DNA of 64,000 bases from Salinibacter grassmerensis (GTDB lineage: Bacteria; Bacteroidota; Rhodothermia; Rhodothermales; Salinibacteraceae): the NCBI RefSeq assembly GCF_947077765.1, contig NZ_CAMTTF010000001.1, positions 904,818 to 968,817 of the forward strand. Direction: 5' to 3'. Numbering within the stretch: the first letter of the stretch is position 1; every line of letters begins with the position of its first letter. Under the pieces are notes generated by a model. The model saw nothing but the letters and a program-made list of their open reading frames with translations. It searched no databases and had not been told where the DNA came from. Both the position numbers and the translations under genes were made by a program. Shown here piece after piece: positions 1 through 64,000 of this stretch.

Positions 1-1804
<1,804 letters not shown>

Positions 1805-2125
1805 GGCGGAGACGGAATGGGGGGCTGGGCCGGGCGGCGCTCGAATGGCGCACGGAGAGGTGTCCGCCCTATCAGGGGCATTTTTGGGGAATTTCGGAAG
1901 GTATCTCAAACGTACCCAGGCCGGAGCGCGGTCACGTTGAAGAACGATCGGATTATCGGGGGCCGCGCCGCCGGACGCAGGGAACGGCGGGTTGGTCGTC
2001 GAGGACGCGAAGGCGGACGGGACTGGGCCCGGGGCCGGGCGGGGATCCGTCGGGCGGCCGGGCTGTTTGGAGGGGCGGTTCGCGTTCTGTAGTACGAATT
2101 GGGCCGCTCCGGTCCCGATTCTTGC
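1805..2125. other. Divergent intergenic region between pfkB and the barrel gene
   Basis: This 321-base gap separates two divergent starts. Apart from the possible pfkB -7 element at 1907-1914 I see no gene or strong hairpin. Both strands are open in several frames, which is expected at this GC content. Confidence 0.5.
1907..1914 (-). promoter_or_regulatory. Possible -7 element of the pfkB promoter
   Basis: On the minus strand this reads TACGTTTG, which fits the Bacteroidota -7 consensus TAnnTTTG. It lies about 100 bases before the pfkB start. No TTG was found at the expected -33 spacing, so the support is one motif only. Confidence 0.3.
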
Positions 2126-2767
2126 ATGCGTTCTGTTTTTTGCGCATTGGTTCTCATGGGGCTGCTCGCAGGGGGCTCCGCGAGTCAGGCCCAGGACACC
2201 CGTCAGTACGGATTTACGATCGGCGTCAACCGTGTCACCCTGCAGTCTCCGGCGTCCGACCTGGGGGGCTATTTTGCCGCGGTCGGAGGGGGAGTGGTGC
2301 GCCAGCCCCTGTACGGCCCCGTGTCGGCGCAGGCCGAGCTCCTGATTAGCCAGAAGGGCACCCGGGTCGATCGTGAGGAGGGCGGGGCGATTGATTACGG
2401 GGCCGGGTACCTCAAACTGCCCCTCCTCCTGCACCTGGAGACACCGTCCATCCAGTCGGTCGTGGTGCACGGGGAGGCCGGGGGGTTCGGGGCCGTCAAG
2501 CTCTTTGAGCGGCAGACGCCAGGGGGCGATGTGAACCTGTCCTTCAACACGGGCCGGTCGTTCTACCGCCGATTCGACGCGGGGGTTGTGGCCGGTGTGG
2601 GAGCCGCCCTCCCGATTGGGGGGCAGCGGCTTAACCTGACCGTGCGCCGGGTGTGGGGCCTGCGGGACGTGGCCCGTGACGGGACGGACCAGCCGTTTCC
2701 CGAGGCGCCCTTCCCCGGAGAGGGGAAGACGCGGGCGTGGTCGCTGGTGCTGCGTCTCGGCCTGTAG
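2126..2767 (+). CDS. Outer-membrane beta-barrel protein, PorT/OmpW-like size
   Basis: The 213-residue product has a signal peptide (MRSVFCALVLMGLLAGGSAS, cleaved near QAQD) and then alternating polar/hydrophobic stretches rich in Gly and aromatic residues. It ends in WSLVLRLGL, a typical last barrel strand. This is the pattern of the small 8-strand outer-membrane barrels common in Bacteroidota. I chose the ATG at 2126 because it directly begins the signal peptide; the frame opens 27 bases earlier. It is monocistronic, divergent from pfkB and followed by 272 bases before smc. The exact role cannot be told from sequence; structural or sensory outer-membrane functions are both possible. Confidence 0.7.
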   Translation: MRSVFCALVLMGLLAGGSASQAQDTRQYGFTIGVNRVTLQSPASDLGGYFAAVGGGVVRQPLYGPVSAQAELLISQKGTRVDREEGGAIDYGAGYLKLPLLLHLETPSIQSVVVHGEAGGFGAVKLFERQTPGGDVNLSFNTGRSFYRRFDAGVVAGVGAALPIGGQRLNLTVRRVWGLRDVARDGTDQPFPEAPFPGEGKTRAWSLVLRLGL

Positions 2768-3039
2768 CACGGGAGGGGGCCGCCCGTCGAGACCCGTCGC
2801 TAGAGGACCACTCCGGCGGGATCAATAACAGAAGCGTCGGCCGTCTCGGGGCGCGATCGGGCCTCAGCCGCCGCTGGAGGTAACGTTCGGCGGCGGCGGG
2901 TCGTTTGCAAAACGGCAGTCGGCCTCTTTTCTTAAACTAGTCTCCCCCACAACTCCCTTCTGTCCCACGGCGGAGCGCCTCCAGGCGTCGTCCGGCCGTG
3001 CGGTCGACTTTTTGTTTTTGACGACGACCTCCCGGGCAC

Positions 3040-6000
3040 ATGTACCTCAGCAAACTTGAACTGCAGGGCTTCAAGAGCTTTGCGGACGAGACCACGCTCA
3101 CGTTCGACCCCGGCGTTACCACCATCGTCGGGCCGAACGGGTGCGGCAAGTCGAACATCGTCGACGCCATCCGGTGGGTCATCGGCGAGCAGCGCCCCAC
3201 CGTGCTCCGGTCGGAGAAGATGGAGAACCTCATCTTTAACGGCACGGCGGACCGGCGCCCGATCGGCATGGCGGAGGTGGAGCTGACGATCGAAAATACC
3301 GACGGGGTGTTGCCCACAGAGTACGCCGAGGTGACGATCGGGCGCCGCCTCTTCCGCGACGGCACGTCCGAGTACTTGATGAATGGCACCACGTGCCGCC
3401 TCAAGGACATCACGGACCTGTTTATGGACACTGGAATGGCGGCGGACGCCTACTCGGTGATCGAGCTGAAGATGGTCGACGAGCTGGTGTCCGGCTCCAC
3501 CGAGGACCGCCGCCGCATGTTTGAGGAGGCGGCCGGCATCACGCGCTACAAGATGCGCCGGCGCCAGGCCCTCCGCAAGCTCGACGGCACGCAGTCGGAC
3601 CTGGAGCGCATCCGCGACCTGACCGACGAGGTGAGCACGCAGGTCGAGCGCCTGGAGCGGCAGGCCGACAAGGCCCAGCGGTATCAGGAGGCGGAGACGG
3701 AGCTGCGGCGCCTGGAGCTGCGGCTCGCACAGGTGGAGTACAATCGGCTCACAGAGCGCCGGGACACGCTGGCGCACCAGGAGGCGGAGCATGCCGAGCG
3801 GGCCGAGGCGATGGCCGGCGACGAGCAGGAGACCGAGGCCCGTCTTCAAGAGCTGCGGGAGACGCTCGCGACCCGGGAGGCCACGCTGCAGGAGCGTCGG
3901 GAGGCGCTGCAGGAGCACCGGGCGCGCGTCCGGGAGCTGGAGGCGGAGCAGCGGCTGCAGCGCGAGCGCCTCACCCGTGCCCGGGGCGACCGCGACGAGG
4001 CGCGACAGGCCCAGGAGGAGGCCCGCGAGCGGCGCGGGGCCCTGACCGACGAGGTGCAGCGCCTGGAGAGCGCCCTGGAGCAGGCCCGGCCGGCCCTCGA
4101 CGACGCCGAGGCCACCCTCGATGAGGCCCGTGAGGAGCGGGACGCGGCGGAGGCGGCCGCGAACGACCGCCGTGAAGATGTTCAGGGCCTCCGTGAGGCC
4201 GCCGAGGCGGCGGAGGCGGAGCACGCCGAGCAGCGCCGGGCACTCGACCAGCGCACGAACCGACACGAACTGCTGGAGGACGAGCGGACCCGCGCCCGTG
4301 CTCAGTACGATGATCTGGCGGAGAAGATTGAGGGGCTCGACACGCGCATCGAGGAGGCGGAGGCCGATCGCACCGCCGCCCAGCAGGCGCTCGACGAGGC
4401 CCGCTCGGCCCGAGCGGAGGCCACCACGGCGCGCGACGAGCGGCGGGCCGCTCTGGAGGCGGCGCAGGAGGAGCTTCGGGAGCTGGAACGCCGCCGGGAC
4501 GCCGCCGAGGCGGAGGTAGAGCTTCTCGAGGGCCTCGTCGGCAGCTACGATGAGTTTTCGGACGCCGTGCAGTTCCTGGCCGCTGAGGAGCTGTTCGACG
4601 ACCTCTACACCGTGGCCGACGTGCTCGGGTGCGACGACGACGTCCGTGTGGCGCTCGACGCGGCCCTGGGCGACCTCGCGTCCTGCGTGGTCGTGCCCAC
4701 CGTCGACGACGCACGGACCGCCGTGGCCCGCCTGCGCGACGCCGACAAGGGTCAGACGTCCTTCCTCGTGCTCGACCGGCTTCCCGATATGCCACCGTCC
4801 GCGTCGGCGCCCGACGGGGCGGTGCCCCTTCGAGAGGTCGTCCGCACGACGGACCCGGCGTACGCGCCCCTGGCCGACACGCTGCTGCGCGATTGCTACC
4901 TCGTCGACACGCTGGAGGAGGCCGAGGCCCTCGCCGGGCAGACGCAGGACGCAGCCCGCTCGATGCGGGTCTTTGCCCGCACGGGCGAGTGGGTCGACTC
5001 GACGGGCGTCCTTCGCGGGGGGAGCCGGCAGGACGACGTGTCGCCGGCCGCGAGCCGCCTCGGGCGCCGCGAGCAACTGGCCCGTGCCCGCGAGCAGCAG
5101 ACGGACCTGCAGGCGGCCTGCGAGGAGCAGGAGGCCGCGGTGGCGGAGGCGGAGGCCGCCCTCGACGCGATTGACCTGGCGTCCCACGAGTCCGCGGTGG
5201 AGGAGGCCGAGGCGACCCTCGCCGACGCCGAGCAGCGCCTGGAGCGGCTCCGCTACGAGCGAACGTCGACGGAGGAGCGGCGCGCCGAGCTGCAAGAGCG
5301 CCTCGACGAGATCGACGACGAACTCGCCGACCACGAGGACCGCGTCCATGACCTTCGAGAGACGGTGGAGGCGGCGGAGGCGGAGATGCAGCGCCGGCGG
5401 CAGGAGCGCGCCGAGGCGGAGGAGGCCCTCGCCGAGGCGGAGGAGCGCGAGCGGGCGGCCGTCGACGCATTCAGCGAGGCGCAGGTGGCGACCGTAGAAG
5501 CTCGGAACCGCGTCGACAACCTGGAGCAGGACCTGGAGCGGGCGCGGGGGCAGATCGACGAGCTCGACCGGCAGACCGGCGAGCGCAAGGCCACCCTTGA
5601 GGACCTGGAGGCCACCATCGAGGAGGCCCTCGACAAGCAGACGGAGCTGGACGAGCAGATCGAGGCCCTCCGCGAAGAGCGCGAGGACCGCGACCAGTCC
5701 GTGGAGGCGGCCGAAGCGGCGCTCCAGGAGACGAAGACACAGATTGAAGAGGTGGAGTCCCGGCTCCGGTCGATCCGGCAGGAGCGCGAGGCCGCCCTGG
5801 AGCAGAAAAACGAGGCCGCCGTGGCGCTCACGAAGGTGGAGACCCGCACCCAGGACCTGCTCGACAGCATGGAGGCGGACTTCGACCGCGACCTGGCGGA
5901 CGACCCGGTGTCGGTGCCCGACGCATTCGACGAGAGCGAGGCGCAGTCCGAAGTCAAGAGCCTACGGGGGACGATCAACGCCCTGGGCGATGTCAATCCC

Positions 6001-6600
6001 CTCGCCCTCGAAGAGTACGAGGAAGAAAAAGAGCGCCTCGACTTTCTCCGGGAGCAGAAGGCGGACCTGGAAGAGGCGGAGGACACGCTCCTTGACACCA
6101 TTCAGGAGATCAACACGAAGGCCTCGGAGCGTTTCATGGAGACCTTCGACGAGATCAAGGAGAGCTTCGGCACCATCTTTACCGAGCTGTTTGGGGAGGG
6201 TGCCTCGGCGGAGTTGCAACTCGAAGATCCGGACGACCCCATCGACTCGGCGATTGAGATCGTGGCGAAGCCGCGGGGCAAGCGGCCCGTGACGCTCGAC
6301 CAGCTGTCCAGTGGCGAAAAGGCCCTCACGGCCACCGCGCTGCTCTTCTCCATCTACCTGGTGAAGCCGAGCCCCTTCTGCGTCCTCGACGAGGTGGACG
6401 CGCCGCTCGACGACGCCAACGTGGAGCGCTTCATGAACCTCGTCCGGCGCTTCGAGGACGATACCCAGTTCGTGCTTGTGACCCACAACCAGCGCACCAT
6501 GGACCTCTCGGACCGCATGTACGGGGTCACGATGGAGGAGCAGGGCGTGTCGACGCTCGTGGGGGTAGAGTTCGACGAGGCCACGGAGCTGACCGAGTAG
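3040..6600 (+). CDS. smc: Chromosome segregation ATPase SMC
   Basis: SMC forms a V-shaped dimer that, with ScpA and ScpB, compacts and individualises sister chromosomes. The 1186-residue product has the standard layout and length. The N-terminal head carries the Walker A motif GPNGCGKS at residues 31-38. A long coiled coil very rich in Glu, Ala and Arg follows, interrupted by a globular hinge at about 505-665 (from LVGSYDEFSDAVQ onward). A second coiled coil leads to the C-terminal head with the ABC signature LSSGEKALTATALL near 1088 and Walker B FCVLDEVDAPLDD near 1113. The start follows the family exactly (MYLSKLELQGFKSF). scpA and scpB are not in this window. An MscS gene follows after 54 bases on the same strand. 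Confidence 0.97.
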   Translation: MYLSKLELQGFKSFADETTLTFDPGVTTIVGPNGCGKSNIVDAIRWVIGEQRPTVLRSEKMENLIFNGTADRRPIGMAEVELTIENTDGVLPTEYAEVTIGRRLFRDGTSEYLMNGTTCRLKDITDLFMDTGMAADAYSVIELKMVDELVSGSTEDRRRMFEEAAGITRYKMRRRQALRKLDGTQSDLERIRDLTDEVSTQVERLERQADKAQRYQEAETELRRLELRLAQVEYNRLTERRDTLAHQEAEHAERAEAMAGDEQETEARLQELRETLATREATLQERREALQEHRARVRELEAEQRLQRERLTRARGDRDEARQAQEEARERRGALTDEVQRLESALEQARPALDDAEATLDEAREERDAAEAAANDRREDVQGLREAAEAAEAEHAEQRRALDQRTNRHELLEDERTRARAQYDDLAEKIEGLDTRIEEAEADRTAAQQALDEARSARAEATTARDERRAALEAAQEELRELERRRDAAEAEVELLEGLVGSYDEFSDAVQFLAAEELFDDLYTVADVLGCDDDVRVALDAALGDLASCVVVPTVDDARTAVARLRDADKGQTSFLVLDRLPDMPPSASAPDGAVPLREVVRTTDPAYAPLADTLLRDCYLVDTLEEAEALAGQTQDAARSMRVFARTGEWVDSTGVLRGGSRQDDVSPAASRLGRREQLARAREQQTDLQAACEEQEAAVAEAEAALDAIDLASHESAVEEAEATLADAEQRLERLRYERTSTEERRAELQERLDEIDDELADHEDRVHDLRETVEAAEAEMQRRRQERAEAEEALAEAEERERAAVDAFSEAQVATVEARNRVDNLEQDLERARGQIDELDRQTGERKATLEDLEATIEEALDKQTELDEQIEALREEREDRDQSVEAAEAALQETKTQIEEVESRLRSIRQEREAALEQKNEAAVALTKVETRTQDLLDSMEADFDRDLADDPVSVPDAFDESEAQSEVKSLRGTINALGDVNPLALEEYEEEKERLDFLREQKADLEEAEDTLLDTIQEINTKASERFMETFDEIKESFGTIFTELFGEGASAELQLEDPDDPIDSAIEIVAKPRGKRPVTLDQLSSGEKALTATALLFSIYLVKPSPFCVLDEVDAPLDDANVERFMNLVRRFEDDTQFVLVTHNQRTMDLSDRMYGVTMEEQGVSTLVGVEFDEATELTE

Positions 6601-6654
6601 GGCGGGGGCGGTGAGGCGCGTCGTGTACCCTGGCATCCCAGAGACCCGAGTCAA

Positions 6655-7770
6655 ATGGACACGTTGCTCACGGAGGTGCTCGACGTGTTGCGCCGCACCG
6701 GCCTCGACGCCGTGCTGGTCCTCACGGGGGCCGCCGTGCTGGGGCTGCTCGTCTACGCCGCGGTGCACCGCGGCCTTCGTGCCCTGACGCGAGGGGTGGA
6801 ATGGAAGCTCCCCCTGCGCGGGGCGCTCCTTCGTCGGACCCGCGGGCCGCTGCGTGTGCTGGTGCCCGTGGTGTGCGTCTACTTGGCGCTTCCGACGGTC
6901 CGTGGGGCGTTCTCCGACACGGCCCGGGTGGTGCTCGACAACGGGCTGCAGGCGCTGTTCGTCGTGGGGGTGGCCTGGGCGCTTCTCGCAGTGCTCTACG
7001 CCGTGGAGGAGGCCGTTTCGGAGCGGTACGAGACGGACGTGCCGGACAACCTGGAGGCCCGAAAGATTGTCACGCAGACGCGCATCCTCCGCCGGATCGC
7101 CGCGACGGCCGTCGTTATCGTCGCGGGCGGCATCGTGCTCATGCAGTACGACCCCCTCCGCGAGCTGGGGACCGGCATCCTGGCGTCGGCGGGCATTGTG
7201 GGCATTGTCGTCGGCGTCGCGGCCCAGCGCACGCTCGGGGACCTCATTGCCGGCATTCAGATCGCGCTCACTCAGCCCATCCGGGTCGAGGACGTGGTCA
7301 TCGTGGAGGGGGAGTTCGGGTGGGTCGAGGAAATTACGCTGACGTACGTCGTGGTGCGCGTGTGGGACCGGCGGCGCATCGTCCTTCCCATCACGCACTT
7401 TTTGGAGCAGCCCTTTCAGAACTGGACCCGGACCTCGTCGGATCTCATCGGCACGGTCTTCCTGTACCTCGACTACACAGTGCCGGTCGAAGAGCTGCGC
7501 GACGAGCTCCGGCGCATCGTGGAGGCGTCGGAGCACTGGGACGAGGACGTGGTGGGGCTTCAGATGACCGATGCCTCCGAGCGCACCATCACGCTGCGGG
7601 CCACCGCGAGCGCCAGGGATGCCTCCACGCTGTGGAGCCTGCGCTGCGAGATCCGCGAGCAGCTCGTGGCTTACGTCCGCGAGCACTACCCCGACGCCCT
7701 GCCGGCACTGCGGACGCGGCTCGACAGGCCGGGGGAGGGCAAAGGCCCGGCGGAGAACGATGAGGCATAA
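6655..7770 (+). CDS. Mechanosensitive ion channel, MscS family
   Basis: This inner-membrane channel should open under membrane tension to release solutes during hypo-osmotic shock, a real hazard for a salt-adapted cell. The 371-residue product has several N-terminal membrane helices (about residues 15-35, 62-80, 98-120, 145-165). These are followed by the pore-lining segment VGIVVGVAAQRTLGDLIAGI near 182-202 and the beta domain with LTQPIRVEDVVIV and the PITHFLEQPFQNWTR stretch. The C-terminal alpha/beta vestibule domain ends in an acidic tail. It follows smc by 54 bases and may share its transcript. It has more predicted helices than E. coli MscS (3), which is common among MscS-like proteins. 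Confidence 0.9.
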   Translation: MDTLLTEVLDVLRRTGLDAVLVLTGAAVLGLLVYAAVHRGLRALTRGVEWKLPLRGALLRRTRGPLRVLVPVVCVYLALPTVRGAFSDTARVVLDNGLQALFVVGVAWALLAVLYAVEEAVSERYETDVPDNLEARKIVTQTRILRRIAATAVVIVAGGIVLMQYDPLRELGTGILASAGIVGIVVGVAAQRTLGDLIAGIQIALTQPIRVEDVVIVEGEFGWVEEITLTYVVVRVWDRRRIVLPITHFLEQPFQNWTRTSSDLIGTVFLYLDYTVPVEELRDELRRIVEASEHWDEDVVGLQMTDASERTITLRATASARDASTLWSLRCEIREQLVAYVREHYPDALPALRTRLDRPGEGKGPAENDEA

Positions 7771-7863
7771 GCGCCTAGCAAGGTAGAGGACGGGGGCTGT
7801 TCATCCGTCGCCCGAACCACTGCCGGCTGCCTTTCGCGAAATGCCGGTGGCGGGGTTGGGCCC

Positions 7864-7882
7864 GAGAGGGTACCGCCCTCTC
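7864..7882. repeat. Small inverted repeat between the convergent mscS-like and MCP genes
   Basis: Perfect 7-bp arms, GAGAGGG and CCCTCTC, flank a 5-base loop in the 244-base gap between the convergent MscS and chemoreceptor genes. There is no T-run on either side, so it is not a classical intrinsic terminator, but its position suits a 3' end structure. The rest of the gap holds no gene that I can support. Confidence 0.3.
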
Positions 7883-8014
7883 ACGAACGAGTCGGGATGC
7901 TCGGGGAGGCAACACCCCCCCAACCGGGACGGCGATATCACGTCGAATACCGAACGGGCACCCCCCTTGCGGTCTGCTCGCTAGAGTGCGCTCGTTGATC
8001 ACGCCGACCGCACG

Positions 8015-9901
8015 CTACGCTGAAGAGGAGCCGGAGGGAGAACCGTCGCCGAAGTTTTGCTCTGCCAGCGCCTGGCCGCCTCCCCCTACGTCGTTGGCTG
8101 AGGGTGTCGCCGGGGTCCGATCGTCGCTGGCAGAACGCTCAATGTTGAATTGTCGGACTGTCTCCTCAAGCTCCTCGCTGAGCATTTTCAGGCGGTTGGC
8201 GGTGTCGGACACCTCGGTGACCCCGGCTGCCGACTCCCGGGCGGCCGTCGAGATCGACTCGACGCTCCGGGCAATCTCCTCACTGGTGGTGGACTGCTGC
8301 TCGGAGGCCGCCGCAATTTCGTCGGTCCGCTCCTCGACCTTCGAGATTGCCGTCACGATCTCTTCGATCGCCTGCCCAGCCTCCTCGGCCAGGTCGAGCC
8401 CCTTCTCCGCCCGCTGGCTGCTCTGACGTGCAGTGCCGACCGCGCCATCGATCTCCGCGCGCACCTCATCCATCATGCCCGCGATCTCGTCGGTCGCCGC
8501 GTCGGCCTCCTCCGCGAGCTCCCGCACCTCCTCGGCCACGACGGCAAAGCCCTTGCCCTCCTCACCAGCCCGAGCGGCCTCGATCGCCGCGTTAAGGGCC
8601 AGGAGGTTGGTCTGATCGGCAATCTCGTCGATGCGGTCGACGACCTGGTCGATCTTATCCCCGTAGGTGCCGAGGCGCTCGATGGTCTCGGTCGTGTCTT
8701 CGATGGCGGACGCGATGCCTTCCATCTGGTTGGTGGCCTTGCGGACCGTCTCCCCGCCTCGATGGGCCTTCGTGCTGCCCGTTTGGGCGACCTCCGCGGT
8801 CTTCTGGACGCTTTCGGCGTTGCCGTTGATCGTCTGGTTGAGCTGCTCGACGGCGGCGGCCACCTCCTCGGCCTGGGCGGACTGCTCCTCAGCGCTGGCG
8901 GCCATCTGGTCGGAGGAGGCGCTGATCTGCTCGGTCGCCGTGGCGGTGGAGGTGGCCGCCTCCCGCACCTGACCGACAATGGAGCGGAGGCCGGAGACCG
9001 CCTCGTTGAAACCTTCGAAGAGGCGCCCGATGGCCCCGTCCCGGCCGGCCGGGAGGCGGACGGTGAGGTCCCCCTCGGCAAAGCGGCCGATGGCCTCCAG
9101 CATCGTGTCGACGCTGTCCTGGAGGCGCTCCTTCTGGCGCTCGGACTCCTCGACGGCCTCCTCGACGCGGCGCTCGACGGAGGCCTTCTCCTCCTCGAGC
9201 GCCTCCTGGGTGGTGCGAATGTCGCGGATCATCTCGTTGAATCCGCCGGCCAATTCCCCGATCTCGTCGTCAGCCTGGACCGAGACTTCTACGTCCAGGG
9301 TCCCCTCGCTAACGGCCTGAGCCCCGTCACGGACGCGCCGAATGCGGCCCGTGATGCGGCCGGCGAGCCAGAAAACAGCCCCGATGCCCATGCCCAGAAT
9401 CAAGAGGTTGATGAACACTGTCAGCATCGTCTCCGACCAAATCTCCGACATGGCCTCCTCCAGCGAGTACGCCAAAACCACGTTGCCGTAGCGTTCCCCG
9501 TCGTACTCGATCGGGTGGGAGGTGCGCAGTAGCCCGCCCTGGCGAATCGTCGATTCGGCCTGAAGCAACGCCCCCGTGTCGACCTGAAGCTCGTCGGGAT
9601 TGTGGTCGAACAGAACCGCGTCTTTCTCGTCGAGGATCGCGACGTATCGCACCTTCGAGTCGTTTGTGGCCCAGTCGAAGGTCTTCTTCACCAGGTCGTA
9701 GTTTGAGTCGGCCAGGCCGGTCCCCACCGACAGGGCAACCATCTCGCTGAGTTCGTTGACCTGATTCCGGGCCGCGTTCAAACTATCCGAGCGCTGATTG
9801 AGTGGATAGTAAATCGACACGAACAAAACGAGAGCGACGAACGGAACGGCAAAGCCAACAATTAACTTGGCCCGAAGGGATTCGCTTAACCGGTCGATCA
9901 T
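8015..9901 (-). CDS. Methyl-accepting chemotaxis protein with periplasmic sensor
   Basis: This transmembrane receptor would pass a periplasmic signal to CheA/CheW and so bias swimming or another output. The 628-residue product has a first membrane helix at about 11-30 and a Cache-like periplasmic domain at about 31-160, including [15 protein letters not shown] and [13 protein letters not shown] second helix (about 160-182) is followed by a HAMP segment to about 235 and a long coiled coil. The conserved signalling tip contains [20 protein letters not shown] and [15 protein letters not shown]. The body is Ala/Glu rich, as usual. It lies 49 bases after a half-size periplasmic binding protein and downstream of a porin on the same strand. 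This suggests that the ligand of this receptor enters through that porin or is presented by that protein. Confidence 0.92.
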
Positions 9902-9950
9902 AATCGGAAAGACTCTGCTGCGTCAGAGAAAGGTGAAAGCGAGTGGAGTA

Positions 9951-10370
9951 CTACTCGATGGTCGCGATAACCTTGACGGCGTCCGTCACCGCATCCGCCG
10001 GCACATACCCAATTGCCGCCGGGGTGCTGCTTACTTCATCAATCATCTGGTTGGGGGATACCTTCTCGGGGGGCTGAGCCTCCCCCGAAAGCTTTTTCCG
10101 CAGCCATACCTTCTTGACGTCGCCTACGGACTGCCCGAAGTAGTCGTAAAAGCCAGACTTGGTCTCGCTGTCGGAGTTTAGGTCAAAGCGAACAATCTGC
10201 GATCCATTGTCCCATTTCCCCTGTTCGAGGAGGTAGATGTCTTCGAGGGCATCAGCATCGATCTCCTCAACCGGGACATCCTGGTGGGCGATGACGGCAA
10301 CTTGGGCGTGGCTTGTGCCAGCCGTGCCCAGGAACAGCAGGGCGGTGAATAAGAGAAGTAGGCGCTTCAT
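9951..10370 (-). CDS. Half-size PstS-like periplasmic substrate-binding protein
   Basis: The 139-residue product begins with a clear signal peptide (MKRLLLLFTALLFLGTAG, cleavage after SHA). It continues with VAVIAHQDVPVEEIDADALEDIYL and a middle GQSVGDVKKVWLRKKLSG, and ends in AIGYVPADAVTDAVKVI. These are the features of the short phosphate-binding-like (PBP_like_2) proteins, which contain about half of a full PstS. No ABC permease or ATPase genes are nearby, so uptake through a Pst transporter is not indicated. I chose the ATG at 10370 because it starts the signal peptide; the frame opens at 10427. It sits between a porin (132 bases upstream) and a chemoreceptor (49 bases downstream), so a sensing role seems more likely. 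The ligand is unknown. Confidence 0.72.
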   Translation of the reverse strand: MKRLLLLFTALLFLGTAGTSHAQVAVIAHQDVPVEEIDADALEDIYLLEQGKWDNGSQIVRFDLNSDSETKSGFYDYFGQSVGDVKKVWLRKKLSGEAQPPEKVSPNQMIDEVSSTPAAIGYVPADAVTDAVKVIATIE

Positions 10371-10502
10371 AAATTTCTCGCGTGGATCTGAGGCAAAGGA
10401 AACGGTGTAGGGTAGAGAGTAAGACATGCGTCTCGACGTATTTCCGAACTGGTGACGGACGCATGGCCGGCTCGGGACTGTGCTCTGCCGGGCGACTTCT
10501 GC

Positions 10503-11675
10503 CTAAAAGGTGACACTGGCGGCGAGACTGAAGAAGTTTCCGGTGTAGTCCCCGTCCCGGATCCTAGACCGTCGGTAGCCTGCCTTCAACCGTACGGGGA
10601 ACACCGGGCGGTACGAGACACCTCCTCCGAAGGACGCAAGATCGACATTTGATCGGTTCTCTTCGACGGCGTTGTAGAGTACGTGGACATCGAAGTTGCT
10701 GGTGACCTGGTACCCGGCCACACCGTAGTAGAACAGCTGGTCCAGGTTCTCACCCAGGACGCCGCTGAGAGAAGGACTCTGCCGCAGCCCGTCCCACTTG
10801 GCCTCCTGCTCGTCGGTTAGGCTGTACGTGACCGAAATGATCTCGCTTTCGACGAAGAAGTCGTTGATGTCGAAGGACAAGTCAGCTCCAATTCGATACC
10901 GGTCCACGTCTCCCAGACCAGCGGGCACGGAGGTCTGCGCGATAGATAGATCCACCTCGCGCATGTTTGCCTCGTCAATGGTGCCTGAGACCCCGGCCTT
11001 CACGCCCTCGTACTGAACGCCGACTCGTCCCCCGAAGAGCTTGGAGTAGGTCGTGTCGGTTCCGGACACGGGGTAGCTTGCATCCCCGGAAGTTAGATAC
11101 CCGGGGTCACTGTTGCCCACGTAGGCTGCGTAATCGACCTCGACCTCCCCGACGGGAAGGGTGCCGTACACCTGGCCGTAGGCCCGCTGGGGCACGTAGT
11201 CCCCATTGCCGATCAGGTTTTTGTAGGATTGCTCGTAGACGTAGGGCCGAGTGACGTACGGAAGCAAAGGCGTCCGATTCTTGATCTCGTTCAGGTTGTT
11301 AAACTTCGGAATGAGGAGGCCTCCTTTTATCTTCAATGTCTGACCGTACTCGTACCGCACCCATCCCTCCCCAAGACGAGCGATGCCGAAGTCTTCCCCG
11401 GAGTTGTAGCTGTTGAGAAACTCAGCGCTGACGAACGCCCCGAAGTCGTCCCCGAAATCTCTCGCGAAGAATAGGTTGAGCTGAGGAAGCCGGAACGAGC
11501 TGTACCCGCTGTCGCCGCTACCGTCGTCTTCCGCGACGTATCTACCTTGCGCCTGAAAGAAGCCGTAGATGTTGAGATCGTCCGACTGCCCGTGCGCCGG
11601 GTTGGGGGCAAAAGTGAACATCAGCGCTAGTGCAACGATGCCTGCGTACAAAGGGGAGGTCCTGCCAGTTGACAT
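10503..11675 (-). CDS. Outer-membrane porin
   Basis: The 390-residue product has a signal peptide ending in APNPAHG. A barrel follows, built of repeated aromatic/Gly strands (for example LNIYGFFQAQGRYVAEDDG and FGAFVSAEFLNSYNSGEDFG), and the protein ends with the terminal Phe of outer-membrane barrels (FSLAASVTF). The length and the single-domain layout resemble phosphate-selective-porin-like and general trimeric porins. It is the first gene of a minus-strand group with a half-size phosphate-binding-like protein and a chemoreceptor. Specificity for an anion such as phosphate is only an inference from that neighbour. A possible Bacteroidota promoter lies about 40 bases upstream of the start. 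Confidence 0.8.
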   Translation of the reverse strand: MSTGRTSPLYAGIVALALMFTFAPNPAHGQSDDLNIYGFFQAQGRYVAEDDGSGDSGYSSFRLPQLNLFFARDFGDDFGAFVSAEFLNSYNSGEDFGIARLGEGWVRYEYGQTLKIKGGLLIPKFNNLNEIKNRTPLLPYVTRPYVYEQSYKNLIGNGDYVPQRAYGQVYGTLPVGEVEVDYAAYVGNSDPGYLTSGDASYPVSGTDTTYSKLFGGRVGVQYEGVKAGVSGTIDEANMREVDLSIAQTSVPAGLGDVDRYRIGADLSFDINDFFVESEIISVTYSLTDEQEAKWDGLRQSPSLSGVLGENLDQLFYYGVAGYQVTSNFDVHVLYNAVEENRSNVDLASFGGGVSYRPVFPVRLKAGYRRSRIRDGDYTGNFFSLAASVTF

Positions 11676-12801
11676 GATACTTATCTGACTTTATCCAAGA
11701 AAAAGTGGAAGACAAATCTAGAAGCGTTATTGTGCTTATCGACAGTCAGGTCTCGGTCTTAAATCAAGGTCCCTCTATTAGACCAAATTCATTTTTTTAA
11801 AATGACAAAAACCTAACGTAACAAAACAACACAAAATTAAGCCCTGAATTCATTACCTGTGTCTCCCGCAGCTTCCTTCGGGCCGCCTCCCTCACCGTTC
11901 GTTGATTCTTTCCGGTTTCAGTCTTCCTCTCAAGTCTTTTCGGCCGTGGTGGAAGAGAGTAGAGGGAAAATCTGTCGAGGACTGTCGGTGGTCTGCAAGA
12001 CGCAGACCTACCCCGACATAACATTTCGGGTATGACAAATGGTGTGGTGAGGCACCGGTGAAAAGTGGATGGCCGGTGCCGCTATCGGGCTTTCCTCCGA
12101 TTGAGGCGAACGAGAGCTGCATACTCCGGCGGGGGCGACCGCACGAGACCGGCCCACTCATCGTGATAATCTGCCGGCCTCTGAACGCCCAAGATGTGTC
12201 TCCACGATGGGCGAGAGACAGAACGCTCGCACGCTGATTCGGACGAGCAGAGCGCCTGAAAGACAGGGATGTCCCAGGCGTGGGCCGAGTGGTTACTCCA
12301 CTGAAACGATACTCACTGACGTCGGAGACGAGATCGTCGAGAAGAAAGAAGGAGAAATCGGGTCCGCGCGTGTCCGCATGCTCCCGTCCCATGCTGGGCG
12401 TGAAGGAAGCCGTCTCGACTGCGCGTGACGATCAGCCCTTGATCACGCCCAGGGGACGAAGCCGGGCAGCCTTTTCGGACAGCCTGACGCCCTCGACGGG
12501 CCCTTCCCCGTCGGCAGTGCCCGTGTCGCGCCCTCCCGGTGCAGCAGACTTTCTGCTCGTGGCCGTTCACCCGACGAGGCCCGAACGTCGCGATGCTGTG
12601 CACCCCCTCGCAGACGTTGCGGTCGTAGCCCCAATGAACATCGGGCGTGGCCTGGGGGACGCCGACGACAAGATGGCCGATTTCGTAGAGCCAGCCGGGC
12701 GCGTCGGGAGACGGGACGAGGGAGGGGAAATGTGCAGCAGGCAGGCCGCTCGTCCGGGCCCAGTGCCTGCTGCGATGGTGTGTAGGAGGAGGGACGCTCG
12801 G
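11676..12801. other. Long gene-poor region with an AT-rich islet
   Basis: This is the longest stretch without a supportable gene (about 1.1 kb). From 11761 to 11860 only about 30 of 100 bases are G or C, against a clearly GC-rich background. The islet includes A and T runs and lies upstream of the porin promoter. A perfect 7-bp inverted repeat (GGTCTGC/GCAGACC) is at 11990-12008. Open frames here, such as 11892-12392 on the minus strand, lack any recognisable domain and have unbiased composition. A startless minus-strand open stretch at about 12560-12780 has a more protein-like composition, but I cannot identify it. Together with the broken kinase next door this looks like an eroding accessory segment. 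Confidence 0.5.
11713..11720 (-). promoter_or_regulatory. Possible -7 element for the porin operon
   Basis: The minus strand reads TAGATTTG, a match to the Bacteroidota TAnnTTTG element, 38 bases before the porin ATG. It lies at the edge of a very AT-rich stretch. No convincing -33 TTG was found at 19-21 bases. Confidence 0.35.
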
Positions 12802-13300
12802 TCACTCCACGAACTCAACGCCGCCGACGTTGAGCCGGGCGCCTCCCTTTGCACTCTCGTCAACGCGGACGATCCAGTCGTGACCCTTCACGACCTCGTG
12901 GACGATATTCAGCCCCAGTCCCGTCCCGGCGTCGCGGGTCGAGTAGCCAGTCTCGAACACCTCCGACCGCTCGTCGGCCGGAATGCCCGGACCATTATCG
13001 GCGATGTAGAACCCGTCCGCTCGCTTCCCGATCGTCACCGTGTCTCCCCCGTGTTCGACGGCGTTGCGGACGAGGTTCTCGATCAACTGGTGAAGCCGGG
13101 ACCTGACCGATCGTTCTCAACCTGAATGCTACCTCGTCGGCCAGTGGCCTCCTGCATGTGGTCGCGGAGCGCGTCATCCGGTAAAAGGTCCGCGACGGAC
13201 GGGCCAGTTGCGTCGTCGAGAAGTCGCAACATGGCCCGTCCAGTTGAATTCACCCCGACGATCCAGTTGTTCTGATCCAGTGTGCTAGGAGGCAGGCCGC
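12802..13300 (-). pseudogene. Remnant of a PAS-type sensor histidine kinase
   Basis: Two pieces of one kinase lie in different minus-strand frames. The upstream piece (about 13289-13085) reads LDQNNWIVGVNSTGRAMLRL and continues to HMQEATG, matching a PAS-like segment, then hits a stop at 13085. The downstream piece (about 13115-12802) carries the HATPase N box IENLVRNAVEHGG, then DNGPGIP, then GTGLGL, and ends in GGVEFVE. The histidine-containing dimerisation domain that should lie between them is missing, so there has been an internal deletion with a frame change. The start of the gene is also gone. The HATPase piece looks like kinases common in haloarchaea and Salinibacter. A downstream-only protein of 94 residues could be made from 13086, but it would lack the phospho-acceptor. 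Confidence 0.72.
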
Positions 13301-13445
13301 GCCGAGCGCGAATGGAGGGCGATCAGGAAAGCCCCTGCGTGGACCACGTCGTTGGATCGGATGCCTGTGTCGTGGGTTTTATGGCACGTCTCCATATCTC
13401 CAGTGGCTTCCTCCCGTCTTTTTCCAACGCTCTGTCCCGGTCGCC

Positions 13446-16442
13446 ATGCCCGAAGAAGACCTCCCCGACGCATCCCGTTCCGACTCTGGACGCTCGCGCC
13501 GCCTGCTGAAGTGGGGCGGGGGGTTCCTCGGTGGGCTTGTCGTTCTCGTTCTCGCCGCGGCCCTCATCCTGCCTCGTCTCTTTACCTCCGAGCAGCTGAA
13601 GGGGTACGTCGTGCCGCCGCTGGAGGAGGCGACGGGGCGACAGGTACACATCGACGCGATTGGGCTGCGCGTGCTGCCCGCTCCTACCGTCCGCGTCTCC
13701 GGCTTTCGCCTCGCCAACGCCGAGGGCTACGGGCCCGCACCCGCCGTGGAGGCCCGGGCGCTAAACGTAGACGTGGCCCTGTGGCCCCTGCTTCTGCTGA
13801 ACATTCGGCCGACGGCCGTGGCCCTGGAGGCGCCGGTGGTGCGCTACGAGGTGGGCGAAGACGGGACGACCAACTTCGACGATCTGGGGGCGACCGACAC
13901 GACCGCGGCGGCCGACGGGTCGCCGCTCGCCGGCATCCCCGTGTCGAGCTTTCGCGTGTCCGAGGCACAGATGAACTACACGGACCGGTCCACCGGGCAG
14001 GCCCTCCGACTGGACTTCGGGGCGCAACTGAGCGCGCGTCCCGATGGGCCGGCCATCACGAGCGAGGGGACCGTCGACCTGCGGTCCGTACGGGCGCTGC
14101 TGCCCAGTGTGAGGCCCGACACCCTCGCGGTGCAGGAGGCAGAGGCCACGTACAGTGTTCGTGTGATGCCCTCCGAGGGCGAGGTGGATGTCCAAACTCT
14201 CCAGTTTAACACGGCGCCGGTCACGGTCTCGACGAACGGCACGATTTCGGGGGTGAACACGCGGCCTGTGCTCGACCTCACGTTCGAAACGGGGCGGACG
14301 GACCTCGCCGAGATTGCGGCGTTCGCGCCGGCCGCGGCGGTGGCGGGCGTCAACCCGCAGGGCACGCTCGCCCTTGAGGGAACAGTCACGGGGCCGCTGG
14401 CCGACACGACGGAGAGCCTGACCCTGTCGGCCACGGGGCAGCTTGCCGAGGCGGGCGTGGACTACGAGGGCACGGCCCTGCTCCGCGACCTGAGCGCCGA
14501 TCTGTCGCTCGCGCTCGACTCGGTGGCCGTGCGGTCCATGGACGGGCGTCTGCTGGGGGCCTCGCTCACCGGCGACCTGTCGGTGCGCGATCTGGGGGAC
14601 GCCCCCCGTCTCACCCTTCAGTTGAAGACGAGCGCGATGGATCTCGCGGACCTTGCGGCCTTCGCCCCACCGGAGCAGATTGGCAGGTACAACCCGCAGG
14701 GCACGCTCCGCCTCGACGCGACGGCACGGGGGCCGCTGCCGTCGGACGTGGCGTCGATGCAGCAGCTCGTCATTGACGGGGCCGGACGGCTCGCGGGTGG
14801 AGGCGTGGACTATGAGGGGGAGGCGCTCCTCCGCGACCTGCAGGCGGGGCTCGGGTTTTCAGGCACGACGGCCTCGGTGCGCGGCCTGGACGGACAGCTT
14901 CTGGGCCGTCCGGTCTCAGGGGCGATCAGTGTACGCGATCTGTTCGGCCAGCCGCAGGTGGAGGGGCAGTTGGCCGGAACGGCGAACCTGCCCCGCCTCG
15001 CCTCGCTCGCGGGTGACGCCGCCACGGTGGGGGCGATCGAGGGAGAAGCGGACTACGACGTCCAGTTCGAGGGCCCGATTGATACGCCCGACGCGATTCA
15101 GCCCCAGGGCTCGGTGCGTCTGGCCGATGTCCAGGTCCCGTACGAGTCGTTTCGGAGTCCGGTCGAGATTCCCGACGCGACCGTGCAGCTGACCGGCACG
15201 GGCCTCTCGATGGACCGGTTTTCGATTCGGTCGGGCGATCAGGCCGCGTCGCTGCGGGCCACTGTACAGGATCTGTTTCCCCTTTCGGCGGGGATGGCGG
15301 AGACTGACCCCGCGCTGTCCGCGACCTTTACACTCACCGCCGACCGCCTCGACCTCGTGTCTCTCTACCCGGAGGCCGACACGTCGAGCGCCACCTACTC
15401 ACAGCTCTTCGCCGCCCACCTGTCGGGGGCAAAACTGGATGGGCAGTCGCCCGAGGCCGTAGCCGAAGAATTATATGGAGGCGTCGAGCTACCGGCCTAC
15501 GCCGTGGAGGGTCGCGTCGAGGTCGGTACGTTGCTGAACGACCCCCAGCGCTTCGACGCCCTGTCGTTCGACGTGCAGATGGACGACCGGCGGCTGCGGG
15601 TACAGAACCTGGCGGGGACCACCTACGAGGGCACCCTTGCCGGCTCGCTCACGCTCGATCAACGGGCCTCGGCGTCCGCTTCCACGGGGCCGACCTCCGG
15701 CTCAGTCTGGCTTGCCGCGACGGCTCCGGGGCGTGTCCCCTCGACGACTGCCCCCGCGCCTGCGTCGGCGCTCATGTACGATTTTGAGCTGCGGGACGCA
15801 CAAGCCGGGGCCGTCCTTGCAGACTGGACGACACTGGGGCGCTTCGTGACCGGCACGCTCACCCTTGACGCCGATGGAGAAACGGCCCTGACGGACGGCT
15901 TTCTGCCCCGGGCGGAGGCCTTTACTGCCATCGGGCAGTCGCTGGTCGCCAACGGCGGGCTATCGCTCGACGCGGGGCCGGCCCAGGCCCTGGTCGACGC
16001 GTTGAATTTGCCGTCGTCTTCCCTAAAGAAGTTCAACCGCCTCGGCGGCCCGTTCACCATCGAGGACGGCCAGTTTCGACTCAACACGTGGGACTTCGGG
16101 GGGGCGCGGGTTGAGGGGCAGCTGGACGGCGCGTTGGGCCTGAGCGGCGGCGTGGATCTCGACATGACGCTTCAGGTCCCCCTCTCGGTCCTCAACAATT
16201 CTGGGCTGGCCGGGCGTTTGGGGGGAGGAGATGGACAGGTCGGGACCCTCCTCAACAAGCTCGTCGGGGGAGACGCTGGCGCCGAGGCCGTACCGGTGAC
16301 GGTCCGCCTCGGGGGGACGATGCGCGACCCCTCCGTGGAGGTCTTGAATAAGGACGCCATCACGTCGAACATCCGCTCGCTGGCGAAGGAGGAGGGGCTC
16401 AACCGGCTCCGAAACCTGTTTGGGGGCGACGGAGGAGAGTAG
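13446..16442 (+). CDS. AsmA-family envelope protein
   Basis: AsmA-like proteins are inner-membrane-anchored periplasmic proteins, thought to form beta-rich bridges that move lipids toward the outer membrane. The 998-residue product has an acidic cytoplasmic start, one membrane helix at about residues 25-43 (GGFLGGLVVLVLAAALILP), and then the AsmA N-terminal pattern. Typical stretches are VVPPLEEATGRQVHIDAIGL, NVDVALWPLLLLNIRPTAVALE and repeated VDYEGTALLRDL / VDYEGEALLRDL units near 338 and 456. The C-terminus has the AsmA_2-like FNRLGGPFTIEDGQFRLN and a VTVRLGGTMRDPSVEV end. The two VDYEG units suggest an internal duplication of about 118 residues. It is monocistronic and converges on the beta-lactamase-like gene with a 32-base gap. 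Confidence 0.85.
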   Translation: MPEEDLPDASRSDSGRSRRLLKWGGGFLGGLVVLVLAAALILPRLFTSEQLKGYVVPPLEEATGRQVHIDAIGLRVLPAPTVRVSGFRLANAEGYGPAPAVEARALNVDVALWPLLLLNIRPTAVALEAPVVRYEVGEDGTTNFDDLGATDTTAAADGSPLAGIPVSSFRVSEAQMNYTDRSTGQALRLDFGAQLSARPDGPAITSEGTVDLRSVRALLPSVRPDTLAVQEAEATYSVRVMPSEGEVDVQTLQFNTAPVTVSTNGTISGVNTRPVLDLTFETGRTDLAEIAAFAPAAAVAGVNPQGTLALEGTVTGPLADTTESLTLSATGQLAEAGVDYEGTALLRDLSADLSLALDSVAVRSMDGRLLGASLTGDLSVRDLGDAPRLTLQLKTSAMDLADLAAFAPPEQIGRYNPQGTLRLDATARGPLPSDVASMQQLVIDGAGRLAGGGVDYEGEALLRDLQAGLGFSGTTASVRGLDGQLLGRPVSGAISVRDLFGQPQVEGQLAGTANLPRLASLAGDAATVGAIEGEADYDVQFEGPIDTPDAIQPQGSVRLADVQVPYESFRSPVEIPDATVQLTGTGLSMDRFSIRSGDQAASLRATVQDLFPLSAGMAETDPALSATFTLTADRLDLVSLYPEADTSSATYSQLFAAHLSGAKLDGQSPEAVAEELYGGVELPAYAVEGRVEVGTLLNDPQRFDALSFDVQMDDRRLRVQNLAGTTYEGTLAGSLTLDQRASASASTGPTSGSVWLAATAPGRVPSTTAPAPASALMYDFELRDAQAGAVLADWTTLGRFVTGTLTLDADGETALTDGFLPRAEAFTAIGQSLVANGGLSLDAGPAQALVDALNLPSSSLKKFNRLGGPFTIEDGQFRLNTWDFGGARVEGQLDGALGLSGGVDLDMTLQVPLSVLNNSGLAGRLGGGDGQVGTLLNKLVGGDAGAEAVPVTVRLGGTMRDPSVEVLNKDAITSNIRSLAKEEGLNRLRNLFGGDGGE

Positions 16443-16474
16443 GGCAGCCGTCCGGAAGCGTCCCGCGGAGGGTC

Positions 16475-17623
16475 TCACCACCCGAACACGGGCTGGGGGA
16501 GCGGGGGCCACTCGGAGGGCCCGAGAGGCCCCTGCGCGGCGGGGATGATGTTCTCTGCCAGCAGGCGCATGATCTGCTCGTTGTGGTCCTCGCTGCCACG
16601 GGGGCGGTCCCGGAGCGACGAGGTACAGGCCATGACGAGATCGAGCCGGGGGACCACGAAGACGTACTGCCCGCCGTAGCCCCAGGCAAACGCCACGCGT
16701 TCCCCCCCAAGTTCGTGCGTAAACCAGAGGTATCCGTACTGGTGATCGCGGTAGGTGGAGCGCACGTAGGTCCGCCACGACAGGTCGACCCAGTCCGCCG
16801 GCAAAACCTGTTGGCCCCGAAAGCGGCCATCATTCAGGTACAGCTGCCCGAACCGCAGCATCGCGCGGGGCGTGAGGGCCATGTTGTTGCCGCCGAAGTA
16901 GCGGCCCGTGGGCGCCCGCTGCCAGCTCTGGACGCGCACGCCGAGCGGGTCGAAGAGGCGGTCCTGTGCAAAGGACCGGAGCGACCGGCCACTCGCCTCG
17001 GCGAGGACAGCCCCCAGAATGTGCGTGGTGCCGGTGCTGTAAATCATGTCGCCCCCCGGCCGGTCGACCATGGGGCGCCGCAACGCGTCTGCCACCCAGT
17101 CGGGGCTTGAGACCCACGCGCCGTAGTTCCCGAAGCTCGTCGATTCGAGGCCGGTCTGCTGCGTGAGCAGGTGGTCGATCGTAATGCGTTGCTTGCGGGG
17201 GGCGTCGGCGAGGAGGGTCGGGAAAAACGGACCAATGGGCTGCTCGACGCCATCCAGGATGCCATCTTCGACGGCAATGCCGGTGAGGGCACTCAACACG
17301 CTCTTGCTGGCAGACTTGAGGTTGGCTCCCTGAGCGGGGCTGCGTCCGTTGAAGTAGACCTCGGCCACCGTCGTCGAGCCGCGGGCCACGAGCAGGCTGG
17401 TGAGGGGAGGAGCGAGGTCGGCGGCCCGGTCCACAGCCGTGGCGAGCGCGAAAGCGTCGAATCCGTACGACTTGGGCGGGTGGGCCCTCCACGTCTCCGT
17501 CGTGGGGCCGGACTGTGCATGCGCCGGGGCCGCCACCAGGCACAAGAGGAGCAGGCCGCCCAGGGCCGAAGGCGCGAGGGGCCAGCAAAGCGCGCTGCGA
17601 GATGTCGCGGAACAGAAGGACAT
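16475..17623 (-). CDS. Serine beta-lactamase-like hydrolase (class C / penicillin-binding fold)
   Basis: The 382-residue product has a signal peptide (membrane segment about 20-32, cleavage after AHA at 36) and a class C beta-lactamase/D-peptidase fold. The SxxK nucleophile motif is S104-A-S-K107 (LKSASKS). A Y-S-T motif follows in DMIYSTGTTHILG, and WGYGGQY near the C-terminus takes the place of the third motif. Members of this family include esterases, peptidases and beta-lactamases, so the substrate cannot be assigned. I chose the ATG at 17623 because it directly precedes the signal peptide; the frame is open to 17707. The start codon overlaps that of a divergent diadenylate-cyclase remnant. 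Confidence 0.85.
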   Translation of the reverse strand: MSFCSATSRSALCWPLAPSALGGLLLLCLVAAPAHAQSGPTTETWRAHPPKSYGFDAFALATAVDRAADLAPPLTSLLVARGSTTVAEVYFNGRSPAQGANLKSASKSVLSALTGIAVEDGILDGVEQPIGPFFPTLLADAPRKQRITIDHLLTQQTGLESTSFGNYGAWVSSPDWVADALRRPMVDRPGGDMIYSTGTTHILGAVLAEASGRSLRSFAQDRLFDPLGVRVQSWQRAPTGRYFGGNNMALTPRAMLRFGQLYLNDGRFRGQQVLPADWVDLSWRTYVRSTYRDHQYGYLWFTHELGGERVAFAWGYGGQYVFVVPRLDLVMACTSSLRDRPRGSEDHNEQIMRLLAENIIPAAQGPLGPSEWPPLPQPVFGW

Positions 17624-18002
17624 GGACACGGGCGATTTGAGAGCGTGGCAAACCGCCCGTGCGTACTTTGGGGCCCGCATTGTGTTCGTATCTGCAGAGG
17701 CCGTCACATCCGACGGGGGTCACTCTGACGTCCTCGAGCGCGTCTCCGCCGAGCGCGAGTCGGTAGACAGCGAGCCCCTGGAGCACGTTGTCACCCTGGC
17801 TGTGGAGCTGGCCCGAGAGGGGTGCGAAGACCGCACGGTCGGAACCATTTTTACCGTAGGCGACGCCGATGCGAGTGGATTGGACATCCCTGGCGGACTG
17901 GGCAGTCGCCACCGGGCGGCCGCCGCCATCACGCGTGTCACCGACGCCCCTGTCCTCATCCGCAGTGACGATCAAGTGACCGTGCTAAGTCGGGCGGAGT
18001 GA
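17622..18002 (+). pseudogene. Diadenylate cyclase (DisA_N/DacZ-like) remnant without the catalytic motif
   Basis: The 126-codon frame contains HVVTLAVELAREG, TVGTIFTVGDADA and GLGSRHRAAAAITRVTDAPV. These are the flanks of the DisA_N domain that makes c-di-AMP from two ATP. In intact members about 50-60 residues with the catalytic DGA motif lie between the GDxE/GDxA strand and the GTRHR motif. Here the sequence jumps straight from GDADA to SGLDIPGGLGSRHR. The catalytic Asp is therefore absent while the RHR motif remains. The PxGLGxRHxAAAAIT wording is closest to haloarchaeal DacZ-like proteins as I remember them. The true N-terminus is unclear; the ATG at 17622 overlaps the divergent hydrolase start. 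The product, if made, should be inactive as a cyclase. Confidence 0.6.
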
Positions 18003-18005
18003 AGG

Positions 18006-18036
18006 TTGTCATTCGGGCAGGGGACACCTACTTTTG
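18006..18036 (+). promoter_or_regulatory. Bacteroidota-type promoter before ggt
   Basis: A TTG at 18006-18008 is followed after 20 bases by TACTTTTG at 18029-18036. This fits the Bacteroidota housekeeping consensus (TTG, about 20 bases, TAnnTTTG). The ggt ATG lies 34 bases downstream, giving a short leader. It is the best two-part promoter match in the window. Confidence 0.5.
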
Positions 18037-18070
18037 AAGCGCTGTTCTTCTCCGGCCACCCCACCATGCC

Positions 18071-19864
18071 ATGCCTGTACGCTCGACGGCTCGCATTCTC
18101 GGCTGTGCACTTCTGTTCGTGATCGGTGTCCTCGCCCTCCCGGCCTGGACGACGACCCCGAACCCCCCACGCTCCGGCTCGTCATCCGGAACGGCCGGCC
18201 CCGCTCCGGTTCCTGAGTATGCGGAGAACGGGATGGTGGTCTCCGCGAAAAAGCGCGCCTCCCAGGCGGGGGTGTTGATGCTCAAGAAGGGGGGCAATGC
18301 CGTCGACGCGGCCGTCGCCACAGGCTTTGCCCTGGCCGTCGTGCACCCCTACGCCGGCAACATCGGCGGGGGCGGCTTCATGGTGATCCGCCGGCCCGAC
18401 GGCTCGGTCACGACGATCGACCACCGCGAGGATGCGCCCAGCGGGGCCACCCAGGACGTGTACCTCGACGACGACGGCAACGCTGTGCGCCAGCGCAGCC
18501 GGCGGGGCCATCTGGCCTCGGGGGTGCCGGGCACCGTGGCGGGCCTGCTGAAGGCGCTCGACGAGCACGGCACGCTCGACCGCGCGACGGTGATGGCCCC
18601 GGCCATTCGGCTCGCCGAAGAGGGCTTCCCCCTGCCGCACACAATGGCGGAGGACCTGAACGACCGCTACGAGGCGTTTGCCGAGTTTCCGGCGACGAAG
18701 CAGTACTTCACGAAGGGCCGTTCGTCGGAGGGGTACCGAGCCGGGGAGCAGTTTGTGCAGACGGACCTGGCCCGCACCCTGAAGCGCATTCGTGACGACG
18801 GAAAGTCTGAATTCTACGAGGGCGAGACGGCCTCGCTCATCGCCGAGCAATTTCAGGCCAACGGGGGGCTGATCGACGAGCAGGACCTGGCCGAGTACGA
18901 GGCGGTGGAGCGGGATCCAGTGACCGCCACGTATCGCGGCTACGAAGTACACTCGATGGGGCCGCCCTCGTCCGGGGGCGTCGCCATCGCCCAGCTCCTC
19001 AACGCGGCCGAGATGAGGGACATCGACCAGATGGGCTTCAACTCCAGCGCGACCGCCCACTACCTCGGGGAGGCCATGCGCCGCGTGTTTGCCGACCGTG
19101 CCAAGTGGCTGGGGGACCCCGACCATGTGCAGGTGCCCACGGAGGGGCTCATCCAGAAGGACTACATGCGCAAGCGGATGGCCTCCTTCGACTCCAGCCG
19201 CATCACGCCCACCGACTCGGTGCGGGCGGGCGAGCCCATGCTGGCGGGCGAGTCGATGGAGACAAGCCACTACTCGGTCGCCGACAGCAGCGGCATGGCC
19301 GTGAGCGTCACCACCACGCTCAACAGCGGCTACGGCTCGAAGGTCATGGTCGATGGGGCCGGCTTCTTCATGAACAACGAGATGAACGACTTCGTGCTGA
19401 AGCCGGGCGTGCCCAACCAGTTCGGCCTTTCCGGGACGAAGCGCAACCTTGTGGCGCCGGATCGCCGCATGGTCTCCTCCATGTCGCCCACGATCGTCGA
19501 AAATCCGGACGGCGAGCTTTCCCTGGTGATCGGGGCGCCGGGCGGGTCGACCATCATCACGACCACGTTCCAGGTCATCATGAATGTGATCGACCACGGG
19601 ATGGACATCGAGCAGGCGGTGACGGCCGGACGCCTGCACCACCAGTGGAAGCCGCGTCACCTCAGCCACGAGGAGTTCGCCCTTTCGAGGGATGCGGTCC
19701 GGAATCTTCGGACGCGTGGGTGGGAGGTGGAAGAAGGGGTCTTCGGGGGCATCCCGCGCTGGGGACGCGCACAGGGCCTTCGCGTGACGCAGTCGGGCGA
19801 TGAGGGGCGGGTGTTCTACGGCGGATCGGACCCGCGGGCCGACGGCGCAGCGGTGGGGTTTTGA
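18071..19864 (+). CDS. ggt: Gamma-glutamyltransferase, secreted
   Basis: This exported enzyme hydrolyses or transfers the gamma-glutamyl group of glutathione and related peptides, after self-cleavage into large and small subunits. The 597-residue product has a signal peptide or anchor (CALLFVIGVLALPAWT, about 12-27). It then has the family's GGNAVDAAVATGFALAVVHP and GNIGGGGFMVIR. The autoprocessing site is ESMETSHYSV with the nucleophile Thr398, aligned with Thr391 of the E. coli enzyme (ESNQTTHYSV). The small subunit contains VTTTLNSGYGS, GFFMNNEMNDF and the oxyanion-type SSMSPTIV. Another ATG at 18066 is out of frame. It stands alone between two small genes and has its own promoter. Confidence 0.95.
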   Translation: MPVRSTARILGCALLFVIGVLALPAWTTTPNPPRSGSSSGTAGPAPVPEYAENGMVVSAKKRASQAGVLMLKKGGNAVDAAVATGFALAVVHPYAGNIGGGGFMVIRRPDGSVTTIDHREDAPSGATQDVYLDDDGNAVRQRSRRGHLASGVPGTVAGLLKALDEHGTLDRATVMAPAIRLAEEGFPLPHTMAEDLNDRYEAFAEFPATKQYFTKGRSSEGYRAGEQFVQTDLARTLKRIRDDGKSEFYEGETASLIAEQFQANGGLIDEQDLAEYEAVERDPVTATYRGYEVHSMGPPSSGGVAIAQLLNAAEMRDIDQMGFNSSATAHYLGEAMRRVFADRAKWLGDPDHVQVPTEGLIQKDYMRKRMASFDSSRITPTDSVRAGEPMLAGESMETSHYSVADSSGMAVSVTTTLNSGYGSKVMVDGAGFFMNNEMNDFVLKPGVPNQFGLSGTKRNLVAPDRRMVSSMSPTIVENPDGELSLVIGAPGGSTIITTTFQVIMNVIDHGMDIEQAVTAGRLHHQWKPRHLSHEEFALSRDAVRNLRTRGWEVEEGVFGGIPRWGRAQGLRVTQSGDEGRVFYGGSDPRADGAAVGF

Positions 19865-19968
19865 CGTCCTGCACAGAGTGCCCCGAACGAACGAGTGTTT
19901 CTAGGCGTCGGTCGGGTCGTAGTACGCCGAATAAGGAAAGGGTTTTCTGAGCCACCCGCAGCGTTGAA

Positions 19969-20394
19969 GTGGCATATACTTACGACCTCTATCCTGAAAT
20001 TGGCATCCTTCTCATCCGAAATGAAGGGGACCTGTGGGCCGGGAGGGACATTCTAGGCAGCGCGAGGGAGGTGGTGTCGGACGAGCGGATGGATCCCGGC
20101 CTTGATTGGATCTACGACCTCCGATCGGTTCAGGAGGTGGTAATCGGGGTGGAGGACATGGAGCACATCCTCGAACGATTCTCGACCTACCGGGCAGAGG
20201 GACGGGTAGCGAGCAGCAGTGCGTCCGTCATCGTCCGGACGGAAGATGTGAATCTGCACCTCACGCCCACCCTCTACAAGCACCGCGCCGATCGGCCCGA
20301 CGAACTGTTTGAGACGGTGAAGACGATGGAGACGGCGCGGCAGTACCTGGGTATCCAGAAGGCGGACTGGGACGCCGCATTGGAGGGGAAATGA
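19969..20394 (+). CDS. Small STAS/SpoIIAA-like protein of unknown role
   Basis: The 141-residue product has no signal peptide or membrane segment. Its pattern of alternating strands and helices resembles the SpoIIAA/STAS-like regulators that are frequent in Bacteroidota. A first strand pair (YDLYPEIGILLIRNEGDL) is followed by a helix ending near DERMDPGLDWIYDLRSV, then a helix with MEHILERFSTY, a strand at ASVIVRTED, and a last helix with TARQYLGI. These proteins usually have no known partner. The start used is a GTG at 19969, which is the first start in frame. The gene converges on purF with a 52-base gap. The family call is by pattern only. Confidence 0.55.
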   Translation: MAYTYDLYPEIGILLIRNEGDLWAGRDILGSAREVVSDERMDPGLDWIYDLRSVQEVVIGVEDMEHILERFSTYRAEGRVASSSASVIVRTEDVNLHLTPTLYKHRADRPDELFETVKTMETARQYLGIQKADWDAALEGK

Positions 20395-20446
20395 CCGAGA
20401 AGAGCAACGGAGGTGCCCGTACGCGACGGGGTACTGGTTGAGCACC

Positions 20447-21979
20447 TTACTGCGTTCGGGGCGCGGGCGCCTGCCAGTCGAATTCCTCTTTGCTCATGTC
20501 CTTGTCGACCGGGACCGGGTAGTCGCCCGTGAAGCAGGCGTTGCAGTAGCTGAGGCCGCTGTGGTTGGCCCGCTTCACGGCCTTCATGAGGCCGCCCACG
20601 GAGAGGTACGCCAGGGAGTCGACGCCGAGATAGTCCCGCATCTCTCCAATGTCGTCGAATTTGTTGGCCAGCAGCTCGTCGGCGTCGGGGAAGTCCATGC
20701 CGTAGAAGCACGGGCTGATGACCGGCGGGGACGACACCCGGAAGTGGACGCTCTTGGCACCGGACTCGCGCAGCATATTCACGAGGTAGCGCGCCGTGGT
20801 CCCCCGCACGATCGAGTCGTCGAGCACCACGACGGTCCGGTCTTCCAGGAGGCCCTGCACCGTGTTGAACTTGCAGCGCACCTTCATCTCGCGGCGGTCC
20901 TGGCCGGGGGCAATAAAGGTGCGGCCCACGTAGTGGTTGCGGATGAGGCCGAGGTCGAACCGGCAGCGCCGCCCCATGTCCTGACACTCCTCCGCAAACC
21001 CGAGCGTGGAGGTGTTGGCCGAGTCCGGTACCGGCACCACGATGGGGGTCTTCTCGTCGTCCTCCGCCTCCTCGGGAATGGGGGCCTCCTGTGCCAGCTG
21101 GATGCCGAGCTGGCGCCGCACCTTGTCCACCATCTCCCCGAAGATCTGCGAGTCGGGGCGCGAGAAGTAGACGTACTCAAAGACGCACTGACTGACCCCG
21201 TACTTCGTCGGGATCTCGTGGCTCTCGAAGTCGCCGTCGTTCACGCACCCCTCGCGGTCGATTACCAGGATTTCGCCCGGCTCAATGTCGCGCACGTACT
21301 CCGCGTCGATCATGTCGAAGGCACACGTCTCGCTGGCCACGCAATAGGCCGGGCCGTCGTGGTGCTCCGGCGTCTCCAGGCGGCCCAGGGCGAGGGGCCG
21401 GAATCCGTTTGGGTCGCGGACGGCAATCATGTGCTCGTCCGTCATCAGGAGCAGCGAGTAGGCGCCCTCAATCTGCATGAGGGCGTCGACGATCTGGTCG
21501 AGGTGGTTCTGCCGACGACTCTGGGCCGTCAGGTGCAGAATGAGCTCGCTGTCGCTGGTGGTTTGGAAGAGGGTTCCCTGCTCGCGGAAGCTCTCGCGGA
21601 GCTCCTTCGCGTTTGAGAGGTTGCCGTTGTGCGACAGGGCGAGGTTGCCCTTCCGGTGGTGCACCACCAGGGGCTGGATGTTGTCCCGGTTGGAGGACGC
21701 CCCGCTCGTGGAGTAGCGGTTGTGCCCGATGCTCACGTCCCCGAGCAACTGCTCGTTGAAGAGGGCCGGGTCGTCGAACACGTCCAGCACGAGGCCGAAG
21801 TCCTTGTAGGCCGGCATCGTGGGCTGCTCCTGCTGCTCGTCGTAGGTGGAGGTGACGATGCCGGCGGCCTCCTGGCCCCGGTGCTGCAGGGCATGCAGGC
21901 CGTAGTAGGTGTGCCGGGCGGCCTCGGGGTGGTTGAAGATGCCGAAGATGCCGCAGTGCTCTTGAACGGCGTCGCTCAT
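20447..21979 (-). CDS. purF: Amidophosphoribosyltransferase
   Basis: PurF catalyses the first committed step of purine synthesis: it takes ammonia from glutamine and joins it to PRPP to give phosphoribosylamine. The 510-residue product starts MSDAVQEHCGIFGIF. Cys9 is the glutaminase nucleophile, which is normally exposed after removal of a short propeptide (here 8 residues). The glutaminase part contains ALQHRGQEAAGI, GDVSIGHNRYST and HNGNLSNA. The PRPP-binding motif VVVLDDSIVRGTT lies near residue 385, and YGMDFPD follows. The frame is open upstream to 22384, but the family start is the ATG at 21979. A -7 element is visible about 93 bases upstream. No other pur genes are in this window. Confidence 0.97.
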   Translation of the reverse strand: MSDAVQEHCGIFGIFNHPEAARHTYYGLHALQHRGQEAAGIVTSTYDEQQEQPTMPAYKDFGLVLDVFDDPALFNEQLLGDVSIGHNRYSTSGASSNRDNIQPLVVHHRKGNLALSHNGNLSNAKELRESFREQGTLFQTTSDSELILHLTAQSRRQNHLDQIVDALMQIEGAYSLLLMTDEHMIAVRDPNGFRPLALGRLETPEHHDGPAYCVASETCAFDMIDAEYVRDIEPGEILVIDREGCVNDGDFESHEIPTKYGVSQCVFEYVYFSRPDSQIFGEMVDKVRRQLGIQLAQEAPIPEEAEDDEKTPIVVPVPDSANTSTLGFAEECQDMGRRCRFDLGLIRNHYVGRTFIAPGQDRREMKVRCKFNTVQGLLEDRTVVVLDDSIVRGTTARYLVNMLRESGAKSVHFRVSSPPVISPCFYGMDFPDADELLANKFDDIGEMRDYLGVDSLAYLSVGGLMKAVKRANHSGLSYCNACFTGDYPVPVDKDMSKEEFDWQAPAPRTQ

Positions 21980-22071
21980 GGGGCAGCGGCGAGGACAGGC
22001 CGCGGAATGGTGGGATGGGCGCTGGGCGGAAATTTTTCGGCGACCAATGTAGAGATAACGGTCGCTTAATC

Positions 22072-22079
22072 CAAAACTA
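22072..22079 (-). promoter_or_regulatory. Possible -7 element of the purF promoter
   Basis: The minus strand reads TAGTTTTG, matching TAnnTTTG, 93 bases before purF. No clear -33 TTG is seen, so support is partial. No purine riboswitch-like structure was recognised in the leader. Confidence 0.35.
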
Positions 22080-22214
22080 GGGACGCGGCTGGATGATCCC
22101 GGTTCGTGCGGGCCCGCTGCCGTCGCCTGCGTAAAAATCTCGCGCACTAGACGGCAGATCGGAGCGGGGGCAATTCGACTGCTCCCGGGACCGAGTCCGG
22201 CGAATGGAAAGAGA

Positions 22215-23108
22215 CTACGCGTTGAGGGGCAGGCGCGAAAGTTCAGAAAACGTGTCGGCGGGGCAGGATGGAAGGGCGCCGGGCCGGGCGGCCACGAACG
22301 CGCCCAGCCGATGGGCGTGCTCGAGCAGGGTGGGGGCGCTCTCGCCACGGAGCAGCCCCGTAAGCAGGGCGGCCAAGAAGGCATCGCCCGCGCCCACCGT
22401 GTCGTGCACGTCGACAGGGTATCCGGGGTGGTGCGTGCAGGTGCCGCGCATCCACAACCATGCGCCCTCGGGGCCCGCGGTCACGCAGACCGCCGAGCAG
22501 CCGACGGAGGCAGCCAGCTCCGCCGTCGCCGCGTCGAGGACATCCGGGAGGGCGAACCAGTCCTGTAGGCGCCGGAACTCGTCGTCGTTGCACTTGACCA
22601 CGTCGGCGAGCTCTAGGGACTGCTCGACCACCGCCGGGTCTACGAAGGGAGGGCGGAGGTTGACGTCGAATACGCGCAGGAGGTCGGGCTCACAGAGGTG
22701 CTGAATCGTCCGTCGGGAGGAGGCGGACCGCTGAGCCAGGCTCCCGTAGACGAGGGCGTCGGCGTGCCGAGCCTGTTCCTGAACGGGATCGCTGAGCGTG
22801 ATGGCGTCCCAGGCAGCCGGTTCCAGAATCTCGTAGTCCGGGCCGCCGGCTTCCTCGAGCTGTACCTGTACGAATCCCGTCGGGAGCGAGTCGTCGATCT
22901 GCATGAGCCGCGTTTCTAGGCCGCGGGCCTGCATGCGACGGAGAGTCTCGTGGCCGAGGCGGTCGTCGCCCACCCGACTCACGAACACGACCTCCTGATC
23001 CAGAGCGCGCAGGTGGGAGGCCACGTTGAACGGTGCGCCGCCGAGAAAAAGCCCGTCGGGCAAAGCGTCCCAGAGGACCTCGCCGACGCAGAGAATTGTG
23101 TCGCTCAT
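22215..23108 (-). CDS. PfkB-family carbohydrate kinase, fructokinase-like
   Basis: This cytoplasmic ribokinase-fold enzyme should phosphorylate a free sugar with ATP. The 297-residue product begins CVGEVLWDALPDGLFLGGAPFNVASHLRAL, the pattern of bacterial fructokinases, including the GGAPFNVA substrate loop. It has SRVGDDRLG near residue 43, the FDVNLRPPF strand near 147, CNDDEF, and the catalytic VGAGDAF near 243 whose Asp is the base. It is distinct from the Pfk-2 at the left end. The gene is on the minus strand after the YfiM-like gene (154-base gap) and before purF. Fructokinase is the most likely activity; glucokinase-like or 2-keto-3-deoxygluconate kinase activities cannot be excluded. 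Confidence 0.85.
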   Translation of the reverse strand: MSDTILCVGEVLWDALPDGLFLGGAPFNVASHLRALDQEVVFVSRVGDDRLGHETLRRMQARGLETRLMQIDDSLPTGFVQVQLEEAGGPDYEILEPAAWDAITLSDPVQEQARHADALVYGSLAQRSASSRRTIQHLCEPDLLRVFDVNLRPPFVDPAVVEQSLELADVVKCNDDEFRRLQDWFALPDVLDAATAELAASVGCSAVCVTAGPEGAWLWMRGTCTHHPGYPVDVHDTVGAGDAFLAALLTGLLRGESAPTLLEHAHRLGAFVAARPGALPSCPADTFSELSRLPLNA

Positions 23109-23262
23109 CGCAGGACGAAAACGAGCTGATCGGAAGGACGCATGGGGAGACTGGACGGGCCGGCGTGTATGAGTATCGAGTCTGGCCCCGCCGGAGGCTC
23201 AGCGTCGTCGCTGGCGATGTTGAGGGCGATCCGGGGATGCCCCGGGACCGATGGACGAAGAG

Positions 23263-23730
23263 TCAGAGGGCGGTGACCCCCACGGCGAGCCCGATGCCCA
23301 CGGCGTTGGCCACGAGGTCCTTTCCGCTGGCCCGCCCATCGATGCGGGACGCGTCGTACAGCTCCTTTCCGAGCCCCACCGTGGCACTGGTCGCGACGGA
23401 AACGGGCAGCGCGTCCCCGGTCGGCCAGCCCGCTTTCTGCACGAGCACGTACTGCGTGGACAGGGTCCAGAGGCCGCTAAAGACGACGTGTCGGGCCTTG
23501 TCGCGGGCCCACCACCGGTCGCGGTCTGCCGGCTGCCGGGCAGGGCGCGTCGACGGCACGAGAAGGGCGACCCGGAGCCCGGCGAGGGTGGGCGGCAGGG
23601 AGGCGGGCGTGGAGGCGACGGAGTCGATGGTTGATGCGAGAACCGCCCGGGCGTCGGTGCCGGCCGTCGGCACACCGACGAGAAGAAGCACCCATGCCCA
23701 AACCCACAGCCAATCCCGAACGAAGTGCAT
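23263..23730 (-). CDS. YfiM/DUF2279-like envelope protein
   Basis: The 155-residue product starts with a signal peptide (FVRDWLWVWAWVLLLVGVPT, cleavage near residue 25). Its core has DKARHVVFSGLWTLSTQYVL, a membrane-like stretch, then GLGKELYDAS and GKDLVANAVGIGLAVGV. This DKxxH...GKELYD...KDLVANxxG order is that of the YfiM/DUF2279 group of small putative lipoproteins, whose function is not known. No lipobox Cys is present here, so it is probably not a lipoprotein. I chose the ATG at 23730; another ATG is 9 bases upstream. It starts 26 bases after the first SNF transporter and is probably in its operon. Confidence 0.6.
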   Translation of the reverse strand: MHFVRDWLWVWAWVLLLVGVPTAGTDARAVLASTIDSVASTPASLPPTLAGLRVALLVPSTRPARQPADRDRWWARDKARHVVFSGLWTLSTQYVLVQKAGWPTGDALPVSVATSATVGLGKELYDASRIDGRASGKDLVANAVGIGLAVGVTAL

Positions 23731-23756
23731 CGGTCGCATCCTTCTAATAGAACTGC

Positions 23757-25127
23757 CTACAGCGTGCCGGTCAGGTAGCCCATCACGATGCCGAAGACGA
23801 CGACCGGAATGATGTACCGCATGCCGAAGATCCAGACCCGTAGGAAGCCGTCGGCCAGTGTCGAGCTGCCCTGACGGAGCTCGTCGGCCGCCTGGTCGGC
23901 GCCCCACACCCACCCGATGAAAACGCTCAGAAGGAAGGCCCCCACCGCCAGTCCAGCGCTTCCGATGAGGTAGTCGAGGACGCCGAGCACATTGTTCTGG
24001 CCAAACAGGCCGCCCTCGCCGAAGAGATAGGTCAGGTCGCTGAACGCGTCCACCGCGCCGAAGGAGAGGGCGGAGGGGAGCGCCATGAGGAACGTGATGG
24101 CCCCGACGATGCCCACCGACTTGCGGCGGGACCAGTTTTTCTCATCGACGAAGTAGGACACCACGACCTCCAGCAACGAGATACTGGAGGTGAGCGCCGC
24201 GATCGACAGAAGGACAAAGAACAGGAATCCGACGATCCCACCGAGGGGCATCTGGGCAAACACTTTGGGCAGGACCACGAACACGAGTGCCGGGCCCGTG
24301 GCCGGATCGGCGTCCATCGCGAACAGGGCGGGGAAGATCATGAACCCGGCCATGAGGGCAATCAGCGTGTTGAACAGGACCACGTAGCCCCCCGACACGG
24401 CGATGTCCTCGCGCTTGGGAAGGTACGATCCGTAGGTGATCATGGCCCCCATGCCGAGGCTGAGGGTAAAGAAGGCCTGCCCGAGGGCGGCAATCACGAG
24501 ATCGGGGGTGATTTGCGAGAAGTCGGGCACGAGGTAGAAGCGCAGCCCCTCGGCGGCCCCCTCGAGCGTGACGGCCCGGACGATGACGAGGAGAATCAGC
24601 ACGAACAGGACGGGGAGCAGGATTTTGGCCCACCGCTCGATGCCCTTCTCCACGCCCCCTACCACCACGAGGAGCGTGAGCAGCAGAAAGAAAGCCACCA
24701 GCCCGACGTTCAGCCACGGGGAGGCCGCAAACGCTTCGAAGCCCATGGCGGGGGCAATAACGTCTTTCACCGCGTACCCCACCGCCCATCCGGCCACCAC
24801 GCTGTAGTAGCTCAGAATGACGAACCCGGCGAGCACGCAGAACCCCCCCACCACGATCCAGGCGGAGCCGCCGCCGGTGATGGACTTGATGGCGCCGACC
24901 GGGTTCTTCTGGCTATTGCGTCCCAGCGACAGCTCGCCGAACAGGTAGGGCATCCCGATGAAGAGGATGCACAGCAGATAGATGAGGACGAAGGCCCCGC
25001 CCCCGCCCTCCCCGGCCAGGTAGGGAAAGCGCCAGATGTTGCCCAGCCCGATGGCGGACCCGGCGGCGGCGAGAACAAAACCGATCCGGGACGACCACTG
25101 CTCGCGGTCGGTCGAGGTCGTGCTCAT
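23757..25127 (-). CDS. Sodium-dependent amino acid transporter, NSS/SNF family (copy 1)
   Basis: This secondary transporter should import an amino acid or related amine together with Na+, a suitable driving ion in a salt-loving cell. The 456-residue product starts WSSRIGFVLAAAGSAIGLGN and continues with IWRFPYLAGEGGGGAF. These are the unwound TM1 and the Na1/Na2 sites seen in LeuT (AGNAVGLGNFLRFP). About 11-12 hydrophobic helices follow, including GGVEKGIERWAKILLPVLF (TM5/6) and the TM8 stretch LTSSISLLEVVVSYFVDE. I chose the ATG at 25127 because the LeuT match begins just after it; the frame opens at 25184. A close paralogue lies immediately upstream on the same strand. The substrate is not predictable. 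Confidence 0.92.
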   Translation of the reverse strand: MSTTSTDREQWSSRIGFVLAAAGSAIGLGNIWRFPYLAGEGGGGAFVLIYLLCILFIGMPYLFGELSLGRNSQKNPVGAIKSITGGGSAWIVVGGFCVLAGFVILSYYSVVAGWAVGYAVKDVIAPAMGFEAFAASPWLNVGLVAFFLLLTLLVVVGGVEKGIERWAKILLPVLFVLILLVIVRAVTLEGAAEGLRFYLVPDFSQITPDLVIAALGQAFFTLSLGMGAMITYGSYLPKREDIAVSGGYVVLFNTLIALMAGFMIFPALFAMDADPATGPALVFVVLPKVFAQMPLGGIVGFLFFVLLSIAALTSSISLLEVVVSYFVDEKNWSRRKSVGIVGAITFLMALPSALSFGAVDAFSDLTYLFGEGGLFGQNNVLGVLDYLIGSAGLAVGAFLLSVFIGWVWGADQAADELRQGSSTLADGFLRVWIFGMRYIIPVVVFGIVMGYLTGTL

Positions 25128-25296
25128 GGGAATCGTCGGGTTGGCTCGTGGAAGAGAGAGCCCGTAAGAACGGGCCTGGTGCATTCATCATCGACCGAAG
25201 TTAAAAGGTGACGAACGTGATCGCAATCGCGAGCCGGGGAATGGCCAATGAGCAGGTGGACGGCCGCGTCGCGGCGTGCGCCACCGGCGGTGCGCG

Positions 25297-26679
25297 TCAC
25301 AGTACGTCGTAGAGCAGGTCGACGACCAGCACGGTCAGGATCGTGACGGGGAAGACGTATTTGATTGTGGCACGCCAGATGGAGCCGACCCACCGCCCCA
25401 TCGTGTGCCCGTCGCCGGTCCGCAGTTCGGCCAGGGCGTTGTCGGCCCCCCACGCCCATCCCACGAACAGACTCAGAAGGACGGCGCCGAGGATGAGGGC
25501 CACGCTTCCCCAGAGAAAGTCCACGACATCCAGCACGCCGGGGCTGGGCCCGAGGAGCCGATCTCCGACGAGCCACGAGAGGTCGCTGAGCGCCGGCACG
25601 GCTCCCTGAGACAGGGCCGACGGCAGGCCAATGACGAATGCGACCCCCCCGGCGCTCCAGGCCGCTGTGCGGCGGGACCAGGTCGTCTCGTCAACGAGGT
25701 ACGAGACAAACACCTCCAGCAGCGAAATGCCCGACGTGAAGGCGGCGATGGCGAGAAAGAGGAAGAACAGCGTCCCGACGAACGACCCGAGCGGCATTGC
25801 CCCAAACACGTCGGGCAGGACCACGAACACGAGTGAGGGGCCCTCCGCTGGGTCTTGGCCCATTGCGAACACGGCGGGAAAGATCATCAGGCCCGCCATG
25901 AGGGCGATGAGGGTGTCGAAGACGGCAACACATCCGCCGGCGACGACCAGGTTTTCATCGTCGGGCAGGTACGAGCCGTAGGTAATCATCGTCCCCATGC
26001 CGAGGCTCAGGGAAAAGAAAGCCTGCCCGAGGGCCTCTACGACCATCAGTCCTGACACCTCCGAAAAATCGGGCATCAGATAGAACCTAAGCCCGGCGCC
26101 TGCGCCGGGCAGGGTAACGGCCCGAAAGATGATCAGGCAGAGGAGGACGAACAGCACCGGCATCAAAATTTTTGCCCATCGCTCGATGCCCCGACGGACC
26201 CCCCGAGCAACCACCCCGGCCGTGGCGACGAGAAAGCCGCCGAACAGCGGAACCACCCACAGCGGATCGGCAATGAATCGGGCAAAGGCGGTATCCGACG
26301 CTTCCGCGGCGGCGAGGTCTTGAAACACATATCCCACGGCCCAGCCGGCCACCACCGCGTAGTAGCTGAAAATCGCGAGCCCCGTCACCACGCAGAGGCC
26401 CCCGACGAGTGACCAGGGCGAGTGGCCCCGAATGGCCTGGATGGCCCCCACCGGATTCCGCTTGCTGTTGCGCCCGAGGGCCAGTTCCGCGAAGAGATAC
26501 GGAACGCAGAGGAAAAGAAGGCAGGCGAGGTAGATCAGCACGAAGGCGCCGCCCCCATTGTCGCCGGTCTTGAAGGGAAACCGCCAGATGTTGCCCAGGC
26601 CAATGGCCGACCCCGCCGCGGCGAGGACGAAGCCGAGCCGAGAGCTCCACTGCTCTCGTTCCGGGGAAGGAGAGGCCAT
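25297..26679 (-). CDS. Sodium-dependent amino acid transporter, NSS/SNF family (copy 2)
   Basis: The 460-residue product is a clear paralogue of the downstream copy. It shares WSSRLGFVLAAAGSAIGLGN, RNPVGAIQAI, GTMITYGSYLP and the TM8 stretch FTSGISLLEVFVSYLVDE. Differences cluster in the TM3-4 loop and the C-terminus, which suggests that the two copies may differ in substrate. The start at 26679 gives MASPSPERE, which aligns with the start of copy 1; the frame continues upstream to 26913 through non-homologous sequence. It lies 169 bases before copy 1 on the same strand. A hairpin with a T-run sits in its leader and may end transcription from upstream genes or attenuate this one. Confidence 0.92.
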   Translation of the reverse strand: MASPSPEREQWSSRLGFVLAAAGSAIGLGNIWRFPFKTGDNGGGAFVLIYLACLLFLCVPYLFAELALGRNSKRNPVGAIQAIRGHSPWSLVGGLCVVTGLAIFSYYAVVAGWAVGYVFQDLAAAEASDTAFARFIADPLWVVPLFGGFLVATAGVVARGVRRGIERWAKILMPVLFVLLCLIIFRAVTLPGAGAGLRFYLMPDFSEVSGLMVVEALGQAFFSLSLGMGTMITYGSYLPDDENLVVAGGCVAVFDTLIALMAGLMIFPAVFAMGQDPAEGPSLVFVVLPDVFGAMPLGSFVGTLFFLFLAIAAFTSGISLLEVFVSYLVDETTWSRRTAAWSAGGVAFVIGLPSALSQGAVPALSDLSWLVGDRLLGPSPGVLDVVDFLWGSVALILGAVLLSLFVGWAWGADNALAELRTGDGHTMGRWVGSIWRATIKYVFPVTILTVLVVDLLYDVL

Positions 26680-26703
26680 TTCGGGACAGGCGGTTGAACG
26701 AAG

Positions 26704-26726
26704 AAAAACGCCGCGCCGAGCGCGGC
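26704..26726 (-). terminator. Hairpin plus T-run upstream of SNF copy 2
   Basis: On the minus strand GCCGCG, a 5-base loop and CGCGGC are followed at once by G and TTTTT. This is a compact intrinsic-terminator shape. It lies about 145 bases after the 82-residue gene and 25 bases before the SNF copy 2 start. It could therefore end the ald/small-gene transcript or act as an attenuator in the SNF leader. Confidence 0.45.
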
Positions 26727-26869
26727 CTACCAGGCTGGGAGTGCCCGGAAGAAGCAAGGCAATTAGACCGCGAAGATAAAGGGTGCTCCCCCTGAACACA
26801 ACGACGAACGATGGGCGGAGAGCGCCTCTCCACGGAAAATCATGGAAAACAGAAACCCGATGAGGCGAC

Positions 26870-27118
26870 CTACGCGGTCCACGTGTCCTCGTCCGGGTAC
26901 CGGCCGCGCTCACAGTACGTCCGGAGTCGAGGAACGCCCTGCGCGAGGTAGAAGGGTGGACGGGCCGGCACGCCCTCGTCCGAAAGGTGCACCACCTCCA
27001 TATCGCCAGAGGTCTTGTATAGCTTCACGCGGCCGGCCACTGCGTCCTCGGCGCCCAGATCGTAGAGGCAGTAGCGCGGGGTTTCGTCCACCTTCCGGAG
27101 GGCTACGGAAAGGGCCAT
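26870..27118 (-). CDS. Small unknown protein encoded after ald
   Basis: The 82-residue product is soluble and starts MALSVALRKVDETPRYCLYD. It has short alternating strands (AGRVKLYKTSGDMEVVHL) and an acidic C-terminus (YPDEDTWTA). I recognise no family. It begins 13 bases after the alanine dehydrogenase stop on the same strand, so the two are very probably cotranscribed. The acidic composition is like that of its neighbours, which supports a real gene. A plus-strand frame over the same bases is less protein-like. Confidence 0.55.
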   Translation of the reverse strand: MALSVALRKVDETPRYCLYDLGAEDAVAGRVKLYKTSGDMEVVHLSDEGVPARPPFYLAQGVPRLRTYCERGRYPDEDTWTA

Positions 27119-27131
27119 CGGCGAGACTGGA

Positions 27132-28355
27132 CTAGATGCCCGAGGCGATGAGCAACTCGATGTCGCGGTGGCTCATGCCGAACATCGAGGCCAGGTTCTG
27201 CTTCGTGAGGTGCTGCCGGTACACGTACGTGCCGTTGCGCAGTCCCTCGTCGTGCCACAGGGCCTCGTTGATGGAGCCGGCCTCGCCGATGCGGAGAAGG
27301 TAGGGGACGAGCACGTGTGTGAGGGCGTACGAGGCGGTCCGGGCGGCGTTGGAGGGCATGTTGGGCACACAGTAGTGGATGATGTCGTGCCGTCGGTAGG
27401 TGGGGTCGGAGTGAGTGGTGGGGCGGCTCGTTTCGATGCAGCCGCCCTGGTCCATGACCGCATCCACGACGACGCCCCCTGGAGCCATGGACTGTATCAT
27501 GTCCTCCGTTACGAGGAGGGGCGAGCGCTCGCCGCCCGTGACCATGGCCCCCACCACCACGTCGGCCGAGCGGACGGCCCGGCGGAGATAGTGCTCGCTG
27601 GCGACGGCGGTGGTGACGCTGCGGTCCAGCGTGTTCTCCAGGGTGCGTAGAGAGCCGAGCTCGGTGTCGAGCACGATGACATGTGCCCCGTAGCCGAGGG
27701 CGGTGCGGGCGGCCCATTGGCCGATCACGTCGGCCCCCAGAATGACTACCGTAGCGGGGGGGACGCCCGAGATGCCCCCGAGCATGACGCCCTTCCCTCC
27801 TTCGTTGCTCTCTAGGTAACGCCCGGCGATCTGAATCGACATGGATCCGGTAATCTCGTGCATCATCCGCACGAGGGGGAAGGTTCCGTCCGGGTCGCGG
27901 ATGAACTCAAACCCGATGCCCGTAATCTTCAGCCGCATCAAATGATGCAAAAACTCGGGGGTGGTGCCCCCGAGGTTAAGCGCCGAGAGGAGAATCTGAC
28001 CCTCCTGAAGAAGGTCCATTTCGTCCTCTACCGGCGGCCCGACCTTCACGATTAGGTCGCTCCGTTCGTAGAGGTCGTCGGGGGCCGACACGAGCTCGGC
28101 CCCGGCGTCGACGTATTCGTCGTTCTGGAAATGGGCCTCGTGCCCGGCGCCCTCTTCCACATACACCTCGTGCCCATTGGCGACGAGGGCCCCTGCGCCA
28201 CTCGGGGCCAGGGCCACGCGTTGCTCTTCGTTGCCCACCTCCCGGGGAACGCCAATGCGGAGAGACTCTTGCTCGTCGTCCTGCTTGAGGGGCTTCTCCT
28301 GGGTCATGAGGCCACGCTCACGCTCAAAGCCCTGCTGTAGAGAAGGAATCTCCAT
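27132..28355 (-). CDS. ald: Alanine dehydrogenase
   Basis: Ald interconverts L-alanine and pyruvate plus ammonia using NAD(H), in the cytoplasm. The product (407 residues from 28355) has the extended N-terminus seen in Bacteroidota enzymes (MEIPSLQQGFERERGLMTQE) before the usual domain start RIGVPREVGNEEQRVALAP. Conserved parts follow: VEEGAGHEAHFQNDEY, LKITGIGFEFIRD, and the nucleotide-binding loop VVILGADVIGQWAART. Further on are MVTGGERSPLLVTEDMIQSM and VVVDAVMDQGGCIETSRPTT. The ATG at 28355 matches the family start; an ATG at 28397 is possible but adds 14 unrelated residues. A small gene follows within 13 bases. Confidence 0.93.
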   Translation of the reverse strand: MEIPSLQQGFERERGLMTQEKPLKQDDEQESLRIGVPREVGNEEQRVALAPSGAGALVANGHEVYVEEGAGHEAHFQNDEYVDAGAELVSAPDDLYERSDLIVKVGPPVEDEMDLLQEGQILLSALNLGGTTPEFLHHLMRLKITGIGFEFIRDPDGTFPLVRMMHEITGSMSIQIAGRYLESNEGGKGVMLGGISGVPPATVVILGADVIGQWAARTALGYGAHVIVLDTELGSLRTLENTLDRSVTTAVASEHYLRRAVRSADVVVGAMVTGGERSPLLVTEDMIQSMAPGGVVVDAVMDQGGCIETSRPTTHSDPTYRRHDIIHYCVPNMPSNAARTASYALTHVLVPYLLRIGEAGSINEALWHDEGLRNGTYVYRQHLTKQNLASMFGMSHRDIELLIASGI

Positions 28356-28614
28356 GTAGATGGGTGGGCCGCGAGGTACAGTTAGTTCGGGGTACAAACG
28401 CCCGAAAATTCGGACATTAGGTGTGCAAACGATTCAACTTATGAAAGCAGTATCGCTTTTGCACACTCAAGGGCGAGATGGCAAGTGGGAATGGGGAAAT
28501 CCCCTCTCGGCCGCAGGAGACGATCACCGGAGCGGTGAAACAGTAGACCTTTTCCATCCCGGCCCCTATGTTCGGACTTCCATCAGCCCCCGAATCGATC
28601 CCTCCGTCTAGGAG

Positions 28615-29547
28615 ATGTCCAGCGTCGTCCCGATCGGTCCAATCGCCATCGTTGGGGCTGGGGCCGTGGGCACGGCCCTTGCGCGGGGGCTTTCAGAAAA
28701 CGGGCGACAGGTTGAGGCAGTGGTGAGCCGGAACGAAGAAGACGCCCGGGCGCTGGCCAATCGGGTCGGGGCGTCCGTGGCAGGAGCGACGGGGGCGGTG
28801 CTGCCGGAAACCGTCCGGCTCGTGCTGATCTGCGTGCCGGACGATGCAATCGAGGACGTGGCGGAGGCGCTTGGGCGCTACGATCATCCGTGGGCGGACA
28901 CCGTCGTGGGCCACACGTCCGGGGCGAAAAGGGCGGCGGTTCTCGATCCCCTCGCCCGACAGGGCGCCGCGACCATGAGCTTCCATCCGATGCAGACCTT
29001 CGCGGGGGAGACGCCCCCCGAGGCGTTCGAGGGGATCGTCGTGGGGCTCGAAGGCCAGGACCGGGCCCTTGCCGTGGGGGAGGCACTGGCCGACGTGCTG
29101 GGAGCGCAGCCCCTCCGGCTCACGCCCGACGAGAAGGCACGGTACCACTGCGCCGCCGCTCTCGCCTCCAACGGCCTCGTTGCGCTTCTGGCCGTCGTGG
29201 AGGAGGTGTTCGGGGGCCTGGAGGAAAATGCCGCTTCGGCGTCGGGCGCCGACCTCGTCGCGCCCCTCGTGGAGCACACGTGGTCCAACCTCAAGGAGGG
29301 GCGCCCGGAGGAGGTGCTCACAGGACCTGTGATGCGGGGGGACAAGGGCACTGTTCAGGCGCACCTTGACGCGCTGGAGAGTGAGACCCCGCACCTTGTG
29401 CCCGTCTACGCAGCCCTTTCCAGAGAGATGGTGCGCGTGGCGGTACGAGGGGGGCACCTGTCCGACGATCAGGCAGAGGCGCTCCTCGCCTCTCTGAGAA
29501 CAGTCGCGGACCCCGACTCGGAAAGGTCGTCCCCCTGTTCGCGTTAG
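28615..29547 (+). CDS. DUF2520-type NAD(P)-binding protein
   Basis: The 310-residue product has an N-terminal Rossmann domain with IAIVGAGAVGTALARGL at about residues 10-26 and VRLVLICVPDDAIEDVAEAL near 62-81. A helical C-terminal half of the DUF2520 type follows, with TMSFHPMQTFAG near 121-132 and YHCAAALASNGLVALLAV near 178-195. Proteins of this shape are grouped with 3-hydroxyisobutyrate/ketopantoate-like and F420-dependent dehydrogenases. Their substrate is usually unknown, and I cannot assign one. The gene is divergent from ald with a 259-base gap and is followed by an unknown gene and lysS on the same strand. Confidence 0.82.
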   Translation: MSSVVPIGPIAIVGAGAVGTALARGLSENGRQVEAVVSRNEEDARALANRVGASVAGATGAVLPETVRLVLICVPDDAIEDVAEALGRYDHPWADTVVGHTSGAKRAAVLDPLARQGAATMSFHPMQTFAGETPPEAFEGIVVGLEGQDRALAVGEALADVLGAQPLRLTPDEKARYHCAAALASNGLVALLAVVEEVFGGLEENAASASGADLVAPLVEHTWSNLKEGRPEEVLTGPVMRGDKGTVQAHLDALESETPHLVPVYAALSREMVRVAVRGGHLSDDQAEALLASLRTVADPDSERSSPCSR

Positions 29548-29637
29548 GCGCTTGAGAGACTGAACCTTTCTTGACAAGCATCACGCGAAATTTGGAACCC
29601 GCATCCGCCCTGTGATTTTATGCGGGCCTGTTTTCGA

Positions 29638-29665
29638 GCGTCCCCTAAGTGCCAGTTGGGGACGC
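29638..29665 (+). repeat. Stem-loop in the leader of the unknown 205-residue gene
   Basis: Perfect 8-bp arms GCGTCCCC and GGGGACGC flank a 12-base loop, 55 bases before the start at 29720. No T-run follows. It could be a leader structure or a weak 3' structure of the DUF2520 gene; sequence alone does not decide. Confidence 0.35.
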
Positions 29666-29719
29666 CGTAGGTGCCGCCATGGGCATCCCCCACTGTTGTT
29701 TCCTAATGCGATATTCTGC

Positions 29720-30337
29720 ATGAGTAACGAGGCACACGAGCATCAATCCGGATCGACGGCGACCGAAGAGGGACAAGAGGCCGGCCCCGAGCAATTCTCT
29801 GGGCGGCCGCTTCTGCTGATGGACGCCGAAGACGCGCCGTCTGAGGTGCCGAATCCGGACGTGGAGGCCCTCCGCACCCTCGTGGAGGAGGCCGACTGCC
29901 AGTGTGCCCCATACCAGTCGGTGGCCGTGGCCGCCGTACAGATTCTGGAGAAGGCCCTTCGCTACGAGCGGCAAGCGGCGAGCGCGGCCCTTTCCCTTGG
30001 GCAGCAGGAGAAGATGAGGTCCATGGTGGAAACGGCGGAGCGGGCCGTATCGGTGCTGCGCGACACGCTTACCGCACAGGGGCACAAGGTGATGCACCTG
30101 TGCACCGAGAAGTCCCCGACCGAGCCGGCGACGGCCTCCGACGACGCGGGCCAGCCCTGGTGGTTCACGCTGTCCAGTGCTTTGGAGGTGCTGGAGCAGG
30201 GCACCGACCAGATGACCTCACTCACGACGGGCCAGTCACCGGGCAGTGCCGCCCGCGAGCTGAGTCAACTCATCGCGCAACTCCTCCGGAGCCACCACGA
30301 TGCACTGCTGTTGGAGGCCGAAGGGTGGATCTCGTAG
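29720..30337 (+). CDS. Unknown acidic soluble protein
   Basis: The 205-residue product has no signal peptide or membrane segment. The first 50 residues are Gly/Glu rich and probably disordered (HEHQSGSTATEEGQEAG). The rest is predicted to be mostly helical, with a CQC pair in EEADCQCAPYQSVAVAAVQI, a helix ALRYERQAASAALSLGQQEK, and a second helical part after QPWWFTLSSALEVLEQGTDQ. I recognise no family. The ATG at 29720 was chosen because the frame's earlier part (from 29612) reads like noncoding leader and contains the 29638-29665 stem. It lies 141 bases before lysS on the same strand and 172 bases after the DUF2520 gene. Confidence 0.6.
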   Translation: MSNEAHEHQSGSTATEEGQEAGPEQFSGRPLLLMDAEDAPSEVPNPDVEALRTLVEEADCQCAPYQSVAVAAVQILEKALRYERQAASAALSLGQQEKMRSMVETAERAVSVLRDTLTAQGHKVMHLCTEKSPTEPATASDDAGQPWWFTLSSALEVLEQGTDQMTSLTTGQSPGSAARELSQLIAQLLRSHHDALLLEAEGWIS

Positions 30338-30478
30338 AGACGCCTGGCGCTCCGTCCGGAGCGATGTCCTTAGAGGAGGTCGTCGGCCCGTCGTCGAAGG
30401 GAAGACCTCCCGTGGCCGAGTGCCTCGTCCGACTGCTCGTGTACGTTTGCTCTCTTCCATTGACGATCCAGTTTCCGA

Positions 30479-32023
30479 ATGTCCTCCGCATCCTCAGAGC
30501 TCAGCGAACAAGAACAGCGCCGACGTGAAGAGCGCGAAGCACTCGAACGGCGCGGCATCGACCCTTACCCTTACGCGTGGGATGTGGATGCCCATGCCGA
30601 TGCGATTCTCGATACGTTCGACGATGACCTGCATCAGCCGGAGGACGGAGAAGTCGGAGGATACAAGGTCTCGATCGCCGGTCGCATTACAGGGCTTCGG
30701 GTAATGGGGGGCTCGGCGTTTTTCGATCTTCGGGACGAGACGGGCACGATTCAGGTCTACGTGCGCTCCCAGGACCTGGGCGAAGACTTCTACGACGAGG
30801 TCTTTACGGAGCTGTTCGACATTGGAGACATCGTGGGGGTCGAGGGATTTGTCTTCCGCACGGGAATGGGGGAGGTGACCGTCCGGGCCGCCGACGAGTT
30901 TCAGTTGCTCGCGAAGGCCCTGCGGCCGCTGCCGGTGGTGAAGGAGACCGAGGAAGAGACCTACTACGAGGTGACGGACAAAGAATTTCGATACCGGCAG
31001 CGGTACGTCGACCTCGCAGTGAACGAGGACGTGCGGGACGTCTTTCGGCAGCGGTCCGAGCTCATTTCCACGATGCGTAGCTTCCTGGACGAGCAGGGGT
31101 GCCTGGAGGCGGAGACGCCTGTCCTCCAGCCCGTGTACGGTGGGGCGTCGGCCTCTCCGTTCAAGACGCACCACAACGCGCTCGACATGCCGCTCTACCT
31201 CCGAATCGCGGATGAGCTCTATCTAAAGCGGCTGTTGGTGGGGGGCTTCGAGGGCGTCTACGAGATCGGGAAGGACTTTCGGAACGAGGGCCTGAGCCGG
31301 TTCCACAATCCGGAGTTCACCATGATGGAGTGCTACGTGGCCTATAAGGACTACCGGTGGATGATGGACCTGACGGAGAACCTTCTCCGCACGGCCACCA
31401 CCGCGCTGCACGACACGCCCATGGTGGAGTTTGAGGGGGACACGATTGACTTCGGGGAGGGCTGGGCACGCATTCCGTTCTTCGAGGCCATTGAGGAGGC
31501 GACCGGCTTCGATCTGTATCAGGCCGACGCCGATCGGGTCTACGACGTGGCGGCCAATGAGCTGGGGCTGGAGGAGGTGGAGGCCGACATGGACCTTGGA
31601 GGGCTCCTCGACGAAATCTTTAGCGAGACGGTGGAGCCGACGCTCATCCAGCCCACCTTCGTGACCGACTATCCGATCGAGTTGAGTCCCCTCGCCAAGA
31701 AGCACCGCGAGAAGGAGGGGCTCGTAGAGCGCTTCGAGCTCGTGGTCGCGGGGCGTGAGGTGGCCAACGCGTTCAGCGAGCTCAACGACCCGCAGGACCA
31801 GCGCGAGCGATTTGAGCGGCAGGCGCGCCAGCGTGCCGCGGAGGTTGACGAGGACGTCGACCCCGAAGCCCTCATCGACGAAGACTACCTGCGGGCCCTG
31901 GAGTACGGGATGCCGCCCGCAGCCGGGCTGGGTGTTGGCATCGACCGCCTCACCATGATCCTTACCGGTCAAGAGTCGATCCGCGACGTCATTCTCTTTC
32001 CCCTCCTCCGCCCCGAGCAGTAG
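30479..32023 (+). CDS. lysS: Lysyl-tRNA synthetase, class II
   Basis: LysRS charges tRNA-Lys. The 514-residue product has the N-terminal OB-fold anticodon-binding domain (about 60-165, with VSIAGRITGLRVMGGSAFFDL) and the class II catalytic core. Motif 2 is in FRNEGLSRFHNPEFTMME near residues 266-283, and motif 3 is GVGIDRLTMILTGQESIRDV near 484-503. KTHHNALDMPLYLRIADELY is the highly conserved segment between motifs 1 and 2. Length and order are those of bacterial class II LysRS. The start at 30479 (MSSASSELSEQEQ) gives the usual helical N-terminal extension. A long inverted repeat begins 10 bases after the stop. Confidence 0.97.
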   Translation: MSSASSELSEQEQRRREEREALERRGIDPYPYAWDVDAHADAILDTFDDDLHQPEDGEVGGYKVSIAGRITGLRVMGGSAFFDLRDETGTIQVYVRSQDLGEDFYDEVFTELFDIGDIVGVEGFVFRTGMGEVTVRAADEFQLLAKALRPLPVVKETEEETYYEVTDKEFRYRQRYVDLAVNEDVRDVFRQRSELISTMRSFLDEQGCLEAETPVLQPVYGGASASPFKTHHNALDMPLYLRIADELYLKRLLVGGFEGVYEIGKDFRNEGLSRFHNPEFTMMECYVAYKDYRWMMDLTENLLRTATTALHDTPMVEFEGDTIDFGEGWARIPFFEAIEEATGFDLYQADADRVYDVAANELGLEEVEADMDLGGLLDEIFSETVEPTLIQPTFVTDYPIELSPLAKKHREKEGLVERFELVVAGREVANAFSELNDPQDQRERFERQARQRAAEVDEDVDPEALIDEDYLRALEYGMPPAAGLGVGIDRLTMILTGQESIRDVILFPLLRPEQ

Positions 32024-32032
32024 TTGGCAGCG

Positions 32033-32081
32033 CAGGCGACGCGGTGCTCATTGCACGTCAGCGTGCGGAGCGCGTCGCCTG
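32033..32081 (+). repeat. Long stem-loop immediately after lysS
   Basis: Perfect 11-bp arms CAGGCGACGCG (32033-32043) and CGCGTCGCCTG (32071-32081) enclose 27 bases. Within these, GCACG and CGTGC can form a second hairpin with a 4-base loop. It starts 10 bases after the lysS stop. There is no T-run, so it may protect the mRNA 3' end or help factor-dependent termination rather than act as an intrinsic terminator. Confidence 0.5.
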
Positions 32082-32228
32082 GGCGCCCGGATGTCCCTCG
32101 CCAAGATGGCTCGCGCTTGTCTGCTAAAGGAGGTGCGGTGCCGACCGAGCCCCGGTGAGTCCGTCGAGAAGGCCAGCCATCAGAACCATGTGGTGCCCGT
32201 AATGAGCGCACGTCCGGTGGGCCCCAAC

Positions 32229-32264
32229 AAAAAACGGGCGGACCCCCGACAGGGGATCCGCCCG
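32229..32264 (-). terminator. Intrinsic terminator of the PKD/OmpA lipoprotein gene
   Basis: On the minus strand CGGGCGGA pairs with TCCGCCCG (8 bp, extendable by a CCCC/GGGG inner stem) and is followed directly by TTTTTT. It lies 30 bases after the stop of the lipoprotein gene at 32295. This is the clearest terminator in the window. Confidence 0.85.
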
Positions 32265-32294
32265 AAAAGGCGGTCCGAATGGACGCGGAAGGAG

Positions 32295-33269
32295 CTACAT
32301 GCCGTCGTCTTCACGCTGCGGCAGCGAGTCGGCACGGCGGTACTGGCGCGTGCCGCCCTTCTTTGAGGTTACGCCCTCAACCCGGCCCTGGCCACCGGTC
32401 ATGATGCGGGAGCCGGGCACGCCGTTGTTCTGGTAGAAGCTGGATACGGCCTCGGCGCGGTCCTCCGAAAGCGACTGCACGTTGCGCTCGCCCGGGGCGG
32501 CGAAGCCCTCAACCTGTACGCTCAGGTTCGGGCAGTCGGAGAGGATGTCAGCGTTTTCCTGAAGGCTTTCCTCGCCTTCCTCGGTCAGCGTGCTGGAGTT
32601 GCGGTCGAAGAACGCCGAGTTCATCTCACTCACAGTCGTGCAAACCTCCGGAAGCACGCGGTTGACGCGAACGGTCACCGTCCGGGTGTCTTCTCCTACG
32701 TCGTTGGAGGTCTCGAGGCGTGCGGTGTACTGGCCCGGCTCCTCGTAGGTGTGTCTGGGCGACTGGCTCATCGACGAAGATCCGTCTCCGAAGCTCCAGC
32801 TCCGTGAAATGGGCGAGTCCCCCTGCACGTTGCTTCTGAAGCGCACCGTCTCGCCTTCATCGACGGGATTGGGCGTCGCGTTGATCGACGTAATGGAGGC
32901 GGGCTGCGGCGGCGGGACTACACGCACGGAGATGGTGTCCGAATCGGAGCCCCCTTCGTTGCTCGCCTGAAACCGGATGGCATACTGCCCCGTCGAGCTG
33001 TAGCTGTGATTTGTCAGCAGCCCGGAGCCCGTCGAGCCGTCGCCGAACTCCCAGGTGTAGGTCAGAGGGTCGTCGGCCTCCTCCTCGTTGATTGAGGCTT
33101 CGAACGTGCCGGTCTCATCAGTCTCGAGGGTGTCGGGGCCACTCACCGACTGTACGACGGGAGCGGTCGATCCACAACCAGCGAGGAACAGCCCTCCGAC
33201 AATGAGAAGAAGAGGGGCCCAGAGTGAAGAGAGGGATTGCGCGCTCGAAGAGATATTGGGGTTCGTCAT
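32295..33269 (-). CDS. PKD-domain and OmpA-like lipoprotein
   Basis: The 324-residue product is an exported lipoprotein: a hydrophobic signal (LWAPLLLIVGGLF) ends in the lipobox LAGC with Cys32. Two PKD-like beta-sandwich repeats follow at about 40-118 and 122-205, each with the signature WxFGDGS (TWEFGDGSTGSG, SWSFGDGSSSMSQ) and an HxYxxxGxYxxR strand. The C-terminal part (about 215-305) is OmpA-like, with FFDRNSSTLTEEGEESLQEN, a GFAAPGE strand and LSEDRAEAVSSFYQNNGV, and would bind peptidoglycan. PKD repeats suggest an extracytoplasmic structural role linking outer-membrane or surface partners to the wall. It has its own terminator. Confidence 0.82.
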   Translation of the reverse strand: MTNPNISSSAQSLSSLWAPLLLIVGGLFLAGCGSTAPVVQSVSGPDTLETDETGTFEASINEEEADDPLTYTWEFGDGSTGSGLLTNHSYSSTGQYAIRFQASNEGGSDSDTISVRVVPPPQPASITSINATPNPVDEGETVRFRSNVQGDSPISRSWSFGDGSSSMSQSPRHTYEEPGQYTARLETSNDVGEDTRTVTVRVNRVLPEVCTTVSEMNSAFFDRNSSTLTEEGEESLQENADILSDCPNLSVQVEGFAAPGERNVQSLSEDRAEAVSSFYQNNGVPGSRIMTGGQGRVEGVTSKKGGTRQYRRADSLPQREDDGM

Positions 33270-33607
33270 AGGGTTGATGGTGTTTTAGAGGAAGTAAAGG
33301 CCGAGAGAAGAGAAACAGTGGCTCCCCAGGGCCACCCCCACTGGAGAGTTCAGGTTCTGCCATACGATAGGAATGTACAGAACGCGGTTCGGACACGCAA
33401 TTGCTTCCCCGAGAATAAATTCGAGGTCTCCAAGAAGAAACCACCCATGAAATAGAGCCGGCGATTCTCCTTCAAAATGGGGGGCAACGACGCCCGCAGG
33501 GAGAAGCGTCAATTCTGTCCCGAATAAGGGCGAGAACTGAGGTCCCGCGGTGCGTCCGTGTCCGTGGGGTTGACGAGAGAGAGGAAAAGGGGAGTAAAAA
33601 GAAGATG
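33270..33607. other. Intergenic region between rpsT and the lipoprotein gene
   Basis: These 338 bases separate rpsT and the lipoprotein gene, both on the minus strand. They should hold the rpsT 3' end and the lipoprotein promoter. I see no gene, no good terminator and no TAnnTTTG element. Confidence 0.45.
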
Positions 33608-33862
33608 CTACTCTAAGGCATCTACGTGCTTCTCAAGCTTGCTCTTTCTATTGGCGGCCTTGTTTTTGTGAATGACTCCCTTGGCGGCAAGACGGTCCAG
33701 GTCGCCCTTCACGTCGTTGAGCAGGTCTTCGGCTTCTTCCTTGTCGTCCAGGGAGCGCAGCTCTTTGATCTTCGTGCGGACGCGGCTTTTCTGCGACTTG
33801 TTGCGCTTTTGGCGCTTCTCGTTCTGTCGCATGCGCTTCTTTGCGGATTCGTGTCGGGGCAT
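33608..33862 (-). CDS. rpsT: 30S ribosomal protein S20
   Basis: S20 binds 16S rRNA early in small-subunit assembly. The 84-residue product has the typical all-helical, very basic composition and the family pattern. It starts with PRHESAKKRMRQNEKRQKRN, has RTKIKELRSLDD in the middle, and ends with a conserved KGVIHKNKAANRKSKL. It is one of the few basic proteins in the window. The ATG at 33862 gives the standard N-terminus. The gene is divergent from the M23/ATP synthase cluster. Confidence 0.95.
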   Translation of the reverse strand: MPRHESAKKRMRQNEKRQKRNKSQKSRVRTKIKELRSLDDKEEAEDLLNDVKGDLDRLAAKGVIHKNKAANRKSKLEKHVDALE

Positions 33863-34164
33863 GGTCTGGGGGAATGGAGGTAGGTGAGCAGAGAGTAGTG
33901 GTCAGTGGCGGTCAGGATTGCCTCGGACGCATCGCTCGAGCCGCCGGCGGGTTCCTGACGCCCGTAGAAGATTGTGCGAGTCGTCTCGGGGTTCAAAGAT
34001 GTTTCTTTTGGATAACGGTTTAGAAACCGAAACCCCCGTGGTCCGTTCCTCACCAATAAGATTTGTTTTCTCCCTCCAGCCCCGACACTCAGGCTGCTCG
34101 GTGACAGGACTGGACCGGTGTTTCACGTCTTTAATATCCGACACTTGGCAGAAGAAGAGGTGTT
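33863..34164. other. Divergent promoter region between rpsT and the M23 gene
   Basis: These 302 bases must contain the promoters of rpsT (minus) and of the M23/bactofilin/ATP synthase cluster (plus). The part near 34010-34085 is relatively AT-rich. A purine-rich ribosome-binding stretch (AGAAGAGGTG) lies just before the M23 ATG. I find no exact TAnnTTTG element on either strand and no gene. Confidence 0.4.
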
Positions 34165-35061
34165 ATGTGGTCGTTCTTCGCGGACCTCATTCGAAACGTG
34201 GGCACCGAGCACACCATCGTCGTCATGGACGCGGAAGGGGTGGGCAAGACTCGGCGCTACCACGTCCGCCCGTCGCGCATGATTACGATGTGGGGCGGGA
34301 GCTTAGTCGGGGCCGGGCTCCTCGTGGCCCTTCTGGTCGTCTTTACACCGCTGCGCACCCAGATTCCGGGCTACGGAACGAAGGAAATGGAGGAGAACGC
34401 CCGCCTAAACACCCTCCGTGTGCAGGCGCTTCAGGATTCGCTCTCTGCCCAGCGGGACTACATTCAGCGCCTCCGTCGACTCATCACCGGTCGGGTCGAC
34501 CCGGCGCCCCCCTCGGACGGGGCCCGTTCGGAATCTGGGCTAGGAGCTGAGACAGGAGCGCCGATGGGGCCGGAGCCGTCGACGGCCGGTAGAGGCACCG
34601 GGGAGGCTGCCCGCGAGGTCCACCAGCAACCGGCCTTCACGCCGAGCACCAGCTCGGCCGCCGCCGCGGATGCCCTTGTGGGGCTTTCGTTTCCGCTCTC
34701 GCCTCCGATCGCGAACGGGTTTCCCACCCGCGGCTTCGACGTAGAGACCGGGCACTACGGCATTGACGTAGCAGTGTCCGAGGGCGATTACGTTCGGTCC
34801 ATCGGGGCCGGGTACGTCGTCTGGGCTGACTGGACGCAGGATGGCGGCTACACGATTGCGGTTCAGCATGCCGGTGGATACCTTTCAGTTTACAAACACA
34901 GCAAGCGCCTGCTCAAGCAACTGGGCGATCGGGTGACGGCGCAGGAGCCGCTCGCGGTGACCGGAAACACGGGCGCGGTGACGACCGGCCCGCACCTGCA
35001 CTTTGAGCTCTGGCAGAATGGCCTTGCTCAGGGGCCGAACTCCTACATTGCAGGCTGGTAG
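34165..35061 (+). CDS. M23-family cell-wall endopeptidase (membrane-anchored)
   Basis: This zinc peptidase should cut peptidoglycan cross-links or act as a regulator of such enzymes at the inner membrane. The 298-residue product has a short cytoplasmic start and one membrane helix at about 46-66 (GGSLVGAGLLVALLVVFTPL). A coiled-coil stretch (about 75-110, LNTLRVQALQDSLSAQRDYI) and a low-complexity linker follow. The LytM domain begins near 175, with zinc ligands in GHYGIDVA (His and Asp) and the HLHFEL motif near the end. It is 50 bases before a bactofilin gene. M23 peptidase plus bactofilin is a known pair in bacterial cell-shape control. Confidence 0.9.
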   Translation: MWSFFADLIRNVGTEHTIVVMDAEGVGKTRRYHVRPSRMITMWGGSLVGAGLLVALLVVFTPLRTQIPGYGTKEMEENARLNTLRVQALQDSLSAQRDYIQRLRRLITGRVDPAPPSDGARSESGLGAETGAPMGPEPSTAGRGTGEAAREVHQQPAFTPSTSSAAAADALVGLSFPLSPPIANGFPTRGFDVETGHYGIDVAVSEGDYVRSIGAGYVVWADWTQDGGYTIAVQHAGGYLSVYKHSKRLLKQLGDRVTAQEPLAVTGNTGAVTTGPHLHFELWQNGLAQGPNSYIAGW

Positions 35062-35111
35062 CTGACGCCAGAGCGACGACCACATCCCCTTTGGACCTCT
35101 ACCTTTCGCTA

Positions 35112-35612
35112 ATGGGCCTCTTCGCCAACTCGCAAACGGACGACGCTTCATCCTCCATGGCTAACCAGACACGTACCGTTCAGGATCAGGTCAATCTCGT
35201 CGGGGAAGGCACCGTCTTTGAGGGAACCGTGCGAGCGGAAAGTGATGTCCGCGCCAGCGGCCGCATCGTGGGGACCCTTGAGGTCGATGGCAAAACAATG
35301 ATCGCCGAAGAGGGGGAGGTCGAGGGGGAGATCATCGCGACCAATGTTGAGATTGCTGGTCAGGTACAGGGGGAAATTTACGTCGACGAGCGCCTCGTCC
35401 TCAAAAGCACCGCACAGGTGGACGGGACGATTGAGACGGATCGCTTGGTCGTGGAAGAGGGGGCGGAGTTTTCGGGCGAGTGCGAGATGGGCACGACCCT
35501 CTCCGAAAGCAAGGTGCCCTCTGGTGAGGAGAATTGGGGGCGCGACTCCGTGCCCTCCGAGCGATCTGGGGCTGAGGAGGCGGAGCCGTCCGGGGAAGCG
35601 ACTGAGGCGTAG
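35112..35612 (+). CDS. Bactofilin-family cytoskeletal protein
   Basis: Bactofilins polymerise without nucleotide into membrane-bound filaments that place cell-wall enzymes. The 166-residue product has a short N-terminus and then the right-handed beta-helix core at about 30-120, made of repeated short strands with V/I and G turns. Examples are VFEGTVRAESDVRASGRIVG, VEGEIIATNVEIAGQVQGEI and STAQVDGTIETDRLVVEEGA. An acidic, disordered tail of about 45 residues follows (EAEPSGEATEA). The ATG at 35112 is preferred over the TTG at 35091. It lies directly between the M23 peptidase gene and atpZ. Confidence 0.88.
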   Translation: MGLFANSQTDDASSSMANQTRTVQDQVNLVGEGTVFEGTVRAESDVRASGRIVGTLEVDGKTMIAEEGEVEGEIIATNVEIAGQVQGEIYVDERLVLKSTAQVDGTIETDRLVVEEGAEFSGECEMGTTLSESKVPSGEENWGRDSVPSERSGAEEAEPSGEATEA

Positions 35613-35663
35613 GCACGGGGCCGATCCGGGCCGTGCCGTCCAGGCCATCGGTGCACGCTGACA

Positions 35664-35975
35664 ATGAATCATGCAGAAGACCAGGCTCCCGCTGAATCGG
35701 GCGAGTCATCGACCAACCACCCCGATGCTCCCCCGCCTGACCAAGAGAACTCCTTGGAGGGGGCGGGACCATGGAGAAGTGCCCTTCGTGACATTGCCCC
35801 GTATCTCGACCTGGGCTGGCGCCTTGCAGGGGTGGCCGCCTTTCCACCTCTCATCGGAGCGGGCATCGACGTGCAGTTCCAGACCACCCCCTGGGGGTTG
35901 TTCATCGGGGCCGCGATCGGCCTCGTGGGGGCCGGGCTCCAGCTCCGGCGGCTTCAGCAAGAATTTCGCTCCTGA
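35664..35975 (+). CDS. atpZ: AtpZ/AtpI-like ATP synthase accessory membrane protein
   Basis: The 103-residue product has an acidic, Pro-rich N-terminal 40 residues. Two membrane helices follow, at about 51-70 (LGWRLAGVAAFPPLIGAGID) and 74-93 (TPWGLFIGAAIGLVGAGLQ), with the short turn between them typical of the AtpZ/AtpI group. These proteins help c-ring assembly and may carry Mg2+ or Ca2+. It is the first ATP-synthase-related gene of the cluster, 51 bases after the bactofilin gene. AtpZ rather than AtpI is preferred because only two helices are present. Confidence 0.75.
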   Translation: MNHAEDQAPAESGESSTNHPDAPPPDQENSLEGAGPWRSALRDIAPYLDLGWRLAGVAAFPPLIGAGIDVQFQTTPWGLFIGAAIGLVGAGLQLRRLQQEFRS

Positions 35976-36182
35976 ACGTCGCAGCGGGCCGCCGTAACGA
36001 GCGCGTCAGATCCTGGAGCGCTCTCCGAGATTCTTTCATGCATGATTCACCGCTTCTCATAAGTCCTGCACTGCCCCGATGCGTAGCTTCAGTGTCAGTA
36101 TAGGAAAGTCGATATAGGTGAAGCGGGGCATTTTCCCACACTGCTCGTTTGTCGACTGCATTGACCAACCGTCGGTACCACG

Positions 36183-36491
36183 ATGACAACTGGGCTGTGG
36201 CTGGGCCTCGGAGGAGGGATTGCAACGGTGGGAATCCACGTCCTTGCTCGCGTGCTGACGCACTACGCGGCTCTGCGGGCATCGGATCGAAAAACGTTCC
36301 TGGTCATCGAGCTGGGCGGGCTCGGCGGACGAATGGGCTTCGTGTTCGTGGTGATGATTCTGGTTCTCCTGTACGCTCCGGTCCACGTACCGACGTACGT
36401 GGGGACCCTCCTCGGGCTGCTATTCGTGAGTATTGCCTCCGAGATTTGGATGATTGTTCGCCGGATGAGGCAAGATGGCCTCATGGCCTGA
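36183..36491 (+). CDS. Small membrane protein in the AtpI position
   Basis: The 102-residue product has three hydrophobic segments, at about 4-24 (GLWLGLGGGIATVGIHVLAR), 49-67 (RMGFVFVVMILVLLYAPV) and 70-92 (PTYVGTLLGLLFVSIASEIW). It lies between atpZ and atpB, 57 bases before atpB, which is where the AtpI-like assembly protein is normally encoded. Sequence likeness to AtpI is weak, so the role is inferred from position and topology. A 207-base gap precedes it. Confidence 0.6.
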   Translation: MTTGLWLGLGGGIATVGIHVLARVLTHYAALRASDRKTFLVIELGGLGGRMGFVFVVMILVLLYAPVHVPTYVGTLLGLLFVSIASEIWMIVRRMRQDGLMA

Positions 36492-36548
36492 AGCCAACGG
36501 TTGCCACTCCGGCGCGCACGTGATCGCTGTTGCACAGATACAGACCTT

Positions 36549-37787
36549 ATGATCGGTCGGGTTCGTCCTCTGCGAATTGTTGCCCTCCTCGTGCTGGGAA
36601 TGAGTCTGGCACTACCCGCCGCGCCCGCAGAGGCGGCGGACGGAGAGGTGACTCTTGAGAGCATCGTCAACAATACCATCCTTGGACACGCCAAGGACGG
36701 CTACTACTTGAACTTCAAGCCGTTTGCGCAGGTCGAACTCCCGCGCATCATGATCGTCCGCACGGCGGACGGAGCACTGACCCTCGAAGCCTACGGAAGT
36801 ACGAAGGGGCTTCTACAGAACGGACCGTACGGCCTCGCCGCCCATGGGGATGAGGGAGAGGGGCACGCCAGTCCAATCACAGGATCGGCGGAGCTTGCGG
36901 AAGCCATCGAGGCGAAAGAGCACCTCCACAGCGCAGCGGTCCGAACCAGTGGGGAAGTCGTCGCCGACCTCTCTATCTCTCGGCACCTTATCTTTGGGCT
37001 GCTGGCGATGCTCATCGTGCTGGGGATCTTTATTGCCCTGGCGCAACGCTACAAGAAGGCCCACGACCGCCCCGAGGCCCCTCAAGGCATCTTTCAGAAT
37101 ATGATGGAGGTGCTTGTCGTTTTCGTCCGCGACGAAATTGCGAAGCCCAACATTCCGGACGGAAAGTGGCGCACATTTCTGCCCTATCTGCTGACGGCGT
37201 TCTTTTTCATTCTCGTCGCCAATATTCTGGGGCTCGTGCCGTTTGCGGGGGCGGCGACGTCCAACATCGCGGTGACGGGGGTGATGGCCATCATGACATT
37301 CTCCATCGTGCTCCTCTACGGCTCGTCCGACTACTACAAGGAACTGCTGACGGGCCCACCGGACGCCCCGGTTCCCATTCGGATCATCCTGGTGCCCATT
37401 GAGATCATTGGTCTCGTGATGCGGCACCTCGCCCTCGCAATTCGTTTGTTTGCAAATATGATGGGCGGGTCGCTAATCATCTTCAGCCTCATCGGGCTGG
37501 TTTTCATGATGAACGTGATCATGGGGGAGGCGGCGGCCTGGTCGACCACCGTCATTAGCATAGGATTCACCGTCTTCATCTTGTTGCTTAAGCTGCTCGT
37601 TGCCTTCATTCAGGCGTACGTGTTCACAATTCTCTCGGCCCTCTTTATCGGGATGTCCGTAGAGGAACATCATTCTGCTGGTGAGGAGGAGACAGAGCCC
37701 GACGTCGGCCTTGACGGCCGGGTCGAGGAGCGCCTCGACGCTGTGGAAGACAAGATGGAGGAACGCGTACAGCCGACGACGGCCTAG
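36549..37787 (+). CDS. atpB: ATP synthase F0 subunit a
   Basis: Subunit a forms the two proton half-channels that drive the c-ring. The 412-residue product is much longer than the E. coli protein (271). It has a signal-like N-terminus (VALLVLGMSLALPAAPAEA) and about 130 extracytoplasmic residues (with VTLESIVNNTILGHAKDGYY) before the first clear helix near 140 (HLIFGLLAMLIVLGIFIALA), an arrangement seen in Bacteroidota. The essential Arg is Arg299 in HLALAIRLFANMMGGSL. A C-terminal acidic tail of about 38 residues (EEETEPDVGLDGR) faces the cytoplasm and fits a halophile. The ATG at 36549 directly begins the signal. A hairpin follows 2 bases after the stop. Confidence 0.95.
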   Translation: MIGRVRPLRIVALLVLGMSLALPAAPAEAADGEVTLESIVNNTILGHAKDGYYLNFKPFAQVELPRIMIVRTADGALTLEAYGSTKGLLQNGPYGLAAHGDEGEGHASPITGSAELAEAIEAKEHLHSAAVRTSGEVVADLSISRHLIFGLLAMLIVLGIFIALAQRYKKAHDRPEAPQGIFQNMMEVLVVFVRDEIAKPNIPDGKWRTFLPYLLTAFFFILVANILGLVPFAGAATSNIAVTGVMAIMTFSIVLLYGSSDYYKELLTGPPDAPVPIRIILVPIEIIGLVMRHLALAIRLFANMMGGSLIIFSLIGLVFMMNVIMGEAAAWSTTVISIGFTVFILLLKLLVAFIQAYVFTILSALFIGMSVEEHHSAGEEETEPDVGLDGRVEERLDAVEDKMEERVQPTTA

Positions 37788-37789
37788 CC

Positions 37790-37806
37790 CCGGGAGTGAT
37801 TCCCGG
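37790..37806 (+). promoter_or_regulatory. Intercistronic hairpin between atpB and atpE
   Basis: Perfect 6-bp arms CCGGGA and TCCCGG flank a 5-base loop, starting just after the atpB stop (TAG at 37785-37787). There is no T-run, so transcription should continue. It could block 3'-to-5' decay or set the high yield of subunit c relative to a. Confidence 0.45.
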
Positions 37807-37889
37807 AAAACGCCGTGAGGCTGCGTACCGATACGACCGCTGCATGACCACTTCGCATACTGTACACATCACACTCGGAGAAGAACACT

Positions 37890-38120
37890 ATGGACCCCGC
37901 TGCTCTTGCATACCTCGCCGCCGGTCTCGGAGCCGGTATTTCTGCCGTTGGCGCCGCGATCGGAATTGGTCGACTGGCTAGCTCCTCGATGGACGGGGCG
38001 GCTCGCCAGCCCGAAGCCGCCGGAGACATTCGAGGCCTGATGATTGTCTCTGCCGGTCTCATTGAGGGTGTGGCCCTGTTTGCCCTCATTATTTGCCTCC
38101 TTTTGGTTCTCTTCGTCTAA
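37890..38120 (+). CDS. atpE: ATP synthase F0 subunit c
   Basis: Subunit c forms the rotating ring of F0. The 76-residue product has two helices, with the first containing the packing motif GAGISAVGAAIGIGR (residues 14-28) and the polar loop ARQPEA (38-43). The ion-binding carboxylate is Glu59 (SAGLIEGVALFALI). The Gln in helix 1 and the Ser/Thr next to the Glu, which mark Na+-binding rings, are absent. The ring is therefore most likely proton-driven despite the saline habitat. The gene stands apart from both neighbours: 102 bases after atpB and 333 before atpF. Confidence 0.95.
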   Translation: MDPAALAYLAAGLGAGISAVGAAIGIGRLASSSMDGAARQPEAAGDIRGLMIVSAGLIEGVALFALIICLLLVLFV

Positions 38121-38453
38121 CGGCCATACTGAAACCGACCGAGAGGGCGCAAGTGCGGTTCACCCTGCACCGGGTCGGGCATGCCTGAAGACCCGGCGGG
38201 GGTAGGGTCCAGTGCTATGGTTCTCACGTCCCGGTTGGGAGAAGGCATTCGACTACCTGGTGCGCTTTTTCTAGCGCGATAGTTCAAAGAGAACAGGTCT
38301 TTGACGCAGCAGTCGCAGCTTTCCGATTCCCCCCTGAAGCTTTTTGGGCGGAGGCGAGAGGTACTGGCCTTCACGACACCGCACTTGTGTCCGCTCTCTA
38401 CAGTTGGGCTCATCGTCCGGTTTTAAATTCATCGTCTGGTTCTTCGCTTGCTT
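38121..38453 (+). other. Long structured gap between atpE and atpF
   Basis: At 333 bases this is by far the longest gap within the ATP synthase genes. It holds a perfect 7-bp hairpin with a 13-base loop (CCGGGTC/GACCCGG, 38170-38196) about 50 bases after atpE and a 5-bp hairpin at 38262-38277 (GCGCT/AGCGC). It also has a spaced repeat CAAAGA/TCTTTG near 38284-38302. No gene or T-run terminator is visible. It may contain a processing site or a separate promoter for atpF onward. Confidence 0.5.
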
Positions 38454-38945
38454 ATGGAGCTCGTCACCCCGTCGGTTGGACTCATTTTCTGGAAGACCGT
38501 CGCGTTCCTCATCTTCCTATATCTCCTCTACCGATTTGGGTGGGGGCCGATCACCGAGTCGCTGGAGGCGCGGGAGGAGGAAATTGAGCACTCCATCCAG
38601 CGGGCCGAAGAGGCCCTCGAAGAGGCCAAGGAGATACAGGCCGAGAATGAAAAGGCCCGTCGCGAGGCGGAGCAGAAGGCCCAAGAAATCCTTCGCGAGG
38701 CCCGCGACTCGGCCGAAGAACTCCGCGAGGAGGAGAAAGACAAGACGCGCCGTGAGATTCAGGAGATGAAGGAGCAGGCCCAGGCCGACATTGAGCGTGA
38801 AAAGCAGGCGGCACTCCAGGAGCTTCGAGACGAGGTGGCCGACCTCGCCATCGAGGCGGCCCAGAAAATCATCGAGAAAGACCTGGATGCCGACCGGCAC
38901 CGTCAGCTCGTGGACGACGCCCTCGACGACTTTCCGACGAATTAG
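38454..38945 (+). CDS. atpF: ATP synthase F0 subunit b
   Basis: Subunit b is the peripheral stalk that holds F1 against rotation. The 163-residue product has one N-terminal membrane helix (PSVGLIFWKTVAFLIFLYLL, about 7-26). A long, highly charged coiled coil (about 40-130, EEEIEHSIQRAEEALEEAKE) and the C-terminal delta-binding part with VADLAIEAAQKIIEKDLD follow. The ATG at 38454 gives the typical MELVTPSVGL start; a TTG two codons earlier is less likely. It is followed 54 bases later by atpH. Confidence 0.95.
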   Translation: MELVTPSVGLIFWKTVAFLIFLYLLYRFGWGPITESLEAREEEIEHSIQRAEEALEEAKEIQAENEKARREAEQKAQEILREARDSAEELREEEKDKTRREIQEMKEQAQADIEREKQAALQELRDEVADLAIEAAQKIIEKDLDADRHRQLVDDALDDFPTN

Positions 38946-38999
38946 CGCCCGGAGAAGACGGCTCCGGCCCGCGCCCAACTCCTTATCCCGAATACCCGT

Positions 39000-39572
39000 A
39001 TGAGCCAGCGCACGGTCACACGGCGGTACGCCGCCGCGCTATACGAAGAAGCCGACGCGAACGGTGTCCTCGAGGCCGTTGACGAGGATGTCCGGATGCT
39101 TCTTGAGAACCTTGACTCCAACCCCCCGCTGGTGAGGGTCTTCGAAAGTCCCGTGATCCCTCAGGACAAGAAGGACTCGATCATTCGCGAACTTCTGGAC
39201 GATCGGGTCGAGGGCCTGACGATGCGGTTCCTGCGACTGCTGATTCGAAAGGACCGCGAGACGATAACGGAAAATATTCTTGATCAGTACCAGTCCCTCC
39301 GCGACGAGCAGCGTGGCATTGTCGACGCGGAGGTCACGGTGGCCCGCTCCCTGACCGATGAAGACCGTACGGCGCTGGTGGACGTGCTTGAAGAGAAAAC
39401 AGGCAAGGAGATCCGCCTGCACCTACATGAGGATCCGGACCTGGTTGGGGGACTTGTGGTTCGAATCGGGGACCGAGTCTTCGACGCCAGTGTGCGCAGT
39501 CAGCTTAGCGCCCTCCACGATCGGCTCCGTGATACGACCCTCTCGGAAAATGCCCTTGACGACGTGGCGTAG
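39000..39572 (+). CDS. atpH: ATP synthase F1 subunit delta
   Basis: Delta links the b stalk to the top of the alpha3-beta3 head. The 190-residue product has the N-terminal six-helix domain (TVTRRYAAALYEEADANGVL onward, FESPVIPQDKKDSIIREL near 41-58, FLRLLIRKDRETI near 76-88). The C-terminal strand-rich part has the signature GGLVVRIGDRVFDASVRSQL near 149-168. Both halves and the length match the family. Confidence 0.95.
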   Translation: MSQRTVTRRYAAALYEEADANGVLEAVDEDVRMLLENLDSNPPLVRVFESPVIPQDKKDSIIRELLDDRVEGLTMRFLRLLIRKDRETITENILDQYQSLRDEQRGIVDAEVTVARSLTDEDRTALVDVLEEKTGKEIRLHLHEDPDLVGGLVVRIGDRVFDASVRSQLSALHDRLRDTTLSENALDDVA

Positions 39573-39631
39573 CCGTCCGCGGCCCGCCACCGTCCCACTT
39601 GTTCTTCACGATTTGATCTCTCGACCCTTCC

Positions 39632-41287
39632 ATGTCCAACGGTAGTATCCGACCCGACGAGGTCACCGACATTCTCCGCCGCGAACTTGGCGATTTTGAA
39701 ACCAAGGCGGAAGAGTACGAGGCCGGAACCGTGCTTGAGGCCGGTGACGGCATCGCAACCCTTTACGGCCTGAGCAACGCCCAGGCCAGTGAGCTCGTGG
39801 AGTTTCCCGAGCAGGACGTGGAGGGCATGGTCCTCAACCTCGAGGAAGACAGCGTCGGCGTCATCCTGTTCGGGGACGTGGACGCGGTGAGTGAGGGCGA
39901 CGAGGCGCGTCGCACCGGACGCATCGCATCGGTCGGCGTGAACGAGAACATGCTGGGCCGCGTCATCGACCCGCTGGGGCGCCCGCTCGACGGTAAGGGG
40001 CCCATCGAGGGGGAGAAGACAGTCCTTCCGCTGGAGCGAAAGGCGCCCGGTGTGATCTACCGGGAGCCAGTCGAGGAGCCCCTGCAGACGGGCATCAAGG
40101 CGATCGACTCGATGATCCCGGTCGGGCGCGGCCAGCGGGAGCTGGTCATCGGGGACCGTCAGACCGGAAAGACGGCGGTCCTAACCGACACCATCATCAA
40201 CCAGAAGAAGACCCACCAGGAGGGCACGAACAGCGGCGATCCCGTTTACAGCGTCTACGTGGCCGTCGGCCAAAAGGACTCGACGGTGGCGCAGGTGCAG
40301 CGCGACCTGGAGCGCAACGGCGCGCTGGAGCATACGGTGATCGTGAACGCCTCCGCCTCCATGCCGACGCCCCTGCAGTACGTCGCTCCGTTCGCCGGGG
40401 CCTGCATCGGTGAATACTTCCGCGACACGGGGCGGGACTCGCTCGTGTGCTTCGACGATCTCTCGAAGCAGGCCGTGGCCTACCGCGAGCTGTCGCTTCT
40501 GCTGCGCCGCCCGCCCGGCCGTGAAGCCTATCCGGGCGATATCTTTTACCTCCACAGCCGCCTGCTCGAGCGGGCCGCCAAGATCATCAGCGATGAGGAG
40601 GTGGCGTCCCAGATGAACGGGCTCCCCGACACGCTCGAGGACAAGGTGGAAGGCGGGGGATCGCTCACGGCGCTGCCGGTGATCGAGACGCAGGCCGGCG
40701 ACGTGTCCGCCTACATCCCGACGAACGTTATCTCGATTACCGACGGCCAGATCTACCTGGAGACCGACCTCTTTAACGCAGGCATCCGGCCGGCCATCGA
40801 CGTGGGGGGATCGGTCTCTCGCGTGGGCGGCTCGGCGCAGGTGGACGCAATGAAGGATGTGGCCGGCACGCTCCGAATCGACCTTTCGCAGTACCGGGAG
40901 CTGGAGGCCTTCGCCAAGTTTGGGTCCGACCTCGACCCTTCCACACAGCGTCAGCTCAACCGGGGCGAGCGGCTCGTCGAGATTCTGAACCAGGATCAGT
41001 TCTCGCCGGTGCCGGTGGAGGAACAGGTTGCCATCATCTACGCGGCCATCAACGGCCACCTCGACGACGTGCCGGTCGACGACATCGGGGACTTCGAGGA
41101 GGAATACCTGGAGCGACTGCGCCTTCGCCACGAAGACGTGTTTGCTGAGGTGCGCGAGACCGAAGAGCTCACCGACACGGCCGAAGAAACCTTTGAGGAG
41201 GTCGCCGCGGACCTGGCCGACGTCTACGCCGAGGAGGAAGAGGAAGACGAAGAAGACGTGCTCGCGGACGAAGGCGCAACGGCGTGA
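39632..41287 (+). CDS. atpA: ATP synthase F1 subunit alpha
   Basis: Alpha is the regulatory nucleotide-binding subunit of the F1 head. The 551-residue product is about 40 residues longer than the E. coli protein (513). It has the N-terminal barrel (about 26-95), the P-loop GDRQTGKT at residues 174-181, the central [15 protein letters not shown] and the stretch [20 protein letters not shown] (read here as [13 protein letters not shown]). The signature [17 protein letters not shown] is near residue 386. The excess length is a C-terminal, almost purely acidic tail ([20 protein letters not shown]), which I read as salt adaptation. It is followed by a 144-base gap with an inverted repeat before atpG. 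Confidence 0.97.
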
Positions 41288-41323
41288 CCCTCGGCTGAGC
41301 CCTTCAGTGCCTGGCGGTTCGGC

Positions 41324-41386
41324 CCAACCGGTGTTTGGCGAGCCCGCAGCCTCGGCTGTGGAAGAGGCATTCCCACCGCCGGTTGG
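41324..41386 (+). repeat. Spaced inverted repeat between atpA and atpG
   Basis: CCAACCGG at 41324-41331 and its complement CCGGTTGG at 41379-41386 can pair over a 47-base loop, and GGC/GCC ends extend the stem after a one-base bulge. It lies in the atpA-atpG gap and could structure the atpG leader. No T-run is present. Confidence 0.35.
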
Positions 41387-41431
41387 CCGTTCTCACTCCC
41401 ACTCCTGCCCGATGATCCCCCTGCCTGATCC

Positions 41432-42358
41432 ATGGCGAACCTTCGCGACATTCGGAACCGGATCGACTCGATCGAAAACACCAAGCAGGTGACCCGGGCC
41501 ATGAAGATGGTGGCGGCCGCAAAGCTGCGGCGGGCCCAGGAGAAGATCTTCCGGGCGCGGCCCTACGCGTACAAGATTGGGGAGCTGACCAATCACCTCA
41601 AGCAGAAGCTTGATCCTACGGCCCACCCGTTCTTCCAGGCGCCCGATGAGTCCTCTGGTGCCCTGGTCATCGTGATCACGGCCGACCGCGGGCTGTGCGG
41701 ATCCTTCAACAGCGACGCCATCAAGACTGCGGAGCACCTGATTGAGACCTCCTACGCGGAGACGCAGGCGGCCGACGACCTGTTTCTCTTGTGTGTGGGG
41801 AAGAAGGGGCATAAGCACTTCCAGAAGCGTGACCACCGCCTCGTCGGAGACTACAGAGGCGTCTTCGACAGTCTCAATTTCGACCTGGCACAGGAGATTG
41901 TTGAGGACGCCGTGGAGGGCTTCGAGCGCGGCATCTGGAGCGAGGTGAAGGTTGTCTATAACGAGTTCAAGAACACCATCGTCCAGAATCAAATTGTGGA
42001 GCCCCTGCTCCCCATTCCGGAAGAGCGGTTCGAGACGCCGGTGATGGAGGAAGAGGCCGACGGGTTCGACCTTCCGGAGAACGGCCGGGCCATCGATTAC
42101 GTCTTTGAGCCGGGGGCGCCCGAGCTACTCGACGAACTCGTGCCACGCTACCTGTACTACCAGGTGTGGCGGGCGCTTCTGGAGTCGAACGCGGCCGAGC
42201 AGGGGGCACGGATGGTGGCGATGGACAACGCGACGTCCAATGCCGAGGAGCTGATCGAGGACCTTACCCTTGAGTACAACCGGGCCCGGCAGAGTGCCAT
42301 CACCCGCGAGTTGCTGGACATCACCAGTGGGGCGGAGGCCCTTGAAGAGTCCAGGTAG
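41432..42358 (+). CDS. atpG: ATP synthase F1 subunit gamma
   Basis: Gamma is the central rotor shaft. The 308-residue product has the conserved N-terminal coiled-coil helix (LRDIRNRIDSIENTKQVTRA and then KMVAAAKLRRAQ), the Rossmann-like middle with VIVITADRGLCGSFNSDAIK near residues 77-96, and the C-terminal helix ending MVAMDNATSNAEELIEDLTL...YNRARQSAITRELLDI. A stretch at about 195-225 (EERFETPVMEEEADGFDLPE) is longer than in E. coli and acidic. It is the last ATP synthase gene here; atpD and atpC must lie elsewhere, as in other Bacteroidota. Confidence 0.96.
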   Translation: MANLRDIRNRIDSIENTKQVTRAMKMVAAAKLRRAQEKIFRARPYAYKIGELTNHLKQKLDPTAHPFFQAPDESSGALVIVITADRGLCGSFNSDAIKTAEHLIETSYAETQAADDLFLLCVGKKGHKHFQKRDHRLVGDYRGVFDSLNFDLAQEIVEDAVEGFERGIWSEVKVVYNEFKNTIVQNQIVEPLLPIPEERFETPVMEEEADGFDLPENGRAIDYVFEPGAPELLDELVPRYLYYQVWRALLESNAAEQGARMVAMDNATSNAEELIEDLTLEYNRARQSAITRELLDITSGAEALEESR

Positions 42359-42450
42359 GGAGGAAGTGCGGGCACACCACCCGTCTGCGGCGGGGCTGCC
42401 GCACCCGTGCAACATTGTCCGCGGCGCACCATACTACAACGGTAGAAGAC

Positions 42451-42540
42451 GGAGAGGTGGCCGAGCGGTCGAAGGCGCTCCCCTGCTAAGGGAGTAAACG
42501 GTGATGAGCCGTTTCGGGGGTTCGAATCCCCCCCTCTCCG
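42451..42540 (+). tRNA. tRNA-Ser with anticodon GCT
   Basis: The 90-base gene folds as a class II tRNA. The acceptor arms GGAGAGG (42451-42457) and CCTCTCC (42533-42539) pair perfectly, with discriminator G at 42540. The anticodon stem CTCCC/GGGAG (42478-42482, 42490-42494) holds the loop CTGCTAA with anticodon GCT at 42485-42487, which reads AGC and AGT. A long variable arm (AAACGGTGATGAGCCGTTT region) and the T-loop TTCGAAT are present. CCA is not encoded. A terminator follows. Confidence 0.97.
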
Positions 42541-42548
42541 CTGTCCGC

Positions 42549-42586
42549 GCCGGTCCCGATCCTGTCGGGACGGGCCTTTTCTTTTT
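42549..42586 (+). terminator. Intrinsic terminator after tRNA-Ser
   Basis: GTCCCGA (42553-42559) and TCGGGAC (42565-42571) pair with a 5-base loop, and the stem can extend with CC/GG across a bulged G. TTTT and TTTTT follow at 42577-42586. It starts within 15 bases of the tRNA 3' end. Confidence 0.8.
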
Positions 42587-42636
42587 CGGGCCTTCTTCGT
42601 TCTGCGTGGGCTCGCTCCTCACGATGACCCTCTTTG

Positions 42637-44115
42637 ATGGCCGAGTCTATGTCCAGCCGTCCCACCGTTGCCATCGCCGGAGCCACGGGCTTCGTGGGAA
42701 CGGCGCTGCGGGAAGCGCTACGGGACGAGTACGACGTTGTCGGGCTCACGCGGTCGCCGGTACGGGCCCGTGCCAATGCGGGCTCAGGCTCCGATGAGGA
42801 ATGGCGGCACGCCGACCTCTTCGACCCCTACGCGGTGCAGGATGGGCTGGAGGGGGCCGACTACGCCATCTACCTCGTCCACTCCATGCTCCCGTCGTCC
42901 CGGCTTACGCAGGGACAGGTGGCTGACCTCGACCTCCTGCAGGCCGATAACTTTGCACGGGCGGCCGAAGCGGAAGGCGTCGAGCAGATTCTCTACCTCG
43001 GGGCGCTCATCCCGGATGACAAGAGCCCCCTGCCGTCTCCGCTCCGTCGCCGGCTTGAGATGGAGCAGGTCCTCGGCTCCACGTCCGTTCCCCTCACGAC
43101 GCTCCGGGCCGGCCTGATTGTGGGCGCGGGCGGCACGTGGCTGAGCATGCTGCTGAACCTCGTCCGGCGGCTCCCCGTCATGGTCCTGCCGTCCTGGACC
43201 CGGGCCGAGACCCAACCCATTGCCCTGCGCGACGCGGTGCGGGGACTGAAGAAAAGCCTGGGCAATCCGCGGACCTACGAGGCCACTTATGACGTGGGCG
43301 GGCCCGAGGCGATGAGCTACCACGAGATGCTGCTGCGCACCGCCGATGTGCTGGGGCTCCAGCGCCGCACCACGACGGTGCCGATGGAGTCGCCCCGCCT
43401 CTCGAAGCTCTGGGTGTGGCTCTTCGGAAGCGTGCCCTGGGCCCTCGTGACGCCCGTGATCGACAGCCTGCGGTTTCAGACGCGCATCCAATCGAACGAA
43501 ATGCACCGATGGCTCCAACGCGACGCCCTGTCGTTTGAGGGGGCCCTGGAGGCCTCGGTCGACGACCGCGGGCATCCCCTGCCCAACCCGCGAGACGATC
43601 TGCGAGAGCGAGAAGACGCCGTGATCCGCGACCAGAGTGTGGTCCGTTCGGTGCAGCGCATGCCGTGTCCCCCAGAGTTTACGGCGCGGGACGTGGCCGA
43701 CGAGTACATGCGATGGTTGCCCCGCCTGGGATGGCCTATGCTTCAAGTCGACGTAGAGCAGGAGCGGATGGCGCGCTTCGAGCTGCGTCCCGTAGGAACC
43801 CTCCTCAAGCTCCGGTTTGCGGCCGACCGCAGTCCGGAGGGGCGACAGCTCTTCTTCGTGACCGGCGGGTTGCTGGCGAAAGGCGAAGGCGAGCGCTCCG
43901 GACGGCTTGAATTTCGGAAGGTGCTGGGAGGGAGGGCCGTTCTGGCCGCCATCCACGACTTTTCGCCTCGGCTGCCGTGGTACGTCTACAACAGCACGCA
44001 GGCGCTCGCCCACCTCGTGGTGATGTGGGGCTTTGGGCAGCACCTGGAGCGCCTCACGCACCGGCAGTCCGAGACGGCGTCCGTCTCGTCCGCCCTCCAC
44101 GGGCCTTCCTCGTAG
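42637..44115 (+). CDS. NAD(P)-binding SDR protein with C-terminal DUF2867-type domain
   Basis: The product (492 residues) has an N-terminal atypical short-chain dehydrogenase domain with the nucleotide loop VAIAGATGFVGTAL near residues 12-25. It also has the YLVHSML and ILYLGALIPDD strands and a long substrate-like region. From about 330 a second domain begins (RSVQRMPCPPEFTARDVADE, WLPRLGW). It contains LEFRKVLGGRAVLAAIHDF and ends with YVYNSTQALAHLVVMWGFGQ, the pattern of DUF2867. This fusion is widespread and has no proven substrate. The start could be 42637 or the ATG at 42649 (MSSRPTV); no strong ribosome-binding site decides. It follows the tRNA-Ser terminator and precedes a helicase gene by 69 bases. 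Confidence 0.82.
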   Translation: MAESMSSRPTVAIAGATGFVGTALREALRDEYDVVGLTRSPVRARANAGSGSDEEWRHADLFDPYAVQDGLEGADYAIYLVHSMLPSSRLTQGQVADLDLLQADNFARAAEAEGVEQILYLGALIPDDKSPLPSPLRRRLEMEQVLGSTSVPLTTLRAGLIVGAGGTWLSMLLNLVRRLPVMVLPSWTRAETQPIALRDAVRGLKKSLGNPRTYEATYDVGGPEAMSYHEMLLRTADVLGLQRRTTTVPMESPRLSKLWVWLFGSVPWALVTPVIDSLRFQTRIQSNEMHRWLQRDALSFEGALEASVDDRGHPLPNPRDDLREREDAVIRDQSVVRSVQRMPCPPEFTARDVADEYMRWLPRLGWPMLQVDVEQERMARFELRPVGTLLKLRFAADRSPEGRQLFFVTGGLLAKGEGERSGRLEFRKVLGGRAVLAAIHDFSPRLPWYVYNSTQALAHLVVMWGFGQHLERLTHRQSETASVSSALHGPSS

Positions 44116-44184
44116 GCCTCGTCCGCTCTGCTCTGTTCCACGAACCCTGTCTCGCCCGATCCGGTCGGGCCGTTTTGCCCTTCG

Positions 44185-45450
44185 ATGTCCACCTTTGCCG
44201 ACGCGCCGTTTACCGAAGACCAGGAAGAGGCGTACGACCAAGTCTACGACCGCCTTGCGCGGGGGGAGCGGTTTACGGGGCTGCGTGGGTACGCAGGCAC
44301 CGGGAAAACGTATCTTGTGAGTCGCCTCGTGGAGCAGTTGCTGGACGAGGACTGCACGGTGACCGTCTGTGCCCCGACCCACAAGGCGGTACAGGTGCTG
44401 AGCGACGAACTCGGCGACGCCCCTGTGCAGATGCAGACGCTCCACTCCTTCCTGGGCCTTCGGCTGCGGCCGAAGGACGACGGGGAGTACGAACTGGTGG
44501 CCGAGGAGGAGCGCGACTTCGCCGAAGGGGTGGTCATCATCGACGAGGCGTCCATGATTGGCCGTGAGGAGTGGTCGCACATCCAGGATGCGCCCTTCTG
44601 GGTGCAATGGCTCTTCGTGGGCGACCCGGCGCAGCTGCCCCCGGTGAACGAGGACCCGTCGCCCGCGCTCGACGTGCCGGGCCCCACCCTGGAAACCATT
44701 CATCGCCAGGCGGCCGACAACCCGATCCTCGAACTCGCGACCAAAATCCGCACCGGGGCCGACGGCCGCTTTGGGAGCACCTTCGAGGACGGGAAGGGCG
44801 TGGCTGTCACGCGCAACCGGGACGAATTCCTGGACAGTATCCTCCGGGCCTTCGACGCCGACGCGTTCGCGGAGGACGCGACCCATGCTCGTGTGCTCGC
44901 CTACCGCAACAAGACAGTGCGCCGCTACAACCGCGAGATCCGTGCCGAGCGGTACGGGGCGGACGCGGATCGCTTCGTGGAAGGGGAGTGGCTGGTCGGC
45001 ACCGAAACTTGGTACTACGATGGGGCGCAGCGATTGACCAACAGCGAAGAAGTGCGCGTTAAGCGGGCGGACGTTGAGACGTTTGAGGCCGACGATCAGA
45101 GCGAGTGGACCGTCTGGGAACTGAAGGTGCGCACACCGGGGCGCGGCCTCACGCGCACGATCCAGGTGCTGCACGAGGACGAACGGGACCGATACGAGAA
45201 CGACCTGGAACGGCGGCGCGCCAAGGCCGAGGACGATCCCTCCAAGTGGGATCGGTTTTTCGAGCTCCGCGAGCGCTTCGCCCGTGTCGACTACGCGTAC
45301 GCCACGACCGTACACCGGGCGCAAGGGTCCACCTACGACACCGTGTTCGTGGACCACCGCGACCTGCGTGTGTGTCGGGGCGAAGAGCGCGGGGCACTTC
45401 TCTACGTGGCCGTCACGCGCCCCTCCCGGCGGCTTGCACTGCTCGTGTAA
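44185..45450 (+). CDS. Small superfamily-1 DNA helicase, RecD/Dda-like
   Basis: The 421-residue product is a compact ATP-dependent helicase. Walker A is GYAGTGKT at residues 35-42, followed by motif Ia VCAPTHKAVQVL, Walker B VVIIDEASMIG near 114-124, and motif III FVGDPAQLPPV near 143-153. The C-terminal UvrD_C_2 part has motif V/VI as YATTVHRAQGSTYDTVFVDH and YVAVTRPSRRLALL. The arrangement resembles phage T4 Dda and short RecD2-like proteins, and no RecB/RecC partners are encoded nearby. The size and domain set fit Dda, but the neighbours are chromosomal, not phage-like. The role is probably in replication-fork restart or repair. Confidence 0.88.
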   Translation: MSTFADAPFTEDQEEAYDQVYDRLARGERFTGLRGYAGTGKTYLVSRLVEQLLDEDCTVTVCAPTHKAVQVLSDELGDAPVQMQTLHSFLGLRLRPKDDGEYELVAEEERDFAEGVVIIDEASMIGREEWSHIQDAPFWVQWLFVGDPAQLPPVNEDPSPALDVPGPTLETIHRQAADNPILELATKIRTGADGRFGSTFEDGKGVAVTRNRDEFLDSILRAFDADAFAEDATHARVLAYRNKTVRRYNREIRAERYGADADRFVEGEWLVGTETWYYDGAQRLTNSEEVRVKRADVETFEADDQSEWTVWELKVRTPGRGLTRTIQVLHEDERDRYENDLERRRAKAEDDPSKWDRFFELRERFARVDYAYATTVHRAQGSTYDTVFVDHRDLRVCRGEERGALLYVAVTRPSRRLALLV

Positions 45451-45506
45451 GGGCCGCTACTCAGAAGCACTTAGGTCGGGTGAAGCATCCTCAACGGTGG
45501 AAGCAT

Positions 45507-45747
45507 ATGCGGCGGGCGCTCCACGTCGGGGCCGTGGGGTCTCGTCGTAGAGTGGCGATACGTGATCCTGGGGCTGTCGCCTGCCGTGCTATCGGTCACG
45601 GGGACCGTAGCCTGGTATCAGCGGGGGCGGACGAGAGCCCCCACTGAAGCCGTCCCTGCTGCCACAGAGGAGAACACGCGGCCCGTCGCAATGCCGAAGG
45701 ACCGCCGAGCCCAGACGGACACGCCCTCACTACCGCCACGCCCCTGA
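45507..45747 (+). pseudogene. Frameshifted C-terminal remnant of a PepSY-type membrane protein
   Basis: A piece reading MRRALHVGAVG (from 45507) fits the LHxGxxGG element that precedes the last membrane helix of PepSY-TM proteins. The next part, in another frame, reads GLVVEWRYVILGLSPAVLSV and then TGTVAWYQRGR, a clear match to that last helix (compare the common LLGLxPxxLxxTGxxMWWxRR). The two pieces join only with a frame change near 45538-45544, and the rest of the gene is missing. PepSY membrane proteins often accompany siderophore receptors as iron reductases. The second piece alone could be translated from a GTG at 45562 (61 residues). It fills most of the 340-base gap before the M19 gene. 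Confidence 0.55.
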
Positions 45748-45758
45748 CGGGGGCGTTT
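45738..45758. terminator. Weak terminator-like hairpin between convergent genes
   Basis: ACGCCCC (45738-45744) and GGGGCGT (45750-45756) form a 7-bp stem with a 5-base loop, followed on the plus strand by only three T. It lies between the PepSY remnant and the convergent M19 gene and may end plus-strand transcription inefficiently. Confidence 0.4.
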
Positions 45759-45790
45759 CGTAAGATACAGCGACCCGTGGTGGGGCCTCC

Positions 45791-47011
45791 TTACTCTGAG
45801 GGGCGCTCCGCGGCGGCCGCGACCTCCGTCCACACGCGGAGCAGATTCTCCCCGAGGATCTGCTGAATCTCCGTGTCTGAGTAGCCGCGGCGGAGGAGCT
45901 CAGCGACGAGGGCGGGGTAGCCGGAGGCGTCCTGCAGGCCCTCCGGCAGCACAAAAACGCCGTCAAAGTCGGAGCCGAGGCCGACGTGTTCGGTGCCCAC
46001 GAGGTCCACGGCGTGGTCGATGTGGTCGGCCACGTCCTGCACGGTGCCGATCGGGTGCTCGCGGCGGGTCCGTTGTTCGTAGACGACTGCCTCGCGCGAG
46101 TCCTCTGCCCAGCCCATCGCGTCGATGTGGGCATTCATGCGGTTGCGAATGGGATCGTCCCGGTCCTGGTACGCAGTGCGGAGGAAGGAGGAGCCGAATG
46201 TGATCATCACGACCCCGCCGGTGCCGGCAATCTCCCTGATCAGGTTGTCACTCACGTTCCGCTTCCAGCCGGGCGTAAAGTGGCGACACGAAGAGTGGGA
46301 CGCGACGACTGGGGCGTTCGACTGTTCGATGGCGTCGATGGCCGTGGCGTCGGTGACGTGGGAGACATCTACCATGATGCCGAGCCGATTCATTTCCGCT
46401 ACCACCCGCTCCCCGAACGGACTCAGCCCATTCCACCGTGGCTCAGAGTCGTCGTAGGAGGAGTCCCCGAGGCGATTGTGCGTGCCATGCGTGAGGGTGA
46501 TGTATCGGACGCCCCGATCGTAGAAGTGCTCTACGTTGTCGAGCTCGCCGCCGAGGCCGGCGCCGTTTTCCATCCCCAAAGGAAGAGCTACGGCCTCCGT
46601 CTTGGAAATCTGGCGCACGTCGTCCGGCGAGGTTGCCAGCGCAAACTTGGCGGGGTGCGCCGCCGCAATCTCTTCCACTAAGTCGATAAGGGCATCGGCC
46701 CGGTTCGTCGCGGCGGCGGGGTTGCTCTGCAGGTACGTGGGGATGTAGATCGACATGAAGGGCGCGTCGAGGCCGCCGGCCCGGGCTCGTGGATAGTCGA
46801 AGTCGCCCCCCACCGTAGAGTCGGCCGGATTCTCGTAGAAGTCGTTCAGGCGGTAGGGAAGGTCGACGTGGCCGTCCACCAGGAGGGAGGCCTGGACGAG
46901 ACGATCGGCCCGGGCGTCGATCGAGGCGGCTGGCTGCGCCTGCGAGACCCGGCTCCCCATCAGAAGAAGCACGAAGGAGACGACGATCAAGGAAGAGGTC
47001 GGGGCCGGCAC
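45791..47011 (-). CDS. Secreted membrane-dipeptidase-like metallopeptidase (M19)
   Basis: M19 enzymes are zinc dipeptidases that cut L-Xaa-L/D-Xaa dipeptides. The 406-residue product has a signal peptide (SSLIVVSFVLLLMGSRVSQA, cleavage near 25). The metal-binding pattern follows: DGHVD with His48 and Asp50, the Glu in LPLGMENGAGLGG, and the His residues in VDVSHVTD and VVASHSSCRHF. GSDFDGVFVLPEGL near 350 is the usual late signature. The residues needed for two metals are all present, so activity is expected. It is followed by a BtuF-like gene upstream on the same strand (60-base gap), but no common pathway is evident. Confidence 0.93.
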   Translation of the reverse strand: MPAPTSSLIVVSFVLLLMGSRVSQAQPAASIDARADRLVQASLLVDGHVDLPYRLNDFYENPADSTVGGDFDYPRARAGGLDAPFMSIYIPTYLQSNPAAATNRADALIDLVEEIAAAHPAKFALATSPDDVRQISKTEAVALPLGMENGAGLGGELDNVEHFYDRGVRYITLTHGTHNRLGDSSYDDSEPRWNGLSPFGERVVAEMNRLGIMVDVSHVTDATAIDAIEQSNAPVVASHSSCRHFTPGWKRNVSDNLIREIAGTGGVVMITFGSSFLRTAYQDRDDPIRNRMNAHIDAMGWAEDSREAVVYEQRTRREHPIGTVQDVADHIDHAVDLVGTEHVGLGSDFDGVFVLPEGLQDASGYPALVAELLRRGYSDTEIQQILGENLLRVWTEVAAAAERPSE

Positions 47012-47071
47012 GACGAAGGCGGGGGCGAGAGAGGAATTTTCCGAAGATAGGAGGACAGGGAGCGCAGGGGC

Positions 47072-47878
47072 TCAACCACGCGGGACAGGGGTCGGCAGGC
47101 GCTCGCGCAGGGTCGTCAGGTACGACGGGGTGTCGAGGAGCCGTGGGCCGTACCACGAGAAGGGCTGTCCGTCCACGATCTCGATCGTCGTATCGGGGAG
47201 TGCCTCGCGGAGGTCGGCCGTGAATTCGTCCTTTTCGTGGAAGGGGAAGGGCTCACTGGAACAGAGAACGACGTCGAGGTCCTGCTCGGCAAGTTCGTCG
47301 ATTGTCACCTCCGGGTACCGGGTCTGATCGCCGTAGGCGTTCTTGAGGCCGCCCCAGTGCATCACGTCGTGAATGAATGTATCGCTCCCGACGGTCATGT
47401 AGGGGTCGCGCCAGATGAGATAGGCGGCACGAAGGGAGTCAAAATCGGGCAGGGACTCGAAGCGGGAAATGATCTTGCCAACCAGAGTGGACGTCTGGTC
47501 CGACGTTCCGGTAAGCGTCCCCACCGTCCGGACCATGCCGAGCGCCTCCTCGACAGTCTTGACCTCGGTGACGAATACGGGTGCAATTTCGTCGAGCGTC
47601 CCGACGTCCTCAGCTGTGTTTTCCTCGTGGTTGGCGAGAATGAGGTCCGGGTCTAGGCTACGGACGGTGTCGAAATCGACCTGCTTCGTGCCGCCGACGA
47701 TGGTTTTCTCCGAGCGCCAGTGTTCGGGCCGCTCACAGAAGCGGGTGATGCCGACAACCTCTTCCGCCAGGCCCAGGTGCGCCAGCAACTCGGTCTGGCT
47801 GGGCACCAGGGAGAGGATCCGGTGGGGCCGGTGGTCGAGCGCGATGGTGTGACCGCGGGCGTCGGTGGCAGTAGGCAT
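47072..47878 (-). CDS. BtuF-like (cobalamin/metal-chelate) binding protein without signal peptide
   Basis: The 268-residue product has the TroA/BtuF fold pattern: RILSLVPSQTELLAHLGLAE, VVGITRFCERPEHWR, the KQVDFDTVRSLDPDLILAN segment, and a long backbone helix region (AFSS-type) around SDQTSTLVGKIISRF. DVVLCSSEPFPF is the late strand of BtuF proteins. No signal peptide is visible from the ATG at 47878 or from the upstream extension of the frame to 47989, so it is probably cytoplasmic or exported by another route. No BtuC or BtuD gene is adjacent. It is divergent (134 bases) from a methionine-synthase-like gene, which makes a cobalamin- or corrinoid-linked role attractive but unproven. Confidence 0.78.
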   Translation of the reverse strand: MPTATDARGHTIALDHRPHRILSLVPSQTELLAHLGLAEEVVGITRFCERPEHWRSEKTIVGGTKQVDFDTVRSLDPDLILANHEENTAEDVGTLDEIAPVFVTEVKTVEEALGMVRTVGTLTGTSDQTSTLVGKIISRFESLPDFDSLRAAYLIWRDPYMTVGSDTFIHDVMHWGGLKNAYGDQTRYPEVTIDELAEQDLDVVLCSSEPFPFHEKDEFTADLREALPDTTIEIVDGQPFSWYGPRLLDTPSYLTTLRERLPTPVPRG

Positions 47879-48012
47879 TGAGAAAATAGGCTGTGGAAAG
47901 ACTGGATCCCTCAAAACGACGGGCTGAGCCAGGTTGGTTCCTGGATGAAGGAATCGTTTTGGAGTCTGGGACGTGTGGCCGGTCCACATCCACTGACCAA
48001 GTTGTCCTATCT

Positions 48013-49083
48013 ATGTCCCTTCCCACCGAGCCCATTGGCAGCATTCCCCGGCCCGAAGAGGTCATCGAGGGACTGGAGGCGTACCGACGTGGCGACCTGA
48101 GCCAGGACGCCCTAGACCGAATTGCCGACCGCGCCCTGCGGGCCACCGTCGGCGCGTTCGAAGACACGGGCTCCCCCGTCATCACGGACGGGGAGCAGGC
48201 CAAGCCCAGCTTCCTGACCTATCCGATTGAGGGGGCCGACAACGTCGCGCCCGGCGGTGTCGAGATTCCGTTCGAGGCGGGACACACCCGCACCCTGCCC
48301 CGGCTCACCGAGGGGCCCCTCCGCTACGAGACCTACGCGGCAGAGTACCTGGAGCGGGCACAGGCCTACGCGAGTGTGCCGGTGAAGCAGAGCGTCATCT
48401 CAGCCTCCGCCCTCAGTTTCCTCTACCCGGACGACGGCCTCGACGGGTACTCACGGGAGGCGTTTCTTGAGGACCTCGTCGATGAGGTGGAGACCGACAT
48501 TCGCCAATGCCTCGACGCCGGTGCGCACGCCGTCCAGATTGACTTTACGGAGGGCCGCCTCGCGGTGAAACTCGATCCTTCGAAGGAACTGCTTCGCGAG
48601 TTTGTGGCGCTTAACAACCGTGTCCTCGACCGTTTTTCCGACGAGGCGCGCCAACGGATCGGCGTTCACACCTGTCCGGGGGGCGATAAGGACTCGACCC
48701 ACAGTGCCGACGTGGACTACGCGGAGCTTCTGCCCCTGCTTTTCGACCTGAACGTGGGGCGCTTCTACATGCAGTTTGCCAGTGAGGACGAGCCCGAGCG
48801 CGTGCTCGACACTGTGCGCGAGCACAGCACGGACGACCAGACGATTTTCCTCGGCGTGACCGACGTGACCCGTCCGCGTGTGGAATCGCCCGGGGAGGTC
48901 TGTGACACGATCGTACAGGCGGCGGAGCATCTTGCGCCGGAGCGGCTCGGGACCACCGATGACTGTGGCTTTTCGCCGTTCGGGGACGACCGGTCCACCG
49001 CCCGACGTACTGCGTTCGACAAGATCGAAGCGCGAGTGGAGGGGACGAGGCGGGCACGGCAGACGCTCGGGCTCTCGGTGTAA
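48013..49083 (+). CDS. Short MetE-like zinc methyltransferase (core methionine synthase domain)
   Basis: The 356-residue product is about half the length of classical MetE and corresponds to its catalytic C-terminal barrel only. It begins TEPIGSIPRPEEVIEGLEAY, has AVQIDFTEGRLAVKL in the middle, and carries the zinc ligands His219 and Cys221 in GVHTCPGGD and Cys318 in TTDDCGFSPF. All three match the His-X-Cys ... Cys pattern of homocysteine-binding MetE domains. The N-terminal folate-binding half is missing, so the methyl donor may not be methyltetrahydrofolate; folate-independent core-MetE enzymes are known. I chose the ATG at 48013 because the family match starts there. It converges on mpl with one base between the stops. 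Confidence 0.82.
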   Translation: MSLPTEPIGSIPRPEEVIEGLEAYRRGDLSQDALDRIADRALRATVGAFEDTGSPVITDGEQAKPSFLTYPIEGADNVAPGGVEIPFEAGHTRTLPRLTEGPLRYETYAAEYLERAQAYASVPVKQSVISASALSFLYPDDGLDGYSREAFLEDLVDEVETDIRQCLDAGAHAVQIDFTEGRLAVKLDPSKELLREFVALNNRVLDRFSDEARQRIGVHTCPGGDKDSTHSADVDYAELLPLLFDLNVGRFYMQFASEDEPERVLDTVREHSTDDQTIFLGVTDVTRPRVESPGEVCDTIVQAAEHLAPERLGTTDDCGFSPFGDDRSTARRTAFDKIEARVEGTRRARQTLGLSV

Positions 49084-49084
49084 C

Positions 49085-50560
49085 TCACCCCGATCGTGCC
49101 AGTGCGTCCGGCAGACGCTCGGGCAGACCGCCGAAGCTGCCGTTGCTCATGAGGAGAGCCACGTCGCCGGGCTGGAGCGTGTCTGTGAGAGTGGGAAGCA
49201 CGGCGTCGACGTCCTCGAACACCTCAGCGGGAATGCCGCGGTCGCGGATCGTGTGGGCCACGGCCGTCGGGTCGAGCATCGCGTCGGTGTCGTCGTTGTG
49301 GCGCACCGGCGGGGCCTTCAGAAACACGCGGTCGGCGGCGTCGAAGGCGGTCCCGTAGGCGGCCTCGAAGCGCTTGCGCCGGCTCGTGTTGGACCGGGGC
49401 TCGAAGATGGCGACGAGCCGCCGGTCCGGATGGGCCGTGCGGAGGGCCTCCACGGTGGCCTCGACGGCAGTGGGGTGATGGGCGAAGTCGTCCACCACGA
49501 GTACGTCGTTGGGGCGGCCGCGGACCTGTTGTCGCCGCTTCATGCCCCCGAACGATTCGAGCCCCGCCGCTATGGTGGACGGAGATACGCCTTCTCGATG
49601 AGCGAGCAGGGCGGCCGCCAGCGCGTTTTGCACGTTGTGACGCCCAGGGAGGGGAAGGTGCACGTCTTCACTGTGCCGGCCCATGCGCAGGGTGAACGAC
49701 AGGCCGCGTCCGGTGGGCGTCAGGGCCTCGGCACGAATGTCGTTTGGGGGGCCGAGCCCGTAGGTCTGGACCGAGGCACTGGTGTGGTCGGCGAGGGCCC
49801 GCACGGCAGGGAGGTCGCCGCAAAGCGCCAATTGTCCGTCGCGGGGGAGGCGGCCGACGAAGTCCTCGAAGGCCCCTCGATAATCGTCCCGGTCGACAAA
49901 AATGTCCGCGTGGTCGAACTCCAGAGAGGTGACGATTGCCGACTGAGGGCGATAGTGCAAAAACTTGGACCGCTTGTCGAAGTAGGCACTGTCGTACTCG
50001 TCGCCCTCCACCACGAAGGGAGCGTCCGAGCCGAGTGCGTAGCTCTGCTCCGTGTCCTCCATGACCCCTCCGATGAGGAATCCGGGGTCGATGCCGGCGT
50101 GACGGAGCAGGTGCACGAGCAGGCCTGTGGTAGTGGTTTTTCCGTGCGTGCCGGCCACGACGAGGGGGCGCCGGTCCCGCAGAAAGTGATGGGCGAGGGC
50201 CTCCGGAAACGATTGCTGCGGGAGGCGCTCCTCGCGGGCAACGGCGGCCTCCGGATGGGTCGGGGTGCAGGCGTTGCCCACGACCGTCAGGTCAGGAGGG
50301 GGCGCGAGGTGCGACGGGGCGTAGCCCTCGTGGACCGGAATGCCGCGCTCGGCGAGATGGGTGCTCATGGGCGGGTACACACCGTCGTCGCTTCCCCGCA
50401 CGTCAAGCCCAGCCTGGTGGAAGAGGCCGGCCAGGGCGCCCATGCCCGTCCCGCAGATGCCAATGAGGTGAACCTCCTCGATCTGGGCGGGCGGCGGCAC
50501 GTCGGGGCGTGAAAACTGGCGGAGCGACGCGTCCGGCAGGTCGTCGATGGGGCGAGGCAT
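49085..50560 (-). CDS. mpl: UDP-MurNAc:L-Ala-gamma-D-Glu-meso-DAP ligase
   Basis: Mpl recycles cell-wall peptides by joining the released tripeptide to UDP-N-acetylmuramate. The 491-residue product has the Mur-ligase three-domain layout. A Rossmann-like N-domain starts VHLIGICGTGMGALAGLFHQ (about 30-49), with GLDVRGSDDGVYPPMS. The ATP-binding loop is GTHGKTTTT at residues 137-145, with VVEGDEYDSAYFD near 185, the hallmark of Mpl over MurC. SLEFDHADIF is the next motif. The C-domain contains VVDDFAHHPTAVEATVEAL. The frame end abuts the convergent MetE-like gene. It lies 30 bases after the CNNM gene on the same strand and may share its transcript. Confidence 0.93.
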   Translation of the reverse strand: MPRPIDDLPDASLRQFSRPDVPPPAQIEEVHLIGICGTGMGALAGLFHQAGLDVRGSDDGVYPPMSTHLAERGIPVHEGYAPSHLAPPPDLTVVGNACTPTHPEAAVAREERLPQQSFPEALAHHFLRDRRPLVVAGTHGKTTTTGLLVHLLRHAGIDPGFLIGGVMEDTEQSYALGSDAPFVVEGDEYDSAYFDKRSKFLHYRPQSAIVTSLEFDHADIFVDRDDYRGAFEDFVGRLPRDGQLALCGDLPAVRALADHTSASVQTYGLGPPNDIRAEALTPTGRGLSFTLRMGRHSEDVHLPLPGRHNVQNALAAALLAHREGVSPSTIAAGLESFGGMKRRQQVRGRPNDVLVVDDFAHHPTAVEATVEALRTAHPDRRLVAIFEPRSNTSRRKRFEAAYGTAFDAADRVFLKAPPVRHNDDTDAMLDPTAVAHTIRDRGIPAEVFEDVDAVLPTLTDTLQPGDVALLMSNGSFGGLPERLPDALARSG

Positions 50561-50590
50561 ACGGCGCTACATCATGGGCGGTCGGTGGGG

Positions 50591-51778
50591 CTACTCCTCC
50601 GACGGAGACTCCGACGAGGACCGCCGCGCCATTTCGGCGGCCACCTGCGATTCCGTCTCGGCGGTGGTGTCGTCCTGCAGAACGGTCTCACTCGATTCCT
50701 CCGACTCGGCGTTGTCGGGGGCCTCCAACGCCTCGTCGGAGACCATGCCCAGCTCACGGGCTCGCTTGAACCACTGTTTGCGGGCGAGGGCCTGCATGTC
50801 CTCCACAGAGTCGGCCTCGTCCACGATCTCGAGTCCGAGAAGCGTTTCGACCACGTCCTCCATCGTCACGACCCCCGCCACGCCGCCGTACTCGTCCACC
50901 ACGAGCGCGATGTGCTCCAGGCGGTCGAGCAGGCGTTCCAACAGGTCGGGCAGGGCCAGGGTCTCGTGCACCACCAGAATGTCACGGGAGATCTCCGAGA
51001 GGGACACGTCAAATTCCTCCTGGGCGGCCCGGAGCAGCATCTCGTCCTTCAGCACGTAGCCGGTGATGTCGTCCGGGTCGTCGTCGTAGACCGGAATGCG
51101 GGAGAATCGGAACTCGTCGTGCTCCTCCACCATGTCGCCGATCGTCCTGTGCTCCGGCATCTGGAAGATGACGGTGCGGGGGGTCATCACATCCTTCACC
51201 CGCAGGGAGTTGAAGCGGAAGAGATTCCGCAGGATGCGGGACTCCTTCTCTTCAAAGACGCCTTCTTCCTCCCCCAGCTCGGCCATCGCCGTAAACTCCT
51301 CGCGGCTGAAGGCGGCCTCGTCCTCGTCCTGCGAGAGCAGGTATGTGAGGCCCTGCGACAGCTTTACGAGGGGCCACATCACGATGATTGTCACCGTGAG
51401 TAGACGAACGAGCACGGGGGTAAGCGTTCTCCAGTAGACGGCCCCGAGCGTCTTCGGGATGATCTCCGACAAGACGAGAATGAGAAGGGTGAGGATGCCC
51501 GCGATGATGCCCGTGTAGGCCTCCCCAAAGACGACGGCAGCCTGCGCGCCCACGCCCGCCGCGCCCACCGTGTGGGCGATTGTGTTGAGGCTCAGAATGG
51601 CCGCCAGCGGGCGGTCGACGTTCTCCTTGAACTGGTGCAGCCGCTTGCCGACCGTGCCCCCCTCGCGCTCCAGCGCCGCCACGTATGAGGGCGTCACGCT
51701 CAGCAAGACGGCCTCCATCACGGAGCACAGGAAAGAGACCCCGATCGCCAGCGCAACGTAGAGGAGAAGTAATCCCAT
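50591..51778 (-). CDS. CNNM/CBS-domain membrane protein (HlyC/CorC family, short form)
   Basis: CNNM proteins move or sense divalent cations such as Mg2+. The 395-residue product has the N-terminal CNNM membrane domain with about four helices (LLLLYVALAIGVSFLCSVMEA at 3-22, NTIAHTVGAAGVGAQAAVVF near 61-80, GIIAGILTLLILVLSEIIPK near 90-109, LVRLLTVTIIVMWPLV near 122-137). A CBS pair at about 190-315 contains VKDVMTPRTVIFQM and VDEYGGVAGVVTMEDVVETL. The CorC_HlyC transporter-associated domain that usually follows is absent. Instead there is a hydrophilic tail of about 80 residues rich in Glu, Ser and Ala. mpl follows 30 bases later. Confidence 0.88.
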   Translation of the reverse strand: MGLLLLYVALAIGVSFLCSVMEAVLLSVTPSYVAALEREGGTVGKRLHQFKENVDRPLAAILSLNTIAHTVGAAGVGAQAAVVFGEAYTGIIAGILTLLILVLSEIIPKTLGAVYWRTLTPVLVRLLTVTIIVMWPLVKLSQGLTYLLSQDEDEAAFSREEFTAMAELGEEEGVFEEKESRILRNLFRFNSLRVKDVMTPRTVIFQMPEHRTIGDMVEEHDEFRFSRIPVYDDDPDDITGYVLKDEMLLRAAQEEFDVSLSEISRDILVVHETLALPDLLERLLDRLEHIALVVDEYGGVAGVVTMEDVVETLLGLEIVDEADSVEDMQALARKQWFKRARELGMVSDEALEAPDNAESEESSETVLQDDTTAETESQVAAEMARRSSSESPSEE

Positions 51779-52098
51779 TCGCGATCAACGGAGCTCTCGA
51801 GAACAGTCAGGTGGGCAGGGCCGAAAGAACGGATCCACCCGGGCGTCCGCAAAGTACCCGAGGCATTCTTCGGGTCATGTTGCAAACGGACCCCTCATAA
51901 ATGCGGATGGTTTCCTTCGGTTTCTTCGATGAGGCAAGAGCGGTGGACGTGAGGCCGGGGAACTCCAGGTCCTCGCGACGGCTCCCACGCGGCAACGCAA
52001 GTGCAATGCGCGATTTTTGTGCGTGCGTCCGGGCTGACGGAGGAGCCTCCCGCACCCGATGTGTCCGTGAGGAAGGGAAGGGTTCGTTCCCCTCCCCA
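51779..52098. other. Intergenic region between the efflux operon and the CNNM gene
   Basis: These 320 bases follow the RND stop and precede the CNNM start, both on the minus strand. A perfect inverted repeat ACCCGA/TCGGGT with an 8-base loop lies at 51856-51875, without a T-run. A weaker GGGAA/TTCCC repeat lies near 52075. Open frames in the gap show no recognisable protein. The CNNM promoter must be here, but I see no exact TAnnTTTG. Confidence 0.4.
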
Positions 52099-55000
52099 TC
52101 ACGTCTTGGAGGGGCGATCCGTTTGCGGCGTCGAGGGGTCGCTTGACGGGGCCCCATCGCCGGGAGAGCTGTCATCGAGCAGGCTGTCGGTCACGACCGT
52201 CTCGCTGACGATTGAGGCGTCGTCCGAACTGCCGCCGAAGGCTGTCGTCAGGCGCAGGCTTGCGGAATCAAACACCGAGTACATCACGGGCACGATGACG
52301 AGGGTGAGAAACGTGGCAAAGGTGAGCCCCGAGATGATGGCCGTCCCCATCGGTCCCCAGAACTGTGTGTTTTCACTTCCGAACTGGAAGTTCGGGGCGA
52401 AGTCGGCCAGCAGGCCCACGAAGTCGATGTTGATGCCGAAGGTAAGCGGAACGAGGCCGAGAATGGTCGTGAGGGCCGTGAGTAGCACCGGGCGCAGGCG
52501 CGTCGCGCCGCCCTCGATGATGGCCTCCTGTTTGTCCTGGCCGCGCCCACGGAGCTGCATGATGTAGTCGACCAGCACAATATTGTTGTTCACCACGATG
52601 CCGGCCAGGGCAATGATGCCGATAAACGTGAAGAGGTTGAACGGCGTGCGCGTGAGAATAAGGCCCAGCAGAACACCGATCATGCTCAGGCCCACGGCGA
52701 CCATGATGATGAACGGGGCGCTGATCGAGTTAAACTCCACGATGAGGATCAGCAAAATCAGGGAGGCCCCGATCAGGAGTGCCGTCGTGAGGAAGCCGAA
52801 GGACTCCTGCTGGTCCTCGTTGCCCCCTGTGTACTCCATCGTGTAGCCCTGAGGCAGGCCCTGACGGTATTCTGAGAGTTCGTCTTGTACGCGGGTCAGC
52901 ACCTCTGGGCCGTTGTAGCCGGGACCGGCGGCGCCGGAAACGGTCACCACCCGGTTCTGGTCGATTCGGGTGATGGACCCGAAGCCGGTGCCCTCCTCAA
53001 TGTTGGCCACCGAGGTGAGGGGAATCTGTTGGCCGCGGGGGTTGGTCACGGTCAGGCTTCCAAGGCTCTCGATGCTCTGTCGGTCCTGCTCGCGGAGGCG
53101 TACGGTAATGTCGTACTCGTCCTCCCCGCTGCGATAAGTGTCGGCCTCCGTGCCCTGGATGGCGGTCCGCACCGTCCGGGCGATCTGGCTCGTCGAGAGG
53201 CCATATTCCGCCGCCTGGGCACGGTCCACGTCGACCTGCACCTCGGGCCGTCCGGTGTTCAGGTTGTCGGTGACGTCGACGAGGCCGGGAAGGCGTCCGC
53301 TCTGGGCCGCGTCCGTAAGCTGGCGTTTTACCTCGTTCGAGATCTGAACAATCCGCTCAAACTCCGGCCCCGAAATTTCAATGTTGACCGGGGGGCCGGT
53401 CGGGGGGCCCTGCTCCTGCTGCGTAAATTCAATCTCAGTGCCCGGGATGCCCTGCAGCTGGGCGCGCAGCTTTTCCAGGGTGCGGGTCGACGACTCGGGC
53501 CGTTCGGCGTAGTCCACCATGTTGAGCGAGACCCGCGAGCGTTCGGGCTGCTGGGCCCCACCGCCGAACTGAGCGTCCCCGCCCACCCCCACATTCATCA
53601 AGAGATTTTCGATGTTGGCCTCCGAGTCCGGATTCTGATCCAGCAGTTTCAGGATGCGGTCCCCCATCGTTTGTGCGACGCGGTTGGAGGCTTCGATGTT
53701 GGTGCCCAGCGGCGCCTCAGCCGTAATTTGCACCCGGTTCGGGTCCGTGTCGGGAAAGAACGCTTGGCCGGTGGGGGCGACAAGGTAGAGCCCGGCGATG
53801 AGCACGAGGCCGCCGAGCGAGCTATTCAACAGCGCCGCCCGGGTATCCGTGAGCAGAAGGCGGTCGCGGGCGTTGAAGAGGGCCCCGAGGAGGCCCACCC
53901 CCACGATGAACACAGGGGCCGCCGCCAGGCGAAAAATGGTGCCGGGGCCAATGCCACCGGCGAGGTAGTTAAGCCCGAGCACGAGGAGCATCACGGCGAG
54001 GAGACCAGCGCCCCCCTTTACGCTCGTCCAACCGCCCAGGTAGATGCTTTCGAGGGTGTGTATCAGAACGCCGAGGGCGCCAAGGGCCGCCAGCACGCCG
54101 CCGGGCACGAGCAGCAGCATGCCGGCCGTCTGGCCGGCCACCATCGTGATCAGGCCGCCCCCGGCGGCCAGCAGCCCGCCCCCTGCGAGGGCCGAGAGCG
54201 CGCCTGTGTTGCGCAGGAAGGCGTACGGAACCGAGTAGTCGCGCTCCAGCATCCGCTGAAGGTAGCTGCGGTACCAGCGGATCAGGCTTGGCAGGCCGCT
54301 CTCGACGAACCGGTCGCCGATGGGGGACATGACGTAGACGTGCAGCAGGTAGAGCGCCGGAACCGCTGTCGCGACCACGACGAGGGTCTTCCAGTTCGCG
54401 ATGCCGAGGGTCACGCCGAGGAGCAGAATGAGGCCCACACCGCCGTAGCGTGCCAGGGCAGGCCACCCCGACGCGGTCTCATCGCCATCTGAGCGGCCCT
54501 TCACCTCTACAAAGAAGCCCGTAATAACCGGGTTGATGATGAGGGCCACGAACAGCGAACTCGTAAGCGTGATGATGAGCGTGAGGGGCATGTAGCTCAT
54601 GAACTCCCCAATAATGCCGGGCCAGAGAAGCATCGGCGCGAAGGCCGAGACCGTCGTGGCGGTGGCGGCAACCACCGGGCCCCCAACCTCGGCGGTGCCC
54701 AGGCGGGCGGACTCCCATCGTGAATAGCCCTGCTCCCGGAAGCGGTAGATGTTCTCGATCACCACCACCGCGTTGTCCACCAGCATCCCCAGTGCGATGA
54801 TGAGGGAGAAGAGGATGATGAAGTTGAGGGTGTAGCCCAGCGCCTGAAAAACAAGGAAGCTGGTGAACATGGACAACGGAATGGCGATGCCCACGAGCGT
54901 GGCGTTGCGCACTCCTAGGAAGAACAGCAGGACAGCGATTACGAAGATAAGTCCGCTGATGATGTTGTTCTCCAAGTCTGTCACCAGCGACTGTACGTTT

Positions 55001-56025
55001 TCACTCTGATCGCCCGTGAGCAATACCTCCGTTCCGCTGGGAAAGCTGAACGCATCGAGGGTCGACTTCACCGCGTCGGAGGTCTCCAGAATGTTGGCGC
55101 CGGGCCGCTTCGTGACGTTCAGCGAGATGACTTGAGCCGTGCGCTGCTCCGAGGTGGGCACAGACACGGTTTCGCCGTCCGCGCCCTCCTGCTTCAAGAC
55201 ACGGAGGCGCGAATACGACGTGCGGTCCTTGAATCCGAAAATCACGTCCGCGACGTCCTTCACCTGCACGGTGCGACCATTCGCGGTGGTCTTGACCACC
55301 AGTTCTTCGATCTGCTGGGCAGGCTGGTCGAACTGGCCGTCAACCCGAACGAGGTAGTTCAGGCGGTTCACGTCGATGGAGCCGCCCGGAATGTTTGTGT
55401 TCTCCTGCTGGATGGTGTTCACCAGACTGTTGAAGGAGACGTTGTAGTTCTTGAGGGCCGCCAGGTCCACATTCACCTGCACCTCGCGCGCGAGCCCCCC
55501 AATCAGGTTGGCCTCCAGCACGCTGGAAATGCCTTCGAGATCGTCCTGCAGGTCCTCGGCCACGGTCTTCAGCCGCGCCAGCGAATAGGTCCCCGAGAGG
55601 TTGACCGTCATGATGGGAAACTGGTCGGTGTTGATCTCGTCGACCAGCGGCTCCTCCACTGCCTCGGGCAGGTCGGGCTGGGCGCGGTCCACGGCCCGGT
55701 TCACCTCCTGATAGGCCTTGTCCGTGTTCACGTCCGGCGTAAACTCGACGACGATTGAGGAGACCCCCTCTGAGGAGGTGGAGTTCATCTCGTCGATGCC
55801 GTTGATGGAGCTGATTTCCTGCTCCACCACCTGGGAGACGGTCGACTCCACATCGCTCGGACTAGCGCCCGGGTAGACCGACGTCACGACGATCTGCGGG
55901 AACTCGATCGACGGGTTGGACTCCTTCGGGATTGTGAGGTAGCTTGCCAGGCCGCCGACCGCCAGGATCAGTGTGAAGACGGCGATCGCCGTGCGGTACT
56001 TGATCGAGAGGTTGGTGATCTTCAT
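52099..56025 (-). CDS. RND efflux pump, inner-membrane subunit, with a large extra membrane insert
   Basis: This proton-driven pump should export drugs or other amphiphiles through the adaptor and TolC partners encoded upstream. The 1308-residue product is about 250 residues longer than AcrB-type pumps. The N-terminal half is standard: TM1 IKYRTAIAVFTLILAVGGL, the porter with YPGASPSDVESTVSQVVEQE, and TM4 with the proton-relay Asp417 (GMLVDNAVVVIEN). Between TM6 and TM7 (about residues 515-755) lie roughly five extra hydrophobic segments, such as TLVVVATAVPALYLLHVYV, GGGLLAAGGGLITMVAGQTA and GGAGLLAVMLLVLGLNYLAG. The second porter half then starts with FFPDTDPNRVQITAEAPLG, and TM10-12 follow normally (GIIALAGIVVNNNIVLVDYI). 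The tail is acidic/Ser rich. Confidence 0.92.
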   Translation of the reverse strand: MKITNLSIKYRTAIAVFTLILAVGGLASYLTIPKESNPSIEFPQIVVTSVYPGASPSDVESTVSQVVEQEISSINGIDEMNSTSSEGVSSIVVEFTPDVNTDKAYQEVNRAVDRAQPDLPEAVEEPLVDEINTDQFPIMTVNLSGTYSLARLKTVAEDLQDDLEGISSVLEANLIGGLAREVQVNVDLAALKNYNVSFNSLVNTIQQENTNIPGGSIDVNRLNYLVRVDGQFDQPAQQIEELVVKTTANGRTVQVKDVADVIFGFKDRTSYSRLRVLKQEGADGETVSVPTSEQRTAQVISLNVTKRPGANILETSDAVKSTLDAFSFPSGTEVLLTGDQSENVQSLVTDLENNIISGLIFVIAVLLFFLGVRNATLVGIAIPLSMFTSFLVFQALGYTLNFIILFSLIIALGMLVDNAVVVIENIYRFREQGYSRWESARLGTAEVGGPVVAATATTVSAFAPMLLWPGIIGEFMSYMPLTLIITLTSSLFVALIINPVITGFFVEVKGRSDGDETASGWPALARYGGVGLILLLGVTLGIANWKTLVVVATAVPALYLLHVYVMSPIGDRFVESGLPSLIRWYRSYLQRMLERDYSVPYAFLRNTGALSALAGGGLLAAGGGLITMVAGQTAGMLLLVPGGVLAALGALGVLIHTLESIYLGGWTSVKGGAGLLAVMLLVLGLNYLAGGIGPGTIFRLAAAPVFIVGVGLLGALFNARDRLLLTDTRAALLNSSLGGLVLIAGLYLVAPTGQAFFPDTDPNRVQITAEAPLGTNIEASNRVAQTMGDRILKLLDQNPDSEANIENLLMNVGVGGDAQFGGGAQQPERSRVSLNMVDYAERPESSTRTLEKLRAQLQGIPGTEIEFTQQEQGPPTGPPVNIEISGPEFERIVQISNEVKRQLTDAAQSGRLPGLVDVTDNLNTGRPEVQVDVDRAQAAEYGLSTSQIARTVRTAIQGTEADTYRSGEDEYDITVRLREQDRQSIESLGSLTVTNPRGQQIPLTSVANIEEGTGFGSITRIDQNRVVTVSGAAGPGYNGPEVLTRVQDELSEYRQGLPQGYTMEYTGGNEDQQESFGFLTTALLIGASLILLILIVEFNSISAPFIIMVAVGLSMIGVLLGLILTRTPFNLFTFIGIIALAGIVVNNNIVLVDYIMQLRGRGQDKQEAIIEGGATRLRPVLLTALTTILGLVPLTFGINIDFVGLLADFAPNFQFGSENTQFWGPMGTAIISGLTFATFLTLVIVPVMYSVFDSASLRLTTAFGGSSDDASIVSETVVTDSLLDDSSPGDGAPSSDPSTPQTDRPSKT

Positions 56026-56175
56026 CGCGGAGGGGGCGGATGGTACAAGGCAGAGTGTCTATCGGCGCGTGGGGGACGAGCCAGCAGGAGCGATCCCGGG
56101 CGTTCGCTGTGAGGGACGGGACGCCGGCGTCGGAAGGGCAGCGCGTTGCCCCGTGCCACTGTGAGGCCGTCCTGT

Positions 56176-57330
56176 TCAGTCGGTCGGAGGGGTGGGAAGC
56201 GACGAGCTGCCCTCGTACGGCGTGCCCGCCGCCGTGGTGCTGTCGTACTGCTGGGCAATGCTGATCGGGGCGCCCGGGGACACGTCGTTCTGCCCCACAA
56301 TAATGACCTCGTCGGTTGCGGAGAGGCCCGATTCTACAACTACGAGTTCCCCGCTGGAGGAACCGAGGACAAGGTCGCGCTTCCGGGCCACGCCCGTCGA
56401 ATCGGTCCGCTCCGCTACATAGGCGTGCGTGCCGGACTCGTCACGGATGACGGCCGAGCGGGGAACCGTGATGGCGCTGTCGATGACGGCACGGGTGACC
56501 CGGAGACTGACTCCCATCTCGGGCTTCAGTGTGCCGCGCTCGTTCGACACGGTCGCCTCGATGCTGAAGGTGCGGCTCTCAGGGTCAATTGTGTTCCCTA
56601 CGAACGTGACCTCGGCGGTGCGGACCCCCGCCCCGTAGCGCCGAAAGTCGAGCTGTACGGGGGTGCCCACCCGAATGTCGTTGGCGTAGCGCTCCGGAAC
56701 GCCGGCGGTCACCTTGACCCGTCGGGTATTCACTAGGCGGGCGATTCGAGTGCCCGGCGAAGCCTGCTCGCCCACTTCGGTAAACCGCTCTTCGATGCTT
56801 CCGGCGAAGGGCGCTCGGATCTGTGCGTTGTTGAGCCGGGTTTGGGCTTGAGAAAGAGCAGCCTGTGCCTGGTTGCGCTCCGAGCGCACCTGCTCGAACT
56901 CCAGCGCACTGATCACGGAGTCGCGGTAGAGCGGTTGTTGGCGCTGGAAGCGATCCTGGGCCAGGTCGTACCGGGCGCGTGCCTGCTCAACGGCCGCCTC
57001 CGCCTCTTCTGCGTCGATCTCGGCCACCACCTCGTCGGCCTCCACACGCGTGCCCAGGTCACGGAGCACCGTTACGGGCCCACTGGTCTGGGACGAGAGC
57101 GTAGCGTCGTCGAGGGCCTCCACGCTGCCGGTCAGGCTGATGACATCGGTGAATGAGGTGGAGGACAAGACGAGGGTTTCCACCCGCGAGGCCTGGGGCG
57201 CGCGCCCCTCGTCGGACTCATCCGAGGCGGAGCCATTGGTACACGCAGTTGTCCCCGCCAGGAGGCCGACGAGCAGTGCGGCCGCGACAGGTGTCGACCA
57301 GGAGAGGGAGGAAAACGTAGGCCGGTTCAT
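56176..57330 (-). CDS. RND efflux periplasmic adaptor (membrane fusion lipoprotein)
   Basis: The adaptor bridges the RND pump and the TolC channel. The 384-residue product has a lipobox LAGTTAC in its signal peptide (Cys near 30), so it should be lipid-anchored. The lipoyl-like half SQTSGPVTVLRDLGTRVEAD is followed by a helical hairpin (about 110-165, with ARYDLAQDRFQRQQPLYRDS and SERNQAQAALSQAQTRLNNA). The second half is RAPFAGSIEERFTEVGEQAS and the beta-barrel domain with VGTPVQLDFRRYG. The ATG at 57330 begins the signal; the frame opens 48 bases earlier. It lies between the TolC-like and RND genes on the same strand. Confidence 0.93.
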   Translation of the reverse strand: MNRPTFSSLSWSTPVAAALLVGLLAGTTACTNGSASDESDEGRAPQASRVETLVLSSTSFTDVISLTGSVEALDDATLSSQTSGPVTVLRDLGTRVEADEVVAEIDAEEAEAAVEQARARYDLAQDRFQRQQPLYRDSVISALEFEQVRSERNQAQAALSQAQTRLNNAQIRAPFAGSIEERFTEVGEQASPGTRIARLVNTRRVKVTAGVPERYANDIRVGTPVQLDFRRYGAGVRTAEVTFVGNTIDPESRTFSIEATVSNERGTLKPEMGVSLRVTRAVIDSAITVPRSAVIRDESGTHAYVAERTDSTGVARKRDLVLGSSSGELVVVESGLSATDEVIIVGQNDVSPGAPISIAQQYDSTTAAGTPYEGSSSLPTPPTD

Positions 57331-57439
57331 CGGGAAACGAGTGGAGATTGTCGGGGTAGAAAGAGGGCCGAAAGGCATGTCGCGCGGGAGAAGGAACCGT
57401 TCCGAAGCCTACCGCCGGGGTGGGAGCGGAGACCCCGGG

Positions 57440-59122
57440 TTATTCGAGACGAGCGGTCTCGAAGGAAGCGGCGTCCGGCACCCCGGCAGGCTGTCCGACG
57501 GCGGTTTCGAATGCGCTCTTGGCGTTCATGTAGTCCCGGACGGCCTGCAGGTAGTTGAGGCGGCTCTGGTCGAGCTGCCGCGAGGCCTCGCGCACCCGAA
57601 ACGGACTTGAGACGCCCTGCCCGAGTCGCTGCTGAGCGAAGCGGTAGTTGGTGCGGGCGGTCTCTAGGTTCGTAGACTGGGACTGAATCCGTTGGCGCGC
57701 CGCGTCCAGATTCCGCAGGGCACGCTGCACCTGAATGCGGACGGATTGGCGGAGCTGGGACACCTGCAGTTCCGCGCGCTGCACCGCTACCTCCTCCTGT
57801 TGAATGCTTGACCGCCGCTGAAAGCCGTCGAAGATATTCCAACTCAACTCCAGGCCTACGCTGAGAGAGGGGTTCCAGTACGAGTCCGCGAAGAAGCCCT
57901 GCGCCCGTTTGTCGAACTCGAACGGATCGGTCGGGTCCGAAATCACTGAGGTCCGGTTGCTCGGGACGCGCCCGGACATTGACAGGTTCGCCACCGCCGA
58001 CACGGTAGGGAAATAGCGGGCCTGCTCCGTGTTTTTGCGCACCTCTTGGAGTTCGGCGTTGAGGCGGGCCCGTTTCAGGTCTGCCCGGTTCCGGAGGGCC
58101 CGATCTACGGCGCTCTGGACCGCGACCTCGGTGTACTGGTCGCGCTGGTTAGCCTCCAGGTCGCCGGTGAGGCGGATTGTGGCGTCGGCGTCGATTCCCA
58201 TGGTCTGCTTCAACCCATCGAGGGCCGAGGCGTAGTCGGAGCGGGCCTGCACCAGTTGCGTCTCCCGGTTGGCCCGCTCCACCTCCGCGCTCAGGCGCTC
58301 GGACTTCGGCACGGTGCCGGCCGAGACCTGCTGGGACACCTCCTGAAACGTCTCTTTCGCCCGCTGCAGGCCCTGCCGCGCCACGTCGATCTGCTCACGG
58401 GCCAGGAGGGCGTCGTGGTAGGCCTGCCGCACCTCGTTGACGAGCACCCGCTTCTGCCGATCGAGGGCTGTTTGGTTCAAATCCTTGAGTGTCTTGGCCC
58501 CCTGCACCGCCGCAATGGCCTGGCCGTTGTAGAGCGTCTGCCGGAGGCTGAGGGCCCCGGTAAACTGGTTGGCCACCCCAAATGGGTTTCCTCCCCCACT
58601 GCCCGGCTCGATTCCGGCCTCCCTGCGCCCGGCTTGCTGGCGTCTCCGAAACTCCTGAATGGTGATGGGATCGGTATTCGAGTCACCATCCGTCCGGGCC
58701 TGCTCGTTGAACGTAACCCACTCCGACGCGCCGCCGCCCGAGAAAAGCCCCGTCACGTCGCTGCCCGCGAACGGATTGGCGGTCCTGATATTGCGGGTGT
58801 AACTGCCGGTGGCGTCGAGCTGAGGGTACAGCCGTCCCCACGCACTTTGAATGCGAGCATCGGCATTGCGCACGTCGAGCTGCACGTCCCGTAGAGAATA
58901 GCTCTCCTCCAGAGCGACCTGGATGGCGTCGGTGACGGAGAGTGGAGTGCCCGAGCGGCGACGCGCGGGCGACCGGTCCCGAGAGGTGTCCGGGCGGGCC
59001 GTGGTATCCGCAGTTGAGAGCGGCTCGACCGGCTGGGCCGGTGCGGCCGACGGTGTGAAGAGCGCCGCGCAGGTGCACACGGCGAGCCCGAGGACGAAAA
59101 ACGAGGAATGGAAGGCACGCAT
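57440..59122 (-). CDS. TolC-family outer-membrane efflux channel
   Basis: The 560-residue product forms the trimeric outer-membrane duct of the pump. It has a signal peptide (SSFFVLGLAVCTCAALFTPS, cleavage near 30) and then the two internal OEP repeats. The first repeat contains LSVTDAIQVALEESYSLRDV and ALSLRQTLYNGQAIAAVQGA; the second contains VGLELSWNIFDGFQRRSSIQ. Long amphipathic helices such as LLAREQIDVARQGLQRAKET and VRIQVQRALRNLDAARQRIQ build the periplasmic tunnel. An unusual Ser/Arg-rich linker of about 35 residues follows the signal peptide. The ATG at 59122 begins the signal. It starts 37 bases after the tetR stop. Confidence 0.92.
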   Translation of the reverse strand: MRAFHSSFFVLGLAVCTCAALFTPSAAPAQPVEPLSTADTTARPDTSRDRSPARRRSGTPLSVTDAIQVALEESYSLRDVQLDVRNADARIQSAWGRLYPQLDATGSYTRNIRTANPFAGSDVTGLFSGGGASEWVTFNEQARTDGDSNTDPITIQEFRRRQQAGRREAGIEPGSGGGNPFGVANQFTGALSLRQTLYNGQAIAAVQGAKTLKDLNQTALDRQKRVLVNEVRQAYHDALLAREQIDVARQGLQRAKETFQEVSQQVSAGTVPKSERLSAEVERANRETQLVQARSDYASALDGLKQTMGIDADATIRLTGDLEANQRDQYTEVAVQSAVDRALRNRADLKRARLNAELQEVRKNTEQARYFPTVSAVANLSMSGRVPSNRTSVISDPTDPFEFDKRAQGFFADSYWNPSLSVGLELSWNIFDGFQRRSSIQQEEVAVQRAELQVSQLRQSVRIQVQRALRNLDAARQRIQSQSTNLETARTNYRFAQQRLGQGVSSPFRVREASRQLDQSRLNYLQAVRDYMNAKSAFETAVGQPAGVPDAASFETARLE

Positions 59123-59159
59123 GAAGGGCGTCGTCACGTCGGATGGAGGATCGAACACG

Positions 59160-59861
59160 TCACGCAGAGGCTGAAGAGGGATCCCCGACCGCTAGGCCGT
59201 CGAACAGAATGGTCGTTAGAACGTCGGCCGCCCGGTCGGGGTTGTCCAGGGGACGAACCGCGCCGAAGGACGTGTCGGCGAGGGCGTGTTCGCCTTCGAG
59301 AATGTGGTGCGTTCCCATGCTCCGGAGGCTCGTGAACAGAACGTTCGCCACCAGTGTGGGGGGGAGGCGTCGAATTTCCGACTGGTCCATCGCCTCGCGG
59401 AGCACAGGCACAAAGGTGCCCAGCACACGCTCCTGCTGCTTCTCAAAAAACTCGACGCGCCCGGTTTCGTCACTGAACGCAATGGTGTGAATCTCCTTCA
59501 CCAGCACGAGAAACAGGTCCTGCTGGTCGCGGACCATCTCGAAGTAGCGCACCACGAACTCGTGGACCGTGTCCCGCAGTGGGCGGCCGTCGGGGGACGC
59601 GTGGAAGACCGTTCGGATGAGCCCTTCCAGCTCCTGGGAGGCCTTGTCAAAGACGGCGAGGAAAAGCTCTTCCTTTCCGCCCTCAAAATAGTTGTACAGC
59701 GTGCCCTTGCCGAATTCAGCCCGCTCCGCAATCTCGTCGAGCGTGGCGTCGGCGTATCCTTCCTCCGCGAAAACGGCCCGTGCGGCGTCGAGCATAGCCT
59801 GGCGTCGCCGCTTTCGCTCGCGCTCGCGACGAGACAGAGACGGATTGGAGGAGTTGGCCAT
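59160..59861 (-). CDS. TetR-family repressor of the efflux operon
   Basis: The 233-residue product has the TetR N-terminal helix-turn-helix at about residues 15-62: RRRQAMLDAARAVFAEEGYA and TLDEIAERAEFGKGTLYNYF. An all-helical ligand-binding C-domain follows, with a typical VHEFVVRYFEMVRDQQDLFL stretch near 110. It is the first gene of the tetR-tolC-adaptor-RND operon and should repress it until an inducer binds. The ATG at 59861 is preferred; the frame extends to 59912 through unrelated residues. A perfect 20-bp palindrome about 53-72 bases upstream is its likely operator. Confidence 0.92.
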   Translation of the reverse strand: MANSSNPSLSRRERERKRRRQAMLDAARAVFAEEGYADATLDEIAERAEFGKGTLYNYFEGGKEELFLAVFDKASQELEGLIRTVFHASPDGRPLRDTVHEFVVRYFEMVRDQQDLFLVLVKEIHTIAFSDETGRVEFFEKQQERVLGTFVPVLREAMDQSEIRRLPPTLVANVLFTSLRSMGTHHILEGEHALADTSFGAVRPLDNPDRAADVLTTILFDGLAVGDPSSASA

Positions 59862-59913
59862 GAAGCAGAGCGCCCGGATGGATGAAAAGTCAGAATATGA
59901 CCGTCGAGTCAAC

Positions 59914-59933
59914 GAGTGACTATGTAGTCACTC
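59914..59933 (-). promoter_or_regulatory. Perfect 20-bp palindromic operator before tetR
   Basis: GAGTGACTA and TAGTCACTC are exact complements separated by two bases, a typical TetR-dimer site. It lies 53-72 bases upstream of the tetR start, where it can block the promoter of the whole efflux operon. No other copy was noticed in the window. Confidence 0.75.
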
Positions 59934-60118
59934 TCGGGGCGGGTCGTTCGCCTCGTTTGGGAAACGCGCCATGAAGATTGGGCGGGGATCCCACGAAGGA
60001 GCCACTGTGGCCCACGGCAGGCCGGTTGGGCCCGGGTCGACCACACCGGACACAGATAAAGTTTTCCCGTGTGGAGGCGAGGCCTCGGGGACCAGGAGCA
60101 GTGTCCTGTGCCCCGGCG

Positions 60119-61465
60119 CTAGCGCCCCACCGCGGAGCAGCCGAGCCCCTCGAGCGACTCGTTCAGAAGCGACAGGCTCTCGGTGGTGTCCACGCGGGCC
60201 CCGAGCCGGGTCAGCAGGTTGAGAAGGCCGACCAGGGCCTTGTTGAGAAAGATGAAGTGCGGGGACCCCGTGGCGGCGCGGAGGTGGGAGGCCTGCTCGA
60301 AGCAGTCCTGCAGGCGATTCCGAAAGGCCGGGTCGCCGAAGTCGAAGGAGGCCTGGCTGTAGGGCTCCACGATGAGCGAGCCGTACTCGTCGAAGAAGTG
60401 ACGCAGGTCCTCCTGGGTATCCGCGGGCAGGTCGTCGTGGAGGATGTCGAGGGTGTGGAGGAGGTGCGTAATCGCGTCCTCGTCGTCGGCCATGCGGGCC
60501 CGAAACAGGCGCAGCATGTCGTCGCGGAACTGCTGAGGGAAGGTTTTTACACAGCCGAAGTCGATGACACCGAGCCGCCCGTCCTCGCGGAAGAGGAAGT
60601 TGCCGGGATGCGTATCGGCGTGGAGGGTGCGGGCATTGCCCGCCACCTGCTCGTGGAGAAAGTCCCACAGCAGTTGCCCGAATCGATCGCGCTCGCCCTG
60701 ACTGGGGTCCGCTTCGAGGAAGGCATCGAGATGCTGACCGTCCACGTGTGTCATCGTCAGGACCGTTTCGGCCGTCCGGTCGGGCACCGGGCGGGGGACG
60801 ACGAGCTTTTCCCCGTTGTACTGGTCTGCAAAGTGGTCGATGTTCTGGGCCTCGTTCAGATAGTCCGTTTCCTCCTGGAGCCGGGTCTTCACTTCTTCGA
60901 AATGGGCGTCGACCCCGTCGCCCTGGATCAGGCGCTCGAACAGCGTGCGGGCCACCGACAGGTCGGACTCGATGGTCTCCCGCACGTTGGGATACTGCAC
61001 CTTGACCGCGACGTCACGGCCGTCGTCCAGGCGCGCCCGATGGACCTGGCCGAGCGAGGCGGCGGCCATCGCCTCCGGCTCAAACTCGTCGAAGATCAGC
61101 TCCGGAAAGCGCCCGAGCCCGTCCCGAATCCGCTTGCGCACGAGTGCCTTGTTCATCGGCGGCACGCTGTACTGCGCCTCCGCCATCACCTCCATGAACT
61201 CGTCCGGCAGCAGGCCGGTGTCCATGCTCATCGACTGGGCGAGCTTGAGGGCCGTCCCGCGGAGCCGAGTAAACTCCTCAAAGAGATCGCGGGCGTTCTG
61301 TGCGTTGAGCTCTCGCTTCCGCGCCTCCGGGTCGTCCGCGCCAGTGGCCCGGTCCATGAGGTACTGGGCGTAGTTCTTCCCCACCTTCAGCCCCGTCTTG
61401 GCAAAGAGGCCGCTCCGCTCCAGCTTGGAGGCGGGAAAGTCGTCGGGGGCGTCATCGGTGCTCAT
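60119..61465 (-). CDS. UbiB/COQ8 (ABC1/AarF) atypical kinase
   Basis: UbiB-family atypical kinases support quinone or other isoprenoid-lipid handling at membranes. The 448-residue product has the family's N-terminal KxGQ-type motif as KLAQ at residues 74-77 (LKLAQSMSMDTGLLPDEF). The Ala-rich loop AAAS at 134-137 replaces the normal P-loop, and the nucleotide Lys is K155 (VAVKVQYPN). The catalytic region is HADTHPGNFLF and the metal-binding motif is VIDFG. The Gly of KxGQ is Ala here, a small change. No C-terminal membrane helices of E. coli UbiB type are obvious. It lies 146 bases after a TetR-fold gene on the same strand, recalling the COQ8/COQ9 partnership. Confidence 0.88.
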   Translation of the reverse strand: MSTDDAPDDFPASKLERSGLFAKTGLKVGKNYAQYLMDRATGADDPEARKRELNAQNARDLFEEFTRLRGTALKLAQSMSMDTGLLPDEFMEVMAEAQYSVPPMNKALVRKRIRDGLGRFPELIFDEFEPEAMAAASLGQVHRARLDDGRDVAVKVQYPNVRETIESDLSVARTLFERLIQGDGVDAHFEEVKTRLQEETDYLNEAQNIDHFADQYNGEKLVVPRPVPDRTAETVLTMTHVDGQHLDAFLEADPSQGERDRFGQLLWDFLHEQVAGNARTLHADTHPGNFLFREDGRLGVIDFGCVKTFPQQFRDDMLRLFRARMADDEDAITHLLHTLDILHDDLPADTQEDLRHFFDEYGSLIVEPYSQASFDFGDPAFRNRLQDCFEQASHLRAATGSPHFIFLNKALVGLLNLLTRLGARVDTTESLSLLNESLEGLGCSAVGR

Positions 61466-61611
61466 GCTGTGTTGAGGTCTATGGAGGGTACTGCGGAAGA
61501 GCAATGAGACTGGTCAGAGGACGATGCCCCCCGGATGCAAAGTTCAGCCGCGCACGACCCGCTGCGTGGCGTCGCCCGTGTGGCCGGAAACGGGGCTTCT
61601 GCGACTGGGCA

Positions 61612-62289
61612 CTACCGCCCCGGAAAGAACCGTCCTACGACCGGGAGCCGCCCGATTCCGAGCGAATCGTGCTGCACGATATGCCAGGCAAGATTCACTC
61701 CACTGGACACGCCGCGAAAGGTCACCAGCTCGGCGACGAACGCGACGAGCTTATCGACGAGCGCCGTGGTGGCCTCCTGGTCCTCGGTCTCGTCCCGAGT
61801 CCAGTGGCGGATGAGGGCAAACGTGACCTCGGTCAGCACCTCGTGTGCCGGCCACAGCCCCGTGACGAGTTGATTTGTGCCCGGCACGAGGCCGTCCTCC
61901 GTCAAGAGGCCGCGGAGGGTGTCCCGCACTCCGGTCCGGAATGAGGACTGGTAGCGGACCTGGTCGTCGAAGGTGGCCCGCACGAATGCGCGTTGCTCCC
62001 CGAGCGCGTCGAGCAGAATGTAGTAGAACGACGCCAGGCGCTCCTCGAATGAGAAGTCCTCGTAGCCGGTGGTGGCCGCCGTGAGCATCCGGTACTGCTC
62101 AAGCGCAAGGTCGTAGAAGGCGGGAGGAAGTTCGTCGACCGTCTCGAAGTGGGACTCGAACACGGCCCGTTCGACCTCTGCGTCGGCACACACCTCCGAG
62201 ACGGTCAGGGACGCCTCCTGCTCTCTGCGGAGACGGAGGGCCGCTTCAACGAGCTGCTTCTTCTCGGCGAACGCGTCGGGATCGGGAAT
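61612..62289 (-). CDS. TetR-fold protein paired with the UbiB-like kinase; start codon unclear
   Basis: The reading frame matches a TetR-fold protein: a first helix DPDAFAEKKQLVEAALRLRR, a degenerate HTH (SEVCADAEVERAVFESHFET), and a helical C-domain with FSFEERLASFYYILLDAL and a conserved-looking VNLAWHIVQHDSLGIGRLPV end. This homology continues about 90 bases upstream of the first standard start (GTG at 62193). No ATG, GTG or TTG lies between there and the in-frame TAA at 62323-62325. The coordinates given use the ATT at 62289; an ATC at 62295 is an alternative. Either a rare start is used or the 5' end is damaged. The HTH lacks the usual GxxxGTxYxYF pattern, so DNA binding is doubtful. Confidence 0.65.
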   Translation of the reverse strand: MPDPDAFAEKKQLVEAALRLRREQEASLTVSEVCADAEVERAVFESHFETVDELPPAFYDLALEQYRMLTAATTGYEDFSFEERLASFYYILLDALGEQRAFVRATFDDQVRYQSSFRTGVRDTLRGLLTEDGLVPGTNQLVTGLWPAHEVLTEVTFALIRHWTRDETEDQEATTALVDKLVAFVAELVTFRGVSSGVNLAWHIVQHDSLGIGRLPVVGRFFPGR

Positions 62290-62428
62290 GGGGATGAGGG
62301 AGAGAAGGATGAAAGGGCAGTGTGGGACCCTTTACGCACGATCTCGTGGGATTTTCCGTGGTCTATCGTGCCGGCGTCCAGGCCGTCCCGACGGCGCGCG
62401 TCCATTCCGGAAGGTGTGCACCCGCGTC

Positions 62429-63733
62429 CTACGCCGGAACGTCATTCTCGGGCACACCGGTGGCCGTCTCGGTTTCAGGGTGGCTGCTCCATTCGTACCA
62501 CCCGCCGTCGTAGATCGAGATGTTGGGCCACCCCATCAGGTACGCGTTCATGAACGCCTCGCTGCCGCGCCAGCCCGTGCCGCAGTAGAAGGCGATGTGC
62601 TTGTCGGGTGTGATGCCCATCTCGGCCCACTTCCCGGCGATCTCCGAGAACTCCCGCGTCGTGTAGTCGAAATTGCGGTAGTTCTCCATGTGGTAGGCGT
62701 CGCTTCCACAGTTACCGAACACCGCCCCCGGGATGCGGCCGGTCTTGTCGATGTAGTGGTAGCCGCTCCGCTCCCCGACAAACTCGGCCCAACTGCGCAC
62801 GCTGACGAGGTCGCCGTCGTCGGCCTCCAGAAGATCCTTGGCCTCATCCAGGGTCAGCATATACTCCGGATGGGCCGGCACCTCGACCCCGAAGTCGTCC
62901 ACCGGTTCCGGCTCCACGTCGTCGGTTGACACGTCGTATCCGGCGGACTCCCACGTGCTGATCCCGCCGTTGAGGATCTTGACGTCCTCCACCCCGGCGT
63001 ACAGCATCAGTGCCGCGCACCGCATCGCCCCCAGGTGCCCTGCGCTCTGAGCGGGATAGTCCTGGTCGTACGTCGGGTACGAGAAGCGCCCGTACAGCAC
63101 GACGGTGGTGTCGTGGCGAATGCCGTGGTCTTCGAGGGCCGTCTTCAGCTCCGCCGGGGAGCGTCGGTTCCACGTCTCCGGCGACTCCAGGGCGTTCGTG
63201 TTGAGGGGGATGGCGCCGGGGATATGGCCGTCTTCGTAGTCCTGGCGGTAGCCGAAGTGCGCGTGGCACAGCACGTAGTCGTCGCCCTGCATGCCGGGGG
63301 GCGTCTCGCCGGTGCGGAGGCTCTGGACCCACTCCGGATAGACGAGCTGTCGGTACCGCTTCATGCGCCGGAGCGGGCGGTCCGGGTCGGGCGCCCAGTC
63401 CTCCAGAAAGCCGTCGTAGACCCCGACTGCCTCGAAGCCGAAGCGCGAGAGCTTGTCCGCCATCTCCGCCGCGGCATCGGCGGTGTAGCCGTACACCGTC
63501 ACGGGGGTGCTCTGCGATAATCCCTTCTCGTCGAGCACCTCCACCCAGTCCATGTACTGCGTCCACTGCAGAGGCAGGCTCTTGGCGCCCGGCACGTGCC
63601 CGCTCCGGGACTCGTCCTGGAGCGGCCAGCCATTGTAGGCCGCAAGGGGACGAACGTCGAGAATCGTATGGTCAGGATCTTCCGCCCGCAGGGCAAAGGT
63701 GTCGGTGGAGACGGTGTGGATCGTTTCTTCCAT
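62429..63733 (-). CDS. Triple-rhodanese-domain sulfurtransferase
   Basis: Rhodanese domains transfer a sulfane sulfur through a persulfide on an active Cys. The 434-residue product has three domains. The first, at about 10-115, has ILDVRPLAAYNG and GHVPGAKSLPLQW, with a Cys-less loop VTVYGYTADAA. The second, at about 135-270, has DYVLCHAHFGYRQDYEDGHI and a loop VVLYGRFSYP, also without Cys. The third, at about 285-420, has GRIPGAVFGNCGSDAY and the active loop FYCGTGWRGSEAF. Only the third looks catalytic, and the others may be structural or bind substrate. There is no signal peptide, so it is cytoplasmic. It is encoded upstream of the TetR-fold gene. Confidence 0.88.
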   Translation of the reverse strand: MEETIHTVSTDTFALRAEDPDHTILDVRPLAAYNGWPLQDESRSGHVPGAKSLPLQWTQYMDWVEVLDEKGLSQSTPVTVYGYTADAAAEMADKLSRFGFEAVGVYDGFLEDWAPDPDRPLRRMKRYRQLVYPEWVQSLRTGETPPGMQGDDYVLCHAHFGYRQDYEDGHIPGAIPLNTNALESPETWNRRSPAELKTALEDHGIRHDTTVVLYGRFSYPTYDQDYPAQSAGHLGAMRCAALMLYAGVEDVKILNGGISTWESAGYDVSTDDVEPEPVDDFGVEVPAHPEYMLTLDEAKDLLEADDGDLVSVRSWAEFVGERSGYHYIDKTGRIPGAVFGNCGSDAYHMENYRNFDYTTREFSEIAGKWAEMGITPDKHIAFYCGTGWRGSEAFMNAYLMGWPNISIYDGGWYEWSSHPETETATGVPENDVPA

Positions 63734-63945
63734 CAGTCCGAGAAAGGAGCCATAAAAGGAGAACGCTCGGCAACGAATTTGGGGGAGCGGGCGATAAGAC
63801 GCAACTCTTCAGGGCGGGCCCCAGAGGTTCAAATACAGAAAAACCCGCAACAACTCCCGGAAAGACGGGGAGGACGGAAGAAGCATCAACGAGCCGGCGG
63901 GACCGTCCGGCGACCACAACCCAGAGTGGGAAATACGAACAACGC

Positions 63946-64000
63946 CTACAGCCCCTCCGCCTGGTCCTCGTCTGTGGCAGAAGACTCGGCATTGCTCAGC
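63946..64000 (-). CDS. Possible C-terminal end of a gene entering from the right
   Basis: The last 17 codons of a minus-strand frame read LSNAESSATDEDQAEGL and stop at 63946. The acidic composition is like the tails of other proteins in this window. The piece is too short to identify. Confidence 0.3.
   Translation of the reverse strand, partial: LSNAESSATDEDQAEGL

Follow-up and report, generated by a model that had tools for sequence, protein, structure and literature searches.

Does the TetR-fold protein encoded next to a UbiB gene in the window (the whole 64,000-nucleotide stretch of Salinibacter grassmerensis DNA analysed here, G000:C1:904818-968817) regulate its neighbour, or do the two proteins work together? 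The original prediction favoured a bacterial counterpart of COQ9 and COQ8 over a regulator and its target. COQ9 binds lipids and partners COQ7 in the synthesis of coenzyme Q, and the pair recalls the use made of COQ9 and COQ8 in mitochondria for greasy quinone precursors. It would offer a two-gene system for testing a 'UbiB plus lipid carrier' mechanism, and a UbiB role outside coenzyme Q synthesis. The component families are already known. A search of open-access full texts, with subscription papers mostly outside its scope, found no description of the TetR-fold/UbiB pair, and within that literature the constant pairing, the decay of the DNA-binding region and the COQ9-family affinity appear undescribed.

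Two tandem genes on the minus strand

The gene order on the minus strand is a rhodanese-domain gene (63733-62429), the TetR-fold gene (62289-61612) and UbiB (61465-60119). The TetR-fold gene (61612..62289) encodes a protein of 225 residues, with a degenerate helix-turn-helix (HTH) and a COQ9-like C-terminal domain, which matches the Pfam family TetR_C_23 (PF17931) with 34.3 bits against a cut-off of 29.1. The UbiB reading frame covers 60119-61504, and its first ATG, at 61465, yields a short UbiB/ABC1 protein of 448 residues (60119..61465). That the first gene stands directly before an ABC1/UbiB kinase was confirmed: the TetR-fold stop and the UbiB ATG are 146 nt apart, and the UbiB matches PF03109 (ABC1) with E 3.8e-58. 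It carries the AAAS loop, the catalytic motif and the DFG expected of an ABC1 domain, has the motifs HADTHPGN and DFGC as well as KLAQ in place of KxGQ, and shows no transmembrane-like segment by hydropathy.

The TetR-fold frame, which ends at 61612, contains no ATG at all, and no ATG, GTG or TTG upstream of 62193. Codon alignments suggest that translation probably begins at the ATT at 62287..62289 (minus strand), because protein conservation among relatives, which include Salinibacter altiplanensis and Salinivenus, begins at that codon, whose position matches the end coordinate given in the original prediction. Upstream of it, 14 codons show little conservation at the protein level, and downstream synonymous changes are plentiful. 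Of the 11 readable genus members, 9, the window among them, have ATT at 62289 and the other 2 have ATC. In sister genera a GTG or an ATG lies no more than a codon or two away, and two relatives (L009 and L010) have an in-frame ATG further upstream. ATT starts are known from E. coli infC and pcnB, where they limit translation.

The TetR-fold gene is constantly paired with UbiB

The TetR-fold gene is encoded in 20 of 41 close genomes, with UbiB within 1.5 kb in 17 of them. Across the phylum, we surveyed 296 Bacteroidota genomes with a completeness of 90% or more. PF17931 was present in 88, always as a single copy, and every one of the 88 proteins was encoded directly upstream of UbiB on the same strand, far above chance (in 3 of the 88 pairs, more than 1 kb separates the matched domains). 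The genome survey thus gave the opposite of the outcome that had been named as refuting the prediction, a lack of conserved pairing in other genomes. The paired UbiBs have open frames of mostly 421-492 codons. Seven further UbiBs under 530 codons seemed unpaired at first; a 13-row seed profile of the TetR-fold family found the TetR-fold gene upstream of five (G028, G214, G266, G269 and G316; E 4e-11 to 2e-41). The remaining two, L108 and L109, are UbiBs of another sort, the first with 27% identity over 211 residues and the second with no tblastn hit. L109, from genome G137, is a second short UbiB that has diverged strongly, carries KVGQ and sits on a long branch in the tree; a profile search detected no TetR-fold partner for it.

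The two genes overlap or lie at most 10 nt apart in 34 of the 54 loci with a placeable start, leaving scant room for a promoter there; 12 of 66 loci, the window among them, had no placeable start and were dropped from this count. In 50 of 52 loci UbiB was at most three genes away from its partner, L111 and L113 being the exceptions, and the next neighbour family reached 14 (a count that leaves out 5 of 57 loci in which the gene caller missed the TetR gene).

Both genes are also retained where they have become separated. In Longimonas halophila (G014) a single contig carries both, on opposite strands and with 16.5 kb between them. In G021 the genes fall on different contigs, and UbiB is set 8.5 kb inside its contig; UbiB identity is 63% in both genomes. 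In G024 each gene sits at a contig end, so that the two may or may not be adjacent; of the three UbiBs counted below as non-adjacent, those of G014 and G021 are the ones clearly apart. Conversely, five members without a detected TetR-fold gene, searched from the eight such genus or family members (four of the five less than 90% complete), all carry only UbiBs of 27-30% identity. We regard a functional partnership between the TetR-fold protein and UbiB as almost certain. A fusion of the two genes, apparent as a 705-residue open frame in L016, was rejected: the TetR-fold gene stops at a TGA before the UbiB start.

The DNA-binding region of the TetR-fold protein is decayed

The claim of a degenerate DNA-binding motif holds because in a genome-wide scan the HTH (approximately residues 8-47, 62149..62268, minus strand) scored 12.8 bits, far short of the TetR_N cut-off of 24 that nine other sites in the same genome pass. 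A Pfam search with the window protein, which matched PF17931, gave no TetR_N match at E <= 1, and NCBIfam matches in the HTH region were weak (FabR 0.0077, BetI 0.17). Among 45 family members, 44 match TetR_C_23 at E <= 1 and 8 retain residual TetR_N similarity at the same threshold; the FPNKK turn is still present in members of family f18.

Conservation points the same way. Across 13 orthologues, HTH identity is 0.47 versus 0.73 elsewhere in the protein, making it the least conserved part, whereas a genuine TetR encoded nearby shows the opposite pattern, 0.84 in the HTH versus 0.47 elsewhere (13 orthologues; both sets comprise the same 12 species plus the window). HTH charge, -6 over residues 8-54 and -7 over the matched stretch in the window, was rejected as a mark of non-binding since the nine genuine TetRs of the genome span 0 to -7. 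Judged from its sequence, the TetR-fold protein is very probably not a DNA-binding regulator, and other Bacteroidota proteins annotated as TetR regulators via PF17931 may be no regulators either.

A C-terminal domain akin to the COQ9 family

One of five AlphaFold2 models of the TetR-fold protein was confident (pLDDT 80.0, pTM 0.78; the other four, built like it from 13 rows, had pLDDT 48.5-53.2), and it showed a predicted TetR fold with extra C-terminal helices, the latter at low confidence. A TetR fold combined with a degenerate HTH is a trait of COQ9 (PF08511), which the window protein shares as far as the model can be trusted. The top Foldseek match was 3ni7 of Nitrosomonas europaea. Its sequence fragment scores 25.6 bits with Pfam COQ9, over the cut-off of 20.5, and also matches TetR_C_23 (3.6e-5). 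DesT bound to palmitoyl-CoA ranked second and FadR next. In VIA-align, the best match was the actinobacterial TetR_C_23 protein 3c07 (Z 15.9; 4.1 Å, 188 residues); 3ni7 reached Z 14.6 (3.2 Å, 164 residues) and human COQ9 Z 13.4, 13.2 and 13.0 (4.5 Å, 173-178 residues; ranks 5, 6 and 8), with many TetRs within one Z unit of the human values. The structural comparison thus upheld a related predicted fold, but 3c07 scored above COQ9.

The C-terminal domain discriminated better than whole-fold comparison. We compared a C-terminal profile of 45 rows, hand-chosen from 109 profile hits, with a five-row COQ9-family profile (Tistrella, Nitrosomonas, Sphingomonas, Novosphingobium and human), and obtained 95.9% (E 6e-9, 119 columns). 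This is a repeat without a Methylobacterium row and two Azospirillum rows; a first COQ9 profile (94.8%) was rejected because the Methylobacterium row and a scanned Azospirillum row failed Pfam COQ9. As single rows, Tistrella reached 94.8%, Nitrosomonas 67.9%, Sphingomonas 28.7%, human 15.4% and Novosphingobium 3.2%, and the ubiquinone-type COQ9 proteins taken together (Sphingomonas, Novosphingobium, human) gave a weak 42.5% (E 2.6e-4). In controls, the nine genuine TetRs of the genome stayed at or below 1.5% as single rows, and the genuine neighbour TetR gave 0.2% as a 13-row profile. Two actinobacterial TetR_C_23 proteins reached 96.1% as well. By these profile comparisons, therefore, the domain is a relative of both, the COQ9 family and actinobacterial TetR_C_23 alike.

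A six-frame scan of 148 genomes with the COQ9 model itself found no place over the gathering score; at E <= 1, 10 of 56 sub-threshold places were the TetR-fold gene, and a simple uniform model puts the probability of such an overlap by chance at about 1e-30. No match at E <= 1 fell in the genome of the window. COQ9 was matched weakly by 6 of the 45 members (best E 0.018), and TetR_C_8 by 4 of 45 with a better best E of 7e-4. In relatives, COQ9 profile positions of about 40-67 match the C-terminal motif W-x-x-D-x-[ST]-x(5)-T-x(4)-[DE]-K (approximately residues 162-190, 61720..61806, minus strand, from the 45-member alignment). This motif, including its D-x-S-x-D-x-x-x-T core, is in large part common to the COQ9 family, reading SPDFEKTDVFIEKSVN in member L082 and SPDFEDTWRFLENRVN in human COQ9.

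A further possible likeness to COQ9 is an extra helix behind the ninth TetR helix. Here it is predicted at residues 194-206 (61672..61710, minus strand) with low confidence (pLDDT about 50-56). In this low-confidence model it is mildly amphipathic (mean moment 0.44 versus a background of 0.30), which makes it a candidate membrane helix; 13 of 45 members have a moment of at least 0.5 there. Of human COQ9, one study describes the amphipathic alpha10 as important in membrane binding, and menaquinone-8 and other isoprenoid lipids as co-purifying with the protein from E. coli (PMC9774615).

The TetR-fold protein differs from COQ9 in falling below its cut-off, in being genetically tied to UbiB and in belonging to a genome that carries MenD. 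The actinobacterial TetR_C_23 proteins share its Pfam C-terminal domain, but 3c07 has an intact HTH (TetR_N 4.5e-19), and two plasmid-borne relatives, from Streptomyces and Nonomuraea, have no UbiB-like match within 5 kb. Since these proteins, with their good HTH, are as close as the COQ9 family or closer, the C-terminal domain alone cannot exclude a regulator.

The paired UbiB is a short protein with COQ8-like motif context

All 63 UbiBs examined (60 paired and 3 non-adjacent) carry G-x-x-LK-x-AQ and DFGC; KxAQ thus replaces the KxGQ signature in each of them. The 48 unpaired UbiBs mostly have LG/MG-x(3-4)-KxGQ. KxAQ was rejected as an exclusive mark of paired UbiBs: 5 of the 48 carry it too, in the other context, so that it is a variant within the UbiB family. 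The residue behind DFG in unpaired UbiBs is M or A, as read in 15 of the 48. A transmembrane-like segment was predicted from hydropathy in 48 of 48 unpaired UbiBs, 1 of 60 paired and 1 of 3 non-adjacent ones, the latter two sets having been cut to their last 460 residues against open-frame extension. Throughout the sampled Bacteroidota, each COQ9-like TetR-fold protein of this kind is tied to a UbiB without membrane segments.

A quick, midpoint-rooted tree was built from 64 of the 115 sequences; its branches are long, and just four sequences come from outside. In it the paired and non-adjacent UbiBs formed one group (support 100). This group joined COQ8 and MABP-1 (support 100), and the 25 unpaired UbiBs stood apart. 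The paired UbiBs have in common with COQ8/ADCK3 and MABP-1 that the signature motif stands in a G-x-x-[LM]K context, and they fall beside them in this quick tree. They differ in having KxAQ and DFGC where COQ8 and MABP-1 have KxGQ and DFGA, and in their constant TetR-fold partner.

Part of the literature on COQ8 bears on the proposed role. The Coq8 ATPase may be coupled to the extraction of CoQ intermediates (PMC10376127). A reconstructed tetrapod-ancestor COQ8B acts on COQ3 and COQ6 but only marginally on COQ7:COQ9, and so the sections of that study concerned with this activity do not establish a direct COQ8-COQ9 link (PMC7615680).

The COQ9/COQ8 reading is thus partly supported. A COQ9-related C-terminal domain and a COQ8-like UbiB context speak for it, but no COQ9 cut-off was passed in any of the genomes scanned and the match to ubiquinone-type COQ9 was weak. 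The statement that the pair is not a regulator and its target gains from HTH decay, but is tempered by TetR_C_23 proteins with an intact HTH that are at least as close.

The pair as a putative lipid-handling module

The best explanation, to which we give a probability of roughly 60%, is that the two genes form one lipid-handling module consisting of a lipid carrier and a soluble UbiB ATPase. The TetR-fold protein would have lost DNA binding, its putative TetR ligand pocket having been turned into a carrier for hydrophobic molecules; by analogy with COQ9, we consider a lipid carrier rather probable. Its C-terminal helix may dock it on the inner membrane. Its UbiB partner, lacking a membrane segment, would be a soluble ATPase/kinase of the COQ8 type, bearing the KxAQ motif, that acts together with the carrier and probably drives lipid extraction or loading. 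Physical contact between the two proteins and ATP use by UbiB would both follow from such a scheme. A lipid-binding protein gene beside UbiB is also found in E. coli, as UbiJ-UbiB; lipid binding is putative here, and UbiJ differs in having an SCP2 fold and serving ubiquinone synthesis.

Among possible cargoes, menaquinone, one of its precursors or some other isoprenoid would be the most plausible, although a quinone or isoprenoid in particular is a tentative assignment and less likely than not. Bacteroidota members are known for menaquinone, and MenD is present in 82 of the 88 pair-positive genomes. A tie of the pair to the MenD route was rejected despite this co-occurrence: MenD is absent from the other 6, and PF17931 from 138 of 220 MenD genomes, so that the pair is unneeded for menaquinone as such. 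Co-occurrence with COX1 (88 of 88) was also set aside as carrying little information, since COX1 is found in 281 of 296 genomes overall.

These same figures on MenD are what a module for some other lipid (phospholipid, carotenoid, lipid A or acyl-CoA) would account for. The COQ9 likeness would then reflect a common lipid-binding TetR fold only, consistent with FadR, DesT and EthR being structural neighbours of the model too. This possibility overlaps the best explanation and differs from it solely in the lipid; the relationship of the C-terminal domain to the COQ9 family and the grouping of UbiB with COQ8 and MABP-1 in the quick tree argue against it, and we consider it a minority possibility.

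Somewhat less probable, though still to be reckoned with, is that the TetR-fold protein is a protein-only adaptor, that is, an obligate subunit, allosteric regulator or kinase substrate of UbiB that binds no lipid and keeps its pocket as a relic. Pairing, retention after separation, HTH decay and core conservation are explained equally well by such an adaptor; its C-terminal likeness to the lipid-binding COQ9 family, and the ranking of palmitoyl-CoA-bound DesT and FadR behind the top Foldseek match, speak against it.

An ordinary regulator that represses or activates the ubiB operon upon binding a lipid is improbable: local regulators typically stand in this gene order, 3c07 keeps a good HTH, 8 of 45 members retain TetR_N similarity and the 146-nt gap in the window could hold a promoter, but the HTH lies far under the cut-off and is the least conserved part, opposite to a genuine TetR, most loci with a placeable start leave little intergenic space, and both genes are retained though apart in Longimonas.

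Returning to the carrier-and-ATPase module, a bolder and decidedly long-shot extension would make it an ancient one that predates ubiquinone synthesis. COQ9 and COQ8 of mitochondria would be its later, genetically separated forms, and UbiB would originally have used ATP to lift isoprenoid lipids out of the membrane and pass them to a carrier protein.

Surroundings of the pair

In many genomes of family f18 (L061, L063-L065, L067, L070-L074) the contig stops some 1.3 kb away from the pair. In the closed genome L062 a masked 5-kb stretch starts on the upstream side of the pair, as if a repeated element, for instance an rRNA operon, adjoined it; a tRNA scan of seven loci found none. One genus has extra frames between the TetR-fold gene and ubiB, namely one gene in L090 and L102, which from its sequence we take to be HAD-phosphatase-like, and two short ones in L091.

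Beyond UbiB on the minus strand of the window lies the genuine TetR gene (59912-59160), followed by OMF, MFP and RND efflux genes (56176-59912 for the whole set), the RND gene presumably being such from its sequence. A link between the pair and efflux was rejected: the genuine TetR had a match in 12 of 12 relatives searched, and lay behind the pair in only 3 of the 12. Farther away, two tandem transporter-like genes (23757-26913), which presumably resemble sodium-dependent neurotransmitter-type transporters, coincide with a strong AT skew at 24-28 kb that we regard as ordinary.
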